Positions 1 through 64,000 of a stretch of DNA of 64,000 nucleotides are shown one piece after another (within the stretch, counting starts at the first letter, position 1; every line of letters starts with the position of its first letter). The position numbers and the translations under genes were made by a program. The notes below the pieces were generated by a model. It was not told the origin of the DNA and did not search any database. It saw only the letters and a program-made list of their open reading frames with translations. The stretch comes from Halothiobacillaceae bacterium (GTDB lineage: Bacteria > Pseudomonadota > Gammaproteobacteria > Halothiobacillales > Halothiobacillaceae): NCBI GenBank assembly GCA_028696185.1, contig JAQVHL010000002.1, forward strand, positions 1-64,000, read 5' to 3'.

Positions 1-658
1 GGAGCGGCCCCGGCCAGGGCTTGCCCGAAGGGCGCCTCCGTGGGGGTGCCCTTTCTTTGGTACCTTTCTTTGGGCAAGCAAAGAAAGGTACTCGCCCGCG
101 CGCGATGCGGGCCGTTCGAAGTGCGCCACTTAAGGCGGGCGAAACAGTGCGCAAGCCTGTCCTGCCGGTTTTTGAAAACATGTCCTTGATTTTTCAGCCT
201 GTCCGCTTGCGAAAGATCAAGTCGTTCAGCAGCCAGTTAAAGCCGCTTTCAAGAACCGTTGGAGCCCTTTTTCGCCCGCCATGAGGCTACGCCCTTCAAA
301 CAGGCGCCAGTGCAAGCGGGCGAGTCACTTTTCTTGCTTGTGCAAGAAAAGTAACCAAAAGAACCCCCCCCACGGGACCGCCCTTCGGGCAAGCCCTGGC
401 CTGACCTGCTCCAGCCGGGCCGCCCCAAATTCGAGCGCCGTACCCGTCAGGGCTTGGGGCATGGATGCCCCAAGGGTGCGAGAACAGGATGCGCGACGTC
501 CTGTCGCGCTGGGACTAAATGGGCCATCCCTGGCCCATTTACCCGGCTTCCACAGGCCAGTCCACGGCGGTCCCAAGGGGGCGAGGGAGTGGAGAGGGAG
601 TCCCCAGTTCAGCTTGGTCGCAAGTGTCCAGAAAACCTTTGTTTTGCAATCCCCCCCC
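1..658. repeat. Left-truncated copy of a dispersed palindromic repeat element
   Basis: No gene is supported here. The stretch is the inverted counterpart of roughly 18215-18830. For example, the block at 375-420 is the reverse complement of 18378-18424, and 517-585 that of 18286-18350. It contains two hairpin cores, one around 45-95 built on CTTTCTTTG/CAAAGAAAG and one around 328-350 built on CTTTTCTTG/CAAGAAAAG. At 626-646 it has a terminal sequence matching 18 of 21 bases of the terminal repeat seen at 18944-18964. The element is cut by the window edge. Open frames inside it look incidental. Confidence 0.75.
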
Positions 659-1573
659 TCACGGGGCACGGAAGAATTCCAGGAATTCGGCCAAGCGCTT
701 TTGGGCGGTTCGGCGGTCGATGGGCATGAAGCGCAGGGCGGTATGGGGAGCGTGCTGAGCCAGCGCGGCCAGATCGAGGGCGAATACGCATCCGGGCTTG
801 GGATAGCCACCCAGGGTTTGCCGGTCGTTGAGCAACACGATGGGCTGCCCGTCCGGGGGAATCTGCATCGCGCCCAGGGCCAGGGCTTCGGAGGGGCCGG
901 CTGGCGGCGCGGACAGGGCGGGGCCTTGAAGGCGTACCCCCATGCGGTCCCCCTGAAGCGAGATTTGCCAGGACTGTGAGAACAGTCCTTCCTGTGTATC
1001 CGCTGGGAAATGTTCCCATTGATAACCGGGCAGGAAGCGCAGGGTGGGCGTTGGGGTAAGGGTCGGTCGAAACAGCGTGGGGACGAGCCGTTTCTGGCCG
1101 TGCGTCGTGCGGGGGCAGGGTAGCAGCTCGCCCGCGCGCAGGGGCTTGCCGTCGTCTTGTGTGCCGCCCAGGCCCTCGCGAGGCACGCAAGGCGCGGGCA
1201 GGGTGAAGCCGCCGGCCACCGCGAGGATGGCAATGCGCCCCCGGCCGGGGCGGGCATGAGCAAAGCTCAGTTGGTCGCCTTGCCGGAGCCGGAAGCTGCT
1301 CCAGGGCGGCACGGGGTCATCGTTCAGGCGGGCGTCCAGATCGGCGCCGGTTATGGCGGCCCAGGTGTTGGTTTCCGCGCGCAGGCGCAGGCCGCCTAGG
1401 GCGATTTCCAGGGTGGTCGCACCCCAGGGGTTGTCCAGCAGACGGTTGGCCCAAGCCCAGGCGGTGATGTCCAGTGGGCCGCCCTGGGTCAGGCCGGTGT
1501 GCTGCAGCCCGCGTCGTCCGGCGTTCTGCGCGAGGGTGAAAATCCCGGGGTGCTCGACGCGCAAACCACTCAT
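659..1573 (-). CDS. pxpC: 5-oxoprolinase subunit PxpC (biotin-dependent carboxyltransferase-like)
   Basis: 304-residue protein of the KipA/AHS2 family. With PxpA and PxpB it forms the ATP-dependent prokaryotic 5-oxoprolinase that opens 5-oxoproline to glutamate. The family opening is clear (RVEHPGIFTLAQNAGRRGLQ, residues about 4-23), as are the GGPLD stretch and a C-terminal LLNDRQTLGGYPK segment. The ATG at 1573 overlaps the pxpB stop by ATGA, so translation is probably coupled. The same frame is open further upstream, but that stretch is antisense-like sequence inside pxpB. All three subunits are adjacent and in the order A-B-C, which supports the assignment. Confidence 0.9.
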   Translation of the reverse strand: MSGLRVEHPGIFTLAQNAGRRGLQHTGLTQGGPLDITAWAWANRLLDNPWGATTLEIALGGLRLRAETNTWAAITGADLDARLNDDPVPPWSSFRLRQGDQLSFAHARPGRGRIAILAVAGGFTLPAPCVPREGLGGTQDDGKPLRAGELLPCPRTTHGQKRLVPTLFRPTLTPTPTLRFLPGYQWEHFPADTQEGLFSQSWQISLQGDRMGVRLQGPALSAPPAGPSEALALGAMQIPPDGQPIVLLNDRQTLGGYPKPGCVFALDLAALAQHAPHTALRFMPIDRRTAQKRLAEFLEFFRAP

Positions 1574-2280
1574 GGGGGCAGAACCCCTCCCTGGCTCAGG
1601 AAGTCTCTGCGATCTATGGGGCTGAAGCGGACGCGGTCGCCCACCGCGAGTGTCGGGCCGGAATCGGGGTGTGCCGGGTGGCCGGGTGGGGTGGGGGTCA
1701 GACCGATCAGATTCCAGCCGCCGGGGCTTGCGCGTGGGTAAATGGCACATTGCCCTGCCGCAATGGCCACACTGCCGGCCGGAACCCGCGCGCGCGGGGT
1801 GTCCAGGCGTGGCAGATTGAGGCGCGGGTCGAGCCCGCTCAGATAGGCAAATCCCGGAGCGAAGCCGACAGCCGTCACGCGATATACCGGCGCGCAGTGT
1901 GCTGCGATGATCTCGTCCAGCATCAAACCCGTGTGTTGCGCAAGGCGCCACAGGTCGGCACCCGCCTCGGGCGCATGGTAAACGGGTATGTGGTGTTCGC
2001 GTCCGCTGTCGGAGTGGTGGCCTGTGTCCCAGGCGGTATGTAGGGCTTGTTTCAGGGCCGTGTGGGCTTGCTCTTCATCGCAAAGGCGCAGGTTGAATTG
2101 CACGAAAAGGCTGGCAGGGCCAGGTACGGTCTCGATAAGCGCCTGCCCAAGGGCGCGTCTCAGGTGATCGGCGGCGATGGCCAGTCGTGCCGGGGTGTGT
2201 TCGTCCGTCTGCGGCAGCAGTGCGATCAGGCTGTCCACGCCCGCGTGTTTCACGTGAAACATCTCCTGCGCGGTGCTCAT
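1570..2280 (-). CDS. pxpB: 5-oxoprolinase subunit PxpB
   Basis: KipI/AHS1-family subunit, about 236 residues from the ATG at 2280. The family core VGFAPGFAYLSGLD (middle of the protein) and RVPAGSVAIAAGQ followed by YPRASPGGWNLIG are clear. The start is uncertain. The ATG at 2280 has no obvious ribosome site. An AGGAG lies just upstream of an in-frame ATG at 2262, too close for it. The same AGGAG is about 9 bases before an in-frame GTG at 2253. The parS-like site at 2246-2261 lies in the first codons and encodes the MFHVKH stretch. Its 3' end overlaps pxpC by ATGA. Confidence 0.88.
   Translation of the reverse strand: MSTAQEMFHVKHAGVDSLIALLPQTDEHTPARLAIAADHLRRALGQALIETVPGPASLFVQFNLRLCDEEQAHTALKQALHTAWDTGHHSDSGREHHIPVYHAPEAGADLWRLAQHTGLMLDEIIAAHCAPVYRVTAVGFAPGFAYLSGLDPRLNLPRLDTPRARVPAGSVAIAAGQCAIYPRASPGGWNLIGLTPTPPGHPAHPDSGPTLAVGDRVRFSPIDRRDFLSQGGVLPP
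2246..2261. promoter_or_regulatory. parS-like centromere site 1
   Basis: The 16-mer TGTTTCACGTGAAACA is a perfect palindrome and matches the canonical chromosomal parS bound by ParB/Spo0J. It lies inside the 5' part of pxpB. A second copy is 38 bp away. Confidence 0.85.
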
Positions 2281-2283
2281 GGG

Positions 2284-2299
2284 TGTTTCACGTGAAACG
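2284..2299. promoter_or_regulatory. parS-like centromere site 2
   Basis: TGTTTCACGTGAAACG matches the canonical parS at 15 of 16 positions; only the last base differs. It covers the pxpA stop codon (2288-2290) and the short pxpA-pxpB spacer. Pairs of parS sites in the origin domain are typical of ParABS systems. parA and parB themselves are not in the window. Confidence 0.82.
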
Positions 2300-3043
2300 G
2301 GCGCGCGCAGAGCGCGGCCCCAAACGCTCGCGCAGTGCGCGGGCTCGGGCCGGCGCGAGGGGGTGGTCGCCGTGCAGGCACAGCGTGTCCGCTTGAAGCG
2401 CGGGCGCGGGGGAGATGAGGGTTTCGAGCTGGGCGAGGATCTCCTCCTGGCTTTCCAGCAGCGCGCCGGGCGCCTGCCGTGGCCGCAGCCGCCCAAGCGT
2501 GTCGTAGCTCCGGTCGGCAAACGCTTCGAACAGCAAGGGTACCGCGTGCGCGGCGGCGATTGTGCGCAATCGCTCGCGTTCGGGTAGGGCAAGCACCATG
2601 ACGGCGGCGCCGGGCAGCAGTTGCGCCACGGTTTCCAGGAACAGTTCAAACAGTGCGGGCTCGTCGAGCAGGTCGTTGTACAGCGCGCCATGCGCCTTGA
2701 CGTGGGTGATGCGGCCGCCTTCGGCGCGGACAATGGCGTCCAGGCCGCCGATCTGGAAGCGCAGCCAGTCGCGCAGTACTTCGTGTGGCAGTTTCATCTG
2801 CCGGCGACCGAAACCTTGCGGGTCGGGGTAGGCCGGGTGGGCGCCGATTTCCACGTCGTGGGCGAGCGCCAGTTGTACGCAGCGGCGCATCAGGGTGGGG
2901 TGGCCGGCGTGTCCACCACAGGCGATATTCGCCTGATCGAGCAGGGGCATCAGCGCTTCTTCCAGGCGAGCGCTTTCGTCACCATCGGGGGCGAACAGAT
3001 GGGCGCTCTCGCCCAGATCGCAGTTAAGACGTAAGCGGGGCAT
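2288..3043 (-). CDS. pxpA: 5-oxoprolinase subunit PxpA (LamB/YcsF family)
   Basis: 251 residues. The signature opening LNCDLGES is at residues 5-12, followed by NIACGGHAGHP, the EIGAHPAYPD segment and HVKAHGALYN. All are diagnostic of PxpA, the subunit thought to carry the 5-oxoproline-opening active site. The start at 3043 is preceded on the minus strand by GGAAGAG at a good distance. An ATG at 3067 is possible but less likely. It overlaps the 3' end of mtfA by 20 bp, so it is probably the distal part of the bolA-mtfA transcript. Confidence 0.92.
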   Translation of the reverse strand: MPRLRLNCDLGESAHLFAPDGDESARLEEALMPLLDQANIACGGHAGHPTLMRRCVQLALAHDVEIGAHPAYPDPQGFGRRQMKLPHEVLRDWLRFQIGGLDAIVRAEGGRITHVKAHGALYNDLLDEPALFELFLETVAQLLPGAAVMVLALPERERLRTIAAAHAVPLLFEAFADRSYDTLGRLRPRQAPGALLESQEEILAQLETLISPAPALQADTLCLHGDHPLAPARARALRERLGPRSARARFT

Positions 3044-3872
3044 ACGGCTCTTCCGGCTTCCCCTCACGGGCGCTTATGGGTGAAATCATCTCATCCGTAA
3101 GCGGTGTTTCGAACAGGGTCTCCACCGCAAAGGGCAGGCGATAGAACGCGGCCAGTTGTGCGTAAACGGCAGGGTAGGCGGCGCGCAGACGTGAGGGGGT
3201 GACAAGGAAGGTTTCGCTGGCGACGGCGAAGAATTCTTCCGGGGCGTCGGCGGCGTAGGGGTCGAGCTCGGTTTCCTCGCCCCGGTCGAGGCGGGTATTC
3301 ATGTCGGTATAGGCCGCACTGAAAACCTCGGTCCAGCGGGCGGCGGGCAAATCCTCTGGCAGAGGCGGAAATCCATTGGGCTCGCCCCCCTCGCGCATGT
3401 CGAGCACATGGGCGATTTCATGGAACACCACGTTGTACGCCTCCCCTTGGATAGGAAAAGCCTCCACATCGGACCAGGAGAGCACCAGCGGACCGCCGGA
3501 CCAGGCTTCGCCGGCGCGGATTTCCTCGCGACGATGCACCAGGCCGATCTCGTCGATTTCCTCGATCAAGGGGATGAATTCGTCGGGGTAGACGATCACG
3601 CGGGGCAGGTCGTCCAACCAGTCATAGCCCAAACCCAAAACGGGCAGGCAGGCCTGGGTGGCGATGTTCAGTCGCATGCTTTCATCGACCGGGAAGCCCT
3701 GAGCGCCTTCGATGGGCTTTTCCGCCAGAAACAGGGCCACCTGCTCGTGCAGCCGCTCGCGGGCGGCAGGGGGCAGGCGGTGTGTCCAGGGCGGCAGGTG
3801 CCACGCCGGGGGGGCGCGGCGGGCTTGCCTGAGCAGGCGTTCGCGGCGCCAGCGGGTAAACAGGCCGGACAT
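3024..3872 (-). CDS. mtfA: MtfA-type zinc aminopeptidase (M90 family)
   Basis: 282 residues. A zinc-peptidase HEIAH motif lies at residues 151-155, nearly the same place as in E. coli MtfA, with a downstream EEFFAVASE segment that would give the third ligand. E. coli MtfA titrates the glucose repressor Mlc and has aminopeptidase activity; no Mlc homologue is visible here, so the partner is unknown. No signal peptide, so it is probably cytosolic. The start at 3872 is the first ATG after the upstream BolA gene (8-bp gap). The frame stays open upstream through that gene but with non-protein-like composition. Confidence 0.88.
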   Translation of the reverse strand: MSGLFTRWRRERLLRQARRAPPAWHLPPWTHRLPPAARERLHEQVALFLAEKPIEGAQGFPVDESMRLNIATQACLPVLGLGYDWLDDLPRVIVYPDEFIPLIEEIDEIGLVHRREEIRAGEAWSGGPLVLSWSDVEAFPIQGEAYNVVFHEIAHVLDMREGGEPNGFPPLPEDLPAARWTEVFSAAYTDMNTRLDRGEETELDPYAADAPEEFFAVASETFLVTPSRLRAAYPAVYAQLAAFYRLPFAVETLFETPLTDEMISPISAREGKPEEPYAPLTS

Positions 3873-3880
3873 GGAGGCGT

Positions 3881-4201
3881 TTAGTGTTCGGCTTTGGAGC
3901 CGCCCAGGCAGGGCGGGGCTTCGGGGGCTTGGGTCTGGCGCGTCAGCCACTCCGCTGGGCTGTAGGTGTGCAGGCTCAGGGCATGCACGCCCGCCGCGAG
4001 CTCCTCGGCCAGGCAGGCGTTGACGGCACGATGGCGCGCCAGGGGCGACAGGCCGTCAAAACGTGCGGAGACGAGCAGCAGGCGAAAATGCGATTCGGAA
4101 CCCGGCGGCACGGCGTGCCGGTGACTTTCGTTGGCAAGCTCCAGGTGGGTGGGAGCGAAATGTGTGCGGATTTTTTCGTCGATGCGGGACTGGATGGACA
4201 T
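3881..4201 (-). CDS. bolA: BolA-family protein
   Basis: 106 residues. The BolA/IbaG core is visible: an N-terminal amphipathic helix (IQSRIDEKIRTHF), LELANESHRH, then HFRLLLVSARFDGLSPLARHR and the VHALSLHTYSPAEW C-terminus. Family members bind monothiol glutaredoxins and [2Fe-2S] clusters or act as transcriptional regulators. The conserved His near residue 27 and the HxY near the C-terminus fit BolA rather than IbaG. The ATG at 4201 is preceded by AAGGA. The C-terminal tail after residue 85 is Pro/Ala-rich and longer than usual. Confidence 0.88.
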   Translation of the reverse strand: MSIQSRIDEKIRTHFAPTHLELANESHRHAVPPGSESHFRLLLVSARFDGLSPLARHRAVNACLAEELAAGVHALSLHTYSPAEWLTRQTQAPEAPPCLGGSKAEH

Positions 4202-4250
4202 GGGGGATCCTTGAAGCAAAGGGCGCGTCAACGATGCGGGCCCGAAGGCA

Positions 4251-6710
4251 TCAAAGCAAGCCCTGATCGAGCAGGGTTGCCACCTTGTCAGGTTTGTCGG
4301 GGCGGCCGATCAGATAGCCTTGCAGCACATCGCAGCCCAGCCGCTCCAGCAGGTCACGCTGTTCCGGGGTTTCCACGCCTTCGGCAACCACATCCAGCCC
4401 CAGGCTGTGCCCCATGGCGATGATGGCGCGTACGATGGCCAGATCGCCGGGGTCGCTCGCAATGTCGCGCACGAAGGATTGATCGATCTTGATGCGGTCA
4501 ATGGGAAAGCGCTTGAGATAGCTGAGCGAGGAGTAGCCGGTGCCGAAATCATCCAGGGTCAGCGATAGACCAATGGCTTTCAGGTCGCGTAGCGCGCGTG
4601 CGGCGGCTTCGGGGTCGCGCATCAGCGCGGTTTCGGTGATTTCAAGCTCCAGCCGGTCGGCGGGTAGGCCGGTACGTTCGAGCACCTGGGCGACATCCAG
4701 GGCGAGATTGACCGCGTGCAGCTGCACGGCGGAAATGTTTACCGCGATGCGTACCGCGCTGCCCGTGGCATCGATCCAGCGTCTGGCCTGGGTGCAGGCG
4801 TTTTCCAGCACCCATTGACCCACCGGGACGATCAGTCCGCTTTCTTCGAGCAGGGGTACGAAAACCTCGGGGCCGACGGCTTCCGCCTGTTGTGGACGGT
4901 TCCAGCGCAACAGGGCTTCCACCGACAGGGCACGCAGGCTCTGCACATCCTGCTGGGGCTGGAAGACCAGGCTGAACTCATGGGCCTGCAGGGCGCCGCG
5001 CAGGGCGGAAAGCAGGCTCAGCCGTTGCGAAGCGGAGCGGCCCAGCTCTTCGGTATAGAACTGGAAGGTGTTACGGCTCAAGTCCTTGGCGCGATACATG
5101 GCGGCGTCGGCATCGCGCATCAGCCCGTCCTCGGTGAGGGCATCGTCCGGGAACAGGCTGATACCCACACTGGCGGAGACCCAGGCGCGGGTTCCTCCCA
5201 GGTCGAAGGGCTGCTGGGCGACATCCAGGACGCGCCGCGCCACATGTGCCGCGTCTTCCGGGGTGTCGATCCCGTCGAGCAGGAGGATGAATTCATCGCC
5301 CCCCAGGCGGGCCACCGCGTCCTGCACGCGGACCACGCTGCGCAGACGGTCGGCCATCTGTTGCAGCAATCGGTCGCCTTTCTGGTGTCCCTGGGTGTCG
5401 TTGACGGCTTTGAAATGATCTAGGTCCAGGAGCATGACGGCCAGTCTCTCGCGATGACGGGAGGCGCGGGCGATGGACTTGCGCAGGGTTTCAAGAAACT
5501 GCAGGCGGTTGAGCAGCCCGGTGAGCGAGTCGTGAAAGGCAAGATTGCGGTATTGCTGTTCCGCCTCGATGCGTTCGGTGATGTCGCGTCCAACGATGAC
5601 CAGTAGTTTGCGCTGCCCTTCCTCATCGAAGGTCGGGTGCTTGATGACGTCGAAGACACGCTTCCCTCCTTCGGGCAGGGGGACTTCCTCGATTCCGCGG
5701 CTCATCGTGCGGGTGTTCCAGGTCAGGTTGTCCGAGGCGGTGCAGGCGCGCAGGCCGTCGGCATACATCGGCAGGGTCATCTGCGCTATTTCGGCATCGG
5801 TGCGGTTCTGCCAGTGCTGGCCGACGATATGGTACAGGCGCTGACCGGCTTCGTTGACCAGTCGCCAGCGCCCTTCGCCATCCTTGACCGCGATGAAGTC
5901 CGGCGAGGCATCGATCAGACTGCGCAGCATGGCTTCGTTTTCGCGCAGGGCGCGTTCGGCTTCACGCTGTGCGGTGACGTCTCGCGCGGAGGTTAAAAGC
6001 GCGGAACGCTGGCCTTGGGGGTCGTATACCGCCACCTTGACCACATCCAGGCGCCGTGTGCGGCCTTCACTATCGAGCATGGCGGTTTCGTAACGCACGC
6101 TGCCATCGCGCCAGGCGGTTGCGTCGGCTTGTGCGCCGTGGGCGAAAAAGCGTTGTTGCGCTGCGGGCATGAGACGGGCCAGTTCTTCCTGGCGGCGCAG
6201 ATGGAACTGCTCGGGGCAGAAGCCGGTGAAGCCTTGGGCGCTGCGATTGAGCAGCAGATAGCGCCCTTCGCCGTCTTTGAGCGAGAGCAGATCCGGTGAG
6301 GCGTCGAGCAGGGCGCGCAACCAGTTAAGCATCTGCCGGTCATGGCGCTCACGCTCGAAGGCCTGAGTGCGGTCAAACACGCTGCCGCTCAGAACGTCCC
6401 CTCGGCCGGGCAGGCGGACCCGGTCGCCCCGCGCGCGGAGCAGGCGCGTGCGGCCCTGTGCATCGGTCACGCGAAAATCCTGTCGCAGTACGGCGCGTCC
6501 CTTCAGGGCGGCCTGCAGGGCCTGACGCATCGCCTGCTGGTCTCCTTGATGGACGATCTGGATCAGCCAGTCTTCGTAATGGCAGACCTCATCGGCGTGG
6601 GGGCCAAGCAGGCGAGATAATCCGGCGGACGCGAATACCTCACCGCTTCGCGGGTCGATGATGAAACCGGCGACGGATTCCTCTTCGCTGGGCTTGGCCG
6701 GGTGGTGCAT
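4251..6710 (-). CDS. Three-PAS diguanylate cyclase/phosphodiesterase (GGDEF-EAL)
   Basis: 819 residues with no signal peptide or membrane segment, so probably a soluble c-di-GMP enzyme. Three PAS-type regions come first (about 15-120, 130-255 and 270-390), the last two opening with near-identical DASPD and KDGEGR motifs that suggest internal duplication. The GGDEF domain keeps RLGGDEF. The EAL domain (about 566-815) keeps EALLRWNRP, ITETALM, DDFGTGYSSLSYLKRFP, KIDQSF and AEGVET, so both activities could be intact. The start at 6710 has AGGA about 11 bases upstream. It lies 13 bp after the kinase-Rieske gene, so the two are probably cotranscribed. What the PAS domains sense is not visible. Confidence 0.92.
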   Translation of the reverse strand: MHHPAKPSEEESVAGFIIDPRSGEVFASAGLSRLLGPHADEVCHYEDWLIQIVHQGDQQAMRQALQAALKGRAVLRQDFRVTDAQGRTRLLRARGDRVRLPGRGDVLSGSVFDRTQAFERERHDRQMLNWLRALLDASPDLLSLKDGEGRYLLLNRSAQGFTGFCPEQFHLRRQEELARLMPAAQQRFFAHGAQADATAWRDGSVRYETAMLDSEGRTRRLDVVKVAVYDPQGQRSALLTSARDVTAQREAERALRENEAMLRSLIDASPDFIAVKDGEGRWRLVNEAGQRLYHIVGQHWQNRTDAEIAQMTLPMYADGLRACTASDNLTWNTRTMSRGIEEVPLPEGGKRVFDVIKHPTFDEEGQRKLLVIVGRDITERIEAEQQYRNLAFHDSLTGLLNRLQFLETLRKSIARASRHRERLAVMLLDLDHFKAVNDTQGHQKGDRLLQQMADRLRSVVRVQDAVARLGGDEFILLLDGIDTPEDAAHVARRVLDVAQQPFDLGGTRAWVSASVGISLFPDDALTEDGLMRDADAAMYRAKDLSRNTFQFYTEELGRSASQRLSLLSALRGALQAHEFSLVFQPQQDVQSLRALSVEALLRWNRPQQAEAVGPEVFVPLLEESGLIVPVGQWVLENACTQARRWIDATGSAVRIAVNISAVQLHAVNLALDVAQVLERTGLPADRLELEITETALMRDPEAAARALRDLKAIGLSLTLDDFGTGYSSLSYLKRFPIDRIKIDQSFVRDIASDPGDLAIVRAIIAMGHSLGLDVVAEGVETPEQRDLLERLGCDVLQGYLIGRPDKPDKVATLLDQGLL

Positions 6711-6723
6711 GCTGTGATTCCTG

Positions 6724-7947
6724 TCAGCGCGACGGCTCCGTATTGAGCACAATATGCCCCTGTTCGATGGAGACGGGAAGAGGGGTGAGCGACTGATTGC
6801 GGCAGGGGCCGAGCACGCATTCGCCCGAGTCGATGGTGAACAGCGCGCCATGCACAGTGCAGAGGATGTGGCGGCGATCCATCGACAGAAAAGCGTCTGG
6901 TTGCCAGTTCAGCTCGGTTCCCGCATGCGGGCAATGATTGAGGTAGGCATGTACAGCCGCGCCCTGGCGCACGACGAAGATGGAGCGCATCCGTCCGTTG
7001 ATTTCTACCTCGAAGCCGCGTGAGCCGGGGTCTTCCAGGGCGGTGACCGGGCAGAGCGCTTGTCCCCGGAATACGGGCTTGTGTTCGACGAGCCCATCGA
7101 AACCGTGCTGCCCGATCTTGCGTCCGGCCAGACGGCAGCCTTCTTCCAGGGCGCGTTCCAGGGGATGACCGGAAACCATCGCGTCGATCACGCCGGCAAT
7201 GAAGGTATCGCCCGCGCCGATGGTGTCCACGATCCGTTCGGGCGGAAAGGCGGGGGCGTGCAGGAGTGTATCGCCCTGCAGCGCCCAGGCCCCGGCTTCA
7301 CCCCAGGCCAGCACCAGCAGCGCCTGGGGCGCCCAGCCCCGCGCCTCGCGCAGGAAGGCTTCAGGCTCCTCGAAACCGCGTCCGAGAGCGAAGGCGCGCG
7401 AGAAAAACAGGATGTCGGCGTAGCTGTAAAGAAACTCCAGGCCCTCGCGCTCTTTTTCGATTTCCAGTGATAGGGGCTGGTCGGTGACAAGCGAGCGAGC
7501 GTAGGCGAGCATCGTTTCCAGCTCCACGCAATGGCGGGCTTCAAAGTGCAGCCAGTCGAACTCGCTCAGCGGGATGTCGCTGAATGGTTCGAAATCGTAT
7601 TCCGGCAGGTCGCGGTAATGCACGATGCTGCGCGAACCGTTACGGGCATTGAGCAGGATATAAGACGTGGGTGCGGTGGCACCGGCCACGCGCCGGGCAT
7701 GGCGCAGGTCGATGCCGCGCAGACTCAGATCCTGCGCGATGCGCTCCCCGTCCGGAGATTGGGCGAGGCTGCCGGCAAACGCGCAGCGATGACCGCACTG
7801 GGCCAGTACGCTCAAGGTGTTGGCGACATTACCACCGCGCCGCACGTCCTGGCGCAGGGCGCGGACCTCGCTGTCTTCCGGCGGGTAGCCATCGACGGTG
7901 TTGATGATGTCCAGGGTGGCAATGCCGGTGCCTAGGATTCTGGCCAT
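6724..7947 (-). CDS. PfkB-family sugar kinase fused to a C-terminal Rieske [2Fe-2S] domain
   Basis: 407 residues in one uninterrupted frame. Residues 1-285 are a PfkB/ketohexokinase-like kinase with the GGN glycine motif at 38-40 and the catalytic DTIGAGD at 241-247. Residues 290-400 are a small Rieske ferredoxin with the cluster ligands C339-x-H341 and C363-x2-H366 (CPHAGTELNW and CTVHGALF). Kinases of this family phosphorylate sugars or nucleosides; Rieske ferredoxins carry electrons. The start at 7947 has GAGGT about 10 bases upstream. The region before the start is a palindromic repeat element. The GGDEF-EAL gene follows after 13 bp. Substrate and redox partner are unknown. Confidence 0.88.
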   Translation of the reverse strand: MARILGTGIATLDIINTVDGYPPEDSEVRALRQDVRRGGNVANTLSVLAQCGHRCAFAGSLAQSPDGERIAQDLSLRGIDLRHARRVAGATAPTSYILLNARNGSRSIVHYRDLPEYDFEPFSDIPLSEFDWLHFEARHCVELETMLAYARSLVTDQPLSLEIEKEREGLEFLYSYADILFFSRAFALGRGFEEPEAFLREARGWAPQALLVLAWGEAGAWALQGDTLLHAPAFPPERIVDTIGAGDTFIAGVIDAMVSGHPLERALEEGCRLAGRKIGQHGFDGLVEHKPVFRGQALCPVTALEDPGSRGFEVEINGRMRSIFVVRQGAAVHAYLNHCPHAGTELNWQPDAFLSMDRRHILCTVHGALFTIDSGECVLGPCRNQSLTPLPVSIEQGHIVLNTEPSR

Positions 7948-7978
7948 GCTGGGGTCGACCTCATGAACAGGTTCTTAC

Positions 7979-8415
7979 AGGGTGTTTACAAAATAAATGT
8001 TTGTTGGACGACAGTGGGCGTCCGCTTGCAATTCGGGTGGTTCGAAGTGCGTTACATGAGGCGGGCGAAACAGAGTGCAATCCTGTCTTAAAGCGGCTTT
8101 CGGAACCGTTGAAGTGGTTTTTCGCCCGCTTTGAGGCTTGGCCTTTCGAACATGCGTCAGTGCAGGCGGGCGAGTGCCTTTCTTTGCTTGCCCAAAGAAA
8201 GGCACCAAAGAAAGGGCACCCCCACGGAGGCGCCCTTCGGGCAAGCCCTGGCCGGGGCCGCTCCGACGCGACTCCTGTCGCGGCGGGACTGAAAGGGCCC
8301 TCCATGGCTCTTTCACCCGGTCTCCACAACCCCGTTCATGGCGCCTCCAAGGGGGATCTGGGAATCCTTCGTCCGGCGTTGATATTGTTCGTAGCACTAT
8401 TTTTGTAAGCACCCT
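7979..8415. repeat. Palindromic MITE-like repeat element, copy 2
   Basis: 437 bp bounded by the inverted ends AGGGTGTTTACAAAA (7979-7993) and TTTTGTAAGCACCCT (8401-8415), with one mismatch. The inner part has the hairpin CTTTCTTTG-CTTGCC-CAAAGAAAG (about 8176-8199) and the block around 8200-8250 that is shared with 1-60 and 18725-18800. It fills the space between the kinase-Rieske start and the phosphoesterase stop and carries no gene or transposase frame. Confidence 0.72.
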
Positions 8416-8426
8416 CTTACGGAAGT

Positions 8427-8987
8427 TCAGCCGCGCGCCGGGAAACGATGAACCTGCAGGTGCCAGCCCTCGCGGGAGGCATGAAGGACCAGGCAGGAGG
8501 GGCCACCATGCGTGCGGGTGCGTCCGGCAGCGCCGGGATTGAGCAGCCAGATCGCTTCGTCCTGCTCGATGAGCAGGCGGTGCGTGTGGCCAAAAACCAC
8601 CGCGCGCGCCTGAGGGTGTCGAGCGCGCAGGCGTCGCGCCCGGTCGCGGGCGGGCAGCACGCGGTGGCCGTGCTCGACGGCCAGCTGACCACCGGGCAGG
8701 GCGATGTGCGCCTGTTCGGGCAGGACGTTCAGCAAATGCTCCAGGCCCTCGGGCCATTGTTCGGCGGTATCGTTGTTACCGCGTACGGCGATGACATGGC
8801 CGCTGCGCGGCTGCAGCGCGGCCAGCACGGAGGGGCCTACGATGTCCCCCGCATGCACGGCGATGTCGCAGAGGCGCACGACGTCCAGCACCCGCTCGTC
8901 CACGAAGCCGTGTGTGTCGGACAGCAGGGCGACGCGTACATGGGGGGCCTGTTCGAGGTTCAGGAGGCTGCTGCCAAAAGGAGTCAT
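8427..8987 (-). CDS. YfcE/MJ0936-type metallophosphoesterase
   Basis: 186 residues with the five calcineurin-like metal motifs in order: SDTHG (about 23-27), HAGDIVG, VRGNND, VEHGHRV and VFGHTH. The size matches the YfcE phosphodiesterase group, which hydrolyses model phosphodiesters in a metal-dependent way; the natural substrate is unknown. The ATG at 8987 overlaps the stop of the nitroreductase gene by ATGA. A GTG near the LLSDTHG motif would give a shorter protein closer to family length, so the exact start is uncertain. Confidence 0.85.
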   Translation of the reverse strand: MTPFGSSLLNLEQAPHVRVALLSDTHGFVDERVLDVVRLCDIAVHAGDIVGPSVLAALQPRSGHVIAVRGNNDTAEQWPEGLEHLLNVLPEQAHIALPGGQLAVEHGHRVLPARDRARRLRARHPQARAVVFGHTHRLLIEQDEAIWLLNPGAAGRTRTHGGPSCLVLHASREGWHLQVHRFPARG

Positions 8988-9601
8988 CGATGCAGTGCCT
9001 CGCCCCAGGGGCCTTCGAAGACGAAACTCTCCAGCGGACGGCGCTGGCGGGTGGCGTTCTCTGCCGCACGCTGCCAGCCATCGAGCAGATGCGGGTCGCC
9101 CGGATAGCCTATGGCGATGATGGACATGGGCATGTAGCGTTCGGGAATGCCGAAGCGGCGGCGCAGCGCGTCGGCATCGAAATTGCCCATCTGGTGGGCG
9201 ATCAGCCCTTGATGCACGGCTTCCAGGCAGAGATAAGCGCTGGCCGCGCCCACATCGTGCGGTGCCCAGCGATTGGGCTCGCCGCTTTGCTCGAAACAGG
9301 TGTCGGTGATTGCCGCAATAAGCAGGGGCGCGCGCTGGCACCAGATCCGGTTCACCTCGGCGAGGCTTTCCAGCAGGCCCTGCCAGATGGGCGGGGAGCG
9401 CAGCCGGTCGCCGACAATGTAGCGCCAGGGCTGATCGTTGTAGCAGGAGGGCGCCCAGCGTGCGGCTTCCAGCACGGCCAACAGCTTGTCGTGCTCGACC
9501 ACGCGGTGCGCGTCGAAGGCACGTGGGCTCCAGCGCTCCGCGATCAGCGGGTGAACGGGCAGGCTCAAATCCTGGGGCGTGCTTTCGCCAATGTCTGTCA
9601 T
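8984..9601 (-). CDS. FMN-dependent nitroreductase family protein
   Basis: 205 residues. The nitroreductase opening RWSPRAFD (about 22-29) contributes the FMN phosphate site, followed by ARWAPSCYNDQPWRYIV, the GAASAYLCLEAVHQGL helix and the C-terminal IIAIGYPG strand. Such enzymes reduce nitro compounds, quinones or flavins using NAD(P)H. The native substrate cannot be read from sequence. The ATG at 9601 overlaps the stop of the DUF2238 gene by ATGA and its own stop overlaps the phosphoesterase start, giving a three-gene translationally coupled unit. Confidence 0.88.
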   Translation of the reverse strand: MTDIGESTPQDLSLPVHPLIAERWSPRAFDAHRVVEHDKLLAVLEAARWAPSCYNDQPWRYIVGDRLRSPPIWQGLLESLAEVNRIWCQRAPLLIAAITDTCFEQSGEPNRWAPHDVGAASAYLCLEAVHQGLIAHQMGNFDADALRRRFGIPERYMPMSIIAIGYPGDPHLLDGWQRAAENATRQRRPLESFVFEGPWGEALHR

Positions 9602-10257
9602 GTCCGCGGGCTCCCAGGGCCGTTCAATCGAAGGATCTGCCGTGCCTGCATCCGGCCCAGCGCGGCCTGGGACAGCAAGGCGCCGCACAGGGCCAGTGCC
9701 ATATCCCATTGGGTGTCCCACACATCGCCCTGGGTGGCAAGGAAAGCCTCTGCCTCGGCCCCGGCGATGAGGGCCACCCACCATTCGATCAGCTCGTAAA
9801 AGGCGCTGAATGCCAGCGCGATGCTGGTGGCGATCAGCCACAACCAGCCGCCCCCGTGCAGTACCGCGCGGCGGATAAGGATTTCCCGCGCGAGCAGCGC
9901 CGGGGTCATGCCTTGCAAGAGATGCCCCAGGCGGTCGTAGTGATTGCGTGAAAGATCGAGGGCTTGTTGAACCCAGGCACCGGGCGGGGTCAGCGCGTAG
10001 GTGTAATGCGCACCGACCAGCAAGACCAGCGCATGGACGAAGATCAGCCGGTTCAGCACCGGCGTGAGCGGAAAGCGCGCCCGCGTCATCGCCAGCACGG
10101 GTAGTGCGAGAAGCACAGGCAGCGCCTCCAGAAACCAGGTTGGGACATCCTGCGGGTCGATGGCGGACAGGGCAACAGCGAGCAGCGCCAGCGACCAGAG
10201 CAGGCGTGCTTCACGCTCCCCCATCGCCTTGTCTGCCATCGCCTGCGCCCCTGTCAC
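9598..10257 (-). CDS. DUF2238 (YjdF-like) inner-membrane protein
   Basis: 219 residues with about six hydrophobic segments. The family motifs are HYDRLGHLLQG, FSAFYELIEWW and GDVWDTQWDM, a cluster of acidic and histidine residues at the membrane edge that is characteristic of the YjdF/DUF2238 family. Function is unknown in the family. The start could also be the in-frame ATG at 10239 or 10224. It is the first gene of the unit with the nitroreductase and phosphoesterase and is divergent from rlmJ. Confidence 0.82.
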   Translation of the reverse strand: MTGAQAMADKAMGEREARLLWSLALLAVALSAIDPQDVPTWFLEALPVLLALPVLAMTRARFPLTPVLNRLIFVHALVLLVGAHYTYALTPPGAWVQQALDLSRNHYDRLGHLLQGMTPALLAREILIRRAVLHGGGWLWLIATSIALAFSAFYELIEWWVALIAGAEAEAFLATQGDVWDTQWDMALALCGALLSQAALGRMQARQILRLNGPGSPRT

Positions 10258-10332
10258 GATCTCTTGCCCGATGCTATCCCCAGTCTCGGGATTATGGCAG
10301 TCTTTGCGCCAACAATCTTCGACAAATCACGC

Positions 10333-11244
10333 ATGAACTACCGACACGCCTTCCACGCCGGCAACTTTGCCGACATTCTCAAGCATGCTGTGCATGCCCT
10401 GCTGCTCGATGCCATGCAGCGCAAGGACAAGGGGTTTCTGGTGCTGGATACCCATGCCGGACGCGGTCTGTACGATTTGGCCGGGGAAGCGGCGCGGCGT
10501 ACGGGGGAGGCCGAGGGGGGCGTACATCGGCTGCTTTCGGCGGTGAGTCAGACACCGGAAGCGGTTCCCGAAGCGCTTGAGGGCCTTCTTGCGGCGATAC
10601 GCGCGGAAAACCCCGAGGGCGGGGCGCGCTATTACCCCGGCTCGCCGCGCATTGCCGCGCATGTGCTGCGCGAGCAGGATCGGCTGGTGGTATGCGAGCC
10701 GCTCCCCGAGGAAGCGTCCGTCCTGCGCGGGCATCTGCTTGCGCTGGGGCGGCGGGTGCAGTGGCAGGAGGATGGATGGGCGGCGCTCAAGGCGGTTTTG
10801 CCCCCGCTTGAGCGGCGCGGCCTGATTCTGATCGATCCGCCCTACGAGCGGGCCGATGAGTTCGATGTTTTGATTGAAGCGCTGCGCGAGGCGTTCCGGC
10901 GTTTTCCGACGGGGGTGTATGCGATCTGGTATCCCATCAAGGATCGTCCGCCGCTGGCTCGCTTCCATCGCCGTCTGGCGGCGATGACGCCCGGGACGCT
11001 GCTGCGAGTGGAGCTGTGCCTGCACCCGGACCGTACGGCCACCCGTCTGAACGGCAGCGGTCTGGTCATCGTCAATCCGCCCTGGCCGCTGGCCGAACGG
11101 CTGGCCGAACTGGTCCCCTGGCTCTGGCGCGTGTTGGGCGCGGACCCGGAAGCCCCCTGGCATGTGGACTGGCTGGTGGACGAGCAGGCCTTGCGCGACG
11201 GGACACTGCGTGCCGCCGCGCCGCGCAAGGGGCGGGGGGGCTGA
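10333..11244 (+). CDS. rlmJ: 23S rRNA (adenine2030-N6)-methyltransferase RlmJ
   Basis: 303 residues. The RlmJ opening MNYRHAFHAGNFADILKH is diagnostic. The SAM site (LDTHAGRGLYD, about 38-48) and the N6-adenine catalytic motif DPPYE follow. The enzyme methylates A2030 of 23S rRNA before assembly. The ATG at 10333 begins the conserved N-terminus, although the frame is open from 10264. It converges on the secreted protein gene with a 2-bp gap and no visible terminator. Confidence 0.93.
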   Translation: MNYRHAFHAGNFADILKHAVHALLLDAMQRKDKGFLVLDTHAGRGLYDLAGEAARRTGEAEGGVHRLLSAVSQTPEAVPEALEGLLAAIRAENPEGGARYYPGSPRIAAHVLREQDRLVVCEPLPEEASVLRGHLLALGRRVQWQEDGWAALKAVLPPLERRGLILIDPPYERADEFDVLIEALREAFRRFPTGVYAIWYPIKDRPPLARFHRRLAAMTPGTLLRVELCLHPDRTATRLNGSGLVIVNPPWPLAERLAELVPWLWRVLGADPEAPWHVDWLVDEQALRDGTLRAAAPRKGRGG

Positions 11245-11246
11245 AA

Positions 11247-12014
11247 TCAGCGGCCCTGCTGTTCCATCATCTTGCGCATCATTTCCTGGATTGCCGGATC
11301 GGACATATCCGGCATGCCCTGGGCGGGTTTGGCGCCGGCCGCTGGGGTGCCCATGCCGGGCAGGGCCATGGGGGCGCCCTTGAGGACGAACAGGCTGTCG
11401 GCGAGCTTGCCTTCCTCAACCTTCATCAGGCGCATCTGTTCGCCTTCGGTTTTGGAGCTTACGGCAAGGAAACCCTTGTCCTTCAGGTGCTTGTCTTTTT
11501 GCATGGCCTTGAGGTCGTTCATGTCGTCCGCTCCGCCCAAGGCCTTGACCAGCCGTTCGCTGTAGATCATCCAGGCGCGCATCAGCTGGCGAGCCTTGTC
11601 GCTGCTGGAGAGCACCATTTCCCCACTGTCTTCCTCGTCGGCCCAGGTGTAGACCTCGCCCTCGATACCGGCGATGGTCTGCTTGCGCCCGGTGGGTTCG
11701 ATCTTCGGTGGCTTGGCGGCCTTTTCGCCCATCGGCGTCGGGGAGTTCCGGCTCATCGCGCCCAGGCTCTCCATGTCCATGTACTGCCCGTCGGGCATCA
11801 GGGCATACAACCCCTTGTCCGTCAGCAGGTAGGCGGCCGGTTCGCCAGTTTCCTTGGAGTGAAAGTCGAAGCGGATATGCTGGTCGTCCTTGTAGCGTAT
11901 GGTCAATGTGCCGTCGTCGCGGCCCATCTGGTAGGTGCCGCTGATATCGGCCAGCGCCAGGCCGGGCAGGCAGAGCAGGGTGGCGAGCAAGGTGCGGGTG
12001 GGCAGAGTCTTCAT
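11247..12014 (-). CDS. Secreted DUF4412-like protein of unknown function
   Basis: 255 residues. A signal peptide is clear (MKTLPTR, then a hydrophobic run ending ALA-DISG), so it is exported to the periplasm. The mature part starts with a beta-rich stretch (TYQMGRDDGTLTIRYKDDQH), consistent with proteins annotated as DUF4412, and ends in a Met/Pro/Gln-rich tail (MSDPAIQEMMRKMMEQQ). No cysteines or catalytic motif are seen. The start at 12014 is preferred because it begins the signal peptide; upstream in-frame ATGs would disrupt it. It is divergent from the IMPase-like gene. Confidence 0.6.
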   Translation of the reverse strand: MKTLPTRTLLATLLCLPGLALADISGTYQMGRDDGTLTIRYKDDQHIRFDFHSKETGEPAAYLLTDKGLYALMPDGQYMDMESLGAMSRNSPTPMGEKAAKPPKIEPTGRKQTIAGIEGEVYTWADEEDSGEMVLSSSDKARQLMRAWMIYSERLVKALGGADDMNDLKAMQKDKHLKDKGFLAVSSKTEGEQMRLMKVEEGKLADSLFVLKGAPMALPGMGTPAAGAKPAQGMPDMSDPAIQEMMRKMMEQQGR

Positions 12015-12141
12015 GGCGTCCCTCGGTGACTTCTGGAGCGCGGCGACATTGAACCGCTGATGCGAAGTGTAGTGCCTGATGCGCGCTTCCTCTAACATGT
12101 GTTTTCCTGTTTCAAGGAAAAGCCCCAAGGAAAACCTGTGC

Positions 12142-12948
12142 ATGCGGCCCAACATCACCCTGGTTGAAACGCTCGTGCGCGAGGCGGCCCGTGAGGAGCT
12201 GCTGCCGCGCTTTCGTAAAGTCGCCCGTCACCAGAAGCCGGATGGAAGCTGGCTGACCGAGGCCGATCTGGCCATGCAGGCGCGCCTGCACGCGGAACTG
12301 GCCGCACGCTGGCCGGCCTTCGGCTTTCTGGGCGAGGAAATGAGTGCGCAAGAGCAGGCGCGCATCCTGATGACTCATGCGGGTGAGGGCGCGGAGGCCG
12401 GCTACTGGGTGCTCGACCCGCTGGACGGCACCAGCAACTACTCGGCGGGTCTGCCGGTGTTCTCCGTGTCGCTGGCGCTCATGTGCGGTGGAAGGGTGGT
12501 GCTGGGTGTGGTCTACGACCCGATGCTCGATGAGTCTTTTGCCGCCGTGGAGGGCGCCGGGGCGACCCTCAATGGGGAGCCTCTGCAGGCCAGAACGACC
12601 GGTATCGATCTGACACGCGCATTGGCCTGCGTCGATTTCAAACGGCTTCCTCCCGCCCTCGCCGCGCGGATAGTGAGCAACGCGCCGTATGGCTCGCAGC
12701 GCTCCATCGGTTCGGTGGCGCTGGACTGGTGTTGGGTGGCGGCTGGGCGTTTCCATGTGTACCTGCATGGTCGCCAGTCGCTGTGGGACTACGCTGCCGG
12801 CGCTCTGATACTGGCTGAAGCCGGCGGTTTCTCCGATACGCTGGACGGCGAGCCCGCATCGTTGTCGCTCAAACCGCGTTCGGCCCTGTGTGCGACGGAC
12901 GCCGTTTTGTTTGCGCAGTGGCGGGATTGGCTCAGAGGGGGGGGATAA
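12142..12948 (+). CDS. Inositol-monophosphatase-family phosphatase
   Basis: 268 residues. Metal-binding motifs of the IMPase/FBPase fold are visible: GEE (about 78-80), DPLDGTSNYSAG (about 113-124) and the C-terminal SLWDYAAGALILAEAGG. The first motif has DGSWLTEADLAMQ in place of the usual KxDxSPVTxAD. SuhB, CysQ and histidinol-phosphatase are all in this family, and the sequence alone does not choose between them. AAGGAAAA lies upstream of the ATG at 12142. Its 3' end abuts a repeat arm. Confidence 0.85.
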   Translation: MRPNITLVETLVREAAREELLPRFRKVARHQKPDGSWLTEADLAMQARLHAELAARWPAFGFLGEEMSAQEQARILMTHAGEGAEAGYWVLDPLDGTSNYSAGLPVFSVSLALMCGGRVVLGVVYDPMLDESFAAVEGAGATLNGEPLQARTTGIDLTRALACVDFKRLPPALAARIVSNAPYGSQRSIGSVALDWCWVAAGRFHVYLHGRQSLWDYAAGALILAEAGGFSDTLDGEPASLSLKPRSALCATDAVLFAQWRDWLRGGG

Positions 12949-13080
12949 AAACGAAGGTTTGCTGGACACTTGGAACCAAGCTGAGCGGGGGCTCCCCTCT
13001 CCCCCCTTGGGCCCTCCATGGCCCTTTCACCCGGTCTTCACAACCCCGGCCATGGCGCCTCCAAGGGGGACGGAGCCCTC
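12946..13080. repeat. Solo arm of the palindromic repeat element, copy 3
   Basis: About 135 bp starting with the terminal sequence at 12947-12967, which matches 19 of 21 bases of the end at 18230-18250. It continues into the block GGGCCCTCCATGGCCCTTTC around 13011, which also occurs around 18851. Only one arm is present, with no hairpin core. The rest of the spacer, 13081-13249, shows no gene or recognisable site. Confidence 0.65.
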
Positions 13081-13249
13081 ACGCCGAGTTCGGCCGAGTC
13101 TTCGTGTCGTTCTCCGGCGCCGGCCGTGGCGCCCCCCAATCGGGGCGGTGGCCGCCTGAATCGGGATACGGCCGGCCTGGCGGTTTGGCCTGACGCGCGG
13201 TCTGTGCGAGTCTTGTTTCCTGACTCGGGTAAAACATCGGGAACATCTT

Positions 13250-14392
13250 GTGGATTTTCTTCGCGATTTCACCTTCGGCAACCTGGGTGGGGCCATGCCC
13301 TGGATCGCCCAGGTATTCATTGTCATCACCCTGGCTCTGGTGCTCAGTTTCTTTCAGGGGCGTCTGTTGGCTTGGCTGCACGAGCGTCTGCGACGCAACC
13401 GGTATCGTTGGGACGATGCGGTCGTTCATGCCCTGCGTCGCCCACTGACCCTGCTGATCTGGGCACTGGGACTGACGTTTGCCATCGATATCATCCACGC
13501 CGCCACAGCGGCGCCCATCTTCGCCATTGCCGATCCGGTGCGCGATGTCGGCGTGATTCTGTCGCTGGGCTGGTTCCTGATCCGCCTGATTGGCAACATG
13601 CAGGAGGCCATCATTGCCCGTCAGGCAGAACTGCCGCAGGGCGCCGACCGGCATACGGTGGAGGCCATCGCCAAGCTGTTGCGCATTTCCGTGCTGATTA
13701 CGGCGGGCCTGGTGATACTGCAAACGCTGGGGTTCAGCATTTCCGGCGTGCTGGCCTTTGGCGGGATTGGGGGCATCGCGGTGGGCTTTGCGGCCAAGGA
13801 CCTGTTGGCCAATTTCTTCGGCGGACTGACCATCTACCTGGATCGCCCGTTCCAGGCGGGGGATTGGATTCGTTCACCGGACAAGCAGATCGAAGGCACG
13901 GTGGAGGAGATCGGCTGGCGGTTGACACGTATCCGTACCTTTGACAAGCGCCCGCTGTATGTGCCGAACTCACTGTTCACCACCATAGCCATCGAAAACC
14001 CCTCGCGCATGACGCACCGGCGCATCAACGAAACCATCGGTCTGCGCTATGACGACATCGCCTGCATGGGGCCTATCGTCGAGGACGTAAAAGCGATGCT
14101 GCGCGCCCACCCGGAAATCGATGACTCGCAAACCCTGATCGTCAACTTCAACCAGTTCGGCCCGTCCTCGCTGGATTTCTTCATCTACACCTTTACCCAC
14201 ACCACGCAATGGGTGCGCTTTCACGAGATCAAGCAGGATGTCTTGCTCAAGGTGGCGGAAATCATTCAGCGCCACGGGGCGCAGATCGCCTTCCCCACGC
14301 AGACCCTGCATCTGGTCGGCGAAGCGCCGCCTCTTCCTGAAACCTCGCCCTCTGTCGCGAATGCGACAGGGGGCTTGTCTTCACGTGTTTGA
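13250..14392 (+). CDS. Small-conductance mechanosensitive channel (MscS family)
   Basis: 380 residues with four to five transmembrane segments in the first 190. The pore-lining TM3 is glycine/alanine rich (GVLAFGGIGGIAVGFAAKDL), followed by the beta domain (RPFQAGDWIRS, IGWRLTRIRTFDKRPLYVPNS) and a cytosolic C-terminal cage. The architecture fits MscS/YnaI-type channels that release solutes on hypo-osmotic shock. The start is GTG at 13250; an ATG at 13295 would remove part of TM1. It differs from the much larger channel at 39039. Confidence 0.9.
   Translation: MDFLRDFTFGNLGGAMPWIAQVFIVITLALVLSFFQGRLLAWLHERLRRNRYRWDDAVVHALRRPLTLLIWALGLTFAIDIIHAATAAPIFAIADPVRDVGVILSLGWFLIRLIGNMQEAIIARQAELPQGADRHTVEAIAKLLRISVLITAGLVILQTLGFSISGVLAFGGIGGIAVGFAAKDLLANFFGGLTIYLDRPFQAGDWIRSPDKQIEGTVEEIGWRLTRIRTFDKRPLYVPNSLFTTIAIENPSRMTHRRINETIGLRYDDIACMGPIVEDVKAMLRAHPEIDDSQTLIVNFNQFGPSSLDFFIYTFTHTTQWVRFHEIKQDVLLKVAEIIQRHGAQIAFPTQTLHLVGEAPPLPETSPSVANATGGLSSRV
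14348..14373 (+). terminator. Possible hairpin at the 3' end of the MscS gene
   Basis: An 11-bp stem (CCCTCTGTCGC with GCGACAGGGGG, one G-U pair) and a GAAT loop lies within the last codons of the channel gene. It is not followed directly by a T-run; T-rich sequence appears 18-35 bases later. It may stabilise the mRNA end or cause partial termination before the Fe-S gene. Confidence 0.3.
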
Positions 14393-14455
14393 TTTTTAAT
14401 GTGATTTTTTGTGGCCTTGTTCTTGCAGCGCGTTTTTGTCAAGAACGGAGGTCAC

Positions 14456-15841
14456 ATGAAAACGCAGCTCGACTGGTCTGCCTACGCTCACTACGGTGAA
14501 GGCGATGCCTATGCGGACATCCCGGCTCAGGGCGGGGATTTCGCCCGTGCCGTGGCGGTATGCATCGGTAACCGGCAGTGCCAGCGTAATGAGCGTGGGG
14601 TGATGTGCCCCAGCTTCCGGGTGACCGGGGAGGCCCTGCACTCGACGCGTGAGCGCATCGTGGCACTGAAGGCGGTGCTCAATGGCGCGCACGTGGATTT
14701 TACCGACCCACGTTTGTGGGCGGCGCTGGAGTTGTGCGTGGCCTGCAAGGGCTGCAAGCGCGAGTGTCCCAACGGTGTGGACATGGCCGCCTTGCGTATC
14801 GAGGCGCTGGCGCAGCGTCATGTCCTGCGCGGTACGCCATGGCGGACGCGGCTTTTTGCCCGTCTGCCGCGCCTGCTGCACCGCGTGCCCGTACTGCGGC
14901 AGGGGCTGGTTCTGCGCAACCGTCTGGGCGTTTTGCGCGCACTGGGTGAGCGCTGGCCCGGCATCGCGGCCCAGCGCGATTTGCCCGTTCCCGTGCCGGT
15001 CCCTTTTCATCCCCCGCTTGAGGGCACGGGGCCTGAAGGCGCCCGCGAGGTCGTGCTGTGGGTGGATACCTGGACACGCTATTTCGAACCGCGTATCGCT
15101 GAGGCGGCCCTGGGTGTGTTGCGTGCCGGGGGATACCGCGTTTTGTGGGTTGAAGCGGCCGCCGACGATGCCGAGCCGACGCGACCAGTGTGCTGCGGGC
15201 GTGCGTATCTTTCCGCCGGTTTGGTCGACGAGGCCCGTCATGAAGCGCAGCGCGTGCTGGCCGCGTTGATGCCGCATGTCGAGGCCGGGCGCCCGATCAT
15301 CGGACTTGAGCCGTCCTGCCTGCTGAGTCTGCGTGATGAATACCGTCAGCTCGGGCTGGGCGAAGCCGTCCCTCGTCTGGCCAAGGCCGCGGTGCTGTTT
15401 GAGGAGTTTCTTGCGGCCGAGCAGACAGCCGGGCGACTGAAGCTGCCTTTCAAGCCGATGACGGGGCGTACGGTTCATGTCCACGGGCATTGTCACCAGA
15501 AGGCATTCGGCGCCATGAAGGCCCTGCGCAAGACCTTGGGTCTGGTGCCCGGTCTGTCGGTCGATCTGATCGAGGCCAGTTGCTGTGGCATGGCCGGCAG
15601 CTTTGGTTACGAGGCCGAACATCATGCGCTGTCCCTGGACATGGCCGAGCAGGCCTTGCTGCCGGCCGTGCGTGCCACGCCCGAAACGGACACCGTGCTG
15701 GCCGACGGTTTTTCCTGCCGGCATCAAATTCGCGACGGAAGCGGGCGTGAGGCGCGTCATGTCGCCGAGCTGTTGTTCGAGGCCCTGGTGCCTCTCTCTG
15801 ATCCTGTTGCCCACGAGGAGAATATCCATGCCACGTCCTGA
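14456..15841 (+). CDS. (Fe-S)-binding oxidoreductase subunit with two CCG domains
   Basis: 461 residues. The N-terminal part has two ferredoxin-like cysteine sets: CIGNRQCQRN with a distal CPSF (about 37-52) and CVACKGCKRECP (about 95-106). The C-terminal half has two cysteine-rich CCG-type modules (VCCGRAY and EASCCGMAGSFGYE) of the kind found in GlcF, GlpC and heterodisulfide reductase subunit B. It resembles the C-terminal half of YdiJ/FAD-linked oxidases without the flavin domain, so it probably accepts electrons from a separate dehydrogenase encoded elsewhere. A strong GGAGG precedes the ATG at 14456. It overlaps the ferredoxin gene by 14 bp. Confidence 0.82.
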   Translation: MKTQLDWSAYAHYGEGDAYADIPAQGGDFARAVAVCIGNRQCQRNERGVMCPSFRVTGEALHSTRERIVALKAVLNGAHVDFTDPRLWAALELCVACKGCKRECPNGVDMAALRIEALAQRHVLRGTPWRTRLFARLPRLLHRVPVLRQGLVLRNRLGVLRALGERWPGIAAQRDLPVPVPVPFHPPLEGTGPEGAREVVLWVDTWTRYFEPRIAEAALGVLRAGGYRVLWVEAAADDAEPTRPVCCGRAYLSAGLVDEARHEAQRVLAALMPHVEAGRPIIGLEPSCLLSLRDEYRQLGLGEAVPRLAKAAVLFEEFLAAEQTAGRLKLPFKPMTGRTVHVHGHCHQKAFGAMKALRKTLGLVPGLSVDLIEASCCGMAGSFGYEAEHHALSLDMAEQALLPAVRATPETDTVLADGFSCRHQIRDGSGREARHVAELLFEALVPLSDPVAHEENIHATS

Positions 15842-16151
15842 AAAGCATGTACTGGTCTGCATCCAGGCCCGGCCCCCCGGACACCCGCGCGGTTCCTGCC
15901 AGGAAAACGGAGCTGCGCTTGTCTATAACGCTTTCGCCACCGCCTTTCAGCAGCGCAATCTGTGGGGGCGCGCCCTGCTCACCAACACCGGCTGCCTGGG
16001 GCCCTGTCACGAAGGACCGAGCGTGCTCGTCTACCCGGAAGGGGTAATGTATGTGGGCGTGGCGCCCGCCGATGTGGAAACCATCATTGACGAGCACTTG
16101 ATCGGCGGGCGCCCGGTTGAGCGGCTGCGCGCGCCGGCGGAGTTATGGTGA
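15828..16151 (+). CDS. Thioredoxin-like [2Fe-2S] ferredoxin
   Basis: 107 residues. The four cysteines follow the thioredoxin-like ferredoxin pattern: a CIQARPPGHPRGSC pair (C-x12-C) near the N-terminus and CLGPC (C-x3-C) around residues 56-60, followed by GPSVLVYPEGVMYVGV. Such proteins resemble the NuoE/24-kDa fold and act as small electron carriers. It overlaps the Fe-S oxidoreductase gene before it and the NifZ-like gene after it, so the three are almost certainly one transcript. Confidence 0.85.
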   Translation: MPRPEKHVLVCIQARPPGHPRGSCQENGAALVYNAFATAFQQRNLWGRALLTNTGCLGPCHEGPSVLVYPEGVMYVGVAPADVETIIDEHLIGGRPVERLRAPAELW

Positions 16152-16399
16152 TGGTCGCGCGCTTTGCACTGGGCGATGTGGTCTACGCGACACAGGATCT
16201 GTACAACGAGGAGGGCAGTGGCCTGCCGGGGCTGACGCCCGACGCGCTGCTGGCCGCAAGCGGAACGCGCGGTGTAGTGGTCAACGAGGGGTATGCCGAG
16301 GCCGACCCGAGCCAGGGAATTTATCTGGTGCGCTTCGAGCAGGCGGACGGCCGCCTGGGCGTGCCCGTTGGATGCCTGCCCGAGGAGCTTACCCAGTAA
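16145..16399 (+). CDS. NifZ-like protein
   Basis: 84 residues. The NifZ-domain pattern [16 protein letters not shown], then [16 protein letters not shown] and the C-terminal [13 protein letters not shown], is clear. NifZ assists P-cluster and MoFe-protein maturation in diazotrophs, but no nif gene is in this window. Here it follows a [2Fe-2S] ferredoxin and an Fe-S oxidoreductase, so a role in handling that Fe-S system is more likely. Start is the ATG at 16145 or the one at 16151. The 3' end overlaps dtd (convergent) by 11 bp. Confidence 0.78.
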
Positions 16400-16847
16400 G
16401 CACGGCCGGCGCCACCTGCAGCCAGAAGGTCACCGGCCCGTCGTTGACCAGCGCCACCTGCATGTGCGCGCCGAACACCCCGGCCTCCACACACGGATGA
16501 CTCTCCCGCGCGCAGGCGAGCAGATGCGCGAACAGGCGACGCCCTTCGTCCGGCGGCGCGGCCGGGGTGAAGCTCGGGCGGGTGCCGGAATTTGTGTCCG
16601 CCGGCAGGGTGAATTGCGGCACCAGCAGCAGACCGCCGCCGGTATCGCACAGGGCGCGGTTCATGCGCCCGGTCTCGTCGGGGAATACCCGGTACGTAAG
16701 AAGCCGCGTCAGCAAGCGTTCGGCCTCACGCTCGCCATCGCCACGCTCCACCCCGACCAGGACCAGCAAGCCCGCCCCAATCTGCCCCACGCAGGCGCCA
16801 TCGACCCGCACCTGCGCCTCGCTTACCCGTTGCAGCAGTCCGATCAT
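16389..16847 (-). CDS. dtd: D-aminoacyl-tRNA deacylase
   Basis: 152 residues, the full family length. [17 protein letters not shown] opens the protein. The [11 protein letters not shown] segment corresponds to the SQFTL active-site strand (Ser replaced by Pro), and NDGPVTFWL is the Gly-cisPro recycling motif that reads the chirality of the charged amino acid. The enzyme removes D-amino acids and glycine mischarged on tRNA. The ATG overlaps the pip stop by ATGA. Confidence 0.93.
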
Positions 16848-17809
16848 TCGCGCGCCTGCGCTTCCAGCAGATCGGCAAAATCATCCGTGGCGCGGACCAG
16901 GGCATCGGCAATACCCGGCTCCGTCGCCGCATGTCCGGCGTCCGGCACGATATTCAGCGTGGCCGTGGGCCAGACGCGCGCCAGTGCGTAGGCCTGCTTC
17001 ACCGGACAGACCACATCGTAGCGTCCGTGCACGATCACGCCGGGAATGTCGCGCAGACGGTGGGCATCGCGCAGCAACTGCTCGGGCTCCAGAAAGGCAC
17101 GGTGGATGAAGTAATGGCACTCGATGCGCGCAATGGACAGCGCAGTGTACGGATCGGCGAAGAACTCCACCGTATCCGGGTCCGGGCGCAGCGTGGCGGT
17201 GCGCCCCTCCCAGATCGACCAGGCCTTGGCCGCGCCCATGCGCGCGATTTCGTTGTCGCCGGTCAGGCGGCGGTAATACGCCCCCACCATGTCCGCCCGC
17301 TCGCTCTCGGGAATCGGTGCGAGGTAGTCCTGCCAGTAATCCGGGAACAGCCGGTCGGCTCCGGACTGGTAAAACCATTCGATATCGCGCGGACGGCACA
17401 GGAAAATGCCGCGCAGAACCAGACCGCTCACCCGATCGGGGTGTGCCTGCGCGTAGGCCAGCGCCAGGGTCGAGCCCCAGGAGCCGCCGAATACCAGCCA
17501 GCGCTCGATGCCCAGTTTCTCGCGCAGGAATTCGATATCCGCGACCAGATGCGCCGTGGTGTTGTTTTCCAGCGAGGCATGCGGCGTCGAGCGCCCGCAG
17601 CCGCGCTGGTCGAACAGCACGATGCGGTAGCGGTTCGGATCGAAAAACCGCCGGTGCGTCGGCGAACACCCCGCCCCCGGCCCGCCGTGCAGGAACAGTA
17701 CTGGAATGCCTCCCGGCGTCCCGCACTCCTCCACATGCAGGACATGCGGCGCCTCGACGGCAAAATTGTGCGTGGCATACGGCAGAATGGCGGGATACAG
17801 CGTGCGCAT
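16844..17809 (-). CDS. pip: Proline iminopeptidase
   Basis: 321 residues of the alpha/beta-hydrolase S33 family. The oxyanion motif LHGGPGAGC (about 39-47), [12 protein letters not shown], the nucleophile elbow [17 protein letters not shown] and the late HGRYDVVCP and DAGHAA (catalytic Asp and His) match prolyl iminopeptidases, which release N-terminal proline from peptides. The start at 17809 is set by GAGGAGGAA upstream. It is the first gene of a pip-dtd pair. Confidence 0.93.
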
Positions 17810-18229
17810 GGAAAATTCCTCCTCGGGGGAAGGCTCATGATACACCTCGTCGGGAGGGGGAATTGAAACCTCCCCCCCGCTGCTGTGAGTTGCTAATTAG
17901 CAATTGATAATCCATGGGGGCTAATCAAGGATCGCCAGCGAGATGTTCTACACGGTCCTCGCTCCGCCCCGGCAAGCCGGATTCTGGATGGTTTCGCGTG
18001 CGGGTATCGGGTGGCCTACTGCGGTTTGTGGTCCGACAAGGAACCTTCCGAAGCGGTCATTGCCACGGCGCTGGTGGACGTCATTGGTGATGCCGGCTTT
18101 GCGGTGCGGACGCACCGGAGCGCGCATACCGAAACGGTGCCTGAAAAAAGGCTCAGCCTGCTTGGACGGGTGGGTATGCCGAACCGCGCATTGAAGACGA
18201 TATGTTCCGGCGTGGTTGGGAGGGGGGGG
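17810..18229. other. Gene-free spacer with a 14-bp palindrome
   Basis: A 420-bp gap between pip and repeat copy 4. An AT-rich patch holds the perfect palindrome TTGCTAATTAGCAA (17890-17903), about 80 bp upstream of pip on its strand, which could be an operator. A plus-strand frame from about 17897 to 18225 stays open and looks moderately protein-like (for example GYRVAYCGLWSDKEPSEAV), but it has no convincing start and runs into the repeat. It may be a decayed gene; I do not call it as coding. Confidence 0.4.
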
Positions 18230-18974
18230 CAAAACGAAGGTTTGTTGGACGCTTGTGACCAAGCTGAACGGGGCCCCCCTCTCCCCCTTGGGACCGCCAT
18301 GGACTGGCCTGTGGAAGCCGGGTAAATGGGCCAGGGATGGCCCATTTAGCCTCGCCGCAACAGGATGTTGCGTCGAGCCGGCCCGGCTGGAGCAGGTCAG
18401 GCCAGGGCTTGCCCGAAGGGCGGTCCCGTGGGGGTGTGTTCTTTTGGTTACTTTTCTTGCACAAGCAAGAAAAGTGACTCGCCCGCTTGCGTTGACGCCT
18501 GTTTGAAAGGCCAAGCCTCATGGCGGGCGAAAAAAGGCTCCAACGGTTATTGAAAGCGGCTTTAACCAGTGCCTGAACGACTTGATCTTTCGCAAGTGGA
18601 CAGGCTGAAAAATCAAGGATATGTTTTCAAAAACCGCTCAGGACAGGCTTGCGCGCTGTTTCGCCCGCCTCAAGCTGCGCACTTCGAATGGCCCGCATCG
18701 CGCGCGGGCGAGTACCTTTCTTTGCTTGCCCAAAGAAAGGTACCAAAGAAAGGGCACCCCCACGGAGGCGCCCTTCGGGCAAGCCATGGACGGGGCCGCT
18801 CCGACCGGGCCGTCCCAACGCGACGTCCTGTCGCGCTGGGACTGAAAGGGCCCTCCATGGCCCTTTCACCCGGTCTCCACAACCCCGTCCATGGCGCCTC
18901 CAAGGGGGCGCTGGGAATCCTTCGTTCGGCGTTGTCAAAGGCCGTCCAACAAACCTTCGTTTTGTAAACACCCT
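18230..18974. repeat. Palindromic MITE-like repeat element, most complete copy
   Basis: 745 bp bounded by perfect 21-bp inverted ends at 18230-18250 and 18944-18964, the right one continuing into TTTTGTAAACACCCT. Inside are two diverged inverted arms of about 320 bp each: a left arm with the CTTTTCTTG-type hairpin (about 18450-18475) and a right arm with the CTTTCTTTG-type hairpin (about 18716-18740). Both carry CGCCCTTCGGGCAAGCC-type blocks. The centre contains gene-free sequence also seen at 150-290. No transposase is encoded. The 85 bp up to ttcA show nothing else clear. Confidence 0.75.
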
Positions 18975-19059
18975 TTGAAGGAGCTGCGAGAAGAAGAATG
19001 AGTCGCCCGCAAAACCCGCTACAATCGCCCTTTCGTGTTCCTGATGCCTGTCCCTGTCG

Positions 19060-19824
19060 ATGAGCGAATTCGTCAAGCCCCCCAAGTCCCTGCTGCGCAC
19101 CGTCGGTCAGACGCTGGTGCAGTACCGCATGCTGAACGAGGGCGACCGGGTGTTGCTGGGTTTGTCCGGTGGCAAGGATTCGCTGTCGCTGCTGCATATC
19201 CTTGAGCACTTCCGCCGGCATGCGCCAGTGCGCTTCACGCTGGCGGCGATCACCATCGACCCGATGAGCGAGAGCTTCGACCCCTCGCCGCTCAAGCCGT
19301 ATCTCGCCGCGCTGGGCGTGCCCTATTTTTATGAGTCGCAGCCGATCGTGACGCTGGCGGACCGGCATATGGACAACGACTCCTACTGCGCTTTCTGCTC
19401 ACGCATGAAGCGCGGGCTGATGTACAAGGTCGCGCGTGAAAACGGCTTCAACGTGCTGGCGCTGGGGCAGCATCTGGACGATCTGGCGGAGAGTTTCCTG
19501 ATGTCGGCCTTCCACGGTGGGCGTCTGAATACCATGAAGGTGCATTACCTGAACGACGCGGGCGATGTGCGCATCATCCGTCCGCTGGCACGGGTGCGCG
19601 AGCGGCAGACGCGCGATTTCGCCCAGGCGGCCGGCCTGCCGGTCATTCACGAGAACTGCCCGGCCTGTTTCGACAGTCCGACCCAGCGCGCCCATATGAA
19701 GGCGCTGCTGGGAGCGGAGGAAGCGGGTCACCCGATGCTGTTCAAGTCGCTGCTTTCGGCGATGCGCCCGCTGATGGAGGCGGGGCTGGAGGCTGCGCTG
19801 GCCGCGGGGCCGCGCGAGCCATGA
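19060..19824 (+). CDS. ttcA: TtcA-like tRNA 2-thiocytidine synthetase
   Basis: 254 residues. The PP-loop LSGGKDSLSLLH (about 34-45) binds ATP for adenylation of the tRNA base. CAFC (about 110-113) followed by SRMKRGLMY and a later CPACF supply the cysteines that hold the [4Fe-4S] cluster in TtcA enzymes. ALGQHLDDLAESFLMS replaces the usual ALGHHRDD. It is shorter than E. coli TtcA, so it may be a TtcA-family paralogue with a different tRNA target. Its stop overlaps the acyltransferase start by ATGA. Confidence 0.8.
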   Translation: MSEFVKPPKSLLRTVGQTLVQYRMLNEGDRVLLGLSGGKDSLSLLHILEHFRRHAPVRFTLAAITIDPMSESFDPSPLKPYLAALGVPYFYESQPIVTLADRHMDNDSYCAFCSRMKRGLMYKVARENGFNVLALGQHLDDLAESFLMSAFHGGRLNTMKVHYLNDAGDVRIIRPLARVRERQTRDFAQAAGLPVIHENCPACFDSPTQRAHMKALLGAEEAGHPMLFKSLLSAMRPLMEAGLEAALAAGPREP

Positions 19825-20714
19825 AGCCGCAAACCAAGGCCCGGTTGTTCGATACGGTGGGGCATGCCGTCGGTTATCTGCCCTTATGGGCGAATCGTGC
19901 GCTGGGGCGTTTGATCGGTGAGCTGGCGGACCGGGTCCCGAATCGTTCGCGTGCGGTGACCGAGCGCAATCTGTCGCTGTGTCTGCCAGAGCTGTCCCCG
20001 GATGAGCGCCGCCGTCTGCGTCGCCAAAGCCTGATCGAAACCGGCAAGACTCTGGCCGAGATCGGCATGCTCTGGCGTTGGCCCATTGAGCGCCTGCGGG
20101 CGCTGATGCGCGAGGAGCCCGGTTATGCCTGTGTGAAAGCGGCGCTTGCGCAGGGGCGGGGAGTGTTGCTGCTGGCGCCGCACATGGGGGCCTGGGAGTT
20201 GGGCGGCTTGCTGCTTTCCGGGCGTTTTCCGCTCACGATCATGTACCGCCCCTCGCGAACCCCGGCACTGGATGCGCCGCTCAAGCGTGCGCGGGAGCGG
20301 TATGGGGCGCGTCTGGTGCCTGCCGATACTTCGGGCGTGCGCGCCGTACTTGCCGCGCTCAAGCGCGGCGAGGTGGCCATCATCCTGCCCGATCAGGAGC
20401 CCAGTTTCGGGCAGGGCGAATTTGCGCCATTTTTCGGACAGCCCGCGTACACCCTGCAGTTGGTCGCCCGTCTACTCTCGCGCACCCAGGCGGTGCCGGT
20501 CTTCACGCATGTCGAGCGGTTGCCCGGCACGCGCGGCTACCGCTTTCACTTCCAGGAAGCCTCCGATGCACTGGGTAGCGAGAACCTGAACGAGGCCTTG
20601 ACCGCACTCAATGCGGGCGTGGAGGCTCTGGCCCGCACCTGGCCGGCGCAATACCTCTGGAGCTACAAACGCTTCCGCACCCGCCCCGACGGGGAGCCCT
20701 CGTTTTACGATTGA
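19821..20714 (+). CDS. LpxL/HtrB-family lipid A acyltransferase
   Basis: 297 residues. An N-terminal membrane-associated helix precedes the HX4E catalytic motif in APHMGAWELGG. Substrate-binding MYRPSRTPALD, ILPDQEPSFGQGEFAPFFG and the C-terminal QYLWSYKRFRTRP complete the family pattern. Such enzymes add secondary acyl chains to lipid A at the inner membrane. It is translationally coupled to ttcA. A second family member lies on the opposite strand at 21338. Which step each performs cannot be told. Confidence 0.87.
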   Translation: MKPQTKARLFDTVGHAVGYLPLWANRALGRLIGELADRVPNRSRAVTERNLSLCLPELSPDERRRLRRQSLIETGKTLAEIGMLWRWPIERLRALMREEPGYACVKAALAQGRGVLLLAPHMGAWELGGLLLSGRFPLTIMYRPSRTPALDAPLKRARERYGARLVPADTSGVRAVLAALKRGEVAIILPDQEPSFGQGEFAPFFGQPAYTLQLVARLLSRTQAVPVFTHVERLPGTRGYRFHFQEASDALGSENLNEALTALNAGVEALARTWPAQYLWSYKRFRTRPDGEPSFYD

Positions 20715-20734
20715 GCGGCATCGGTCTGTCGGAC

Positions 20735-20762
20735 TTTACCCCTTTTTTTGTTGTGGTATGCT
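20735..20762 (+). promoter_or_regulatory. Possible sigma70 promoter for the CZB gene
   Basis: TTTACC (20735-20740) and TATGCT (20757-20762) are separated by 16 bases in the 160-bp spacer upstream of the CZB gene. The spacer also includes a T-run (20743-20749). A long leader of about 105 bases would result. Confidence 0.4.
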
Positions 20763-20874
20763 CCACGAGCCACCGAATTTGTTGGGGAGTGGGTGTTCCT
20801 GTGCCGTGTCGGCGACCCTGCAGGTTCATTCAAGGTGGCGCGGAAGAACGCTCAAGTCGCTGGAGTGCGAAATA

Positions 20875-21327
20875 ATGGACAAGAATCAGGTCATTCAACT
20901 GCTGCGCACCGCCAAGCGGGATCACCTCGCCTGGGTTGGGCGCGCCGAGCTTCTGGTGCAGGGCATCCCCGTCTCCAAGGAGCAGATCCCCGTTCTGCAT
21001 ACCGATTGCAATTTCGGGCGCTGGTATTTCGGTGAGGGGCAGGTGCTGGCGAAGTTTACCGATTTTCGGGCTATCGACCCGCCCCATCAGACCCTGCATC
21101 ATGCCTATGCGCAGATATTCAAATTGCTGCTTGAGGAAGAAAATCCGTCCTTCTTCAGCAAGCTGCTGGGCACGGCGCGCAAGCAGCACGAGCGCAATAT
21201 GCCGGCCATCGAGGCCAATATGCACGCGCTGGAGCAAGCCTCTCAGGAAGTGGTGCGGCATCTGGAGGCGCTGGAGCACATCCTCCATGACATGCCCGAC
21301 GAGGACGTGGTCGAGCTGTTCCGTTGA
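20875..21327 (+). CDS. Standalone CZB (chemoreceptor zinc-binding) domain protein
   Basis: 150 residues, soluble and mostly helical. The CZB ligand pattern is complete: H17 in RDHLAWVGR, C45 in DCNFGRWYFG, and H71 and H75 in HQTLHHAYAQIF, giving the 3-His/1-Cys zinc site of these domains. In other bacteria CZB domains sense zinc or hypochlorous acid and are usually attached to chemoreceptors or diguanylate cyclases; here there is no effector domain. GGAG lies upstream of the ATG at 20875. It sits between two LpxL-like genes without a clear operon partner. Confidence 0.85.
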   Translation: MDKNQVIQLLRTAKRDHLAWVGRAELLVQGIPVSKEQIPVLHTDCNFGRWYFGEGQVLAKFTDFRAIDPPHQTLHHAYAQIFKLLLEEENPSFFSKLLGTARKQHERNMPAIEANMHALEQASQEVVRHLEALEHILHDMPDEDVVELFR

Positions 21328-21337
21328 GATGCCCATT

Positions 21338-22327
21338 TCAATCGTAGGGCGAGCGATCACCCTCGATTCGCGGTGTACGAAACAGCCGGAACGTCCACAG
21401 ATACTGATCCGGCGCCTCCCGGATCAGTGATTCCAGCGCGTCATTGGCACGCTGCGCGTTGATTCCTTCATCTTCCTCGAAGCTCGTCATCGGCGGTAAA
21501 ACCTTCAGCCGGTAACGTCCGCTTTGCGGATCCAGCGTGCACAGATGCGGCAACGCCCAGGCATTCCCCAGCCTGGCAAGTCGCCCAAGCAGGGCTACGG
21601 TGGCTTTTTCCACGCCGAAAAAACGCGCGAATGCCGCATTCTCTCGTCCCAGATCCTCATCCGGCAGGTAATAGAACCCGCCGCCCGCGCGCAGGATGCG
21701 CAGATGAGGACGCAGCCCCTCTTCCCGACCGTACAGCACGCTGGAAAAGCGCGTGCGGCTGCGCACCATCAGCCACTCCAGCAAGGGATTGTCGAAGGGT
21801 TTATACATTCCCGAGCCTTCCCAGCGTAAGGACATGTAGATCGCGCTCATTTCCAGCGCCACGGAATGTCCTGTCAGCAGGATTACCCCTTTTCCGCTTT
21901 GCGCGGCGGCATCCACATGCGCGAGGCCCTCGATGTCCAGCCGCGCAAGCAGATGCTCGCGTGAGCGGAACCACAGCCGTCCCAGATCGAGAATGGCATA
22001 GGCCTGCATGTAAAGATGCCGCGCCAGGAGACGCTCTCGATCGGGGGCGCCGAGTTCGGGAAAGCACAGGGCCAGATTGATGCGCGCAATGCGCGGGCGT
22101 TTGCGGTTCAGGCGGGGATAGAGCCAGGCCACGCCCCGTGCCAGCGCGCGTCGCAGTGCATTGGGAGCGAAGGACAGCGTCCAGAGCAGGCCGACACCGA
22201 ACCACAGCCCCCAAAATCGCGGGGCGAGCAGGGCGGCCCTGAAGCGCAGGCTGGGCGTACCGTGCGGGCGCGAGGCGCTCAGGCCGCCGTAGGAATCAGG
22301 CGGGCGTGCGGGCTGTGGCATGCTCAT
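21338..22327 (-). CDS. LpxL/LpxM-family lipid A acyltransferase (second copy)
   Basis: 329 residues. A hydrophobic N-terminal helix (FWGLWFGVGLLWTLSF) is followed by the HX4E motif in LTGHSVALEMSA, the Lys-containing YKPFDNPLLEWLMVRSR, YYLPDEDLGRENAAFARFFG and the terminal QYLWTFRLFRTP. It adds acyl groups to lipid A at the inner membrane. The ATG at 22327 overlaps the stop of the methyltransferase gene, and another in-frame ATG is at 22321. It is the last gene of the long minus-strand def-to-lpxL run. Confidence 0.87.
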   Translation of the reverse strand: MSMPQPARPPDSYGGLSASRPHGTPSLRFRAALLAPRFWGLWFGVGLLWTLSFAPNALRRALARGVAWLYPRLNRKRPRIARINLALCFPELGAPDRERLLARHLYMQAYAILDLGRLWFRSREHLLARLDIEGLAHVDAAAQSGKGVILLTGHSVALEMSAIYMSLRWEGSGMYKPFDNPLLEWLMVRSRTRFSSVLYGREEGLRPHLRILRAGGGFYYLPDEDLGRENAAFARFFGVEKATVALLGRLARLGNAWALPHLCTLDPQSGRYRLKVLPPMTSFEEDEGINAQRANDALESLIREAPDQYLWTFRLFRTPRIEGDRSPYD

Positions 22328-22908
22328 GGGCGTCGTGCAATGAGCTGTGCCAGACCACGCCGCCGGTTTCCAGGGGCGGCCAGTGGTCCTTCTTCACGGT
22401 AGAGCACGGTTTGCAGGCCGGGAAACAGCTGCGCCAGCTCACCGGGGACGAGCAGGTGCAGCGGATTGGACGGGCCTTGTTCGCGCTCGTTCGTGAAGGT
22501 CTGGTAGAACAATCGCCCGCCAGGGGCCAGGGCGCGCTCGATGAGCGGGGCCAGCGGGCGGTGCAGATAATGCGCCACAACAATGAGGTCGAAAGCCGCC
22601 TCTTCGGGTGTCCAGGCGGTCAGATCCGCGCATTCGGCGATCACGGACAGCCCTTCGGCCCGCGCGCGTGCATGGAGCCGCTCCACGGCCGGCAGGGCGT
22701 AATCCACCGCGAGAACGTCCAGGCCGGCGCGGGCCAGGAACAGCGCATTCGCCCCCAGGCCGCAGGCCAGTTCCAGCGCCCGTCCCTGCGCAGGCAGCAG
22801 ATGCAGGTTTTCGGTCAGCAATTCGGCGGGGGACTGGGCCTCGTCGGCCATCAGGCGGTAGCGTTCGTTCCAGCGCTCGCGGCGCGCGCTTTCGGTGGAA
22901 TCGAGCAT
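22324..22908 (-). CDS. Class I SAM-dependent methyltransferase
   Basis: 194 residues. Motif I LELACGLGANALFLA (about 42-56), VLAVDYALPAVERL and FDLIVVAHYLHRPL (acidic motif II region) mark a Rossmann methyltransferase of the TehB/Methyltransf_25 kind. The substrate is not predictable. It starts 2 bp after the trkH stop and overlaps the acyltransferase by ATGA, so it is part of the same transcript. Confidence 0.82.
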   Translation of the reverse strand: MLDSTESARRERWNERYRLMADEAQSPAELLTENLHLLPAQGRALELACGLGANALFLARAGLDVLAVDYALPAVERLHARARAEGLSVIAECADLTAWTPEEAAFDLIVVAHYLHRPLAPLIERALAPGGRLFYQTFTNEREQGPSNPLHLLVPGELAQLFPGLQTVLYREEGPLAAPGNRRRGLAQLIARRP

Positions 22909-22910
22909 GC

Positions 22911-24362
22911 TCAGCGTCTCCAGAAAGCCGGGGTGAACAGCACCAGCAGGGTGAAGATTTCCAGACGCCCGAACAGCATGCCCGCACAGGCTACCCATTT
23001 GCCGAAATCGCTCACTTGGGTGAAGTTGCTTGCCACCACGCCCAGGCCGGGCCCCAGGTTGTTGAGCGTTGCGGCCACAGCACCGAAGGCGGACACATGG
23101 TCCAGCCCCGAGGCGAGCATGAGGATCATCAGGATCACGAAGATGCCTACATAAGCGGAAAAAAAGCCCCAGACGGCACTGATGACTTCATCGGGCATGA
23201 TCTTGCCGCCGATCTTGACCACCATGGTCGCGTTCGGGTGCAACAGGCGGGTCAGCTCGCGGAAACCCTGGCGAATCAGTAGCAGGAAGCGCACCACCTT
23301 GAGCCCGCCACCGGTCGATCCGGCGCAGGCGCCGACAAAGCTGGCGAGAATCAGCACCACGGGCAGGAAGGTGGGCCAGAGCGTGATGTCGGCCGTGGCA
23401 AAGCCGGTCGTGGTGGCGTAGGACACCACATTGAACGAGGCATAGCGCAGTGCGGTGTGGAGATCGCGGTAGGTATCACCCAGCCACAGGTACAGGGTAT
23501 AGACCAGGATCAGGCCAATCAGGATGCTGGCGTAGAGCTTGAACTCGGAGCTTTTGAGGTAAGCCCCCAGGCTGCGCGAGCGCAGGGCGAGAAAGTGCAG
23601 GGCAAAGCTCACACCGGAGGCGGCCATGAACACGGTGGCGATGACTTCCAGCATGGGCGTGTCATAGTGCCCGAAGCCGGCGTCGTGGGTGGAGAAGCCG
23701 CCGATGGCCACGGTGGAGAAGGCGTGGCCGATGGCGTCAAACCAGGGCATGCCGAAGGCGTGATAGAGCAGGACGCAGCTCACCGTGAGGCCCAGATAGA
23801 TGTACCACAGCGCCTTGGCCGTTTCCGAGATGCGTGCCGTGAAGCGGTTGTCCTTGATCGGCCCGGACATCTCCGCCTTGTACAGCTGCATGCCGCCCAC
23901 GCCGAGCAGGGGCAGCAGAGCCACGGCGAGCACCACGATCCCCATGCCCCCCAGCCATTGCAGCTCCTGCCGGTAAAGCAGGATCGAGCGCGGCAGGCTG
24001 TCCAGGCCGACGATGGTGGTGGCGCCGGTCGTGGTCAGGCCGGAGATGGATTCGAAGACCGCGTCGGTCAGCGACAGTTCGGGGTTGTCCGCAAGATACA
24101 GCGGTACGGCGCCAGAGAGGCCCAGCACCAGCCAGAACATCACCACCACGACAAAGCCGTCGCGCAGCTTGAGTTCGTTGCGATGCCGACGCGAGGGCCA
24201 CCAGATGAGCAGGCCGGCGGCAAAAACCAGCATGAAGCCGTCGATGAAGGGGAAAACCTCACCGTCGTTGTAGTAGAGCCCGACGGCTGCCGGGGGCACC
24301 ATGGAGAAGCTGAATACCATCAGCAGCAGGCCCAGGATGCGCTGTATGACCTTGGGTTGCAT
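22911..24362 (-). CDS. trkH: Trk potassium uptake channel TrkH
   Basis: 483 residues with about ten membrane segments. The K+ selectivity-filter signatures are visible: SGLTTTGATTI (first pore loop), VAIGGFSTHD (second), YATTTGFATAD (third) and TLNNLGPGLG (fourth). It forms the inner-membrane pore gated by the cytosolic TrkA ring. The gene lies 22 bp downstream of trkA on the same strand. Confidence 0.95.
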   Translation of the reverse strand: MQPKVIQRILGLLLMVFSFSMVPPAAVGLYYNDGEVFPFIDGFMLVFAAGLLIWWPSRRHRNELKLRDGFVVVVMFWLVLGLSGAVPLYLADNPELSLTDAVFESISGLTTTGATTIVGLDSLPRSILLYRQELQWLGGMGIVVLAVALLPLLGVGGMQLYKAEMSGPIKDNRFTARISETAKALWYIYLGLTVSCVLLYHAFGMPWFDAIGHAFSTVAIGGFSTHDAGFGHYDTPMLEVIATVFMAASGVSFALHFLALRSRSLGAYLKSSEFKLYASILIGLILVYTLYLWLGDTYRDLHTALRYASFNVVSYATTTGFATADITLWPTFLPVVLILASFVGACAGSTGGGLKVVRFLLLIRQGFRELTRLLHPNATMVVKIGGKIMPDEVISAVWGFFSAYVGIFVILMILMLASGLDHVSAFGAVAATLNNLGPGLGVVASNFTQVSDFGKWVACAGMLFGRLEIFTLLVLFTPAFWRR

Positions 24363-24384
24363 GCGCGGCTCTTTTGGGGTTGTG

Positions 24385-25761
24385 CTAGAAGAAGGCGAAC
24401 CCGACCGCGAACAGCTGCTCGATGTCGCGCACGCGCCGTTTGTCGGTCAGGAACAGGATGACATGGTCGCCGGTGCGGATTACCGTGTCGCCGTGTGCGA
24501 TGACGACCTCGCCCTCGCGCGCCAGCGCGCCGATGGTGGTGCCGGGCGGCAGGTCGAGCTTGCTGATCGGGCGACCGACCACCTTGGAGGTTTTTTCGTC
24601 GCCACGAGCCACGATTTCGATGGCTTCCGCTGCGCCGTGGCGCAGCGAATGCACCGCCACCACGTCGCCGCGTCGCAGGTGGGTGAGCAGCGCGCCGATG
24701 GTGATCTGGTGCGGGGAGAGGGCAATGTCGATCGGGCCGCTCTGGATCAGGTCGACATAGGCGGCGCGGTTGACGATGCACATGACCTTGCGCGCGCCCA
24801 GTCGTTTGGCGAGCATCGAGGAGAGGATGTTGTCCTCGTCATCGTTGGTCAGGGCAAGGAACACGTCCATGTCCTCGATGTTCTCTTCGGCCAGGAGCTC
24901 CGCGTCGGTGGCGTCACCGTTGAGCACCACGGTGTGATCCAGCTCCTCCGCCAGGCGGCGCGCGTTCAGCGGGTTATGCTCGATGACCTTGATCTGGTAG
25001 CTTTCTTCCAGCGTGCGGGCCAGTGCGCGGCCGATATTGCCGCCGCCGGCGATCATCAGGCGGCGATAAGGGCGGTCCAGGCGGCGCAACTCGCCCATTA
25101 CCGCGCGGCTGTGTTCGCGCGTGGCGACGAAAAACACCTCGTCACCGTCCTCGATGATGGTTTCGCCTTCCGGATGGATGGGGCTGTCGCGGCGAAAAAT
25201 GGCGGCCACGCGCATGTCGACGGTGGGCATGTGCTCGCGCAGCGTGCGGATCGGGCGCCCGACCAGCGGCCCGCCATGGTGGGCGCGGATGCCGACCAGG
25301 CGCACCCGCCCTTCGGCAAAATCCAGCACCTGCAGGGCTTCGGGGTATTCGATCAGCCGCGCGATGTAGTCCTTGACCAGGGTTTCCGGGCTGATGACCA
25401 CGTCCACGGGAATGGCCGCGTTATCGAACAGCGCGGCATGCTGCTGGTAGCCGGTGGCGCGGATGCGGGCGATCTTGGTCGGCGTGTGGAACAGGGTCCA
25501 GGCCACCTGGCAGGCAACCATGTTGCTCTCGTCGCTGTTGGTCACCGCCAGCAGCATGTCGGCGTCTTCCGCACCGGCATCCTTGAGCACGTCCGGATGG
25601 GAGGCGACGCCGCACAACGTGCGGATGTCCAGCCGCTCCTGAAGATCGCGCAAGGCCACGGCATTGGTGTCGACCACCGTGATGCTGTTGTTGGCCTCGG
25701 CGGCAAGGTGGGTGGCCACCGAGGAGCCGACCTGTCCTGAACCGAGGATGATGATCTTCAT
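24385..25761 (-). CDS. trkA: Trk potassium uptake regulator TrkA
   Basis: 458 residues of duplicated RCK type. Each half begins with a Rossmann glycine motif ([16 protein letters not shown] at 1 and [14 protein letters not shown] at about 233) that binds NAD(H) or nucleotides, followed by a TrkA-C ligand domain. The intracellular ring regulates TrkH. It is 10 bp from ntrX, so K+ uptake is cotranscribed with a two-component system, an order known in other Proteobacteria. Confidence 0.95.
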
Positions 25762-25771
25762 GGGCGCTGCG

Positions 25772-27166
25772 TCACTTTTCGCCGTGGATGCCGAGCGCGC
25801 GCAGCTTGCGGTAGAGATTGGTGCGTTCCATGCCGGTGCGGCGCGCCAGTTCGGTCATGCTGCCATCGCAGGCCTTGAGTTGGGCTTCGAGGTAACGGCG
25901 TTCGAATTCGTCGCGGGCCTCGCGCAGGGGCTGTTCCAGGTTCAGGGGTACGATCTCGCCCTCAAAGCCCGGCGTGGGGTGGATGGCCGGTGCGCTGGCG
26001 GCTTCGCGTCCGGCGCCCAGGGCCAGCTGCACCTCGTGCTCGTCGATGCTCTCGCCCTGCCCGAGGATCAAAAGGCGCTGTACGAGGTTTTTCAGTTCGC
26101 GCACATTGCCCGGCCAGGTGTAACCGCGCAGCAGATTGCGCGCACCGATGGTCAGCTGGCGCTTGGGCAGGTTTTCAATCTTGTGGGCGTGGTCCAGGTA
26201 GTGGTCCAGCAGCAGCGGGATGTCTTCGGGATGGTCGCGCAAGGGCGCGATGCGCACCGGCACCACCGAGAGGTGATAGAACAGATCCTCGCGGAAGCGT
26301 CCGGCGCGCACTTCGGCTTCCAGATCCTTGCGTGTGGCGGCGATGACGCGCACATCCACCTGCACCGGCTCGCTGCCGCCGACGCGCAGCAGGGACTGGC
26401 TTTCCAGCGCGGAAAGCAGCTGCATCTGCGTCTGAGCGTCCATGTCGGCGGCTTCGGAAATGAACAGGGTGCCGCCGTTGGCCTGTTCGAGCAGGCCGTA
26501 GCGGATGCGTCCCTCCTGCTCGCTGCCGAACAGCTCCACGGCTGCATTCTGGCGCGCGGAAACACCACTGCCCCCCACATCGACGAAGGGGAAATGCCGA
26601 CGGGCGCTGTGCAGGTGAATGTGACGGGCCAGGGTCTGCTTGCCGGTACCGGGTTCGCCCATGATGAGTACCCAGGCATCGTGACCGGCGAGCCGTCGGG
26701 CCTGTTCGCGCAGCCCCTGCATGAAGGGGCTGGTGCCGATCAGTTCGGCCGAATCGGGCGTCTTGCGTTTTAAGCCTTCGTTTTCACGCTTGAGGCGCTG
26801 GTTTTCCAGCGCGTGCTCCACGCTCAAGAGCAGCTTGTCCAGCGAGATGGGTTTTTCGATGAAGTCGTAGGCACCCAGCCGGGTCGCCTCGACGGCGGTT
26901 TCCACCGTGCCATGCCCCGACATCATGATGATCGGACAACCGATGCTTCCGGCTTCGTGCCAGCGGCGCAGCAGGGAGATGCCGTCCATGTCCGGCAGCC
27001 AGATGTCGAGCAGGATGAGGTCGGGGCAGCGCAGGTGCAATGCCGCCTGGGCCTGCGTCGCATCGGCAGCGGCCGCGACGGTGTAGCCCTCGTCTTCGAG
27101 GATTTCGCTCACCAGGGCGCGAATGTCCGGTTCGTCATCCACGACCAGGATGTGTCCGATGCTCAT
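25772..27166 (-). CDS. ntrX: NtrX-like response regulator with degenerate AAA+ sigma54 motifs
   Basis: 464 residues. The receiver domain is intact (VVDDE, phosphorylated D54, K105). The AAA+ domain has a Walker A (GEPGTGKQ, 170-177). The region where GAFTGA should be reads [11 protein letters not shown] (214-224) and the Walker B region reads LFISEAADM instead of the usual LFLDEIGDM. The sensor/arginine region is largely kept ([21 protein letters not shown]). A Fis-type helix-turn-helix closes the protein ([20 protein letters not shown]). It probably binds DNA under NtrY control but may not activate sigma54 polymerase. The ATG overlaps the ntrY stop. Confidence 0.9.
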
Positions 27167-29592
27167 GCCTGCGTTTCCCGTGAACCCATGTCGTCTGCTC
27201 CCGCAGGGGGCTTGTCTTCCTTGCCGTCACCGCCTGTAGGGACGGTGTCTTGTGTGCCTGGACTGGCGACGGCACTGTGTCCTTCGCGTACCAGCAGGGG
27301 CAGGCGCACGGCCACGCGCGCTCCGCCACCTTCGGCATTATACGCATTCACCACGCCGCCATGCTCTTCGACGATTTTTTTCACGATGGCAAGGCCTAGT
27401 CCGGTGCCCTTGGGGCGGGTGGTGACGTAGGGGTCGAACAGGGTGTCGAGCAGTGCTTCGGGAAAGCCGGGGCCGTTGTCGCCCACCACGAGTTCAGCGT
27501 GTGGAATGTGCCCTTCCTGGCGCAGGCGGGTGCATACGGTAATGAGCGGTGCCGGGGCGCCGTCCTTCTCGGTGAGCGCTGCATTCTCGGTCAAGGCCTG
27601 CTGGGCGTTGCGCAGCAGATTGTGCAGAAGTTGGCGCAGGCGTCCTGCGTCGGCTTCGACCATCACCGGACAGTCGGCCAGACGCGGCTCGATGCGTACC
27701 GGGCCGCCCCGGTACAGGTCTGTCACATCGCGCGCCAGGGTGTTGAGATCCAGTGGCCCCAGCTGCATTTGCGGGGTGCGCGCGTATTCGGCGAACTCGT
27801 TCACCATGTGCTTCATCGCATCGACCTGCTGCACGATGGTATGGGTGGCGCGGTCGAGGATGGCGGCGGATTCCTCGGGCAGCTGATCCATCAGTCGGCG
27901 GCGCAGGCGTTCGGCGGAGAGTTGAATGGGGGTAAGGGGGTTCTTGATTTCATGGGCGAGGCGTCGCGCGACCTCGCTCCAGGCCGCGTCGCGCTGAGCC
28001 TGCAGCAGGGTGGTCACATCGTCGATCACCAGCACGAACCCCCCTTCGTCGGCCGCCTCCGCCGGGAGGGCGGCCGCACGGCACAGCAACAGGCGACGCC
28101 CGGTTTCGGTCATCAGGCGGACCTGTTGTTCCTGGCGATCGGCGGGGATGCTGCCGGGTTGGCTGAAGGCGTTTCCCAGGCCCGTGCACAGCGGTTCAAG
28201 GTGGGGGTGCTGGGCGCAGACTTCATCGAGTTTGTGGCCGATCAGGGCGCCCGGCGGCAGGGAGAGCATGCCGGCCACCGCGCCGTTGGCGCGGTTGATG
28301 ACGCCGCGGGGGTCCAGGGTGATGACGCCGGAGCTCAAGTGGTTAAGCACGGTTTCCAGGTAGTCGCGCTCCTGGTCGGCCAGCTCTTGCAAGCGGCGCA
28401 GCTCGCCGCTGGCGCGGGCGATACGCGCGGTCATGGTGTTGAACGAGCGAACGAGCTGCCCCAGGTCGTCCGCGCGGTCGACCGGCAGGCGCAGGTCGTA
28501 GTTGCCTTCGGCCACCGCACGGGTGCCGGCGGCGAGGTCGCGGATCGGGGCGAGCATGCGCCGGGCGGCGATGGAGGCCAGCCACACCGCTGTCAGTAGC
28601 GAGAGCAGCAGGGCCAGGGTCAGGGCCAGGGTGAAGGTCTGCTTTAGTGAGGCATGCAGGTAGAGCAGTTCGCGGTATTCGTTGAAGGCCGACTGCACGC
28701 TTTCCGCCAGCCGGTTGATGTCGGCGTTGACGGTGTAGAGGGCTTGCAGGACGCGGGCATCCTGCTCGCGCATGCCGCGACCGCCCAGCAGGCCGGGGTC
28801 GTCGTTGTGCAGCGCTTCGGTGACCGGGGTAACTACGCGGATGAACAAGCCGCCCTTGCCCAGTGGGTCCAGGCCGATGTAGTCCTTGCCCTGACGGACA
28901 TGGGCGAGGACAACTTCATCGGGGCGGTTGGGGATGATGGCGCGCTCGTCATCACTGGATGAGGCGAGAATCAGGTTGCGCGCGCCGAACACGGTCATTT
29001 CGCTGGCGGCGGTGGTGCGGCGCAGCTCGTCCAGCTCCAGTGCCAGCAGTTCACTGCTGGTGCTGCGCAGGGTGCGAGAGGCGCGGCGGGTGTCCTGCAG
29101 CGCATCGCGCATCTGGCCTTCCAGCGAGAGACGCGAGAGGGACAATGCATCGTTCAGCGCGTGTTCGATCTGCACGTCGAACCAGCTGTCGATGCCTCGC
29201 TGCACGAAGGTCAGCGAGAAATAGTAGACGATGCCCACCGGGACGGCGGACAGGCCGATAAAGGTAACGATCAGGCGCGAGGTGAGCCGCGCACCCGGCT
29301 GCCCCCGGCGGTGCTGGCGGACCAGCGAGACGATATGGGCGAGAACCACACCGGCGAGGAACAGGATGCCAGCGGCGGCGCCAATGAGCAGCCACAGGTA
29401 GATGGACTCGAAGCGTGTCTGGTTGTGGATGGCGTCCGAGAGCATGTACATCAGCGCGAGCAGGCTCAGCACCACCGCCAGGCTGATCGGCGGGATGAGC
29501 GGGCGGACGATGCGCCGGTAAAAGCGTTCGGCACGTGGCAGGAACGCGCTGGGGCGGGAGGCAGTCACCTTGCGCGGGGCGGGGCGCTCCAT
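27163..29592 (-). CDS. ntrY: NtrY-like membrane sensor histidine kinase
   Basis: 809 residues. Three hydrophobic segments near the N-terminus and a fourth near residue 330 frame an extracytoplasmic region. A HAMP (about 345-395), a PAS (about 410-510), the HisKA box EVARRLAHEIKNPLTPI with its phospho-acceptor His, and a HATPase with NLLRNAQQAL, DNGPGFP and GTGLGLAIVKKIVEEHGG follow. It pairs with NtrX, known to respond to nitrogen or redox signals in some Proteobacteria. The C-terminal 40 residues are a disordered-looking tail. Confidence 0.92.
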   Translation of the reverse strand: MERPAPRKVTASRPSAFLPRAERFYRRIVRPLIPPISLAVVLSLLALMYMLSDAIHNQTRFESIYLWLLIGAAAGILFLAGVVLAHIVSLVRQHRRGQPGARLTSRLIVTFIGLSAVPVGIVYYFSLTFVQRGIDSWFDVQIEHALNDALSLSRLSLEGQMRDALQDTRRASRTLRSTSSELLALELDELRRTTAASEMTVFGARNLILASSSDDERAIIPNRPDEVVLAHVRQGKDYIGLDPLGKGGLFIRVVTPVTEALHNDDPGLLGGRGMREQDARVLQALYTVNADINRLAESVQSAFNEYRELLYLHASLKQTFTLALTLALLLSLLTAVWLASIAARRMLAPIRDLAAGTRAVAEGNYDLRLPVDRADDLGQLVRSFNTMTARIARASGELRRLQELADQERDYLETVLNHLSSGVITLDPRGVINRANGAVAGMLSLPPGALIGHKLDEVCAQHPHLEPLCTGLGNAFSQPGSIPADRQEQQVRLMTETGRRLLLCRAAALPAEAADEGGFVLVIDDVTTLLQAQRDAAWSEVARRLAHEIKNPLTPIQLSAERLRRRLMDQLPEESAAILDRATHTIVQQVDAMKHMVNEFAEYARTPQMQLGPLDLNTLARDVTDLYRGGPVRIEPRLADCPVMVEADAGRLRQLLHNLLRNAQQALTENAALTEKDGAPAPLITVCTRLRQEGHIPHAELVVGDNGPGFPEALLDTLFDPYVTTRPKGTGLGLAIVKKIVEEHGGVVNAYNAEGGGARVAVRLPLLVREGHSAVASPGTQDTVPTGGDGKEDKPPAGADDMGSRETQA

Positions 29593-29601
29593 GGGGCTTC
29601 C

Positions 29602-30147
29602 TCAGGGCGACCAGAGGTACCAGTCGCTGGCCAGATGCCAGTCGGACTGGAGGTAAGCGGGCACGCGCAGCGGCAGGGGCAACACGTCCAGGCGCAGGCG
29701 CAGGCGGGTGCGGCCCAGGTAGTGGCGTCCGCTCGGCACCCGTTCGGCAGGCAGCAGGGGCCAGGCGCGTATGCGCCCCAGTGCGTCCAGGGCGCTGTCC
29801 AGGCTGGCGTGGGTGTCGGTGATCTGCCCCTCGCTGTCCTCTATCAGGTATTTCTCGCTCAGCGCGTGGTATTCCAGGCGCAGTTGCCGGCTGGCGCTGA
29901 ACAGCTCGCGCGTCCACATCCAGTCGCGCAGCTCGGAGAGCTCGGTTTCGGCGACGAAGATCAGCGGCAAACCGTTTTTGAGCGCTTCCTCATGCACCGG
30001 ATTGAGGGTGATGGTGAAGCTTGCATCCTGGTAGAGCTGGCCTTCGCGCACCTCGATATGCACCTGCCGCACGAGGATGTCGGCCTGGCCCAGCAGCGGC
30101 AGACCCAGCAGGCACAGTGTGCCGAAGGCCAGCATCAGGCGCTTCAT
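29602..30147 (-). CDS. DUF4390 secreted protein
   Basis: 181 residues. A signal peptide (KRLMLAFGTLCLLGLPLLGQA) precedes ILVRQVHIEVREGQLYQDASFTI, a beta-rich domain ending in RVPAYLQSDWHLASDWYLWSP, the pattern of DUF4390. The family is regularly found between rsmB and ntrY, as here, and its function is unknown. It may act near the sensor domain of NtrY. The ATG overlaps the rsmB stop by ATGA. Confidence 0.85.
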   Translation of the reverse strand: MKRLMLAFGTLCLLGLPLLGQADILVRQVHIEVREGQLYQDASFTITLNPVHEEALKNGLPLIFVAETELSELRDWMWTRELFSASRQLRLEYHALSEKYLIEDSEGQITDTHASLDSALDALGRIRAWPLLPAERVPSGRHYLGRTRLRLRLDVLPLPLRVPAYLQSDWHLASDWYLWSP

Positions 30148-31511
30148 GCCGGTTTCTCCAGCAGAGCGTAGTAAAAGCCGTCCATGCCGTCCTCGCCGGT
30201 GAGTATCTGGCGGCCCTGAGGGCGGGCCTGCCCCCAGCCTTCGGGCAGGCGGATTTCATGGGCGTCCGGGTGACGCCGGAGAAAAGCGTCGATCTGCAGC
30301 TCGTTCTCCACCCGCAGGATCGAGCAGGTGGCGTAGAGCAGACGCCCGCCTGGCGCGAGCAGGGGCCAGAGCGCGTCGAGCAGTTCGGCCTGACGCGCGG
30401 TCAGCGGATCGATGTCCTCGGGGCGGCGCAGGCGTGCAATGTCCGGGTGCCGGCGGATCACGCCGGTGGCGGAGCAGGGCGCGTCCAGCAGGATGCGTTC
30501 GAAGGGGCGGCCATCCCACCATTCGTCCGGACGTGCGGCATCGGCAGCGCGCACCACGGCAGACAGGCCGGCGCGCTCCAGGTTTTCATGTACCCGCCCC
30601 AGGCGCGTGGCGTCGATGTCCAGCGCGAGCATGTCGAGCTGCGGCGCGCGTTCGAGCAGGGCCAGCGTCTTGCCGCCCGGTGCGGCGCAGGCATCCAGGA
30701 CACGCTGCCGGTCACCGGCATCAAGCAGCGAGGCGCAAAGCTGCGCGGCGGCATCCTGCACGGAAACCTCACCTTCGGTGAAGCCGGGCAGGCGGCGCAC
30801 GTCGCAGGGGGTTTCCAGCGTCACCGCGCTGTTGACCACGGGGTGGGGTAGGGCGGGGATCCCGGCCTCGTGCGCGCGCCTGAGCCATTCGTCACGTGTC
30901 GTGCGGGCAAGGTTGATGCGCAGGGTCATGGGCGGGCGGGCCAGGCTGGCGGTGGTCAGCGCTGACATCTGCTCCGGCCAGTCGGCGCGCAGACGGTTCA
31001 GCAGCCAGCCCGGCAGGCCCAGGCGCACGGCTTCCGGGGCGTCCGCGAGCGCGGTTTCGAGCGCCTCGCGCTGACGCAGGAAGCCGCGCAGCACGGCGTT
31101 GAGCAGGCCGGCGGCCCAGTCCTTGCCAAGCTGGCGGGCGGCGTTCACCGTTTCGTTGACGGCGGCATGGGTGGGAATGGCCAGGCGCCAGAGCTGGTAG
31201 AGCCCCACTTGCAGCAGGGCGTGGATGTCGCGGTCGCGCTCGCGCAGGGGTTGGCTGAGCAGGCGGTCGGCGAGGAAGTCCAGGCGCGGGGCTTCGCGCA
31301 GCACGCCGTAGGCGATTTCCTGGATGCGGCCGCGGTCGGCATCGTTGCTGCGCGCCAGACGCTCGGGCAGCGCGGTGGACAGCGATTCGCCCTGATCGAC
31401 CCGATGCACGATGAGGGCGGCGCTGGCCTGGGCGTTGAGCGGTCCCGGCCCCTTGCCGGGGGAATGCCTGCGTTGCGCGGCTTTTGCGCGGTTCGGGGGC
31501 CGGCCGTTCAC
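30144..31511 (-). CDS. rsmB: 16S rRNA (cytosine967-C5)-methyltransferase RsmB
   Basis: 455 residues from a GTG at 31511 that overlaps the fmt stop (GTGA). An N-terminal NusB-like domain (to about residue 150) is followed by the methyltransferase core: SAM motif VLDACAAPGGKTLALLE, catalytic DAPCSATGVIRRHPDI with the release cysteine, and YATCSI with the nucleophile. A longer frame upstream to 31715 is antisense to fmt and not protein-like, so GTG is preferred. Confidence 0.92.
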   Translation of the reverse strand: MNGRPPNRAKAAQRRHSPGKGPGPLNAQASAALIVHRVDQGESLSTALPERLARSNDADRGRIQEIAYGVLREAPRLDFLADRLLSQPLRERDRDIHALLQVGLYQLWRLAIPTHAAVNETVNAARQLGKDWAAGLLNAVLRGFLRQREALETALADAPEAVRLGLPGWLLNRLRADWPEQMSALTTASLARPPMTLRINLARTTRDEWLRRAHEAGIPALPHPVVNSAVTLETPCDVRRLPGFTEGEVSVQDAAAQLCASLLDAGDRQRVLDACAAPGGKTLALLERAPQLDMLALDIDATRLGRVHENLERAGLSAVVRAADAARPDEWWDGRPFERILLDAPCSATGVIRRHPDIARLRRPEDIDPLTARQAELLDALWPLLAPGGRLLYATCSILRVENELQIDAFLRRHPDAHEIRLPEGWGQARPQGRQILTGEDGMDGFYYALLEKPA

Positions 31512-32515
31512 GCCAAGCCCCCAAGCACCCGTCCGCAGAGGGTGTGGGCGTTGAGGAAAGCCGCCGCATCCAGCGGCTTTCCTCCCGGTAGCTGCACGCG
31601 GGTCAGGCGCAACACGCCGTCGCCGGTTGCCACGTCGATGCCCTCGCGCCCGGTAGCGATCACCGTGCCGGGCGTCGCGTGCGTGGTCTGTCCCGGCAGC
31701 GCGTGGGCTTCCCACAGGCGCAGAATCTCGCCATCGAGCAGGGTCTGGGCCACCGGCCAGGGGTTGAAGGCGCGGACGCGGCGTGCCAGCAAATCTGCCG
31801 GGGTCTGCCAGTCGATGCGCGCTTCGGCCTTGTTCAGCTTGGCTGCGTAGACGGCGGCCGCGTTGTCCTGCTTCTTGCCCTGCAGGCGACCGGCCAGCAG
31901 GGCGGGCAGGGCTTCCATCAGGGTCTGGGCGCCGAGGTGGGCCAGCCGGTCGTGCAGGCGGCCCGCCGTGTCGTCCTGCGCAATGGGGCAGGCGCGCTTG
32001 AGCAGCATGTCGCCGGTGTCCAGCCCTTCGTCCATCTGCATGAGGGTGATGCCGGTTTCGTGGTCGCCGGCTTCGATGGCGCGCTGGATCGGCGCCGCAC
32101 CGCGCCAGCGCGGGAGCAGCGAGGCATGCAGGTTCACGCAGCCCAGGCGGGGCAGGGCGAGAATCTCGCGCGGCAGGATCAGGCCATAGGCGGCGACCAC
32201 CATGAGGTCCGGATCGAGGGCGGCCAGTTCGGCGCGGGCCGCTTCGTCGCGCAGGCTGAGGGGCTGGCGGACGGTAAGCCCCAGCTCCAGCGCGCGTTGC
32301 TTGACGGGACTGGCGCTCAGCTTCTGTCCGCGTCCGGCCGGGCGGTCCGGCTGGGTGTAGACGGCGATGATCTCGTGCCCGGCCGCCGCCAGTGCCTCCA
32401 GGGGCGGGACGGCGAATTCGGGCGTGCCGGCGTAGACGATGCGTCCCCGCCGGTCAACGGGGTATGTCGGGGTCGCAGCGCTCGGGGCGTCTTGCGCTTC
32501 ATCCTGCTCGCTCAT
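31508..32515 (-). CDS. fmt: Methionyl-tRNA formyltransferase
   Basis: 335 residues. The N-terminal formyl-THF domain has VYAGTPEFAVPPL, VVAAYGLILP and the catalytic HASLLPRWRGAAPIQRAI. The C-terminal OB-like tRNA-binding domain covers the last 110 residues. It formylates initiator Met-tRNA; the peptide deformylase gene lies directly upstream. The short N-terminal extension (about 20 residues before the family start) is unusual and may mean a start slightly downstream. Confidence 0.94.
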   Translation of the reverse strand: MSEQDEAQDAPSAATPTYPVDRRGRIVYAGTPEFAVPPLEALAAAGHEIIAVYTQPDRPAGRGQKLSASPVKQRALELGLTVRQPLSLRDEAARAELAALDPDLMVVAAYGLILPREILALPRLGCVNLHASLLPRWRGAAPIQRAIEAGDHETGITLMQMDEGLDTGDMLLKRACPIAQDDTAGRLHDRLAHLGAQTLMEALPALLAGRLQGKKQDNAAAVYAAKLNKAEARIDWQTPADLLARRVRAFNPWPVAQTLLDGEILRLWEAHALPGQTTHATPGTVIATGREGIDVATGDGVLRLTRVQLPGGKPLDAAAFLNAHTLCGRVLGGLA

Positions 32516-32537
32516 TTGTCGGCGTTTCCTTCGGGGG

Positions 32538-33041
32538 TCAGCCACGCTGCTTGAGCGCTTTTTCCAGCTTCTTGCGGATACGCTGGCGTTTGAGGGGGGA
32601 GAGGTAATCGATGAACAGCTTGCCGTTGAGGTGGTCGGTCTCATGCTGGATGCACACCGCGAGCAGGCCGTCGGTATCCAGCTCGAAGGTCTCGCCGTCG
32701 AGGTTCATCGCCCGCAGGCGCACCCGCTCGGGGCGTGCAACGCGATCCTGCACGCCGGGTATCGACAGGCAGCCTTCTTCCATTTCCTCGACGCCGCTGG
32801 TTTCCAGGATTTCTGGATTGATGAAAACACGCGGGTCGGTTTTGTCTTCCGAGCAGTCGGTGACGAACAGGCGGACATGGGCGTTCACCTGGGTGGCGGC
32901 AAGGCCGATGCCGGGGGCGGCGTACATGGTTTCAAGCATGTCGGCCGCCAGTTGGCGAATCTGCAACGTGACCTCGCTGACAGGACGGGCTACGATGCGC
33001 AGACGCTCATCGGGGTAGTGAAGTATGTCGAGAATGGCCAT
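32538..33041 (-). CDS. def: Peptide deformylase
   Basis: 167 residues, the usual length. The three deformylase motifs are intact: GIGLAATQV (44-52), EGCLSIPG with metal ligand C91, and QHETDHLNG with metal ligands H133 and H137 and catalytic E134. It removes the N-formyl group from new proteins. It appears to be the first gene of the minus-strand operon and is divergent from the LysM gene across a 99-bp spacer. Confidence 0.95.
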
Positions 33042-33140
33042 GGGGCGGTGTTTCGCATCTAAAGGTGCATCGCGTTTGCGGTCATTCTATGATAAACCAA
33101 TGGGGGTTGTCCCCGCCGTGGCCAAGGATGTAACCGAATC

Positions 33141-34262
33141 ATGATGCTTTCCAATGGAACTTTCCGCCCGTTTTCCACACTGACCGCCTGCGCGCTGGTG
33201 CTGGGTCTGACTGCTTGCGCCAATACCGGCGAAAAGCCGGACGAGGCTGCAGCCGCGCCGGCTGAGGCTGTGGCGACGCCGCTGGAGGCGCCCGCGCCCC
33301 TGTCGGTGGATACCGACAAGCACCTCAAGACGCCGCATGCGCAGGACTATGTCGTCAAGCCGGGGGACACCTTGTGGGACATCGCGCGCCATTTCCTCAA
33401 GGAACCGTGGGCATGGCCGGAAATCTGGTACAACAACCCGCAGATCAAGAACCCGCACCTGATCTATCCGGGGGATGTCATCGCCATTGTCACGGTCGAT
33501 GGCAAGTCGCGCCTGACCGTGAAGCTCTCCCCGCGCATGCGGGTCTCGCCGCTGCCGCCGCCGGTCATCACCATGCCCATCGACAAGTTGCGTCCGTTCT
33601 TTGCCTACAACCGGGTTATGGATGAGGCGCAGATCGAGGCGCTGCCGTACATCGTCGACAGTCGTGACGGGCGCCTGGTGATCGGTGAAGGTGACACGGT
33701 CTATGCGCGCCCGATGAAGGACGCGGAAAAAGTGCCCTACACCAGCGTGCGCAAGGGCGCGCGGCTGACGGATCCGGAAACCGGTGAGCTGCTTGGCTAT
33801 GACATGATCCATACCGGCGATGCGCAGCTGGTCCGCGCCGGCGACCCCGCCACCCTGTTCCTGACCGACACACGGCGTGAGGTCATGCGCGGTGATCGCA
33901 TCAGTCCCAAGCCGGCCGATCCCTTCGTGCACGACATCCAGCCGAGCCTGCCGCGTCAGGTGGTGCATGGCTACGTCATCCAGCTGCATGATGCGCTGAC
34001 CCAGGTCGGCCGTGATCAGGTAGTCGTGATCAACCGCGGCAAGCGTGAATCGCTGCGTCCTGGCGATCTGCTGGAAATCGTGCAGACCGGCGCGACCGTA
34101 ACCGATACGGTGGCCCCCGACCGGCCCAAGGTCAAGCTGCCGGATAACGCGATCGGCACCCTGCTGGTATTCCTGACCTATGAGCGGGTCAGCTACGGTT
34201 TGATCATAGAAACCGAGCGCTCGGTCAAGGTCGGCGATCAGGTCCGCACCCCGCAGCCTTGA
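33141..34262 (+). CDS. LysM-domain lipoprotein
   Basis: 373 residues. A lipobox LTAC (23-26) after a hydrophobic signal suggests lipidation at C26, followed by a Pro/Ala-rich linker. The LysM domain (about 71-115) has YVVKPGDTLWDIARHFL and WPEIWYNNPQIKNPHLIYPGDVI, a peptidoglycan-binding fold. The remaining 250 residues are beta-rich and match the uncharacterised LysM proteins often found before dprA. It is probably anchored in the envelope and attached to the cell wall. Confidence 0.86.
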   Translation: MMLSNGTFRPFSTLTACALVLGLTACANTGEKPDEAAAAPAEAVATPLEAPAPLSVDTDKHLKTPHAQDYVVKPGDTLWDIARHFLKEPWAWPEIWYNNPQIKNPHLIYPGDVIAIVTVDGKSRLTVKLSPRMRVSPLPPPVITMPIDKLRPFFAYNRVMDEAQIEALPYIVDSRDGRLVIGEGDTVYARPMKDAEKVPYTSVRKGARLTDPETGELLGYDMIHTGDAQLVRAGDPATLFLTDTRREVMRGDRISPKPADPFVHDIQPSLPRQVVHGYVIQLHDALTQVGRDQVVVINRGKRESLRPGDLLEIVQTGATVTDTVAPDRPKVKLPDNAIGTLLVFLTYERVSYGLIIETERSVKVGDQVRTPQP

Positions 34263-34264
34263 GT

Positions 34265-35434
34265 ATGGTGCAACCCGCTTCGGCGCAGTCCGCGCCGGGC
34301 GCCGGGGAGCTCCACGATTGGCTCGCCCTGTTGCTGGCCCCCGGTGTGGGGCCGCATCGGCTTTCCGCATTGCTGGCCGTGCATCCCGAACCGGCGTCGG
34401 CGCGGCAGGCGCCGGATTCCCTCCTGCGTGAGCTGCGTTTTCCTTCGTTGGCGATTCGCGCCCTGCGCGAGCCGGAGGCTGCCCGCCTGGATGCGGCCCT
34501 GGCCTGGCTCGATGTGCCGGGCCATGCCCTGCTGACGCGCGACGATTCCCGCTATCCTCCCGCCTTGCGCGATCTGCCCGACGCGCCTGTCGCCCTGTTC
34601 GTCAGTGGAGAGCCCGCGCGGCTGCGCGAGCCCCTGATTGGCGTGGTCGGCAGCCGGCATCCCACCCCCGGTGGTATCGATAATGCCCTGGCCTTTTCCC
34701 GCCATCTGGCGGGTCTGGGGCTGGGCATTGTCAGCGGTCTGGCCCAGGGAGTGGACGCCGCGGCTCACGAAGGTGCCTTGCGTGCGGCAGGGCTTACGAT
34801 TGCCGTGCTGGGGACCGGTCCGGACATCGTGTATCCTGCCGCGAATCGCGCGTTGGCCGGGCGTCTGCTCGATGCCGGCGGTCTGCTGGTCAGCGAGTTC
34901 GCGCCGGGTACGCCACCACGGCGAGAGCAGTTTCCACGCCGTAACCGCATCATCAGCGGTCTGGCGCTGGGTGTGCTGGTCGTCGAAGCCTCCGTGCAGA
35001 GCGGTTCGCTCATCACGGCTCGCCTGGCCCTGGAGCAGGGGCGCGAGGTGTTCGCTATCCCGGGTTCGATCCACAATCCCCTCGCACGGGGCTGTCACGC
35101 CCTGATCCGCCAGGGGGCCAAGCTGGTTGAGTCCGCGCAGGATGTGCTGGAAGAACTGGCGCCGCAGCTGAATGTCCATCCGGCTTTGGCGGGCGGCGAG
35201 CGGCCGGTGTCCGCCCCCTGCCACGAAGCGCCGGACGTACCCGATCCAGACTACCAAAACCTGCTCAACGCCATGGGACATGATCCGGTGGACATCGATA
35301 CACTCATTGAGCGTAGCGGATTGACCGCCGAAGTGGTTTCCTCCATGCTGCTAATAATGGAGCTGGATGGCCGGGTCCACGCCCTGCCGGGTGGCCGTGT
35401 CGCGCTGCGCTCTTACACAGAAATCCGTCCCTAG
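34265..35434 (+). CDS. dprA: DNA processing protein DprA
   Basis: 389 residues. An N-terminal SAM-like domain is followed by the Rossmann core with VVGSRHPTPGG, SGLAQGVDAAAHEGAL, YPAANRALAG, EFAPGTPPRREQFPRRNRII and SGSLITARLALEQGR. A C-terminal winged-helix part (LNAMGHDPVDIDTLIERSG) is present. DprA loads RecA on incoming single-stranded DNA during transformation. The ATG at 34265 is preferred; an in-frame TTG at 34259 would overlap the LysM stop. No clear ribosome site is seen before either. Confidence 0.92.
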   Translation: MVQPASAQSAPGAGELHDWLALLLAPGVGPHRLSALLAVHPEPASARQAPDSLLRELRFPSLAIRALREPEAARLDAALAWLDVPGHALLTRDDSRYPPALRDLPDAPVALFVSGEPARLREPLIGVVGSRHPTPGGIDNALAFSRHLAGLGLGIVSGLAQGVDAAAHEGALRAAGLTIAVLGTGPDIVYPAANRALAGRLLDAGGLLVSEFAPGTPPRREQFPRRNRIISGLALGVLVVEASVQSGSLITARLALEQGREVFAIPGSIHNPLARGCHALIRQGAKLVESAQDVLEELAPQLNVHPALAGGERPVSAPCHEAPDVPDPDYQNLLNAMGHDPVDIDTLIERSGLTAEVVSSMLLIMELDGRVHALPGGRVALRSYTEIRP

Positions 35435-35447
35435 CCTGAAACCTCGC

Positions 35448-35930
35448 ATGAAAGAAAACGTCCTCGATCTTCTGATGTATCTTTTCGAGAACTACATGGA
35501 AGATGAGCCCGGCCTGCCCGTAGGTGGCGAGCGCGAATCCCTGCAGATGTCGCTGCTGGAGGCTGGGTACAGCCCGCACGAGATCGACAAGGCCTTCGAC
35601 TGGCTCGATGCCCTGGGGCACGCGGGTCAGCTTGGGCGCATGGCGCTCAATCCCTCGCAGAGCATCCGCCTCTACACCGAGGAGGAAATGGGGCGCCTGG
35701 ATGTCGAATGCCGGGGTTTCCTGCTGCAGCTGGAGGACATCGGCGTGGTTTCGGCGCGTACCCGCGAGTTGGTCATCGACCGGGTCATGGCGCTGGAAGA
35801 AGAGGACATGGACGTAGAGCGCCTGAAGTGGGTCATCCTGCTGGTGCTCTCCAGTCAGCCGGGGGAGGAAGCCGCCTTCGCCTGGATGGAAGACCTGGTA
35901 TTCCAGAATTTTGTCGGCTATCTCCACTGA
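35448..35930 (+). CDS. smg: Smg-family protein (DUF494)
   Basis: 160 residues. The family pattern MKENVLDLLMYLFENY, then GYSPHEIDKAFDWLD and the C-terminal ALEEEDMDVERLKWVILLVL is clear. Smg lies beside dprA in many Gammaproteobacteria, as here, and its function is unknown. The start at 35448 is the first codon of the conserved N-terminus. It is 13 bp after dprA and 16 bp before topA. Confidence 0.92.
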   Translation: MKENVLDLLMYLFENYMEDEPGLPVGGERESLQMSLLEAGYSPHEIDKAFDWLDALGHAGQLGRMALNPSQSIRLYTEEEMGRLDVECRGFLLQLEDIGVVSARTRELVIDRVMALEEEDMDVERLKWVILLVLSSQPGEEAAFAWMEDLVFQNFVGYLH

Positions 35931-35946
35931 ACGAATCGGATCATTC

Positions 35947-38409
35947 ATGACCAAGCATCTGGTCATCGTCGAGTCGCCCGCCAAGGCCAAGACGATCAAG
36001 AAATACCTGGGTAAGGACTACGAAGTCATGGCCTCCTACGGCCATGTGCGCGATCTCGTGCCCAAGGAAGGCGCGGTTGACCCCGAGCATGGTTTTGCCA
36101 TGCGTTATGAGGTGATCGACAAGAACGCCCGCCATGTCGAGGCCATACGCAAGGCCATGGCCAAGGCGGATGACCTCCTGCTGGCCACTGACCCGGACCG
36201 CGAGGGGGAGGCCATTTCCTGGCACCTGTACGAGATCCTGCGCGAATCCGGCGAGATCAGCGGCAAGTCCGTTCAGCGCGTCGTGTTCCACGAAATCACC
36301 CAGCGCGCCATCCGCGAGGCGGTCGAGCATCCGCGCGCGCTGTCCATGGATCTCATCAACGCCCAGCAGGCGCGCCGCGCCCTGGATTATCTGGTCGGCT
36401 TCAACCTTTCCCCGCTGCTGTGGAAGAAAATCAGCCCCGGTCTGTCCGCCGGTCGCGTGCAAAGCCCGGCCCTGCGCCTGATTGCCGAGCGCGAAGCGGA
36501 AATCGAGCGCTTCGAGCCGCGCGAATACTGGAGTGTCATCGCCCAGTCCGAGCGCGAGGGCAGCGCTTTTCCGGCACGCCTGCAGATGTTGCGCGGCGAG
36601 AAGGTCGAGCAGTTCACCCTCGGGGACGAGGGCTCCGCCCAGGCCGCCCGTACGCATCTGCTCGCCGTTGCCGCGGGGCGGCTGTGCGTTGCGCGCGTTG
36701 AGCGCAAGCAGCGCCGCCGCAATCCCCAGCCGCCGTTCACCACCTCCACGCTACAGCAGGAGGCCGTGCGCAAGCTGGGTTTTTCCGCCAGCCGCACCAT
36801 GCGCATCGCCCAGCAGCTGTACGAGGGGGTGGACATCGGTAATGGCAGCGTGGGGCTGATTACCTACATGCGTACCGACTCGGTCAATCTGGCTGCCGAG
36901 TCCGTGCAGGAGATCCGCGGTTTGATTCTGGAGCGCTACGGCAGCGACTATCTGCCGGACGCTCCCTTAAGCTACAAGACCAAATCCAAGAACGCCCAGG
37001 AAGCGCACGAAGCCATCCGTCCCACCTCCGCACGCCATTTGCCGGAGCAGGTCAAGCCTCACCTCAACGCCGAACAGTTCCGTCTGTACGAGATGATCTG
37101 GAAGCGCGCGGTGGCCTGCCAGATGGCGCCGGCCGTACTCGACACCGTGGCGGTTGACCTGGCCGCAGGCGAGGGCGACAGCTTCCGCGCCAACGGCTCC
37201 ACCCTGCGCTTCCCGGGCTTCATGAGCCTGTATCGGGAGGACGTGGACGACGAGAAGGGCGGCGAGGAGGACGACCGTCGCCTGCCACCCATGGAGGAAG
37301 GCGATGAAGTACAGTTGCGCGACATCCTTGCCGAGCAGCACTTCACCGAGCCGCCGCCGCGCTATACCGAGGCAAGTCTGGTCAAGACGCTGGAGGAATA
37401 CGGCATCGGCCGTCCGTCCACCTACGCCAGCATCATCTCCACCCTGCAGGCCCGCGAATACGTCCTGCTGGAAAGCCGCCGCTTCCGTCCCACCGACATG
37501 GGGCGCATCGTCAACGGCTTTCTGACCGACCACTTCACCCAGTATGTCGATTACGACTTCACCGCGCGCCTGGAGGATGACCTCGATGCGGTCTCGCGCG
37601 GCGAGACCGACTGGGTGCCTCTGATGGGCGCTTTCTGGAAGCCTTTCCGGGAGCGGGTGGATGCGGTCTCCACCGGGGTCAGCCGCCAGGAAGTCACCCA
37701 GGGCCGCGAACTGGGCATCGATCCGGCCAGCGGCAAGCCGGTGTCCGTGCGGCTGGGGCGTTTCGGGCCGTTCGCGCAGATCGGTACCAAGGACGACGAA
37801 GAAAAGCCGCGCTTCGCCTCGTTGCGACCGGGGCAGAGTCTGTCCACCATCTCCCTGGATGAGGCGCTCGCCCTGTTCCAGCTGCCGCGTACGCTGGGGC
37901 AGCTGCCTGACGGCGAGACCGTTGAGGTGAGCATCGGGCGTTTTGGTCCCTACGTGAAATATGGCAAGAGCTATGTTTCCCTGAAAAAGGACGACGATCC
38001 CTACACAATTGGCCTTGAACGCGCCATCGAGCTGATCGAAACCAAAAAGCTGGCCGAGGCCAACCGGGTCATCCAGAGCTTCGCTTCCGGCCTGCAGGTG
38101 CTCAACGGGCGTTACGGACCGTATATCACCGACGGAACCCGCAACGCCAAGGTGCCGAAGGACCGCGAACCGGCCAGCCTCTCCGAAGAGGAGTGCCGCA
38201 CCCTGATCGAACAGGCGCCGCCACCCAAGCCTCGCCCCGGCACACGCAAGACCGGCGCCCGCGCCAAGACGGCCGATGCAGGAGCGAGCCAGGATGAAGC
38301 GCCAAAACCGGCAACCCGGCGCAAGAAGACCGCGACAGCCGCGACGACCGAAGAAGCGGCACCCAAGCCACGCGCCCGCAAGCCGTCCTCCGGGGCCGGC
38401 GAGAGCTGA
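35947..38409 (+). CDS. topA: DNA topoisomerase I
   Basis: 820 residues. The Toprim domain (HLVIVESPAKAKTIKKYLG with the metal-binding DPDREGEAI) and the catalytic region with YMRTDS (active Tyr307) are complete, giving a type IA relaxase of negative supercoils. The C-terminal part holds repeated RFGPF/RFGPYVKYGKSYVSL-type modules instead of the cysteine zinc ribbons of E. coli TopA; I see no CxxC pairs there. The last 60 residues are Lys/Ala/Pro-rich and basic, a probable DNA-binding tail. Confidence 0.94.
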   Translation: MTKHLVIVESPAKAKTIKKYLGKDYEVMASYGHVRDLVPKEGAVDPEHGFAMRYEVIDKNARHVEAIRKAMAKADDLLLATDPDREGEAISWHLYEILRESGEISGKSVQRVVFHEITQRAIREAVEHPRALSMDLINAQQARRALDYLVGFNLSPLLWKKISPGLSAGRVQSPALRLIAEREAEIERFEPREYWSVIAQSEREGSAFPARLQMLRGEKVEQFTLGDEGSAQAARTHLLAVAAGRLCVARVERKQRRRNPQPPFTTSTLQQEAVRKLGFSASRTMRIAQQLYEGVDIGNGSVGLITYMRTDSVNLAAESVQEIRGLILERYGSDYLPDAPLSYKTKSKNAQEAHEAIRPTSARHLPEQVKPHLNAEQFRLYEMIWKRAVACQMAPAVLDTVAVDLAAGEGDSFRANGSTLRFPGFMSLYREDVDDEKGGEEDDRRLPPMEEGDEVQLRDILAEQHFTEPPPRYTEASLVKTLEEYGIGRPSTYASIISTLQAREYVLLESRRFRPTDMGRIVNGFLTDHFTQYVDYDFTARLEDDLDAVSRGETDWVPLMGAFWKPFRERVDAVSTGVSRQEVTQGRELGIDPASGKPVSVRLGRFGPFAQIGTKDDEEKPRFASLRPGQSLSTISLDEALALFQLPRTLGQLPDGETVEVSIGRFGPYVKYGKSYVSLKKDDDPYTIGLERAIELIETKKLAEANRVIQSFASGLQVLNGRYGPYITDGTRNAKVPKDREPASLSEEECRTLIEQAPPPKPRPGTRKTGARAKTADAGASQDEAPKPATRRKKTATAATTEEAAPKPRARKPSSGAGES

Positions 38410-38413
38410 AGCC

Positions 38414-39034
38414 ATGACGCGTGACGGGCCCGCGTGCGTGGCCGCCCTGCCGCGTGGACTCTCCCGCTTCCGCTTGCGCCATGCCGTGCGTCTGCTGCAT
38501 GCCGGTGGGCTGATCGTCTATCCCACCGAGGCCGTCTACGGTATCGGCTGCGACCCGCGTAATCCCCAGGCCTTGCGCCGCCTGCTGGCGCTCAAGCATC
38601 GTGATCCGCGCAAGGGGCTGATCCTCGTTGCCGCCAGCGAGGATCAGCTTGCCCCCTTCCTGCATCCGCAAACGCGCAGGGCCGCGTACATGACGGCGGT
38701 CCGCGAAAGCTGGCCCGGTCCGCGCACCTGGGTTTTACCCTGTGCCGACGACATCTCCCCCTTGCTGCGCGGTGCGCATGACACCCTGGCCGTGCGTGTA
38801 ACGGCCCACCCCTGGGTGGCGGCACTGTGCCGCGTCTTTGGCGGCCCGCTGGTTTCCACCAGCGCCAATATCGCCAGCCGCCCTCCGGCGCGCGGCCTTC
38901 TGGATGTGCGGCGCATGTTTGGCGCCGGGCTCGATATACGGCGCGACGCCCTGCTCTCGGGGCCGGTCGACCGGCGCCTGCGTCCTACCCCGATTCGTGA
39001 CGCGCGCAGCGGGCGCGTGTTGCGCAAAGGCTAA
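38414..39034 (+). CDS. tsaC: Threonylcarbamoyl-AMP synthase (TsaC/Sua5 family)
   Basis: 206 residues. YPTEAVYGIGCD (about 37-48), KHRDPRKGLILV and SGPLVSTSANIAS-like GGPLVSTSANIASRPP are the Sua5/YciO/YrdC motifs. It makes threonylcarbamoyl-AMP for t6A37 in tRNA. The length fits TsaC, without the extra Sua5 domain. It is 4 bp after topA and 4 bp before the large channel gene. Confidence 0.92.
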   Translation: MTRDGPACVAALPRGLSRFRLRHAVRLLHAGGLIVYPTEAVYGIGCDPRNPQALRRLLALKHRDPRKGLILVAASEDQLAPFLHPQTRRAAYMTAVRESWPGPRTWVLPCADDISPLLRGAHDTLAVRVTAHPWVAALCRVFGGPLVSTSANIASRPPARGLLDVRRMFGAGLDIRRDALLSGPVDRRLRPTPIRDARSGRVLRKG

Positions 39035-39038
39035 GCTC

Positions 39039-43393
<4,355 letters not shown>

Positions 43394-43430
43394 TCCGCCC
43401 GCACTGACATGAATGGCATGAAGGACAGGC

Positions 43431-44648
43431 ATGGCCGCGTTTGAATACCGGGCGCTCGATGCAAACGGGCGCGAAAAGAAAGGGCTGGTGGAGGGGGACA
43501 GCCCGCGTCAGGCGCGGCAGTGCCTGCGCGAGCAGGGGCTGACGCCGCTCGATCTGAACCCGGTGCGTGAAGACGCCGGGGCGGCGGGAAGTGGCGGAAA
43601 GCGACGTCTGCAGGGGCTGTCGGCCACGGATCTCGCCCTGCTGACGCGCCAGCTCGCCACGCTCATCAATGCCGGGCTGCCACTTGAAGAAGCCTTGGGC
43701 GCGCTGGCGCGCCAGGCCGAGCGTCCGTCGGTGCGCAAGGTGGTGACTGGCGTGCGTGACCGGGTGATGGAGGGGCACACGCTGGCCATGGGCATGGCCG
43801 ATTATCCGCGCGCTTTTCCCGAGCTGTATCGCTCCACCGTAGCCGCCGGCGAGGAGTCCGGTCATCTGGATGCGGTGCTGGAACGGCTGGCCGATTACAC
43901 CGAGTCGCGTCAGGTCATGCGCCAGAAAATCCAGCTTGCCCTGTTCTATCCCGGTCTGCTGACCTTGATGGCCATTGCCGTGGTCGTGGGGCTTCTGGCC
44001 TGGGTCGTGCCGCAGGTGGTGCAGGTGTTCGTCACCATGGGTCAGGAACTGCCCGCGCTCACGCGCGGTCTGATCGCGGTCAGTGAGGTGTTCCGCGAGG
44101 GCTGGCTGTGGATGCTGCTGGGACTGACGCTCATTGTGGTCGGCTTCAAGCTCGCGCTGCGCTCCCCTGCCTCGCGTTTTGCCCTGCATGCCCTTTTGCT
44201 GCGCCTGCCGCTGATCGGGCGGCTGGCGCGCGGTCTGAACGCTTCGCGCTTTGCCCGTACCCTGAGCATCCTCATGGCGGCCGGTGTGCCGATGTTGCAG
44301 GCCCTGCGCATCAGCGGCGAGGTGGTCACCAACCTGCCGATGCGCGAGGCGGTGAGCGGCGCTGCCGTGCGGGTGCGCGAGGGAACCGGCCTCGCCCGCG
44401 CGCTGGAGGCCGGCAAGGTCTTCCCGCCCATGACCGTGCAACTGATCGCCAGCGGCGAACACAGCGGACGGCTGGAAACCATGCTCGACCGTGCCGCCGC
44501 ACATCAGGAGCGCGAGCTGGAAACCCTTATCGCGGCCGTGCTCGGCTTGTTCGAGCCGGTGCTGATCCTGGTCATGGGGGGCGTGGTGCTGGTGATCGTG
44601 CTGGCGATCCTCCTGCCCATCTTCGAACTGAACCAACTGGTGTCCTGA
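43431..44648 (+). CDS. gspF: Type II secretion inner-membrane protein GspF
   Basis: 405 residues. The opening MAAFEYRALDANGREKKG and the two GspF/PilC domains (first with LLTRQLATLINAGLPLEEALGAL, second with FARTLSILMAAGVPMLQAL), plus three membrane segments, are diagnostic. It is the platform protein of the secretion pseudopilus machine. No gspE lies upstream; hemF does. Confidence 0.94.
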   Translation: MAAFEYRALDANGREKKGLVEGDSPRQARQCLREQGLTPLDLNPVREDAGAAGSGGKRRLQGLSATDLALLTRQLATLINAGLPLEEALGALARQAERPSVRKVVTGVRDRVMEGHTLAMGMADYPRAFPELYRSTVAAGEESGHLDAVLERLADYTESRQVMRQKIQLALFYPGLLTLMAIAVVVGLLAWVVPQVVQVFVTMGQELPALTRGLIAVSEVFREGWLWMLLGLTLIVVGFKLALRSPASRFALHALLLRLPLIGRLARGLNASRFARTLSILMAAGVPMLQALRISGEVVTNLPMREAVSGAAVRVREGTGLARALEAGKVFPPMTVQLIASGEHSGRLETMLDRAAAHQERELETLIAAVLGLFEPVLILVMGGVVLVIVLAILLPIFELNQLVS

Positions 44649-44667
44649 ACACGCAGATCCCCATCGT

Positions 44668-44699
44668 CCAAGGCCGACACCCAAGGCCAACACCCAAGG
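44668..44699 (+). repeat. Short tandem repeat in the gspF-gspG spacer
   Basis: Two 13-base units, CCAAGGCCGACAC and CCAAGGCCAACAC, and a partial third (CCAAGG) in the 63-bp spacer just before the gspG ribosome site. Confidence 0.7.
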
Positions 44700-44711
44700 A
44701 GAGAGGCTCCC

Positions 44712-45143
44712 ATGTCGTTCAAGCGTCGCAATCGCGGTTTCACCCTGATCGAGGTCATGGTGGTTGTGGTCATCCTGTCCATCCTTGCCGCCATCGTTGT
44801 GCCCAAGATCATGGACCGTCCCGACGAGGCCCGCATCGCCAAGGCCCGTCAGGACATCCGCGCCCTGGAAAGCGCACTCAATCTCTACAAGCTGGACAAC
44901 TTCAACTATCCGACAACCGATCAGGGCCTGGAGGCGCTGGTGCGCAAACCCAGCCTGCCGCCGGTGCCGAACAACTGGAAGGAAGGCGGTTATGTCGATC
45001 GCCTGCCCAAGGATCCCTGGGATCGCGAATATCTGTTCCTGAGCCCCGGCGAACAGGGTGCCATCGACATCTTCAGCTACGGCGCCGACGGACAGCCGGG
45101 TGGTGAGGGGGCCAGCGCGGATATCGGTAACTGGCAGAAGTGA
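44712..45143 (+). CDS. gspG: Major pseudopilin GspG
   Basis: 143 residues. The prepilin leader is cut at G9-F10 ([23 protein letters not shown]), with the methylated Phe and the E5 glutamate. The C-terminal [22 protein letters not shown] and [10 protein letters not shown] match the major pseudopilin of the type II system, including calcium-loop residues. AGGAGAG precedes the ATG. Confidence 0.95.
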
Positions 45144-45715
45144 GACGGGCCATGCCGCCCTGGGGTGCCCGGCTCGGGCGGGGGTTCACCCTGATCGAAG
45201 TGCTGGTGGTGATTGTCATCGTCGGCGTGTTGATCGGTGTGGCCACCTTGTCCATGTCCCTGCTGCGAGGTGACGAAGCCTTGTTGCGGCGCGAAGCCGA
45301 CAGGCTGGCCGCCTTGCTGTCGCTGATGGGCGAGCAGGCCGTCCTGCAGGGGGCGCCGGTTGGCGTGCATTTCACCGAACGGCGTTATCAGTTCCTGCGT
45401 GAGGCGCGTGCGGAGATCGACGCCGAGTCACCGCCTGCGCATCGCTGGGAAGCGCTCAATGACGACAGCCTTTTCGTTCCGCACGACCTGCCCCAGGGGG
45501 TACGCCTGTTTCTGCGCGTGGATGGGCGCATGGCCCCACCACCGGCACGGATAGCCTCTACCGTGGGGGCGCGTGGCTTGCCGCGTCCTCAGCTCATGGC
45601 CAATACGGTGGGCGAGTTGCTGCCAGGTTTTGAAATCGAGCTGCGCGACGAGCGGAATCGGCGCCTGCGTGTGGCGGCGGACGAGGAGGGCGTTCTGCGT
45701 GTCTCCAAGCCCTGA
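45140..45715 (+). CDS. gspH: Minor pseudopilin GspH
   Basis: 191 residues. The prepilin site is [24 protein letters not shown] after a 14-residue leader. The start is GTG at 45140 (overlapping gspG by GTGA) or ATG at 45152. The body has the GspH pattern ([32 protein letters not shown]). It forms part of the pseudopilus. The 3' end overlaps gspI by 17 bp. Confidence 0.88.
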
Positions 45716-46211
45716 ACGCGACCGCTCTGGAGGCTTCACCCTGCTCGAAGTGCTGATTGCTCTGGTCGTGCTGGCCATTGCGCTGGGCGCCTTGATCAAG
45801 TCCACGGGGGAGGGGGCGCGGGTCGCCGCTCATCTGCGCGACGTGACTCTCGCGCATACCGTGGCCATGAACCGCATGGCGCAGCTGCGCTTGTCGGGCG
45901 AATACCCGGCGGTGGGCACCCGCAGCGGTTCGATGCGGGTGGGCGCGCGCGAATGGCCCTGGCGCTTGCAGGTGGAGAGTACCGGACAGGAGGACATCCG
46001 CCGTGCCACGGTCGAAGTGATCGGCCCCGGCGGTGGCAAGGCACGACTGGCCGCTTTCATCGCCAACCCCAGTCCTGCGGCCGTATCTGGCGCAGACGCG
46101 GCTTTGTCCGGCGCATCGGCGGATGCCCCGTCAAGTGGCGGCGGGATGGCTCTGGATCAGGGGGATGATGCGTCTGGGCCTCAAGGGATTCCTTATGACG
46201 TGCCCCACTGA
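45699..46211 (+). CDS. gspI: Minor pseudopilin GspI
   Basis: 170 residues from a GTG start at 45699. The leader GG|FTLLEVLIALVVLAIALGALIK is clear, followed by the GspI motif MNRMAQLRLSGEYP. It has an unusually long, low-complexity Ala/Ser/Gly-rich C-terminal tail of about 45 residues not typical of the family. The 3' end overlaps gspJ. Confidence 0.88.
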   Translation: MSPSPERDRSGGFTLLEVLIALVVLAIALGALIKSTGEGARVAAHLRDVTLAHTVAMNRMAQLRLSGEYPAVGTRSGSMRVGAREWPWRLQVESTGQEDIRRATVEVIGPGGGKARLAAFIANPSPAAVSGADAALSGASADAPSSGGGMALDQGDDASGPQGIPYDVPH

Positions 46212-46926
46212 TTCGCTGCGCGCAAGCCGCGCCTCGGGCTTTACCTTGCTCGAATTGATGGTGGCCATTGCCATTTTTGCCTTCGTCGGGGTCATGGCGT
46301 ACGGTGGGCTCAACGCCCTGCTGCGGCAGAGCGACGGTCTGGAGGCGTCCTCCCGTCGCCTGGGCGAAATCCAGGTGGCGTTGCGCGTGCTGGGCGACGA
46401 TATGTTCATGCTAGCCCCACGTCCGGTGCGCGATGCGCTGGGCGGCGAGCTGCCGGCCCTGAGTGGCGGTCTGGATCGTGACCTGCCCCTGGCCTACACC
46501 CGTTTTGGCAGCCCCAATCCCCTGGAACAGCCCCGTTCGGGCTTCGAGCGGGTGGTATGGCGGCTCGATGGCGAACGCCTGCTGCGCGGCGCCTGGAACC
46601 CGCCGGATGGGCGCGATCCCCTGCAGCCGGACACGGCGCGCCGGGTGCTCGATGGGGTGCAGGCACTGGAACTGCGCTTCATCGGTGAGGACGACGAGCC
46701 GGTTGCGGTCTGGCCACCGGCCGATGGACGCCCAGAGGCCCTGCCCAAAGCCGTGGAATTGCGGCTGCTCCTGCGTGGAGTGGGCGAGATTCAGCGCCTG
46801 TTCCCTCTGGTCGAAGGTGCGGCGGCGCTCTCGTCCGCTGAGCAACAGAATGCCCAGGGCACACAAGCCATCACACCCAATCCGGTATTGCCCATCGATC
46901 CGAATGTGGAGACTTTCGATCCATGA
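46195..46926 (+). CDS. gspJ: Minor pseudopilin GspJ
   Basis: 243 residues. The leader SG|FTLLELMVAIAIFAFVGVMAY is followed by YGGLNALLRQSDGLEASSRRLGEIQVALRVLGDD, characteristic of GspJ. AAGGGA lies before the ATG at 46195; an alternative start at 46165 or 46168 is in frame. It forms the pseudopilus tip with GspI and GspK. The stop overlaps gspK by ATGA. Confidence 0.9.
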   Translation: MTCPTDSLRASRASGFTLLELMVAIAIFAFVGVMAYGGLNALLRQSDGLEASSRRLGEIQVALRVLGDDMFMLAPRPVRDALGGELPALSGGLDRDLPLAYTRFGSPNPLEQPRSGFERVVWRLDGERLLRGAWNPPDGRDPLQPDTARRVLDGVQALELRFIGEDDEPVAVWPPADGRPEALPKAVELRLLLRGVGEIQRLFPLVEGAAALSSAEQQNAQGTQAITPNPVLPIDPNVETFDP

Positions 46927-47888
46927 TGCGCAAGGCCATTACCCCGGTCACACGCAGGAGCGAACGGGGCGTCGCCCTGATTACCGCGCTTCTGGTGGTG
47001 GCCCTGGCGGCGGTGATTGCCACCTCGCTCATGACGCGCCAGACCTACGATCTGCGCCGTGCGGAAAACCTGCTGCATCGCGATCAGGCGCTGTCCTATG
47101 CCCTGGGGGGTGAGGACTGGGCCAAGTCGGTGCTGGGTCAGGACAACCGCGAGGTGGATGGTTTCATGGACATCTGGGCCACACCCTTGCCGCCGATACC
47201 CGTCGATGGTGGGCGGGTGGCCAGCCGCATCGTTGACTTGCAGGGGCGATTCAACCTCAATGCGCTGGTCAACAAGGAAGGCAAGCCGGATGAGGTGCAG
47301 AAGGCGCGTTTCGAACGACTGCTCAAGCGTTTGGAGCTGGATACCGCCATCGCCACGGCGGTCATCGACTGGATCGACCCCGACATCAATCCGGAGATGG
47401 GCGGGGCAGAGGACGGCGAATACCTGGGCCGTCAGCCGCCTTACCGAACGGCCAACCGCCCCATGCAGAGCGTCACCGAGCTGCGCCTTGTGGCCGGTGT
47501 GGATTCGGAAGGCTATGCGCGCCTGGCTCCGCTGGTCAGCGCGCTTCCGGGCAATGCGCCGATCAATCTCAATACCGCGCCGCTGGAGGTGCTGCTGTCG
47601 CTGGCGGACGGTCTTGATGCCACGCGGCTTGAAGAAGTGCTTGAGGCCCGGCGCGAGAAACAGTTCAGCTCCGTGGCCGATTTCCTGGCGCAGGACGCCT
47701 TCGGCGGACAGACCGTGGAGGCCGCCGGACTGGGCGTGAACAGCAACAACTTCCTGGCCGTTACCGAAGCCACGATTGGCAAGGCCCGCGTCATCGTCTA
47801 CAGTGTGCTCTCCCGTTCCGATAAAGGACGAACGCGCGTTCTGCTGCGCTCGCTCGAACCATGTCTTCCCGCTGCCTCCTGCGTTTGA
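46923..47888 (+). CDS. gspK: Minor pseudopilin GspK
   Basis: 321 residues. The leader ERG|VALITALLVVALAAVIATSL lacks the usual E5, as is normal for GspK, which caps the pilus. DLQGRFNLNALV, VIDWIDPDINPEMGGAEDGEY and PINLNTAPLEVLLSLA are its family motifs. It overlaps gspL by 28 bp. Confidence 0.93.
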   Translation: MMRKAITPVTRRSERGVALITALLVVALAAVIATSLMTRQTYDLRRAENLLHRDQALSYALGGEDWAKSVLGQDNREVDGFMDIWATPLPPIPVDGGRVASRIVDLQGRFNLNALVNKEGKPDEVQKARFERLLKRLELDTAIATAVIDWIDPDINPEMGGAEDGEYLGRQPPYRTANRPMQSVTELRLVAGVDSEGYARLAPLVSALPGNAPINLNTAPLEVLLSLADGLDATRLEEVLEARREKQFSSVADFLAQDAFGGQTVEAAGLGVNSNNFLAVTEATIGKARVIVYSVLSRSDKGRTRVLLRSLEPCLPAASCV

Positions 47889-49135
47889 TCTTTGACCCTG
47901 AACTGCCCTCCGGGAGCACACGGGTACAGTGGTATTGCCCCCAGCTGAGCCCGGAGGTTCAGCGGGGGGAATCGGATATCGCTTCCCTGCCCGCCTTTCT
48001 GGGCGCCCAGCGCTGCGTCCTGCTTCTGCCCGCTGAACGTTGCACGCGCCTGAGCGTCGAGCTGCCCGCCCGCTCGGTCCGACAGTTCGAGCAGGCCCTG
48101 CCCTTTGCCGTCGAAGAGCTGCTGGCCCAGGACATAGAGACGCTCAAGCTGGCGCATGGCCCGCGCGGCGCCGATGGCCGCTGGCCGGTTACGGCGCTGG
48201 ATGCGCGCATGCTGCGCGCCGTACTGGCGGCGCTGGCCGAAGCCGGTATCGAGCCCGAATGGACCCAGTCCGAGCAGGACGCGGTGCCGGTCGATCCCTC
48301 GGGCTGGACGGTTTTGATCGACGGCGCGCGCGCGCTGGTGTCCACCGGGGCGCACGAAGGCTTCGCCTGCGCGGTGGATGAGCTGCCGCAATGGCTAGCC
48401 CAGACCTCCAGCACCCGCACGGCAACACCCAACGTCTATCTCGTTCGCAGCGCCAGCCGGCCGGATACGTCCTCCGCGCTGTCCCCCGATTTACTCCAAG
48501 GGGCACAGGTGCGGGAAATCGATGATGCCTTGCGTTTCATGGCCGGGCACCTGGGCCTGGGCGGCGTGCGCGTGCAGCGGCGCGTCAATGAGGCCGGCCT
48601 GCGGGTGGCGCTACGGCCCTGGCGCATGGCCGCTGCCCTGGCGGTGGTCCTCCTGGGCGTTCAGATGGCGGCTACGGTCACGCAGACCTGGCAGGCCCAG
48701 CGCGAGGCTTCGCGCCTTGCGGCAGAGAGCGAGCGTCTGTTCCGCGAGGCCCTGCCGGATGTGCAGCGCATCGTCAATCTGCGTGCCCAGATGCAGCAAC
48801 GGCTGGCCCGTGCGGGGGCAAGCCTCGATGGCGACGGCTTCACCGCCCTGCTGGCGGATGTTGCTCCCCGCCTTGCCCAAAGCCGTTCCCTGAGCGTACA
48901 GCGCTTGAGTTACCGTGCCGGTCGTCTTGAAATCGCCCTCAAGGGCGCGCGTTATGCGGATATGGAGGCCCTGCTGGTCAGCTTGCGCGAGCTGCCGGGG
49001 CTGCAGGTCGAGCTTAGCGGTTCGGCGGGCGAGGGCGGGGAGGCCGAAGGGCGACTCGCCATCCGTAGTGCCCAGGCCGGTGTCCGTCCGCCCGCGCGCC
49101 CGACCGCTGCCATGACAGGAGGGCGTACAGGATGA
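47861..49135 (+). CDS. gspL: Type II secretion protein GspL
   Basis: 424 residues. The N-terminal actin-like cytosolic domain (CVLLLPAERCTRLSVELPARSVRQFEQALPFAVEELLAQD) that binds GspE is followed by one membrane helix (AAALAVVLLGVQMAATV, about residue 255) and a small periplasmic ferredoxin-like part. It couples the ATPase to the membrane platform. It overlaps gspM by ATGA. Confidence 0.9.
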   Translation: MSSRCLLRLIFDPELPSGSTRVQWYCPQLSPEVQRGESDIASLPAFLGAQRCVLLLPAERCTRLSVELPARSVRQFEQALPFAVEELLAQDIETLKLAHGPRGADGRWPVTALDARMLRAVLAALAEAGIEPEWTQSEQDAVPVDPSGWTVLIDGARALVSTGAHEGFACAVDELPQWLAQTSSTRTATPNVYLVRSASRPDTSSALSPDLLQGAQVREIDDALRFMAGHLGLGGVRVQRRVNEAGLRVALRPWRMAAALAVVLLGVQMAATVTQTWQAQREASRLAAESERLFREALPDVQRIVNLRAQMQQRLARAGASLDGDGFTALLADVAPRLAQSRSLSVQRLSYRAGRLEIALKGARYADMEALLVSLRELPGLQVELSGSAGEGGEAEGRLAIRSAQAGVRPPARPTAAMTGGRTG

Positions 49136-49671
49136 GCGCGTTTTCATTGCCTGAACCCCTGCGCGGGCGTGTCGATGCGCTTCTGGCCCACTATGAACGC
49201 CTGGCCCCGCGCGAGCGGACAGCCGTCATTCTGGCGGGCGTCGCACTGGCCGGGTTTGCGTTTTACAGCCTGCTCTGGGAGCCGGTGCACAAGGCGCATC
49301 TGCGAGCCGAGCGCGCGCTGGATGACGCGCGCAGCCTAAATGCCTGGGTAAGCGAGGCCAGCGCCAAGTTGCGTGCGGCAGGCGCCCCTGCCACGGTCGC
49401 CCCCGCGCCAGTCGCTGCAAGCCCCATGGCGGCCATCGAGCAGGCCGGCCGGGAGGCCGGTCTGGCCTCTGCCCTCAAGCGCCGTGAACCGGAGGGTGAA
49501 ACCGGTGTGCGAGCGCAATTCGAGGATGTCGATTTCGACCGTCTGGTACGCATGCTGGCCTTGCTGGAAACCCGTTTCGGTCTTGTGCCGGATTCCCTGG
49601 AACTGGAACGGCGTGACGGGCCTGGCAAGGTCAATGTCCGTCTGGTTCTCAAACGTCCCGCTGCTTCCTGA
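49132..49671 (+). CDS. gspM: Type II secretion protein GspM
   Basis: 179 residues. One N-terminal membrane helix (AVILAGVALAGFAFYSLLW) and a short periplasmic domain (VSEASAKLRAAG, FEDVDFDRLVRMLALLETRFGL) fit GspM, the GspL partner. Sequence conservation in this family is low; position after gspL supports the call. Confidence 0.86.
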   Translation: MSAFSLPEPLRGRVDALLAHYERLAPRERTAVILAGVALAGFAFYSLLWEPVHKAHLRAERALDDARSLNAWVSEASAKLRAAGAPATVAPAPVAASPMAAIEQAGREAGLASALKRREPEGETGVRAQFEDVDFDRLVRMLALLETRFGLVPDSLELERRDGPGKVNVRLVLKRPAAS

Positions 49672-49680
49672 GCCTGTTTC

Positions 49681-50442
49681 GTGAAATCACTGCGTCTGCT
49701 GGCCTTTTTCGTCTTTTCCTGGCTCTTCTTTCTTTTCCTTTACGCGCCCGCGAGCCTGCTCACGCCTCTGGCGGAAAAGGCCGGGGCGCGGCTTGTGGCG
49801 CCCGAAGGCCGTCTGTGGGCCGGTCAGGCCCGCCTTGAGGCGGCGGGCCTGAGTCTTGATCGCGTGGAGTGGCATTTTCTGCCGGCGAGTCTGCTGCGTC
49901 TTCGACCCGCTGTGCAGGTGCACGCGGAGCTGCCCGGCGGCGTGCTCGACGCGCAGGTGGCGGTGACCTTCAGTGGACATGTTGAAGCCCGTGAGGTCGA
50001 TATGGCCCTGGCGGCGGACAGCCCGCTGCTCTCGTCGCGCATCCCGGTACCGCTGGGCGGCGTGTTCAATCTGATGCTATCCAGTGTCGATGCCAGCGCC
50101 CGGGGTATCGAGGCCCTGCAGGGCGAGTTGTTCTGGGAGGAGGCCACGGTGAACCTGGGCGCTCCCGAAGCGCTGGGCGTCCTGCGTGTGGAGTTGCAGG
50201 TGGCGCAGGGGCGCTTCACGGGGCAATTGAGCGACATGGGCGGCCCTCTGGGCGTGCGCGGGCAACTGGATAGCGAGGGTGGCCGTCTGCGCCTTGAGGC
50301 GCTGATTACACCGCGCCCTGAAACCAGCCCGACCCTGCGAGCCACGCTGGGCATGCTCGGTGCCCCCGCGCCCGATGGCGCGATTCCCCTGCGTCAAAGC
50401 CTGCCCCTGCCGGCGGGTGTGCTTGCCCCGGCGCCCTCCTGA
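49681..50442 (+). CDS. gspN: Type II secretion protein GspN
   Basis: 253 residues from a GTG at 49681. A short N-terminal membrane helix (LLAFFVFSWLFFLFLYAPASLL) and a beta-rich periplasmic body (APEGRLWAGQARLE, GVRGQLDSEGGRLRLEA) fit GspN, a component found in only some type II systems. It ends the gsp block before a bidirectional terminator. Confidence 0.85.
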   Translation: MKSLRLLAFFVFSWLFFLFLYAPASLLTPLAEKAGARLVAPEGRLWAGQARLEAAGLSLDRVEWHFLPASLLRLRPAVQVHAELPGGVLDAQVAVTFSGHVEAREVDMALAADSPLLSSRIPVPLGGVFNLMLSSVDASARGIEALQGELFWEEATVNLGAPEALGVLRVELQVAQGRFTGQLSDMGGPLGVRGQLDSEGGRLRLEALITPRPETSPTLRATLGMLGAPAPDGAIPLRQSLPLPAGVLAPAPS

Positions 50443-50483
50443 AGGGGCTTGCCGGGGCGCCGGGCGCTGACACTGCAATGTTT

Positions 50484-50506
50484 AAAAAGGGCTTCCTGCC
50501 CTTTTT
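50484..50506. terminator. Bidirectional intrinsic terminator between gspN and yggX
   Basis: AAAAAGGGC, loop TTCCT, GCCCTTTTT form a perfect 9-bp stem with A-run and T-run, so it can end both converging transcripts. Confidence 0.9.
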
Positions 50507-50524
50507 CAAGCGTCTGGTAAGGTC

Positions 50525-50800
50525 TCACTCTTCCTTGGGGGCGACATAGCCTTCCGGTCGTGCGGCACCGCCGGTAAAGAAGAACTTTTCCATTTCTTCC
50601 TCCAGGAATTTGCGCGCCTTCGGGTCGACCGGGGTGAGGCGGTATTCATTGATGAGCATCGTCTGGTGGCGCAGCCACTCGCTCCAGGCTTGTTTGGAGA
50701 CGTTCTCGAACAGGCGCTTGCCCAACTCGCCGGGATAGGGGAGGCGTTCAAGGCCTTCGGCATCTTTTTGCAGGCGGGCGCAGTATACGGTGCGTGTCAT
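50525..50800 (-). CDS. yggX: Fe(2+)-trafficking protein YggX
   Basis: 91 residues. [17 protein letters not shown], the [23 protein letters not shown] segment and LINEYRL mark the family, a small protein implicated in oxidative-stress protection of Fe-S clusters. C7 is conserved. It follows mutY with ATGA overlap, the same pairing as in E. coli. Confidence 0.95.
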
Positions 50801-51891
50801 TCGGCTTCTCCAGTGTTCATCAGGCGGTTCAACAGGCGTTCCACGGGCGCGGCCAGCCCGATCCGGGCTTTCATTTCAGGGTCGGCCCCGTTATACCAGA
50901 GCGTTTCCCGTGCTTCCATGACGCCTTGTGCATGGGATTTGTCCTCGCGCACGGGGATTTCCAGCGGATGGATGTCCAGATGGAAGTGGCTGAAGCTGTG
51001 GCGCAGGCGGGGCTGGGCGCGGGGCTCACCGATCAGGCGCAGGGTATGACGTGACAGCGCCTGGGCCAGGGCCTCGTGTCCGGCATCCGATACTTCCGGC
51101 AAGCTCCACAGCCCGCCCCAGAGCCCCTGCGGCGGGCGTTTTTCCAGCAGGATGCCGTGTTCGCTGCGCAACAGCAGGAAATGGGTCTGACGCTGGGGCA
51201 GTGTGCGCCCCGGCTTGGGTGTGGGCAATTCGTGCTGGCGTCCCTGCAGGCGCGCGGCGCAGTCCTGCGCCACGGGACAGCGCTCGCAGAGCGGGTTGCG
51301 GCGCAGGCAGAGGGTGGCGCCCAGGTCCATGATCGCCTGGGTGTAATCGGCCAGATGGGTCTGCGGCGTGCGTCTTTCGGCCTCCAGCCACAGGCGGCGC
51401 TCGTTGTCGGCGCGGCTGGGCGGACCTTCCAGGGCAATATGGCGGCTCAGCACGCGTTTGACATTGCCATCGAGAATCGCATGGCGCTCACCGAAGGCCT
51501 GGGCAAGGATGGCCGCGGCGGTGGAACGGCCTATGCCCGGCAGGGCGGTCAATGCGTCGAGCTGGCGCGGGAAGGGTACAGGATCGACGTCGCCGTTCTG
51601 TTCGCAAAGCCGCTGTGCGCAGCGGTGCAGGTTGCGGGCGCGGGCGTAGTAACCCAGCCCCGCCCAGTGGGCGAGTACGTCGTCGAGGGGGGCATCCGCC
51701 AGGGCGCGCAGGTTTGGAAAGCGCGCAATGAAACGGTTGAAATAGGGAATGACGGTGGAAACCTGCGTCTGTTGCAGCATGATTTCCGATACCCAGACGC
51801 GATAGGCATCACGTGGGTGCTGCCAGGGCAGGTCATGCCGCCCGTGTCGGGCATGCCAGTCGAGCAGGCGCTGGGCGAAGCGGTTCTCCAC
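50797..51891 (-). CDS. mutY: A/G-specific adenine glycosylase MutY
   Basis: 364 residues. [11 protein letters not shown] carries the catalytic Glu, [16 protein letters not shown] is the helix-hairpin-helix, and [11 protein letters not shown] carries the catalytic Asp. The [4Fe-4S] loop [17 protein letters not shown] has the C-x6-C-x2-C-x5-C spacing. A C-terminal NUDIX-like domain recognises 8-oxoG. It removes A mispaired with 8-oxoguanine. Confidence 0.95.
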
Positions 51892-51903
51892 CGTCGTGGG
51901 GGC

Positions 51904-52851
51904 TCAGGGCGTGGCGTCGGCTTCCGCCGTCTTGTCCTTGTTTTCTTCGTCGGATTTGAGCAGGTCGGCGCGCTTGAGCCCCATGTCCAGGGCAATGGCA
52001 CTGGCGACGAAGACCGAGGAGTACGTTCCCATCACGATGCCGATGAACAGCACCAGCGAAAATCCATGCAGCACGCTGCCACCAAAGACCAGCAGCGAGG
52101 CCACCGTGATGAGGGTGGTGCCGGAGGTCATGATGGTGCGGGAGAGTGTTTCGTTGGTGGCCTTGTTCATGATCTCGATGGGGCTGGCCTTGCGCATCTT
52201 GAGGAAGTTTTCCCTCATGCGGTCGAAGATCACGATGGTGTCGTTGATGGAGTAACCGGCAAGGGCCAGCAGGGCGGCCAGTACGGTCAGGTCGAACTCG
52301 ATTCCGAGCAGGCTGACCAAGCCCAGGGCAATGACCAGGTCATGCGCCAGCGCCTGGATGGCGCCGAAGGCGAGCTTGAACTCGAAGCGCATGCCGACGT
52401 AGACGAGGATGCCGAGCAGAACGAAGATCACGGCCAGACCACCGGCTTCGACCAGCTCCTTGCCGACGGCGGGGCCGACGAATTCGACGCGCTTCATTTC
52501 CACCTTGGGGTCGACGGCCTTGAGCGCTTCGAGCACGCGGTTGGACAGGCTGGCTTGGTTCTCGCCCTCGCGGGGGGGCAGGCGGACAAGCACATCGCGC
52601 CCGGAACCGAAGTGCTGCACCAGGGCGTCGCCCAGTTCGCGCTCACCCAGGGCGGCGCGCACGGGTTCGAGTTCCACGGATTGCGGGTAGCTGACTTCGA
52701 TCAGGGTGCCGCCGGTGAAGTCCAGGCCGAACTTCAGCCCTTTGATGGCCAGCGAGCCAATGGCAATGGCCAGGAACAGTACGGTGACGGCATAGCCGAT
52801 GCGGCGCTTGCCGAAGAAGTCGAACCGGGTGTCGTTGGGGATGAAACGCAT
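51904..52851 (-). CDS. secF: Protein translocase subunit SecF
   Basis: 315 residues, six membrane segments. GLDFTGGTLIEV, then YSINDTIVIFDRMREN and LSRTIMTSGTTLITVASLL are the conserved SecF motifs. It works with SecD to drive late stages of protein export using the proton gradient. It is 3 bp after secD and 12 bp before mutY. Confidence 0.95.
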   Translation of the reverse strand: MRFIPNDTRFDFFGKRRIGYAVTVLFLAIAIGSLAIKGLKFGLDFTGGTLIEVSYPQSVELEPVRAALGERELGDALVQHFGSGRDVLVRLPPREGENQASLSNRVLEALKAVDPKVEMKRVEFVGPAVGKELVEAGGLAVIFVLLGILVYVGMRFEFKLAFGAIQALAHDLVIALGLVSLLGIEFDLTVLAALLALAGYSINDTIVIFDRMRENFLKMRKASPIEIMNKATNETLSRTIMTSGTTLITVASLLVFGGSVLHGFSLVLFIGIVMGTYSSVFVASAIALDMGLKRADLLKSDEENKDKTAEADATP

Positions 52852-52854
52852 GAG

Positions 52855-54723
52855 TTACACGCCTCCGATGGCGAGGGACTTCAGCCGGGCCTGACGGCCG
52901 TAGACCAGGTTGACGACAGCGCGGGTCACCAGGATGGCGGTGAACATGGACGCGAGAATGCCGATCGACAGGGTGACGGCAAAGCCCTTGATGGGGCCGG
53001 TGCCGAAGGCGAACAGCGCCAGCGCGGCGAGCAGGGTGGTCAGGTTGGCGTCGAGAATGGTGCCGAAGGCGCGGTCGTAACCGGCACTGATGGCCGCCTG
53101 CGGGCTGTTGCCATTGCGCAGCTCTTCGCGGATGCGCTCGTTGATGAGTACGTTGGCATCCACGGCCATGCCCAGGGTGAGCACGATGCCGGCGATGCCG
53201 GGCAGGGTCAGCGTGGCCTGCAGCAGGGAGAGCACGGCGACGATGAGCACCAGGTTGACGAACAGGGCGATGTTGGCGAACACGCCAAACAGGCTGTAGT
53301 AAACGATCATGAACAGGGCCACAGCAACGAAGCCGATGGCTGCGGCCATGACGCCGGCATTGATGTTTTCCTTGCCCAGGCTGGGGCCGACGGTGCGCTC
53401 CTCGACGATCTCGATAGGCGCACGCAGGGCACCGGCACGCAGCAGCAGGGCGAGGTCACGCGCTTCGCGGGTGGAGTCGAGCCCGGAAATCTGGAAGCGG
53501 TTGGAGAGCTGGTCGCGGATGGTGGCGATGTTGATGACTTCCTCCACCACGCGCTTTTTCTTCACCTGCTGACCGTTTTCCATCACGGTTTCGCTCTTGT
53601 GCTCGATGAACACCACGGCCATCGGCTTGCCGATGTTCTGGCTGGTGATGTCGCTCATGCGCTTGGCGCCCTGGCCGTCGAGGTTGACGAACACGGCTGG
53701 CGAGCCGGACTGGGTGTCCAGACCGGAGGCCGCCCCGGTGATCTGGTCGCCGGTGATGATGACCTGACGCTTGAGCAGCACCGGGCTGCCGTTGCGCTCC
53801 CGGTAAAGGCGGGCGCTGGGCGGAACGTGGCCGCTCCGGGCAGCGTCTTCGGCTTCGGCCGCGCCGGCCTCGACCAGGCGGAATTCCAGGGTGGCTGTGG
53901 CGCCGAGGATTTCCTTGGCGCGTACGGTGTCCTGTACGCCGGGCAGCTGAACGACGATACGCGAATCGCCCTGTTGCTGGATGACCGGTTCGGCTACGCC
54001 CAGCTCGTTGACGCGGTTGCGCAGGGTGGTGATGTTCTGCTCCAGCGCCGCCTTGCGTTCGGCGGTCTGGGCGGCTTCGGTGAGCTGGGCGCGCAGGACG
54101 GGCTTGCCGTCGGTTTCGGCGTCGGCAAAGCGCAGTTCCTCGTACTGGCGCGACAGGGCGCTTCGGGCCGTTTCGCGTTCAGCAGCGTCGGCAAAGCGCA
54201 GCACGATGCTGTCGCCTTCGACGCTGGCCGTGACATAGCGGATTTTCTGTTCGCGCATCAGGCGACGCATGTCTTCGACATTGCGCTCCAGGGCCTGACG
54301 GGTGGCGGCGGCCATGTCCACTTCCATGAGGAAGTGCACGCCGCCGCGCAAATCCAGACCCAGGTACATGGGCTTGGCGTTGAGGGCGCGCAGCCAGTCG
54401 GGGGTGGCGGGTGCGAGATTGAGCGCCACGCTGTAGGCGGAACCCAGGTCCTGGCGCAAAAGATCGCCAGCCTTGAGCTGGGCTTCGGTGTCGGCAAAGC
54501 GTACCAGGGCGGATTCGCCCTGGATTTCCAGGCGGCTGTAGGGGATGCCGGCCCGATCAAGCGCGGTTTTGATCCGCGTCTGGTCCTCGGGGCTGATGAC
54601 CTGGGTGCGGTTGGATACCTGCACCGCCGGGTCTTCGCCGTACAGGTTCGGCAGGGCGTAGAGGAACGCTGCCGCGACGACGAGGAAGATGAGTAGGTTT
54701 TTCCAGAGCGGGTAACGGTTCAT
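52855..54723 (-). CDS. secD: Protein translocase subunit SecD
   Basis: 622 residues. An N-terminal membrane helix, a large periplasmic P1 domain with GLDLRGGVHFLMEVD (about 115-129) and LGVAEPVIQQQGDSRIVVQLPG, then five C-terminal membrane segments with LTLGMAVDANVLINERIREELR give a full-length SecD. The start follows yajC by 17 bp. Confidence 0.96.
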   Translation of the reverse strand: MNRYPLWKNLLIFLVVAAAFLYALPNLYGEDPAVQVSNRTQVISPEDQTRIKTALDRAGIPYSRLEIQGESALVRFADTEAQLKAGDLLRQDLGSAYSVALNLAPATPDWLRALNAKPMYLGLDLRGGVHFLMEVDMAAATRQALERNVEDMRRLMREQKIRYVTASVEGDSIVLRFADAAERETARSALSRQYEELRFADAETDGKPVLRAQLTEAAQTAERKAALEQNITTLRNRVNELGVAEPVIQQQGDSRIVVQLPGVQDTVRAKEILGATATLEFRLVEAGAAEAEDAARSGHVPPSARLYRERNGSPVLLKRQVIITGDQITGAASGLDTQSGSPAVFVNLDGQGAKRMSDITSQNIGKPMAVVFIEHKSETVMENGQQVKKKRVVEEVINIATIRDQLSNRFQISGLDSTREARDLALLLRAGALRAPIEIVEERTVGPSLGKENINAGVMAAAIGFVAVALFMIVYYSLFGVFANIALFVNLVLIVAVLSLLQATLTLPGIAGIVLTLGMAVDANVLINERIREELRNGNSPQAAISAGYDRAFGTILDANLTTLLAALALFAFGTGPIKGFAVTLSIGILASMFTAILVTRAVVNLVYGRQARLKSLAIGGV

Positions 54724-54740
54724 CGATCGGGCCTTTTCCG

Positions 54741-55085
54741 TCAGGCGGATTCTTTAAGGTCGCGCAGCGTGCCCTTGGGCATGACGAGGGTGATGGCGGG
54801 GCGCTGAATGTGGATTTCCACGCCGTTGGCGACTTCGAGGGTCACGAAGGCATCGTCCAGGCGAGTGATGCGGCCCAGGATGCCGCCACTGGTGACAACC
54901 TCGTCGCCCTTGCCCAGGGCATCGATCATTTTCTTGTGCTCTTTCTGGCGCTTGACCTGCGGTCGGATGAGCAGGAAGTACATGATGCCGAACAGCAGGA
55001 TGAGCGGCAGAAAGCTCATCAAAAGGTCGGGCTGCTGGGCGGCGGCGGCCGGCGCTTCGGCGTAGGCGTCGGAAATCAGGAACAT
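54741..55085 (-). CDS. yajC: Preprotein translocase subunit YajC
   Basis: 114 residues. One membrane helix (LLMSFLPLILLFGIMYFLLI) and the YajC motif RPQVKRQKEHKKMIDALGKGDEVVTSGGILGRI. It associates with SecDF. It begins the yajC-secD-secF-mutY-yggX run. Confidence 0.95.
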   Translation of the reverse strand: MFLISDAYAEAPAAAAQQPDLLMSFLPLILLFGIMYFLLIRPQVKRQKEHKKMIDALGKGDEVVTSGGILGRITRLDDAFVTLEVANGVEIHIQRPAITLVMPKGTLRDLKESA

Positions 55086-55226
55086 GGATTGACTCCAGGT
55101 GGCTGTCGGAAAGCGGCAAGTATGCCATAGCGGCTTGCCAAGCGCCCCAAGTGGCCGGGAAAGAGCGCTTGGGTGTCGGCAGACCTGGGTGAGGTGGGGG
55201 TGTTTGAGATGGCTTTCAAGAGGGGC
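55086..55226. other. tgt-yajC spacer with an 8-bp inverted repeat
   Basis: 141 bp with CCAAGCGC (55138-55145) and GCGCTTGG (55165-55172), loop 19 bases. No T-run follows on either strand, so it is not an intrinsic terminator; it could be a yajC regulatory hairpin. Nothing else is recognised. Confidence 0.4.
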
Positions 55227-57391
<2,165 letters not shown>

Positions 57392-57496
57392 GGGTGCGGG
57401 ATTCTACCAGCAACCGGCGGGGATGCGGCGCTTGTCAGTGCGCGCGGGGCGGGAGTATCGTGAAGCCATAACCACAAAGCCACAGGAGGCTGACTC

Positions 57497-57736
57497 ATGA
57501 TCGAAGCACATGATCTCGTCCATGAATTTCCGGAGCATCGCGAGCGCATCCACGAGATGAAAATGAACGATGCGCATTTTGCCCGTCTGTTCGAGGAATA
57601 TCACACGGTAAACAGGGAAGTGCAGCGTATCGAGCAAAGGGTGGAGAATACCTCCGACGAATATCTGGAAGAGCAGAAGAAAAAACGCCTGGCGTTGAAG
57701 GACGAGTTGTATGGAATGTTGACGAAGGAAAGTTGA
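57497..57736 (+). CDS. YdcH family protein (DUF465)
   Basis: 79 residues, almost wholly helical and charged. HDLVHEFPEHRERIHEMKMNDAHFARLFEEYHTVNREVQRIE is the DUF465 core; function is unknown. GGAGG precedes the ATG. It is divergent from queA. The 124 bp after it, up to the sRNA terminator, contain nothing I recognise. Confidence 0.88.
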   Translation: MIEAHDLVHEFPEHRERIHEMKMNDAHFARLFEEYHTVNREVQRIEQRVENTSDEYLEEQKKKRLALKDELYGMLTKES

Positions 57737-57860
57737 TGTCGGCCCGGTAGGGCTGAGCGGTGTTTGGGCGGCCTGCCTGGGTGGGAATTGTGCGGTGCGA
57801 GTTGTGCTTTTTGGGATGGCCGACCTGGGGAGATCCCGTTTCGAGAGGGTTTGGAACCGC

Positions 57861-57890
57861 AAAAAAACGAACCGCCGCAAGCGCGGCGGT
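57861..57890 (-). terminator. Intrinsic terminator of the CsrB-like RNA
   Basis: On the minus strand: ACCGCCGC, loop GCTT, GCGGCGGT, then TCG and seven T. The 8-bp stem is perfect (57871-57878 with 57883-57890). There is no plus-strand T-run, so it acts for the minus strand. Confidence 0.92.
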
Positions 57891-58274
57891 CAAAAAGGAG
57901 AGTGGGTAATCACCAGTCCCTGGTATCCCGCGCAATCCTTGCGGGTTCTCCTGTCCCTCACTCGTGGGCTCTCCCGAGCCCGGCGCCCGTCCTTAAGGCG
58001 AATGCTCCTTGCTGGCCCCATCATGGGGCCGACACGTCGTCCTGCTGACGCGGCTTCCTGTCCTAGGGTCTGGGTCTCCCGCCCATCCTCTTGACCCCGG
58101 TGCGATATTCCCTAGTCACACCGTTCATCCTTGCCCAATCCTTGGGATGCCCCGTGATCGTTCCAGATCGTTCCGCCCGTTTGTCCTGCGGCATCCTGCC
58201 GAAAAATCCTTGAAGCATCCTGCCGGGCGGTGGGTGCATGCGCTGTTCCTGGCGCAATTGAATTGTTGCAAACC
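57861..58274 (-). ncRNA. CsrB/RsmZ-like CsrA-sequestering small RNA (predicted)
   Basis: No protein gene fits this 650-bp gap. Read on the minus strand, 57891-58260 contains 23 GGA trinucleotides, 15 of them AGGA, many as AAGGA or CAGGATG, against about 7 expected at this base composition. This is the hallmark of CsrB/C and RsmX/Y/Z RNAs, whose GGA loops bind the translational regulator CsrA/RsmA. The RNA would end at the intrinsic terminator at 57861-57890. A weak -10-like GAATAC (58281-58286) would put the 5' end near 58274, giving about 410 nt, close to E. coli CsrB (369 nt). An upstream GacA-type box agrees. The 5' end is inferred. Confidence 0.8.
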
Positions 58275-58332
58275 GTAGGTGTATTCAACAGCGAAACGGG
58301 GATTAATGTAAGTCGGCCAGTACGGAAGTATT

Positions 58333-58350
58333 TGTAGGATTGCTCCTACA
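58333..58350. promoter_or_regulatory. GacA/UvrY-type upstream activating sequence
   Basis: TGTAGG-ATTGCT-CCTACA is an 18-bp inverted repeat with the TGTAAG-N6-CTTACA layout of GacA/UvrY sites (AA to GG in each arm). Its centre is about 67 bp upstream of the inferred 5' end of the CsrB-like RNA, the usual distance in rsm promoters. Confidence 0.72.
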
Positions 58351-58388
58351 ATAAAACCAAGCTTCGCACTGCGGATAGTGCGGGCCGC

Positions 58389-58982
58389 TCAATCGGCAAT
58401 CGCGCGGGGAAAGTGTCGTCGCACTTCGCTCAGGAAGCGGGCGTCGCCAAAGGCGAGCACCCTTCCCTCTGCGGGCAGGAGTTGGGCGGCCAACGCCAGG
58501 GCATGACCTTCAAACCAGCCGGGTGGGGCATCGTCCGGACGGCACAGGCGTGAGGGCACGCCACGGTCTTCGAGCAGCGGCCAGGCGGCGATGACCCCTG
58601 CCGGCAGGTGCGGCATGTAAAGCCGCGAGGGCACGGCCCGGAAGGGCGGTTCGGGCCAGTCGATGAATACGGGCGGGCAGTGCTGGCGCAGACGGTGGGA
58701 CAGAAAGGCGGCAGCAGCGGAATGCAGACCCTGGGTGAGAATCAGCTGCGCTTCGCTCGCCTGGGTATCGTCCACGCCCTCACCGGTCAGGTCGAGGGCG
58801 CGTTCGGCGGGCAGGGCGGGCCAATGAGCCGGGGTGAGCACGTCGATTTCGCAGCCTTCGGCACGCAGCAGCGGCAGGGCCTGGGGTTCACCCTCGATCT
58901 GCAGGCGTTGTCCGGCGCGCGCGCGCGCGGCCAGCGCCGGCAGGCGCAGGCGTTGCAGGGTCCAGCCGGAGTGCGGGTTCAT
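58389..58982 (-). CDS. Protein of unknown function
   Basis: 197 residues. I do not recognise a family. It is a soluble-looking protein with no signal, membrane segment or cysteine motif; the stretches DLTGEGVDDTQASEAQLIL and LAAQLLPAEGRVLAFGDARFL suggest an alpha/beta fold. It starts 8 bp after the alpha/beta-hydrolase gene on the same strand, and its composition matches its neighbours, so it is probably a genuine third gene of that unit. Confidence 0.6.
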   Translation of the reverse strand: MNPHSGWTLQRLRLPALAARARAGQRLQIEGEPQALPLLRAEGCEIDVLTPAHWPALPAERALDLTGEGVDDTQASEAQLILTQGLHSAAAAFLSHRLRQHCPPVFIDWPEPPFRAVPSRLYMPHLPAGVIAAWPLLEDRGVPSRLCRPDDAPPGWFEGHALALAAQLLPAEGRVLAFGDARFLSEVRRHFPRAIAD

Positions 58983-58990
58983 GCTCAGGC

Positions 58991-59800
58991 TCAGGCGCTG
59001 ATCGGGTCGTCCAGCGGTTCGCCGTGTACGCCCAGCGGCCCTTCGGCCAGGAAGCCGCGCACGTTGGCGAGGAATTCATCAGGCGCTTCGATGTGCGGCC
59101 AATGGTGCGCGTCGTGCAGGGTGACGAGGCAGGCGCCGGGGAAGGCGCGCTTGATCTGCGGGAGGTCGTCTTCCTGGATGTAGGACGAGTGCGCGCCGCG
59201 CAGGAACAGGGCCTGGCCGACATAGAAGCCCGACAGGGCAGGCATCTCGCTGGTTTTGGGGTATTCGGCGGCCAGGACCGGCAGGTTGAAGCGCCAGGCC
59301 CAGCCCTGGGCCTCGTGTTTGAGGTTGGTGGCGAGGAACTCGCGCACGGCCACGTCGAACAGATGCGGTGCCATCATGCGCACGGCATCGGCGCGGCTGC
59401 GCAGGCGCTTGAGGTCGACAGCGGCGAGAGCGTCGAAAACGTCCTTGTGCCAGAGCGGGTAGGCGCGGGGGGCGATGTCCACGACGATTAGGCGACGCAC
59501 CCGCTCGGGGTCGCGGTCGGCCACGAGCATGGCGAGCTTGCCGCCCAGCGAATGGCCGATCAGATGGGCGCTGGGCAGGCCGAGCCGGTCCATCAGGTCG
59601 ATCACATCGTCGGCCATGTCGACATAGTCCAGCGAATCGGTGTGCGGTGAGGCGCCATGGTTGCGCAGATCGACGGTAATGACGCGGTAGTCGCGGGACA
59701 GGGCCCGCGCCACGGCACGCCAGTTGCCCAGCGCGCCGAACAGGCCGTGAAGGATGATGACCGGGGTGCCTGCTCCCGTGTCTTCGTAATTCAGCTCCAT
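58991..59800 (-). CDS. Alpha/beta hydrolase (YbfF-like esterase)
   Basis: 269 residues. The oxyanion region ILHGLFGALGNW (about 16-27), DLRNHGASPHT, the nucleophile elbow GHSLGGKLAM (Ser about 103) and a late DAHHWPHIEAP with the catalytic His are typical of YbfF-type acyl-CoA/ester hydrolases. The substrate is unknown. It overlaps the ABC exporter gene by 10 bp. Confidence 0.88.
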   Translation of the reverse strand: MELNYEDTGAGTPVIILHGLFGALGNWRAVARALSRDYRVITVDLRNHGASPHTDSLDYVDMADDVIDLMDRLGLPSAHLIGHSLGGKLAMLVADRDPERVRRLIVVDIAPRAYPLWHKDVFDALAAVDLKRLRSRADAVRMMAPHLFDVAVREFLATNLKHEAQGWAWRFNLPVLAAEYPKTSEMPALSGFYVGQALFLRGAHSSYIQEDDLPQIKRAFPGACLVTLHDAHHWPHIEAPDEFLANVRGFLAEGPLGVHGEPLDDPISA

Positions 59801-61647
59801 GAACGCTCCGTTGGATGTTCCGGGCCGGCCGGGCGGCCGGCGGGAGGCGATGCGTCGTCCGCATACAGCCGACTGTACAATCCGCCCGATTGTATCAGGT
59901 CGGCATGGCTTCCTTGCTCGATGATCTGCCCGTCCTCGAAAACGAGGACGCGGTCGGCTTGCTTCACGGCGCTCAGGCGATGCGCCACGATGAGGGTGGT
60001 GCGGCCGGCCAGGAAGGGGCGCAGCGCCTCGTGCACGCGGGTTTCGGTTTCGGTGTCCAGCGCCGAGGTGGCCTCGTCGAGCATGACGAGCTTCGGATCG
60101 GCCAGCACCATCCGCGCGATGGCCAGTCGCTGGCGCTGGCCGCCGGACAGGCGCACGCCCTGCCGTCCGACCACGGTGTCCAGTCCTTCCGGCAGGGATT
60201 CGATCACCTCGCTCAGCTGGGCCATGTCGATGGCGCGCCAGAGCCGCTCTTCGGCGACATCAAGGCCCAGGGTGAGGTTGTTGCGCAGCGTGTCGTTGAA
60301 CAGCGCGGGATGCTGGAGCACCACGCCGACATGCGCGCGCACGGTGTCCAGTCCGATGCGTGTCACCGGTACCCCATCGAACAGCACCTCGCCGCGCTCG
60401 ATGGGGTAGAGCCCGAGCAGTACCTGGACCAGGGTGGACTTGCCTCCGCCGCTTGCGCCCACCAGCGCGACTTTCTCGCCCGCCTCGACGCGCAGTGAGA
60501 CACCATTGAGCACGGGCTGATCGGGGCGATAGGCAAAATGCACGGCGCGCAGCTCGATGCCTACCCCCTTTTTGCCGGCGAAGGGGTCCTGCTGGTGGGG
60601 GTAATCCGGTTCGGCGCGCAAGGACAGCAGGGCATTGAGGCGTCCCAGCGCCGCATTGGCGCCGTAGTAGCTGTACTGTACCGACAACAGTTCCTGCACC
60701 GGCCCCATCATGAACCACAGGTAGCCAAATACGGCGATCATCTGCCCGATGGACAGGTCGGAGAACACCACGGTGAGCATGGCCACCGCGCGGAAAAGAT
60801 CGAAGCCGAACAGGAACACCATGAACGACAGGCGATTGGCCGCATCGCTTTTCCAGGCGTAGGCCACCGCGTGATCGCGTACGCCGCGAGCCCGATCCGC
60901 GACGCGCAGCAGATAATGGCGCTCGCGATGAGCCGCGCGCAGTTGCTGGATGGCATCCAGGGTTTCGGTCAGGGACTGCTGGAACAGTTCAAACGCCGTG
61001 TTTTCGTGTTTCTTGAGCTCTTTTACCCGCTTGCCCAGCGCCATGGTCAGGCCGATGACCAGTGGATTCATCACCAGAATAATCAGCGCCAGTTGCCAGT
61101 GCAGCAACAGTAGTATGACGGCCGCACCGATCAGCGACAGCAGCGAGACCAGAAAGCGGCTGACGGTAACGCCGAGGAAGGTGTCGATCGATTCGATATC
61201 GGTGACGAAGCGGGAGGCGACCGCCCCGGAGCCGAGCGATTCGTATTCCGCCATCGAGATGCGCGGCAGGCGGAACAGCAGGGCGGTCCGCAGGCGGAAG
61301 GAAATATCCTTGCTGATGCGGGTGAATTCCCGCGTCTGCCAGACATTGAGCCACAGGGTCAGTACGCGCAGCAGCAGCGTGAGCACCAGTACCGCACTGA
61401 TGTAGGCCACCGGCCCCTGCCAGGATGGCGGCAGGAGGCCGTCCATCGTGCCGACCAGCCAGCCGGGTTTTTGCAACAGGACTTCATCGACCAGCAGGGG
61501 CAGCAACAGGGGCAGAGGGACGCTCGCGAGGGCGGCGAGGATGGCGAGCACATGGGCCAGAATCAGCGCCTTGCGGTGCGCGCGGGCCATGGCCCAGATG
61601 TCGCGCCAGCGCCAGGGAGGAGAGGGGGCGGCCTCGGTCATGCTCAT
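59791..61647 (-). CDS. ABC exporter with fused membrane and ATPase domains
   Basis: 618 residues. Six membrane segments (to about 320) and a type-1 exporter ATPase: Walker A GASGGGKSTL, signature LSGGQRQRLAIARMVL, Walker B VMLDEATSALD and the H-loop IVAHRLSAV. It would work as a dimer to export lipids, peptides or drugs; MsbA-like roles are possible but not shown. In-frame starts at 61647 and 61641 (MSMTEAAP). Confidence 0.88.
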   Translation of the reverse strand: MSMTEAAPSPPWRWRDIWAMARAHRKALILAHVLAILAALASVPLPLLLPLLVDEVLLQKPGWLVGTMDGLLPPSWQGPVAYISAVLVLTLLLRVLTLWLNVWQTREFTRISKDISFRLRTALLFRLPRISMAEYESLGSGAVASRFVTDIESIDTFLGVTVSRFLVSLLSLIGAAVILLLLHWQLALIILVMNPLVIGLTMALGKRVKELKKHENTAFELFQQSLTETLDAIQQLRAAHRERHYLLRVADRARGVRDHAVAYAWKSDAANRLSFMVFLFGFDLFRAVAMLTVVFSDLSIGQMIAVFGYLWFMMGPVQELLSVQYSYYGANAALGRLNALLSLRAEPDYPHQQDPFAGKKGVGIELRAVHFAYRPDQPVLNGVSLRVEAGEKVALVGASGGGKSTLVQVLLGLYPIERGEVLFDGVPVTRIGLDTVRAHVGVVLQHPALFNDTLRNNLTLGLDVAEERLWRAIDMAQLSEVIESLPEGLDTVVGRQGVRLSGGQRQRLAIARMVLADPKLVMLDEATSALDTETETRVHEALRPFLAGRTTLIVAHRLSAVKQADRVLVFEDGQIIEQGSHADLIQSGGLYSRLYADDASPPAGRPAGPEHPTERSWS

Positions 61648-61690
61648 CGCTCACGAAAGGCTGGAAAAGGCATTCGATGATATTCAAATC

Positions 61691-61721
61691 GTCCGAAAAT
61701 TCCTTCCCGGTATTTTCGGAC
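61691..61721. promoter_or_regulatory. Inverted repeat in a divergent promoter region
   Basis: GTCCGAAAAT (61691-61700) and ATTTTCGGAC (61712-61721) are a perfect 10-bp inverted repeat with an 11-bp spacer, between the ABC exporter and the RNA methyltransferase gene. CCGAGCG-T-CGCTCGG follows at 61721-61735. It could be an operator for one or both genes. Confidence 0.5.
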
Positions 61722-61770
61722 CGAGCGTCGCTCGGGCAAAATGCCGGTTTGTCTTCGATGAAGTGCCGCC

Positions 61771-63075
61771 ATGTCCGTCAGTCGCCCGCGTCCTTTTCAT
61801 TTTCAGCTGGCTCGCGACACGCTCGCCGAGGCCCTGCGCGGGAAAGTTCCCGCCGACCAGTTGCTGCAGCAGGCGTTCCGCGAACACCGCAAGATGGGTG
61901 CGCGGGATCGCGCGCTGGTGGCGGAAACGGTGTACGACGTGCTGCGTCACCGGCGCAGTCTGGCGCGTCTGAGCGGGCAGGCGAAGCCGCAGGCGGCGGA
62001 TCTTGCGGCCACGGCGCTGGTGCGCAACGGCGCGGCGGCCCTGGACGATCTGCGCGCCCTGGGGTACACGGGAAATATCGGCCCGATGGCCACCGCGCTG
62101 CGTGAAGGGCTCCCGGAGGACGCTTCGCCGGGGGAGCGGCTGGATTTGCCCGATGCCCTGGCCGAGCGCCTGGTCGCGCAATTCGGTGCGCAGGAGGCAC
62201 AGGCCCTGGCCGGTGCGCTCAACCGCCCGGCGCCGGTCGATTTGCGCGTCAACAGCCTGAAGACCGACCGGGACGCCCTGGCGCAGGAGCTGGCCGAGGC
62301 CGGTTTCCCGGTCGAGCCCACCCCCTACTCCCCGCTCGGTCTGCGTCGGGAGAACCGCGCGCCGCTGTTCAGCCTGCCGGCGTTTCGTGAAGGGCGCTTC
62401 GAGGTGCAGGACGAGGGCAGCCAGCTCATCGGCCTGCTCACCGACGCAAAGCCCGGCGAGCGTGTGCTGGATTTGTGCGCTGGCGCGGGGGGCAAGACCC
62501 TGCATCTGGGGGCGGGCATGCAGGGACGCGGCAGCATCGTTGCCTGCGATGTCAGCCCGCGTCGGCTCGCTCAGCTCAAGCCGCGACTGGCCCGTGCCGG
62601 GCTGTCCAATGTGCGCAGTCTCCTGATCCGCGACGAGAACGATGCCCAGCTCAAGCGCTTGCGCGGCGGTTTTGACCGTGTGCTGGTCGATGCCCCCTGC
62701 TCGGGGACGGGCACCTTGCGCCGCAATCCCGACATCAAGTGGCGCGACATCGATCTGGAGGGGCTGAGCCTCACCCAGGCGCGTCTGCTCGATGCGGCGG
62801 CGCGGCTGGTGCGTCCCGGCGGTCTTCTGGTCTATGCCACCTGCTCGCTGCTGCGTGAGGAGAACGAGGCGGCTGTCGAGGCCTTTCTTGCCCGGCATCC
62901 GCAGATTCGCCCCGAGCCTGTCAATCCGCACCTGGCCGCGATGAATGTTCCCCTGCAAAGCCCGGCGGACAGCTTGCGCCTGCTGCCGCATGTGCACGGT
63001 ACGGATGGCTTTTTTGTTGCCCTGATGCGCCTGCCGGAGCGTGTGGCCGGCGCGCAAACGCCACCAGCGGGGTGA
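61771..63075 (+). CDS. RsmB/NOP-family RNA (cytosine-C5) methyltransferase
   Basis: 434 residues. An N-terminal NusB-like part (GARDRALVAETVYDVLRHRR) precedes a methyltransferase core with FEVQDEGSQLIGLL, VLDLCAGAGGKTLHLG, the catalytic DAPCSGTGTLRRNPDIKW and YATCSLLREENE. Both catalytic cysteines are present. It is a paralogue of the rsmB at 30144 with a different target, probably a ribosomal or transfer RNA cytosine. Confidence 0.88.
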   Translation: MSVSRPRPFHFQLARDTLAEALRGKVPADQLLQQAFREHRKMGARDRALVAETVYDVLRHRRSLARLSGQAKPQAADLAATALVRNGAAALDDLRALGYTGNIGPMATALREGLPEDASPGERLDLPDALAERLVAQFGAQEAQALAGALNRPAPVDLRVNSLKTDRDALAQELAEAGFPVEPTPYSPLGLRRENRAPLFSLPAFREGRFEVQDEGSQLIGLLTDAKPGERVLDLCAGAGGKTLHLGAGMQGRGSIVACDVSPRRLAQLKPRLARAGLSNVRSLLIRDENDAQLKRLRGGFDRVLVDAPCSGTGTLRRNPDIKWRDIDLEGLSLTQARLLDAAARLVRPGGLLVYATCSLLREENEAAVEAFLARHPQIRPEPVNPHLAAMNVPLQSPADSLRLLPHVHGTDGFFVALMRLPERVAGAQTPPAG

Positions 63076-63140
63076 TTGCCTCGGGGGGCGCCAGGGTGAT
63101 TCCGGAGGGGGCTCGTGATGGAAAAGCGCCTCGACTGGCG

Positions 63141-64000
63141 TCAGGCGCAGGTGGCCAGAGCGCGGGCCTCGTCCACGTCCGGCCCGCGCGCCTCCAGGGG
63201 CAGGGCCGCGAGCACGGCGCGCAAGGCGTCGTTGCGCGCGGGGGCGATGCGCGCCAGATCGCGCGCCGCGCGCAGCTCGAACAGGGTCGCTCCCTGGGCA
63301 CGGGCTACCCCCAGGGCCATATCCAGTCGGGTCATGGCTTCATGACGGCGGCTCATGGCGTGCAAGGCCAGTCCCGCCCAGCGGTGGAATTCGGCATCGA
63401 AAAAACTGATGCCGCTACGCATGGAGGCGCGCAAGCCTTCCTCGCATAGACGTAGCAGGTGGGTGTGTTCGGCGCTCATGCCGGCGATTTCCACCATGTC
63501 GCTCAGGGTCGTCACGGCAAATGGCGAGGTCAGTGCCTTGGGCAGATCGTAGTTTTGCAATAGGTCCAGTACCGGGCGCGCGTCGCCGCGCGCGGCATGC
63601 CGCCACGCGCCAATCAGGGCAACGAGGTTGAGCCAGTTGTCAAAACCGGCCTCTTGTGCGAGCGTTTGCATTTCGTCCAGCTGCCCCGCCAGTCGGCGCT
63701 CGTCATGGATCAGGCGGGTGACCGTGCTGCACAGCCCCAGGGTCAGACACAGGTTTTGCACGTCGCCGACCTGCCGGGCACGGTGAATTGCCTGTTCAGC
63801 TTCCCGTTCGGCCTGTCCCAGCCAGCCCCGCAGTCCAAGGCACCAACCAAGGAAGCTGCCGGCGGCGGCGGGCAAATCGTCACCCAATGGGGTGCGTGCA
63901 TCGGGCGGGGAGAGATGGCGACTCATCTCAAGCGCCGCGCGCAGCCGTGTGGCGGCGTCCTCGAAGCGCCCCATCCAGAACTGGGTGACGCCGAAGGCCA
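63141..64000 (-). CDS. C-terminal part of a TPR-rich protein (cut by window edge)
   Basis: The frame is open to the right edge, so only the 3' part (about 286 codons) is seen. It consists of helical repeats with TPR-like spacing: FWMGRFEDAATRLRAALEMSRHL, GWLGQAEREAEQAIHRARQVGD and HAMSRRHEAMTRLDMALGVARAQG. This resembles the C-terminal repeats of AAA/LuxR-type regulators or adenylate-cyclase-associated ATPases. The N-terminus is needed to say which. The 65 bp between it and the methyltransferase gene hold no clear terminator. Confidence 0.65.
   Translation of the reverse strand, partial: AFGVTQFWMGRFEDAATRLRAALEMSRHLSPPDARTPLGDDLPAAAGSFLGWCLGLRGWLGQAEREAEQAIHRARQVGDVQNLCLTLGLCSTVTRLIHDERRLAGQLDEMQTLAQEAGFDNWLNLVALIGAWRHAARGDARPVLDLLQNYDLPKALTSPFAVTTLSDMVEIAGMSAEHTHLLRLCEEGLRASMRSGISFFDAEFHRWAGLALHAMSRRHEAMTRLDMALGVARAQGATLFELRAARDLARIAPARNDALRAVLAALPLEARGPDVDEARALATCA

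What the first reader, a model, noticed from the sequence alone, without database searches (positions are those of the whole stretch)
57861..58350. Unannotated CsrB/RsmZ-like regulatory RNA with its own GacA-type promoter box
The largest gene-free gap outside the repeats holds 23 GGA motifs on one strand in about 370 nt (15 as AGGA), ends in a strong intrinsic terminator on that strand, and has an 18-bp GacA/UvrY-type inverted repeat at a fitting upstream distance. Together these form a complete CsrA-titrating sRNA locus. Such RNAs diverge fast and are often missed by sequence searches.
Basis: partly seen in the sequence, partly recalled or inferred. Interest (0 to 1): 0.8.

Follow-up and report, generated by a model that had tools for sequence, protein, structure and literature searches.

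The report
GacA-boxed CsrA-sponge RNA beside queA
A gap between genes in a Halothiobacillaceae bacterium carries 23 GGA motifs, a GacA-type box and a terminator, and likely makes a regulatory RNA predicted to soak up the global regulator CsrA; the same arrangement sits upstream of queA in 20 related genomes and was not found in a sister genus in which no gacA ortholog was found either.

Summary
In detail: 23 GGA (15 AGGA) on the minus strand, the only perfect GacA/UvrY-type 18-bp inverted repeat in the window, and a strong intrinsic terminator. No Rfam family reaches its threshold at this locus; CsrB scores 17.7 bits against 71. Comparison makes the reading firm. The genome has csrA and a gacA/uvrY-type regulator directly before uvrC. 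In 20 of 20 genomes of two sister genera with a queA match, a box plus a GGA-rich stretch lies upstream of queA, with a -10-like hexamer and a first hairpin at nearly the same distance from the box. GGA triplets are conserved more often than average and mostly predicted unpaired. In the fourth genus (5 genomes) no GacA ortholog was found, nor this arrangement (one queA site unreadable), while csrA is kept in 5 of 5. Best reading: a CsrB/RsmZ-type RNA that Rfam misses, predicted to be GacA-activated and to titrate CsrA. Transcription, GacA dependence and CsrA binding are untested. New member of a known kind.

The parts
58333..58350 (-). GacA/UvrY-type 18-bp inverted repeat (box), TGTAGGA-N4-TCCTACA
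   Evidence: Only one in the window, 3 exact in the genome; conserved upstream of queA in 20 of 20 g3/g4 genomes with queA
58262..58267 (-). Predicted -10 hexamer AACAAT
   Evidence: Same offset (83-88 from box start) as CATCAT/CAATAT/CATGAT/CATTAT in 20 relatives, A second and T last in all; prediction only, no consensus promoter
57863..58255 (-). Predicted sRNA, about 390 nt, 23 GGA; both ends inferred
   Evidence: GGA density, terminator, promoter geometry, synteny in relatives
58240..58255 (-). First hairpin GCGC-CAGGAACA-GCGC with GGA in the loop
   Evidence: Starts at offset 94-95; relatives' first hairpins at 92-96; 68 of 2000 shuffles do the same
57861..57891 (-). Intrinsic terminator (stem 57891-57870, T-run 57867-57861)
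56330..57391 (-). queA, the syntenic neighbour downstream
   Evidence: NCBIfam QueA 494 bits
57497..57736 (+). DUF465 (YdcH-like) gene between the RNA and queA, on the opposite strand
   Evidence: Pfam PF04325, 60.6 bits
58389..58982 (-). Open frame upstream of the box; no family found

Best explanation
The minus-strand stretch 58255-57863 carries 23 GGA motifs behind a perfect GacA-type box and likely encodes a CsrB/RsmZ-type small RNA that is predicted to be switched on by phosphorylated GacA and to sequester CsrA. Shown directly: motifs, box, terminator, csrA, a uvrC-linked gacA, and recurrence of the arrangement upstream of queA in related genomes. Inferred: GacA~P binds the box about 86 bp upstream of the start and activates a promoter without a consensus -35; the RNA folds into small hairpins that expose many GGA; several CsrA dimers bind it and so leave their mRNA targets, whose translation or decay changes.
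For: GGA/AGGA density beyond shuffles. Perfect box and terminator. csrA; uvrC-linked gacA (uvrC adjacent in 22 of 22 orthologous loci). Box plus GGA-rich stretch upstream of queA in 20 of 20 g3/g4 genomes with queA. Fixed promoter geometry. First two helices paired in 92.5% of cells against 26-51% in slid controls. GGA triplets invariant 17 of 31 against 141 of 561; unpaired probability 0.62 against 0.37. GacA ortholog and the arrangement absent together in g2 while csrA stays.
Against: No Rfam family over threshold. DNA search finds no relative (1 of 57, itself). The covariance model from relatives scores the locus only through the box and does not single it out in the genome. In one search two of five measures do not exceed shuffles (pairs changed on both sides 383 of 500; further pair types 500 of 500). 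Eight of 23 GGA are predicted mostly paired, and A-rich triplets such as GAA are more unpaired than GGA. GacA match below NCBI's cut-off; no GacS/BarA ortholog assigned. No expression data.
Confidence: 0.91

Rival explanations
1. The stretch is a GacA-controlled 5' leader of the downstream queA operon, with CsrA acting in cis, and not a free sRNA.
For: It lies upstream of queA on the same strand in own and in 20 relatives, and in relatives the distance is only 623-959 nt.
Against: Strong terminator 470 nt before queA in own and a DUF465 gene on the other strand in between; in relatives a TAGACTGCGC/TAAACTGCGC-like stretch just before queA reads as its own -10 (by eye).
Confidence: 0.04
2. It is a CsrA-sponge RNA, but the box is read by one of the other GacA-like regulators and not by the uvrC-linked one.
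For: The genome has four full-length GacA-like regulators; the one at C79:71084 lies about 300 bp from another exact box.
Against: Across the family the uvrC-linked ortholog follows the box: found in own and 21 of 21 g3/g4 genomes, in 0 of 5 g2 genomes.
Confidence: 0.08
3. The GGA richness is a by-product of a protein-coding or repeat stretch; no functional RNA.
For: Open frames of up to 99 aa exist on the plus strand and overlapping frames on the minus strand.
Against: The longest frame within the predicted RNA is 58 aa; in the g4 alignment 129 of 151 gap runs (not independent) are not multiples of three; no repeat family beyond one 12-nt pair; recurrence with box in 20 genomes.
Confidence: 0.02

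Closest known systems
CsrB of Escherichia coli / Rfam RF00018 (CsrB/RsmB)
   Same: About 390 nt predicted, 23 GGA (E. coli CsrB has 22 GGA, PMC7652899, passages), an 18-nt inverted repeat of the UvrY type upstream (PMC4682653, passages).
   Different: Covariance score 17.7 of 71 bits; box centre about 86 bp from the predicted start, against -183 in E. coli csrB; next to queA.
RsmY/RsmZ of Pseudomonas
   Same: GacA site TGTAAG-N6-CTTACA-like and at a similar distance (-75 for rsmY, -196 for rsmZ; PMC4950607, passages); GGA in loops.
   Different: Three times longer and with far more GGA than the short Rsm RNAs (their lengths recalled); no RsmX/Y/Z match listed (where only the best of a clan is kept).
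TwoAYGGAY RNA (RF01731)
   Same: Same Rfam clan as CsrB, two matches in this window.
   Different: The matches are at 18.2-18.9 kb inside a dispersed repeat, not at this locus.

Membership tests
Rfam RF00018 (CsrB/RsmB) | Covariance score at or above the gathering score of 71 bits | tested here: not met
   17.7 bits; relatives' best 35.6 bits, 0 of 27 genomes over the cut-off; 0 matches over any gathering score in 20 relatives' loci
Csr/Rsm sponge RNAs (functional class) | Many GGA/ANGGA motifs, largely exposed in loops | tested here: met
   23 GGA, 15 AGGA; 15 of 23 mostly unpaired, 14 of 23 can sit in a small hairpin loop
Csr/Rsm sponge RNAs (functional class) | GacA/UvrY-type inverted repeat upstream | tested here: met
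   58333-58350
Csr/Rsm sponge RNAs (functional class) | Own intrinsic terminator, no conserved reading frame | tested here: met
Csr/Rsm sponge RNAs (functional class) | csrA and gacA/uvrY in the same genome | tested here: met
   GacA below NCBI's E. coli-type cut-off but uvrC-linked
Csr/Rsm sponge RNAs (functional class) | Sequence/structure homology by a model that leaves out the own sequence | tested here: inconclusive
   Best window hit is the locus (13.9 bits, E 0.014), but the score comes from the box; other boxes of the genome score 14.3-15.5
Csr/Rsm sponge RNAs (functional class) | GacA-dependent transcription of the RNA | not testable with these tools
   Needs expression data; only the phylogenetic link is at hand
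Csr/Rsm sponge RNAs (functional class) | Binds and sequesters CsrA | not testable with these tools
   Needs a binding assay

The most novel reading that the evidence does not exclude
Halothiobacillaceae carry their own CsrB lineage, invisible to Rfam and fixed upstream of queA, grown in two genera to roughly 450-600 nt with up to 33 GGA. One sister genus lost gacA and this sponge together while keeping csrA, so CsrA there has escaped GacA control or is titrated by a GacA-independent RNA such as the GGA-rich one beside ispH in G004. In the window's genome GacA would also directly switch on a Cache-domain gene and a DUF302 gene.
Probability: 0.4. Interest if true: 0.55.

Novelty: new member of a known kind. 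Interest (0 to 1): 0.42.

Why it matters
It would supply the CsrA antagonist for a family of sulfur-oxidising bacteria (lifestyle recalled, not tested) for which four literature searches listed no described one. It gives a syntenic handle, queA, to find such RNAs where sequence search and Rfam models fail. The genus that keeps csrA without a GacA ortholog or this RNA is a natural test of how CsrA works without GacA control.

Tried and rejected
DNA search of the locus in 57 relatives found only itself: the RNA diverges too fast for that. Rfam models stay below threshold. A covariance model of promoter plus first two hairpins from 20 relatives, own sequence left out, is box-driven and not decisive; in the whole-genome run, which scored 150 of 1037 candidates in the own genome, the locus itself is not in the list. 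Model R1 had its helices one column off by my mistake and was replaced by R2. A second RNA beside ispH, suggested by a weak hit in G004, was not seen at ispH in the window's genome or in the other 22 family genomes with an ispH match (one of these 22, G022, gave only a short contig end). queA neighbourhoods outside the family: of 80 loci fetched, 70 have more than 1000 nt upstream and 0 of 70 are GGA-rich by my threshold of 7 AGGA or 14 GGA in 300 nt; two of the 80 have a degenerate box of 12 of 14 letters, L013 about 450 nt upstream of queA and L080 elsewhere. BarA/GacS: 66 matches, none over the cut-off; the one N-terminal match (C94) lies in a frame that looks like a GGDEF/EAL protein by eye. 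A coding explanation was rejected.

Full report
Observation. The sequence at 57861-58350 is as described. On the minus strand 57862-58290 there are 23 GGA and 15 AGGA; on the plus strand 2 and 1. Dinucleotide shuffles give 15.4 +/- 2.7 GGA (9 of 2000 reach 23) and 3.3 +/- 1.7 AGGA (0 of 2000 reach 15). In 400-nt windows over both strands of the 64 kb the locus has 24 AGGA/AnGGA starts; the next best has 11. The box TGTAGGA-N4-TCCTACA at 58333-58350 is the only one of its kind in the window. The terminator is at 57891-57870 followed by seven T. No sigma-70 promoter pair reaches the scan threshold, which fits an activator-dependent promoter but does not show one.

Genome partners. csrA lies on contig C100 (Pfam E 3.6e-24, NCBIfam 108 bits), just downstream of a lysC-like aspartokinase frame (named by eye). 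The best UvrY/SirA/GacA match, C80:4148-4810, has a receiver and a LuxR-type HTH domain and is followed at once by uvrC and a pgsA-like frame (by eye). It does not reach NCBI's cut-off (205 of 280 bits), but uvrC is adjacent in 22 of 22 orthologous loci. Three further GacA-like regulators score 170-192 bits. The sensor BarA/GacS could not be assigned.

Family. Locus L056, titled Halothiobacillaceae bacterium isolate MAG_Cluster_1, is 100% identical over 2719 nt to the queA locus of G004, a genome of the same family as the window. The family set is 27 genomes: own (g1), 5 of g2, 10 of g3, 11 of g4.

Conservation. queA was found in 26 of 27 genomes. In 20 of 20 g3/g4 genomes with queA a box lies 623-959 nt upstream of the queA match: the exact pattern in 14, one letter off in the other 6. 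It is followed by 13-27 GGA in the stretch 60-500 nt after it, and by 17-33 in the longer stretches taken for alignment (for G005 and G016 the end was not recognised and the stretch runs to queA). One further queA-like copy in G008 (L097) lacks box and GGA. In the 10 g4 genomes with queA the exact box occurs once per genome, at that place. In g2, none of seven queA loci has a box of 12 or more of 14 letters or a GGA-rich stretch (at most 10 GGA in 300 nt), but G004 shows only about 180 nt upstream. Genome-wide, the box with up to one mismatch occurs in 1 of 5 g2 genomes (G001), where the surroundings have at most 7 GGA in 300 nt. Of 80 queA loci fetched from genome contigs (one of them, L056, a family member cut off upstream), 70 have more than 1000 nt upstream and 0 of 70 are GGA-rich.

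Co-occurrence. The uvrC-linked GacA is found at 210 bits or more in own and in 21 of 21 g3/g4 genomes; at E 1e-30 or better 4 of 5 g2 genomes have no match and G004 has a distant one of 114.8 bits, below the own genome's second-best paralog of 134. csrA is found in 5 of 5 g2 genomes and in 23 of 27 overall; the misses are G014, G016, G023 and G026. So where no GacA ortholog was found, the box-driven RNA was not found either, while csrA stays. This may be a single loss: it is one comparison, not five.

Architecture. In own and in 20 of 20 relatives a -10-like hexamer with A second and T last lies at offset 83-88 from the box start, and a hairpin begins near offset 95 (own 94-95; relatives 92-96); in own it is GCGC-CAGGAACA-GCGC. 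68 of 2000 shuffles place a GGA hairpin at 94-96. Three of 20 relatives (G005, G011, G014) keep the stem without GGA. On the 20-relative alignment the first two helices are paired in 92.5% of cells, against 26-51% when slid, with C-G/U-A exchanges in 7 sequences and G-C/C-G in 4. Cells paired, cells changed on both sides and the covariation score exceed all 500 shuffles; pairs changed on both sides (383 of 500) and pair types (500 of 500) do not. The long g4 alignment has 17 of 149 predicted pairs with kept changes on both sides, but a covariation term of only -1.77 kcal/mol. GGA triplets of one g4 row (G012) are invariant in ten rows in 17 of 31 cases, all triplets in 141 of 561; GGC and GCC score higher still. 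In own, GGA are unpaired with mean probability 0.62 (all bases 0.37), 15 of 23 above 0.5, though GAA, AAC and AAG score higher; 14 of 23 can sit in a small hairpin loop (all triplets 39%), in relatives 296 of 531 (34%). The predicted start near 58255 puts the box centre about 86 bp upstream, between the -75 and -196 reported for rsmY and rsmZ (PMC4950607, passages); E. coli csrB has its site at -183 (PMC4682653, passages).

Weak points. CsrB scores 17.7 of 71 bits here; no family is over threshold in 20 relatives' loci; the best sub-threshold score is 35.6 bits in G020. The model from relatives finds the locus as the best window hit but only through the box. RNA ends, and the 450-600 nt in relatives, are inferred; in g4 a T-run about 270 nt after the box could end some transcripts early, although the consensus fold pairs it.

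Mechanism. From established knowledge of the BarA/GacS-UvrY/GacA-CsrA system (review PMC7652899, passages) the likely chain is: a GacS-like sensor phosphorylates GacA, GacA~P activates the RNA, the RNA sequesters CsrA. Every link beyond the DNA elements is inferred for this organism.

Literature. Searches for Halothiobacillus with CsrA (2 papers) and with small RNA (8), CsrB with Thiomicrospira, sRNA and GGA (0) and CSRNA_FIND (1) listed nothing that by title or abstract describes this RNA. The library holds open-licence papers only. Searches on Csr/Rsm RNAs in general gave the papers cited; of each I saw passages only.

Noticed in passing
18200-18990, similar pieces at 1-660, 8019-8381, 12935-13069: A long dispersed repeat with inverted copies; two stretches in it pass Rfam's threshold for TwoAYGGAY (48 and 44 bits, gathering 43), a family of the same clan as CsrB. 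Similar pieces occur in other contigs of the genome and beside ispH in two g2 genomes.
   Followed up: partly
L144:3018-3035 (G000:C79:72017): A second exact GacA-type box about 110 bp before a Cache-domain gene, close to a PAS histidine kinase and a LuxR-type regulator; not GGA-rich: a possible direct GacA-type target.
   Followed up: partly
L145:2039-2056 (G000:C96:139538): A third exact box, about 35 bp before a DUF302 lipoprotein-like gene, with another DUF302 gene divergent on the other side.
   Followed up: partly
L123:1460-1700 (G004:C80): In the g2 genome G004, without GacA ortholog, a GGA-rich stretch (15 GGA, 7 AGGA in 200-300 nt) with a terminator-like end lies convergent to ispH; CsrB model 17 bits, no box seen by eye. 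Possibly a GacA-independent CsrA sponge.
   Followed up: partly
58307-58312, and columns 34-40 of alignment A3: A possible half-site downstream of the box (CTTACA in own; TCCTACG in g4, TCTGACG or TCCGACG in g3; by eye), reminiscent of the extra partial site described for E. coli csrB (PMC4682653, passages).
   Followed up: no
L013:4551-4568: Outside the family, a degenerate box (12 of 14 letters) about 450 nt upstream of queA in CP070733.1, without GGA richness.
   Followed up: no
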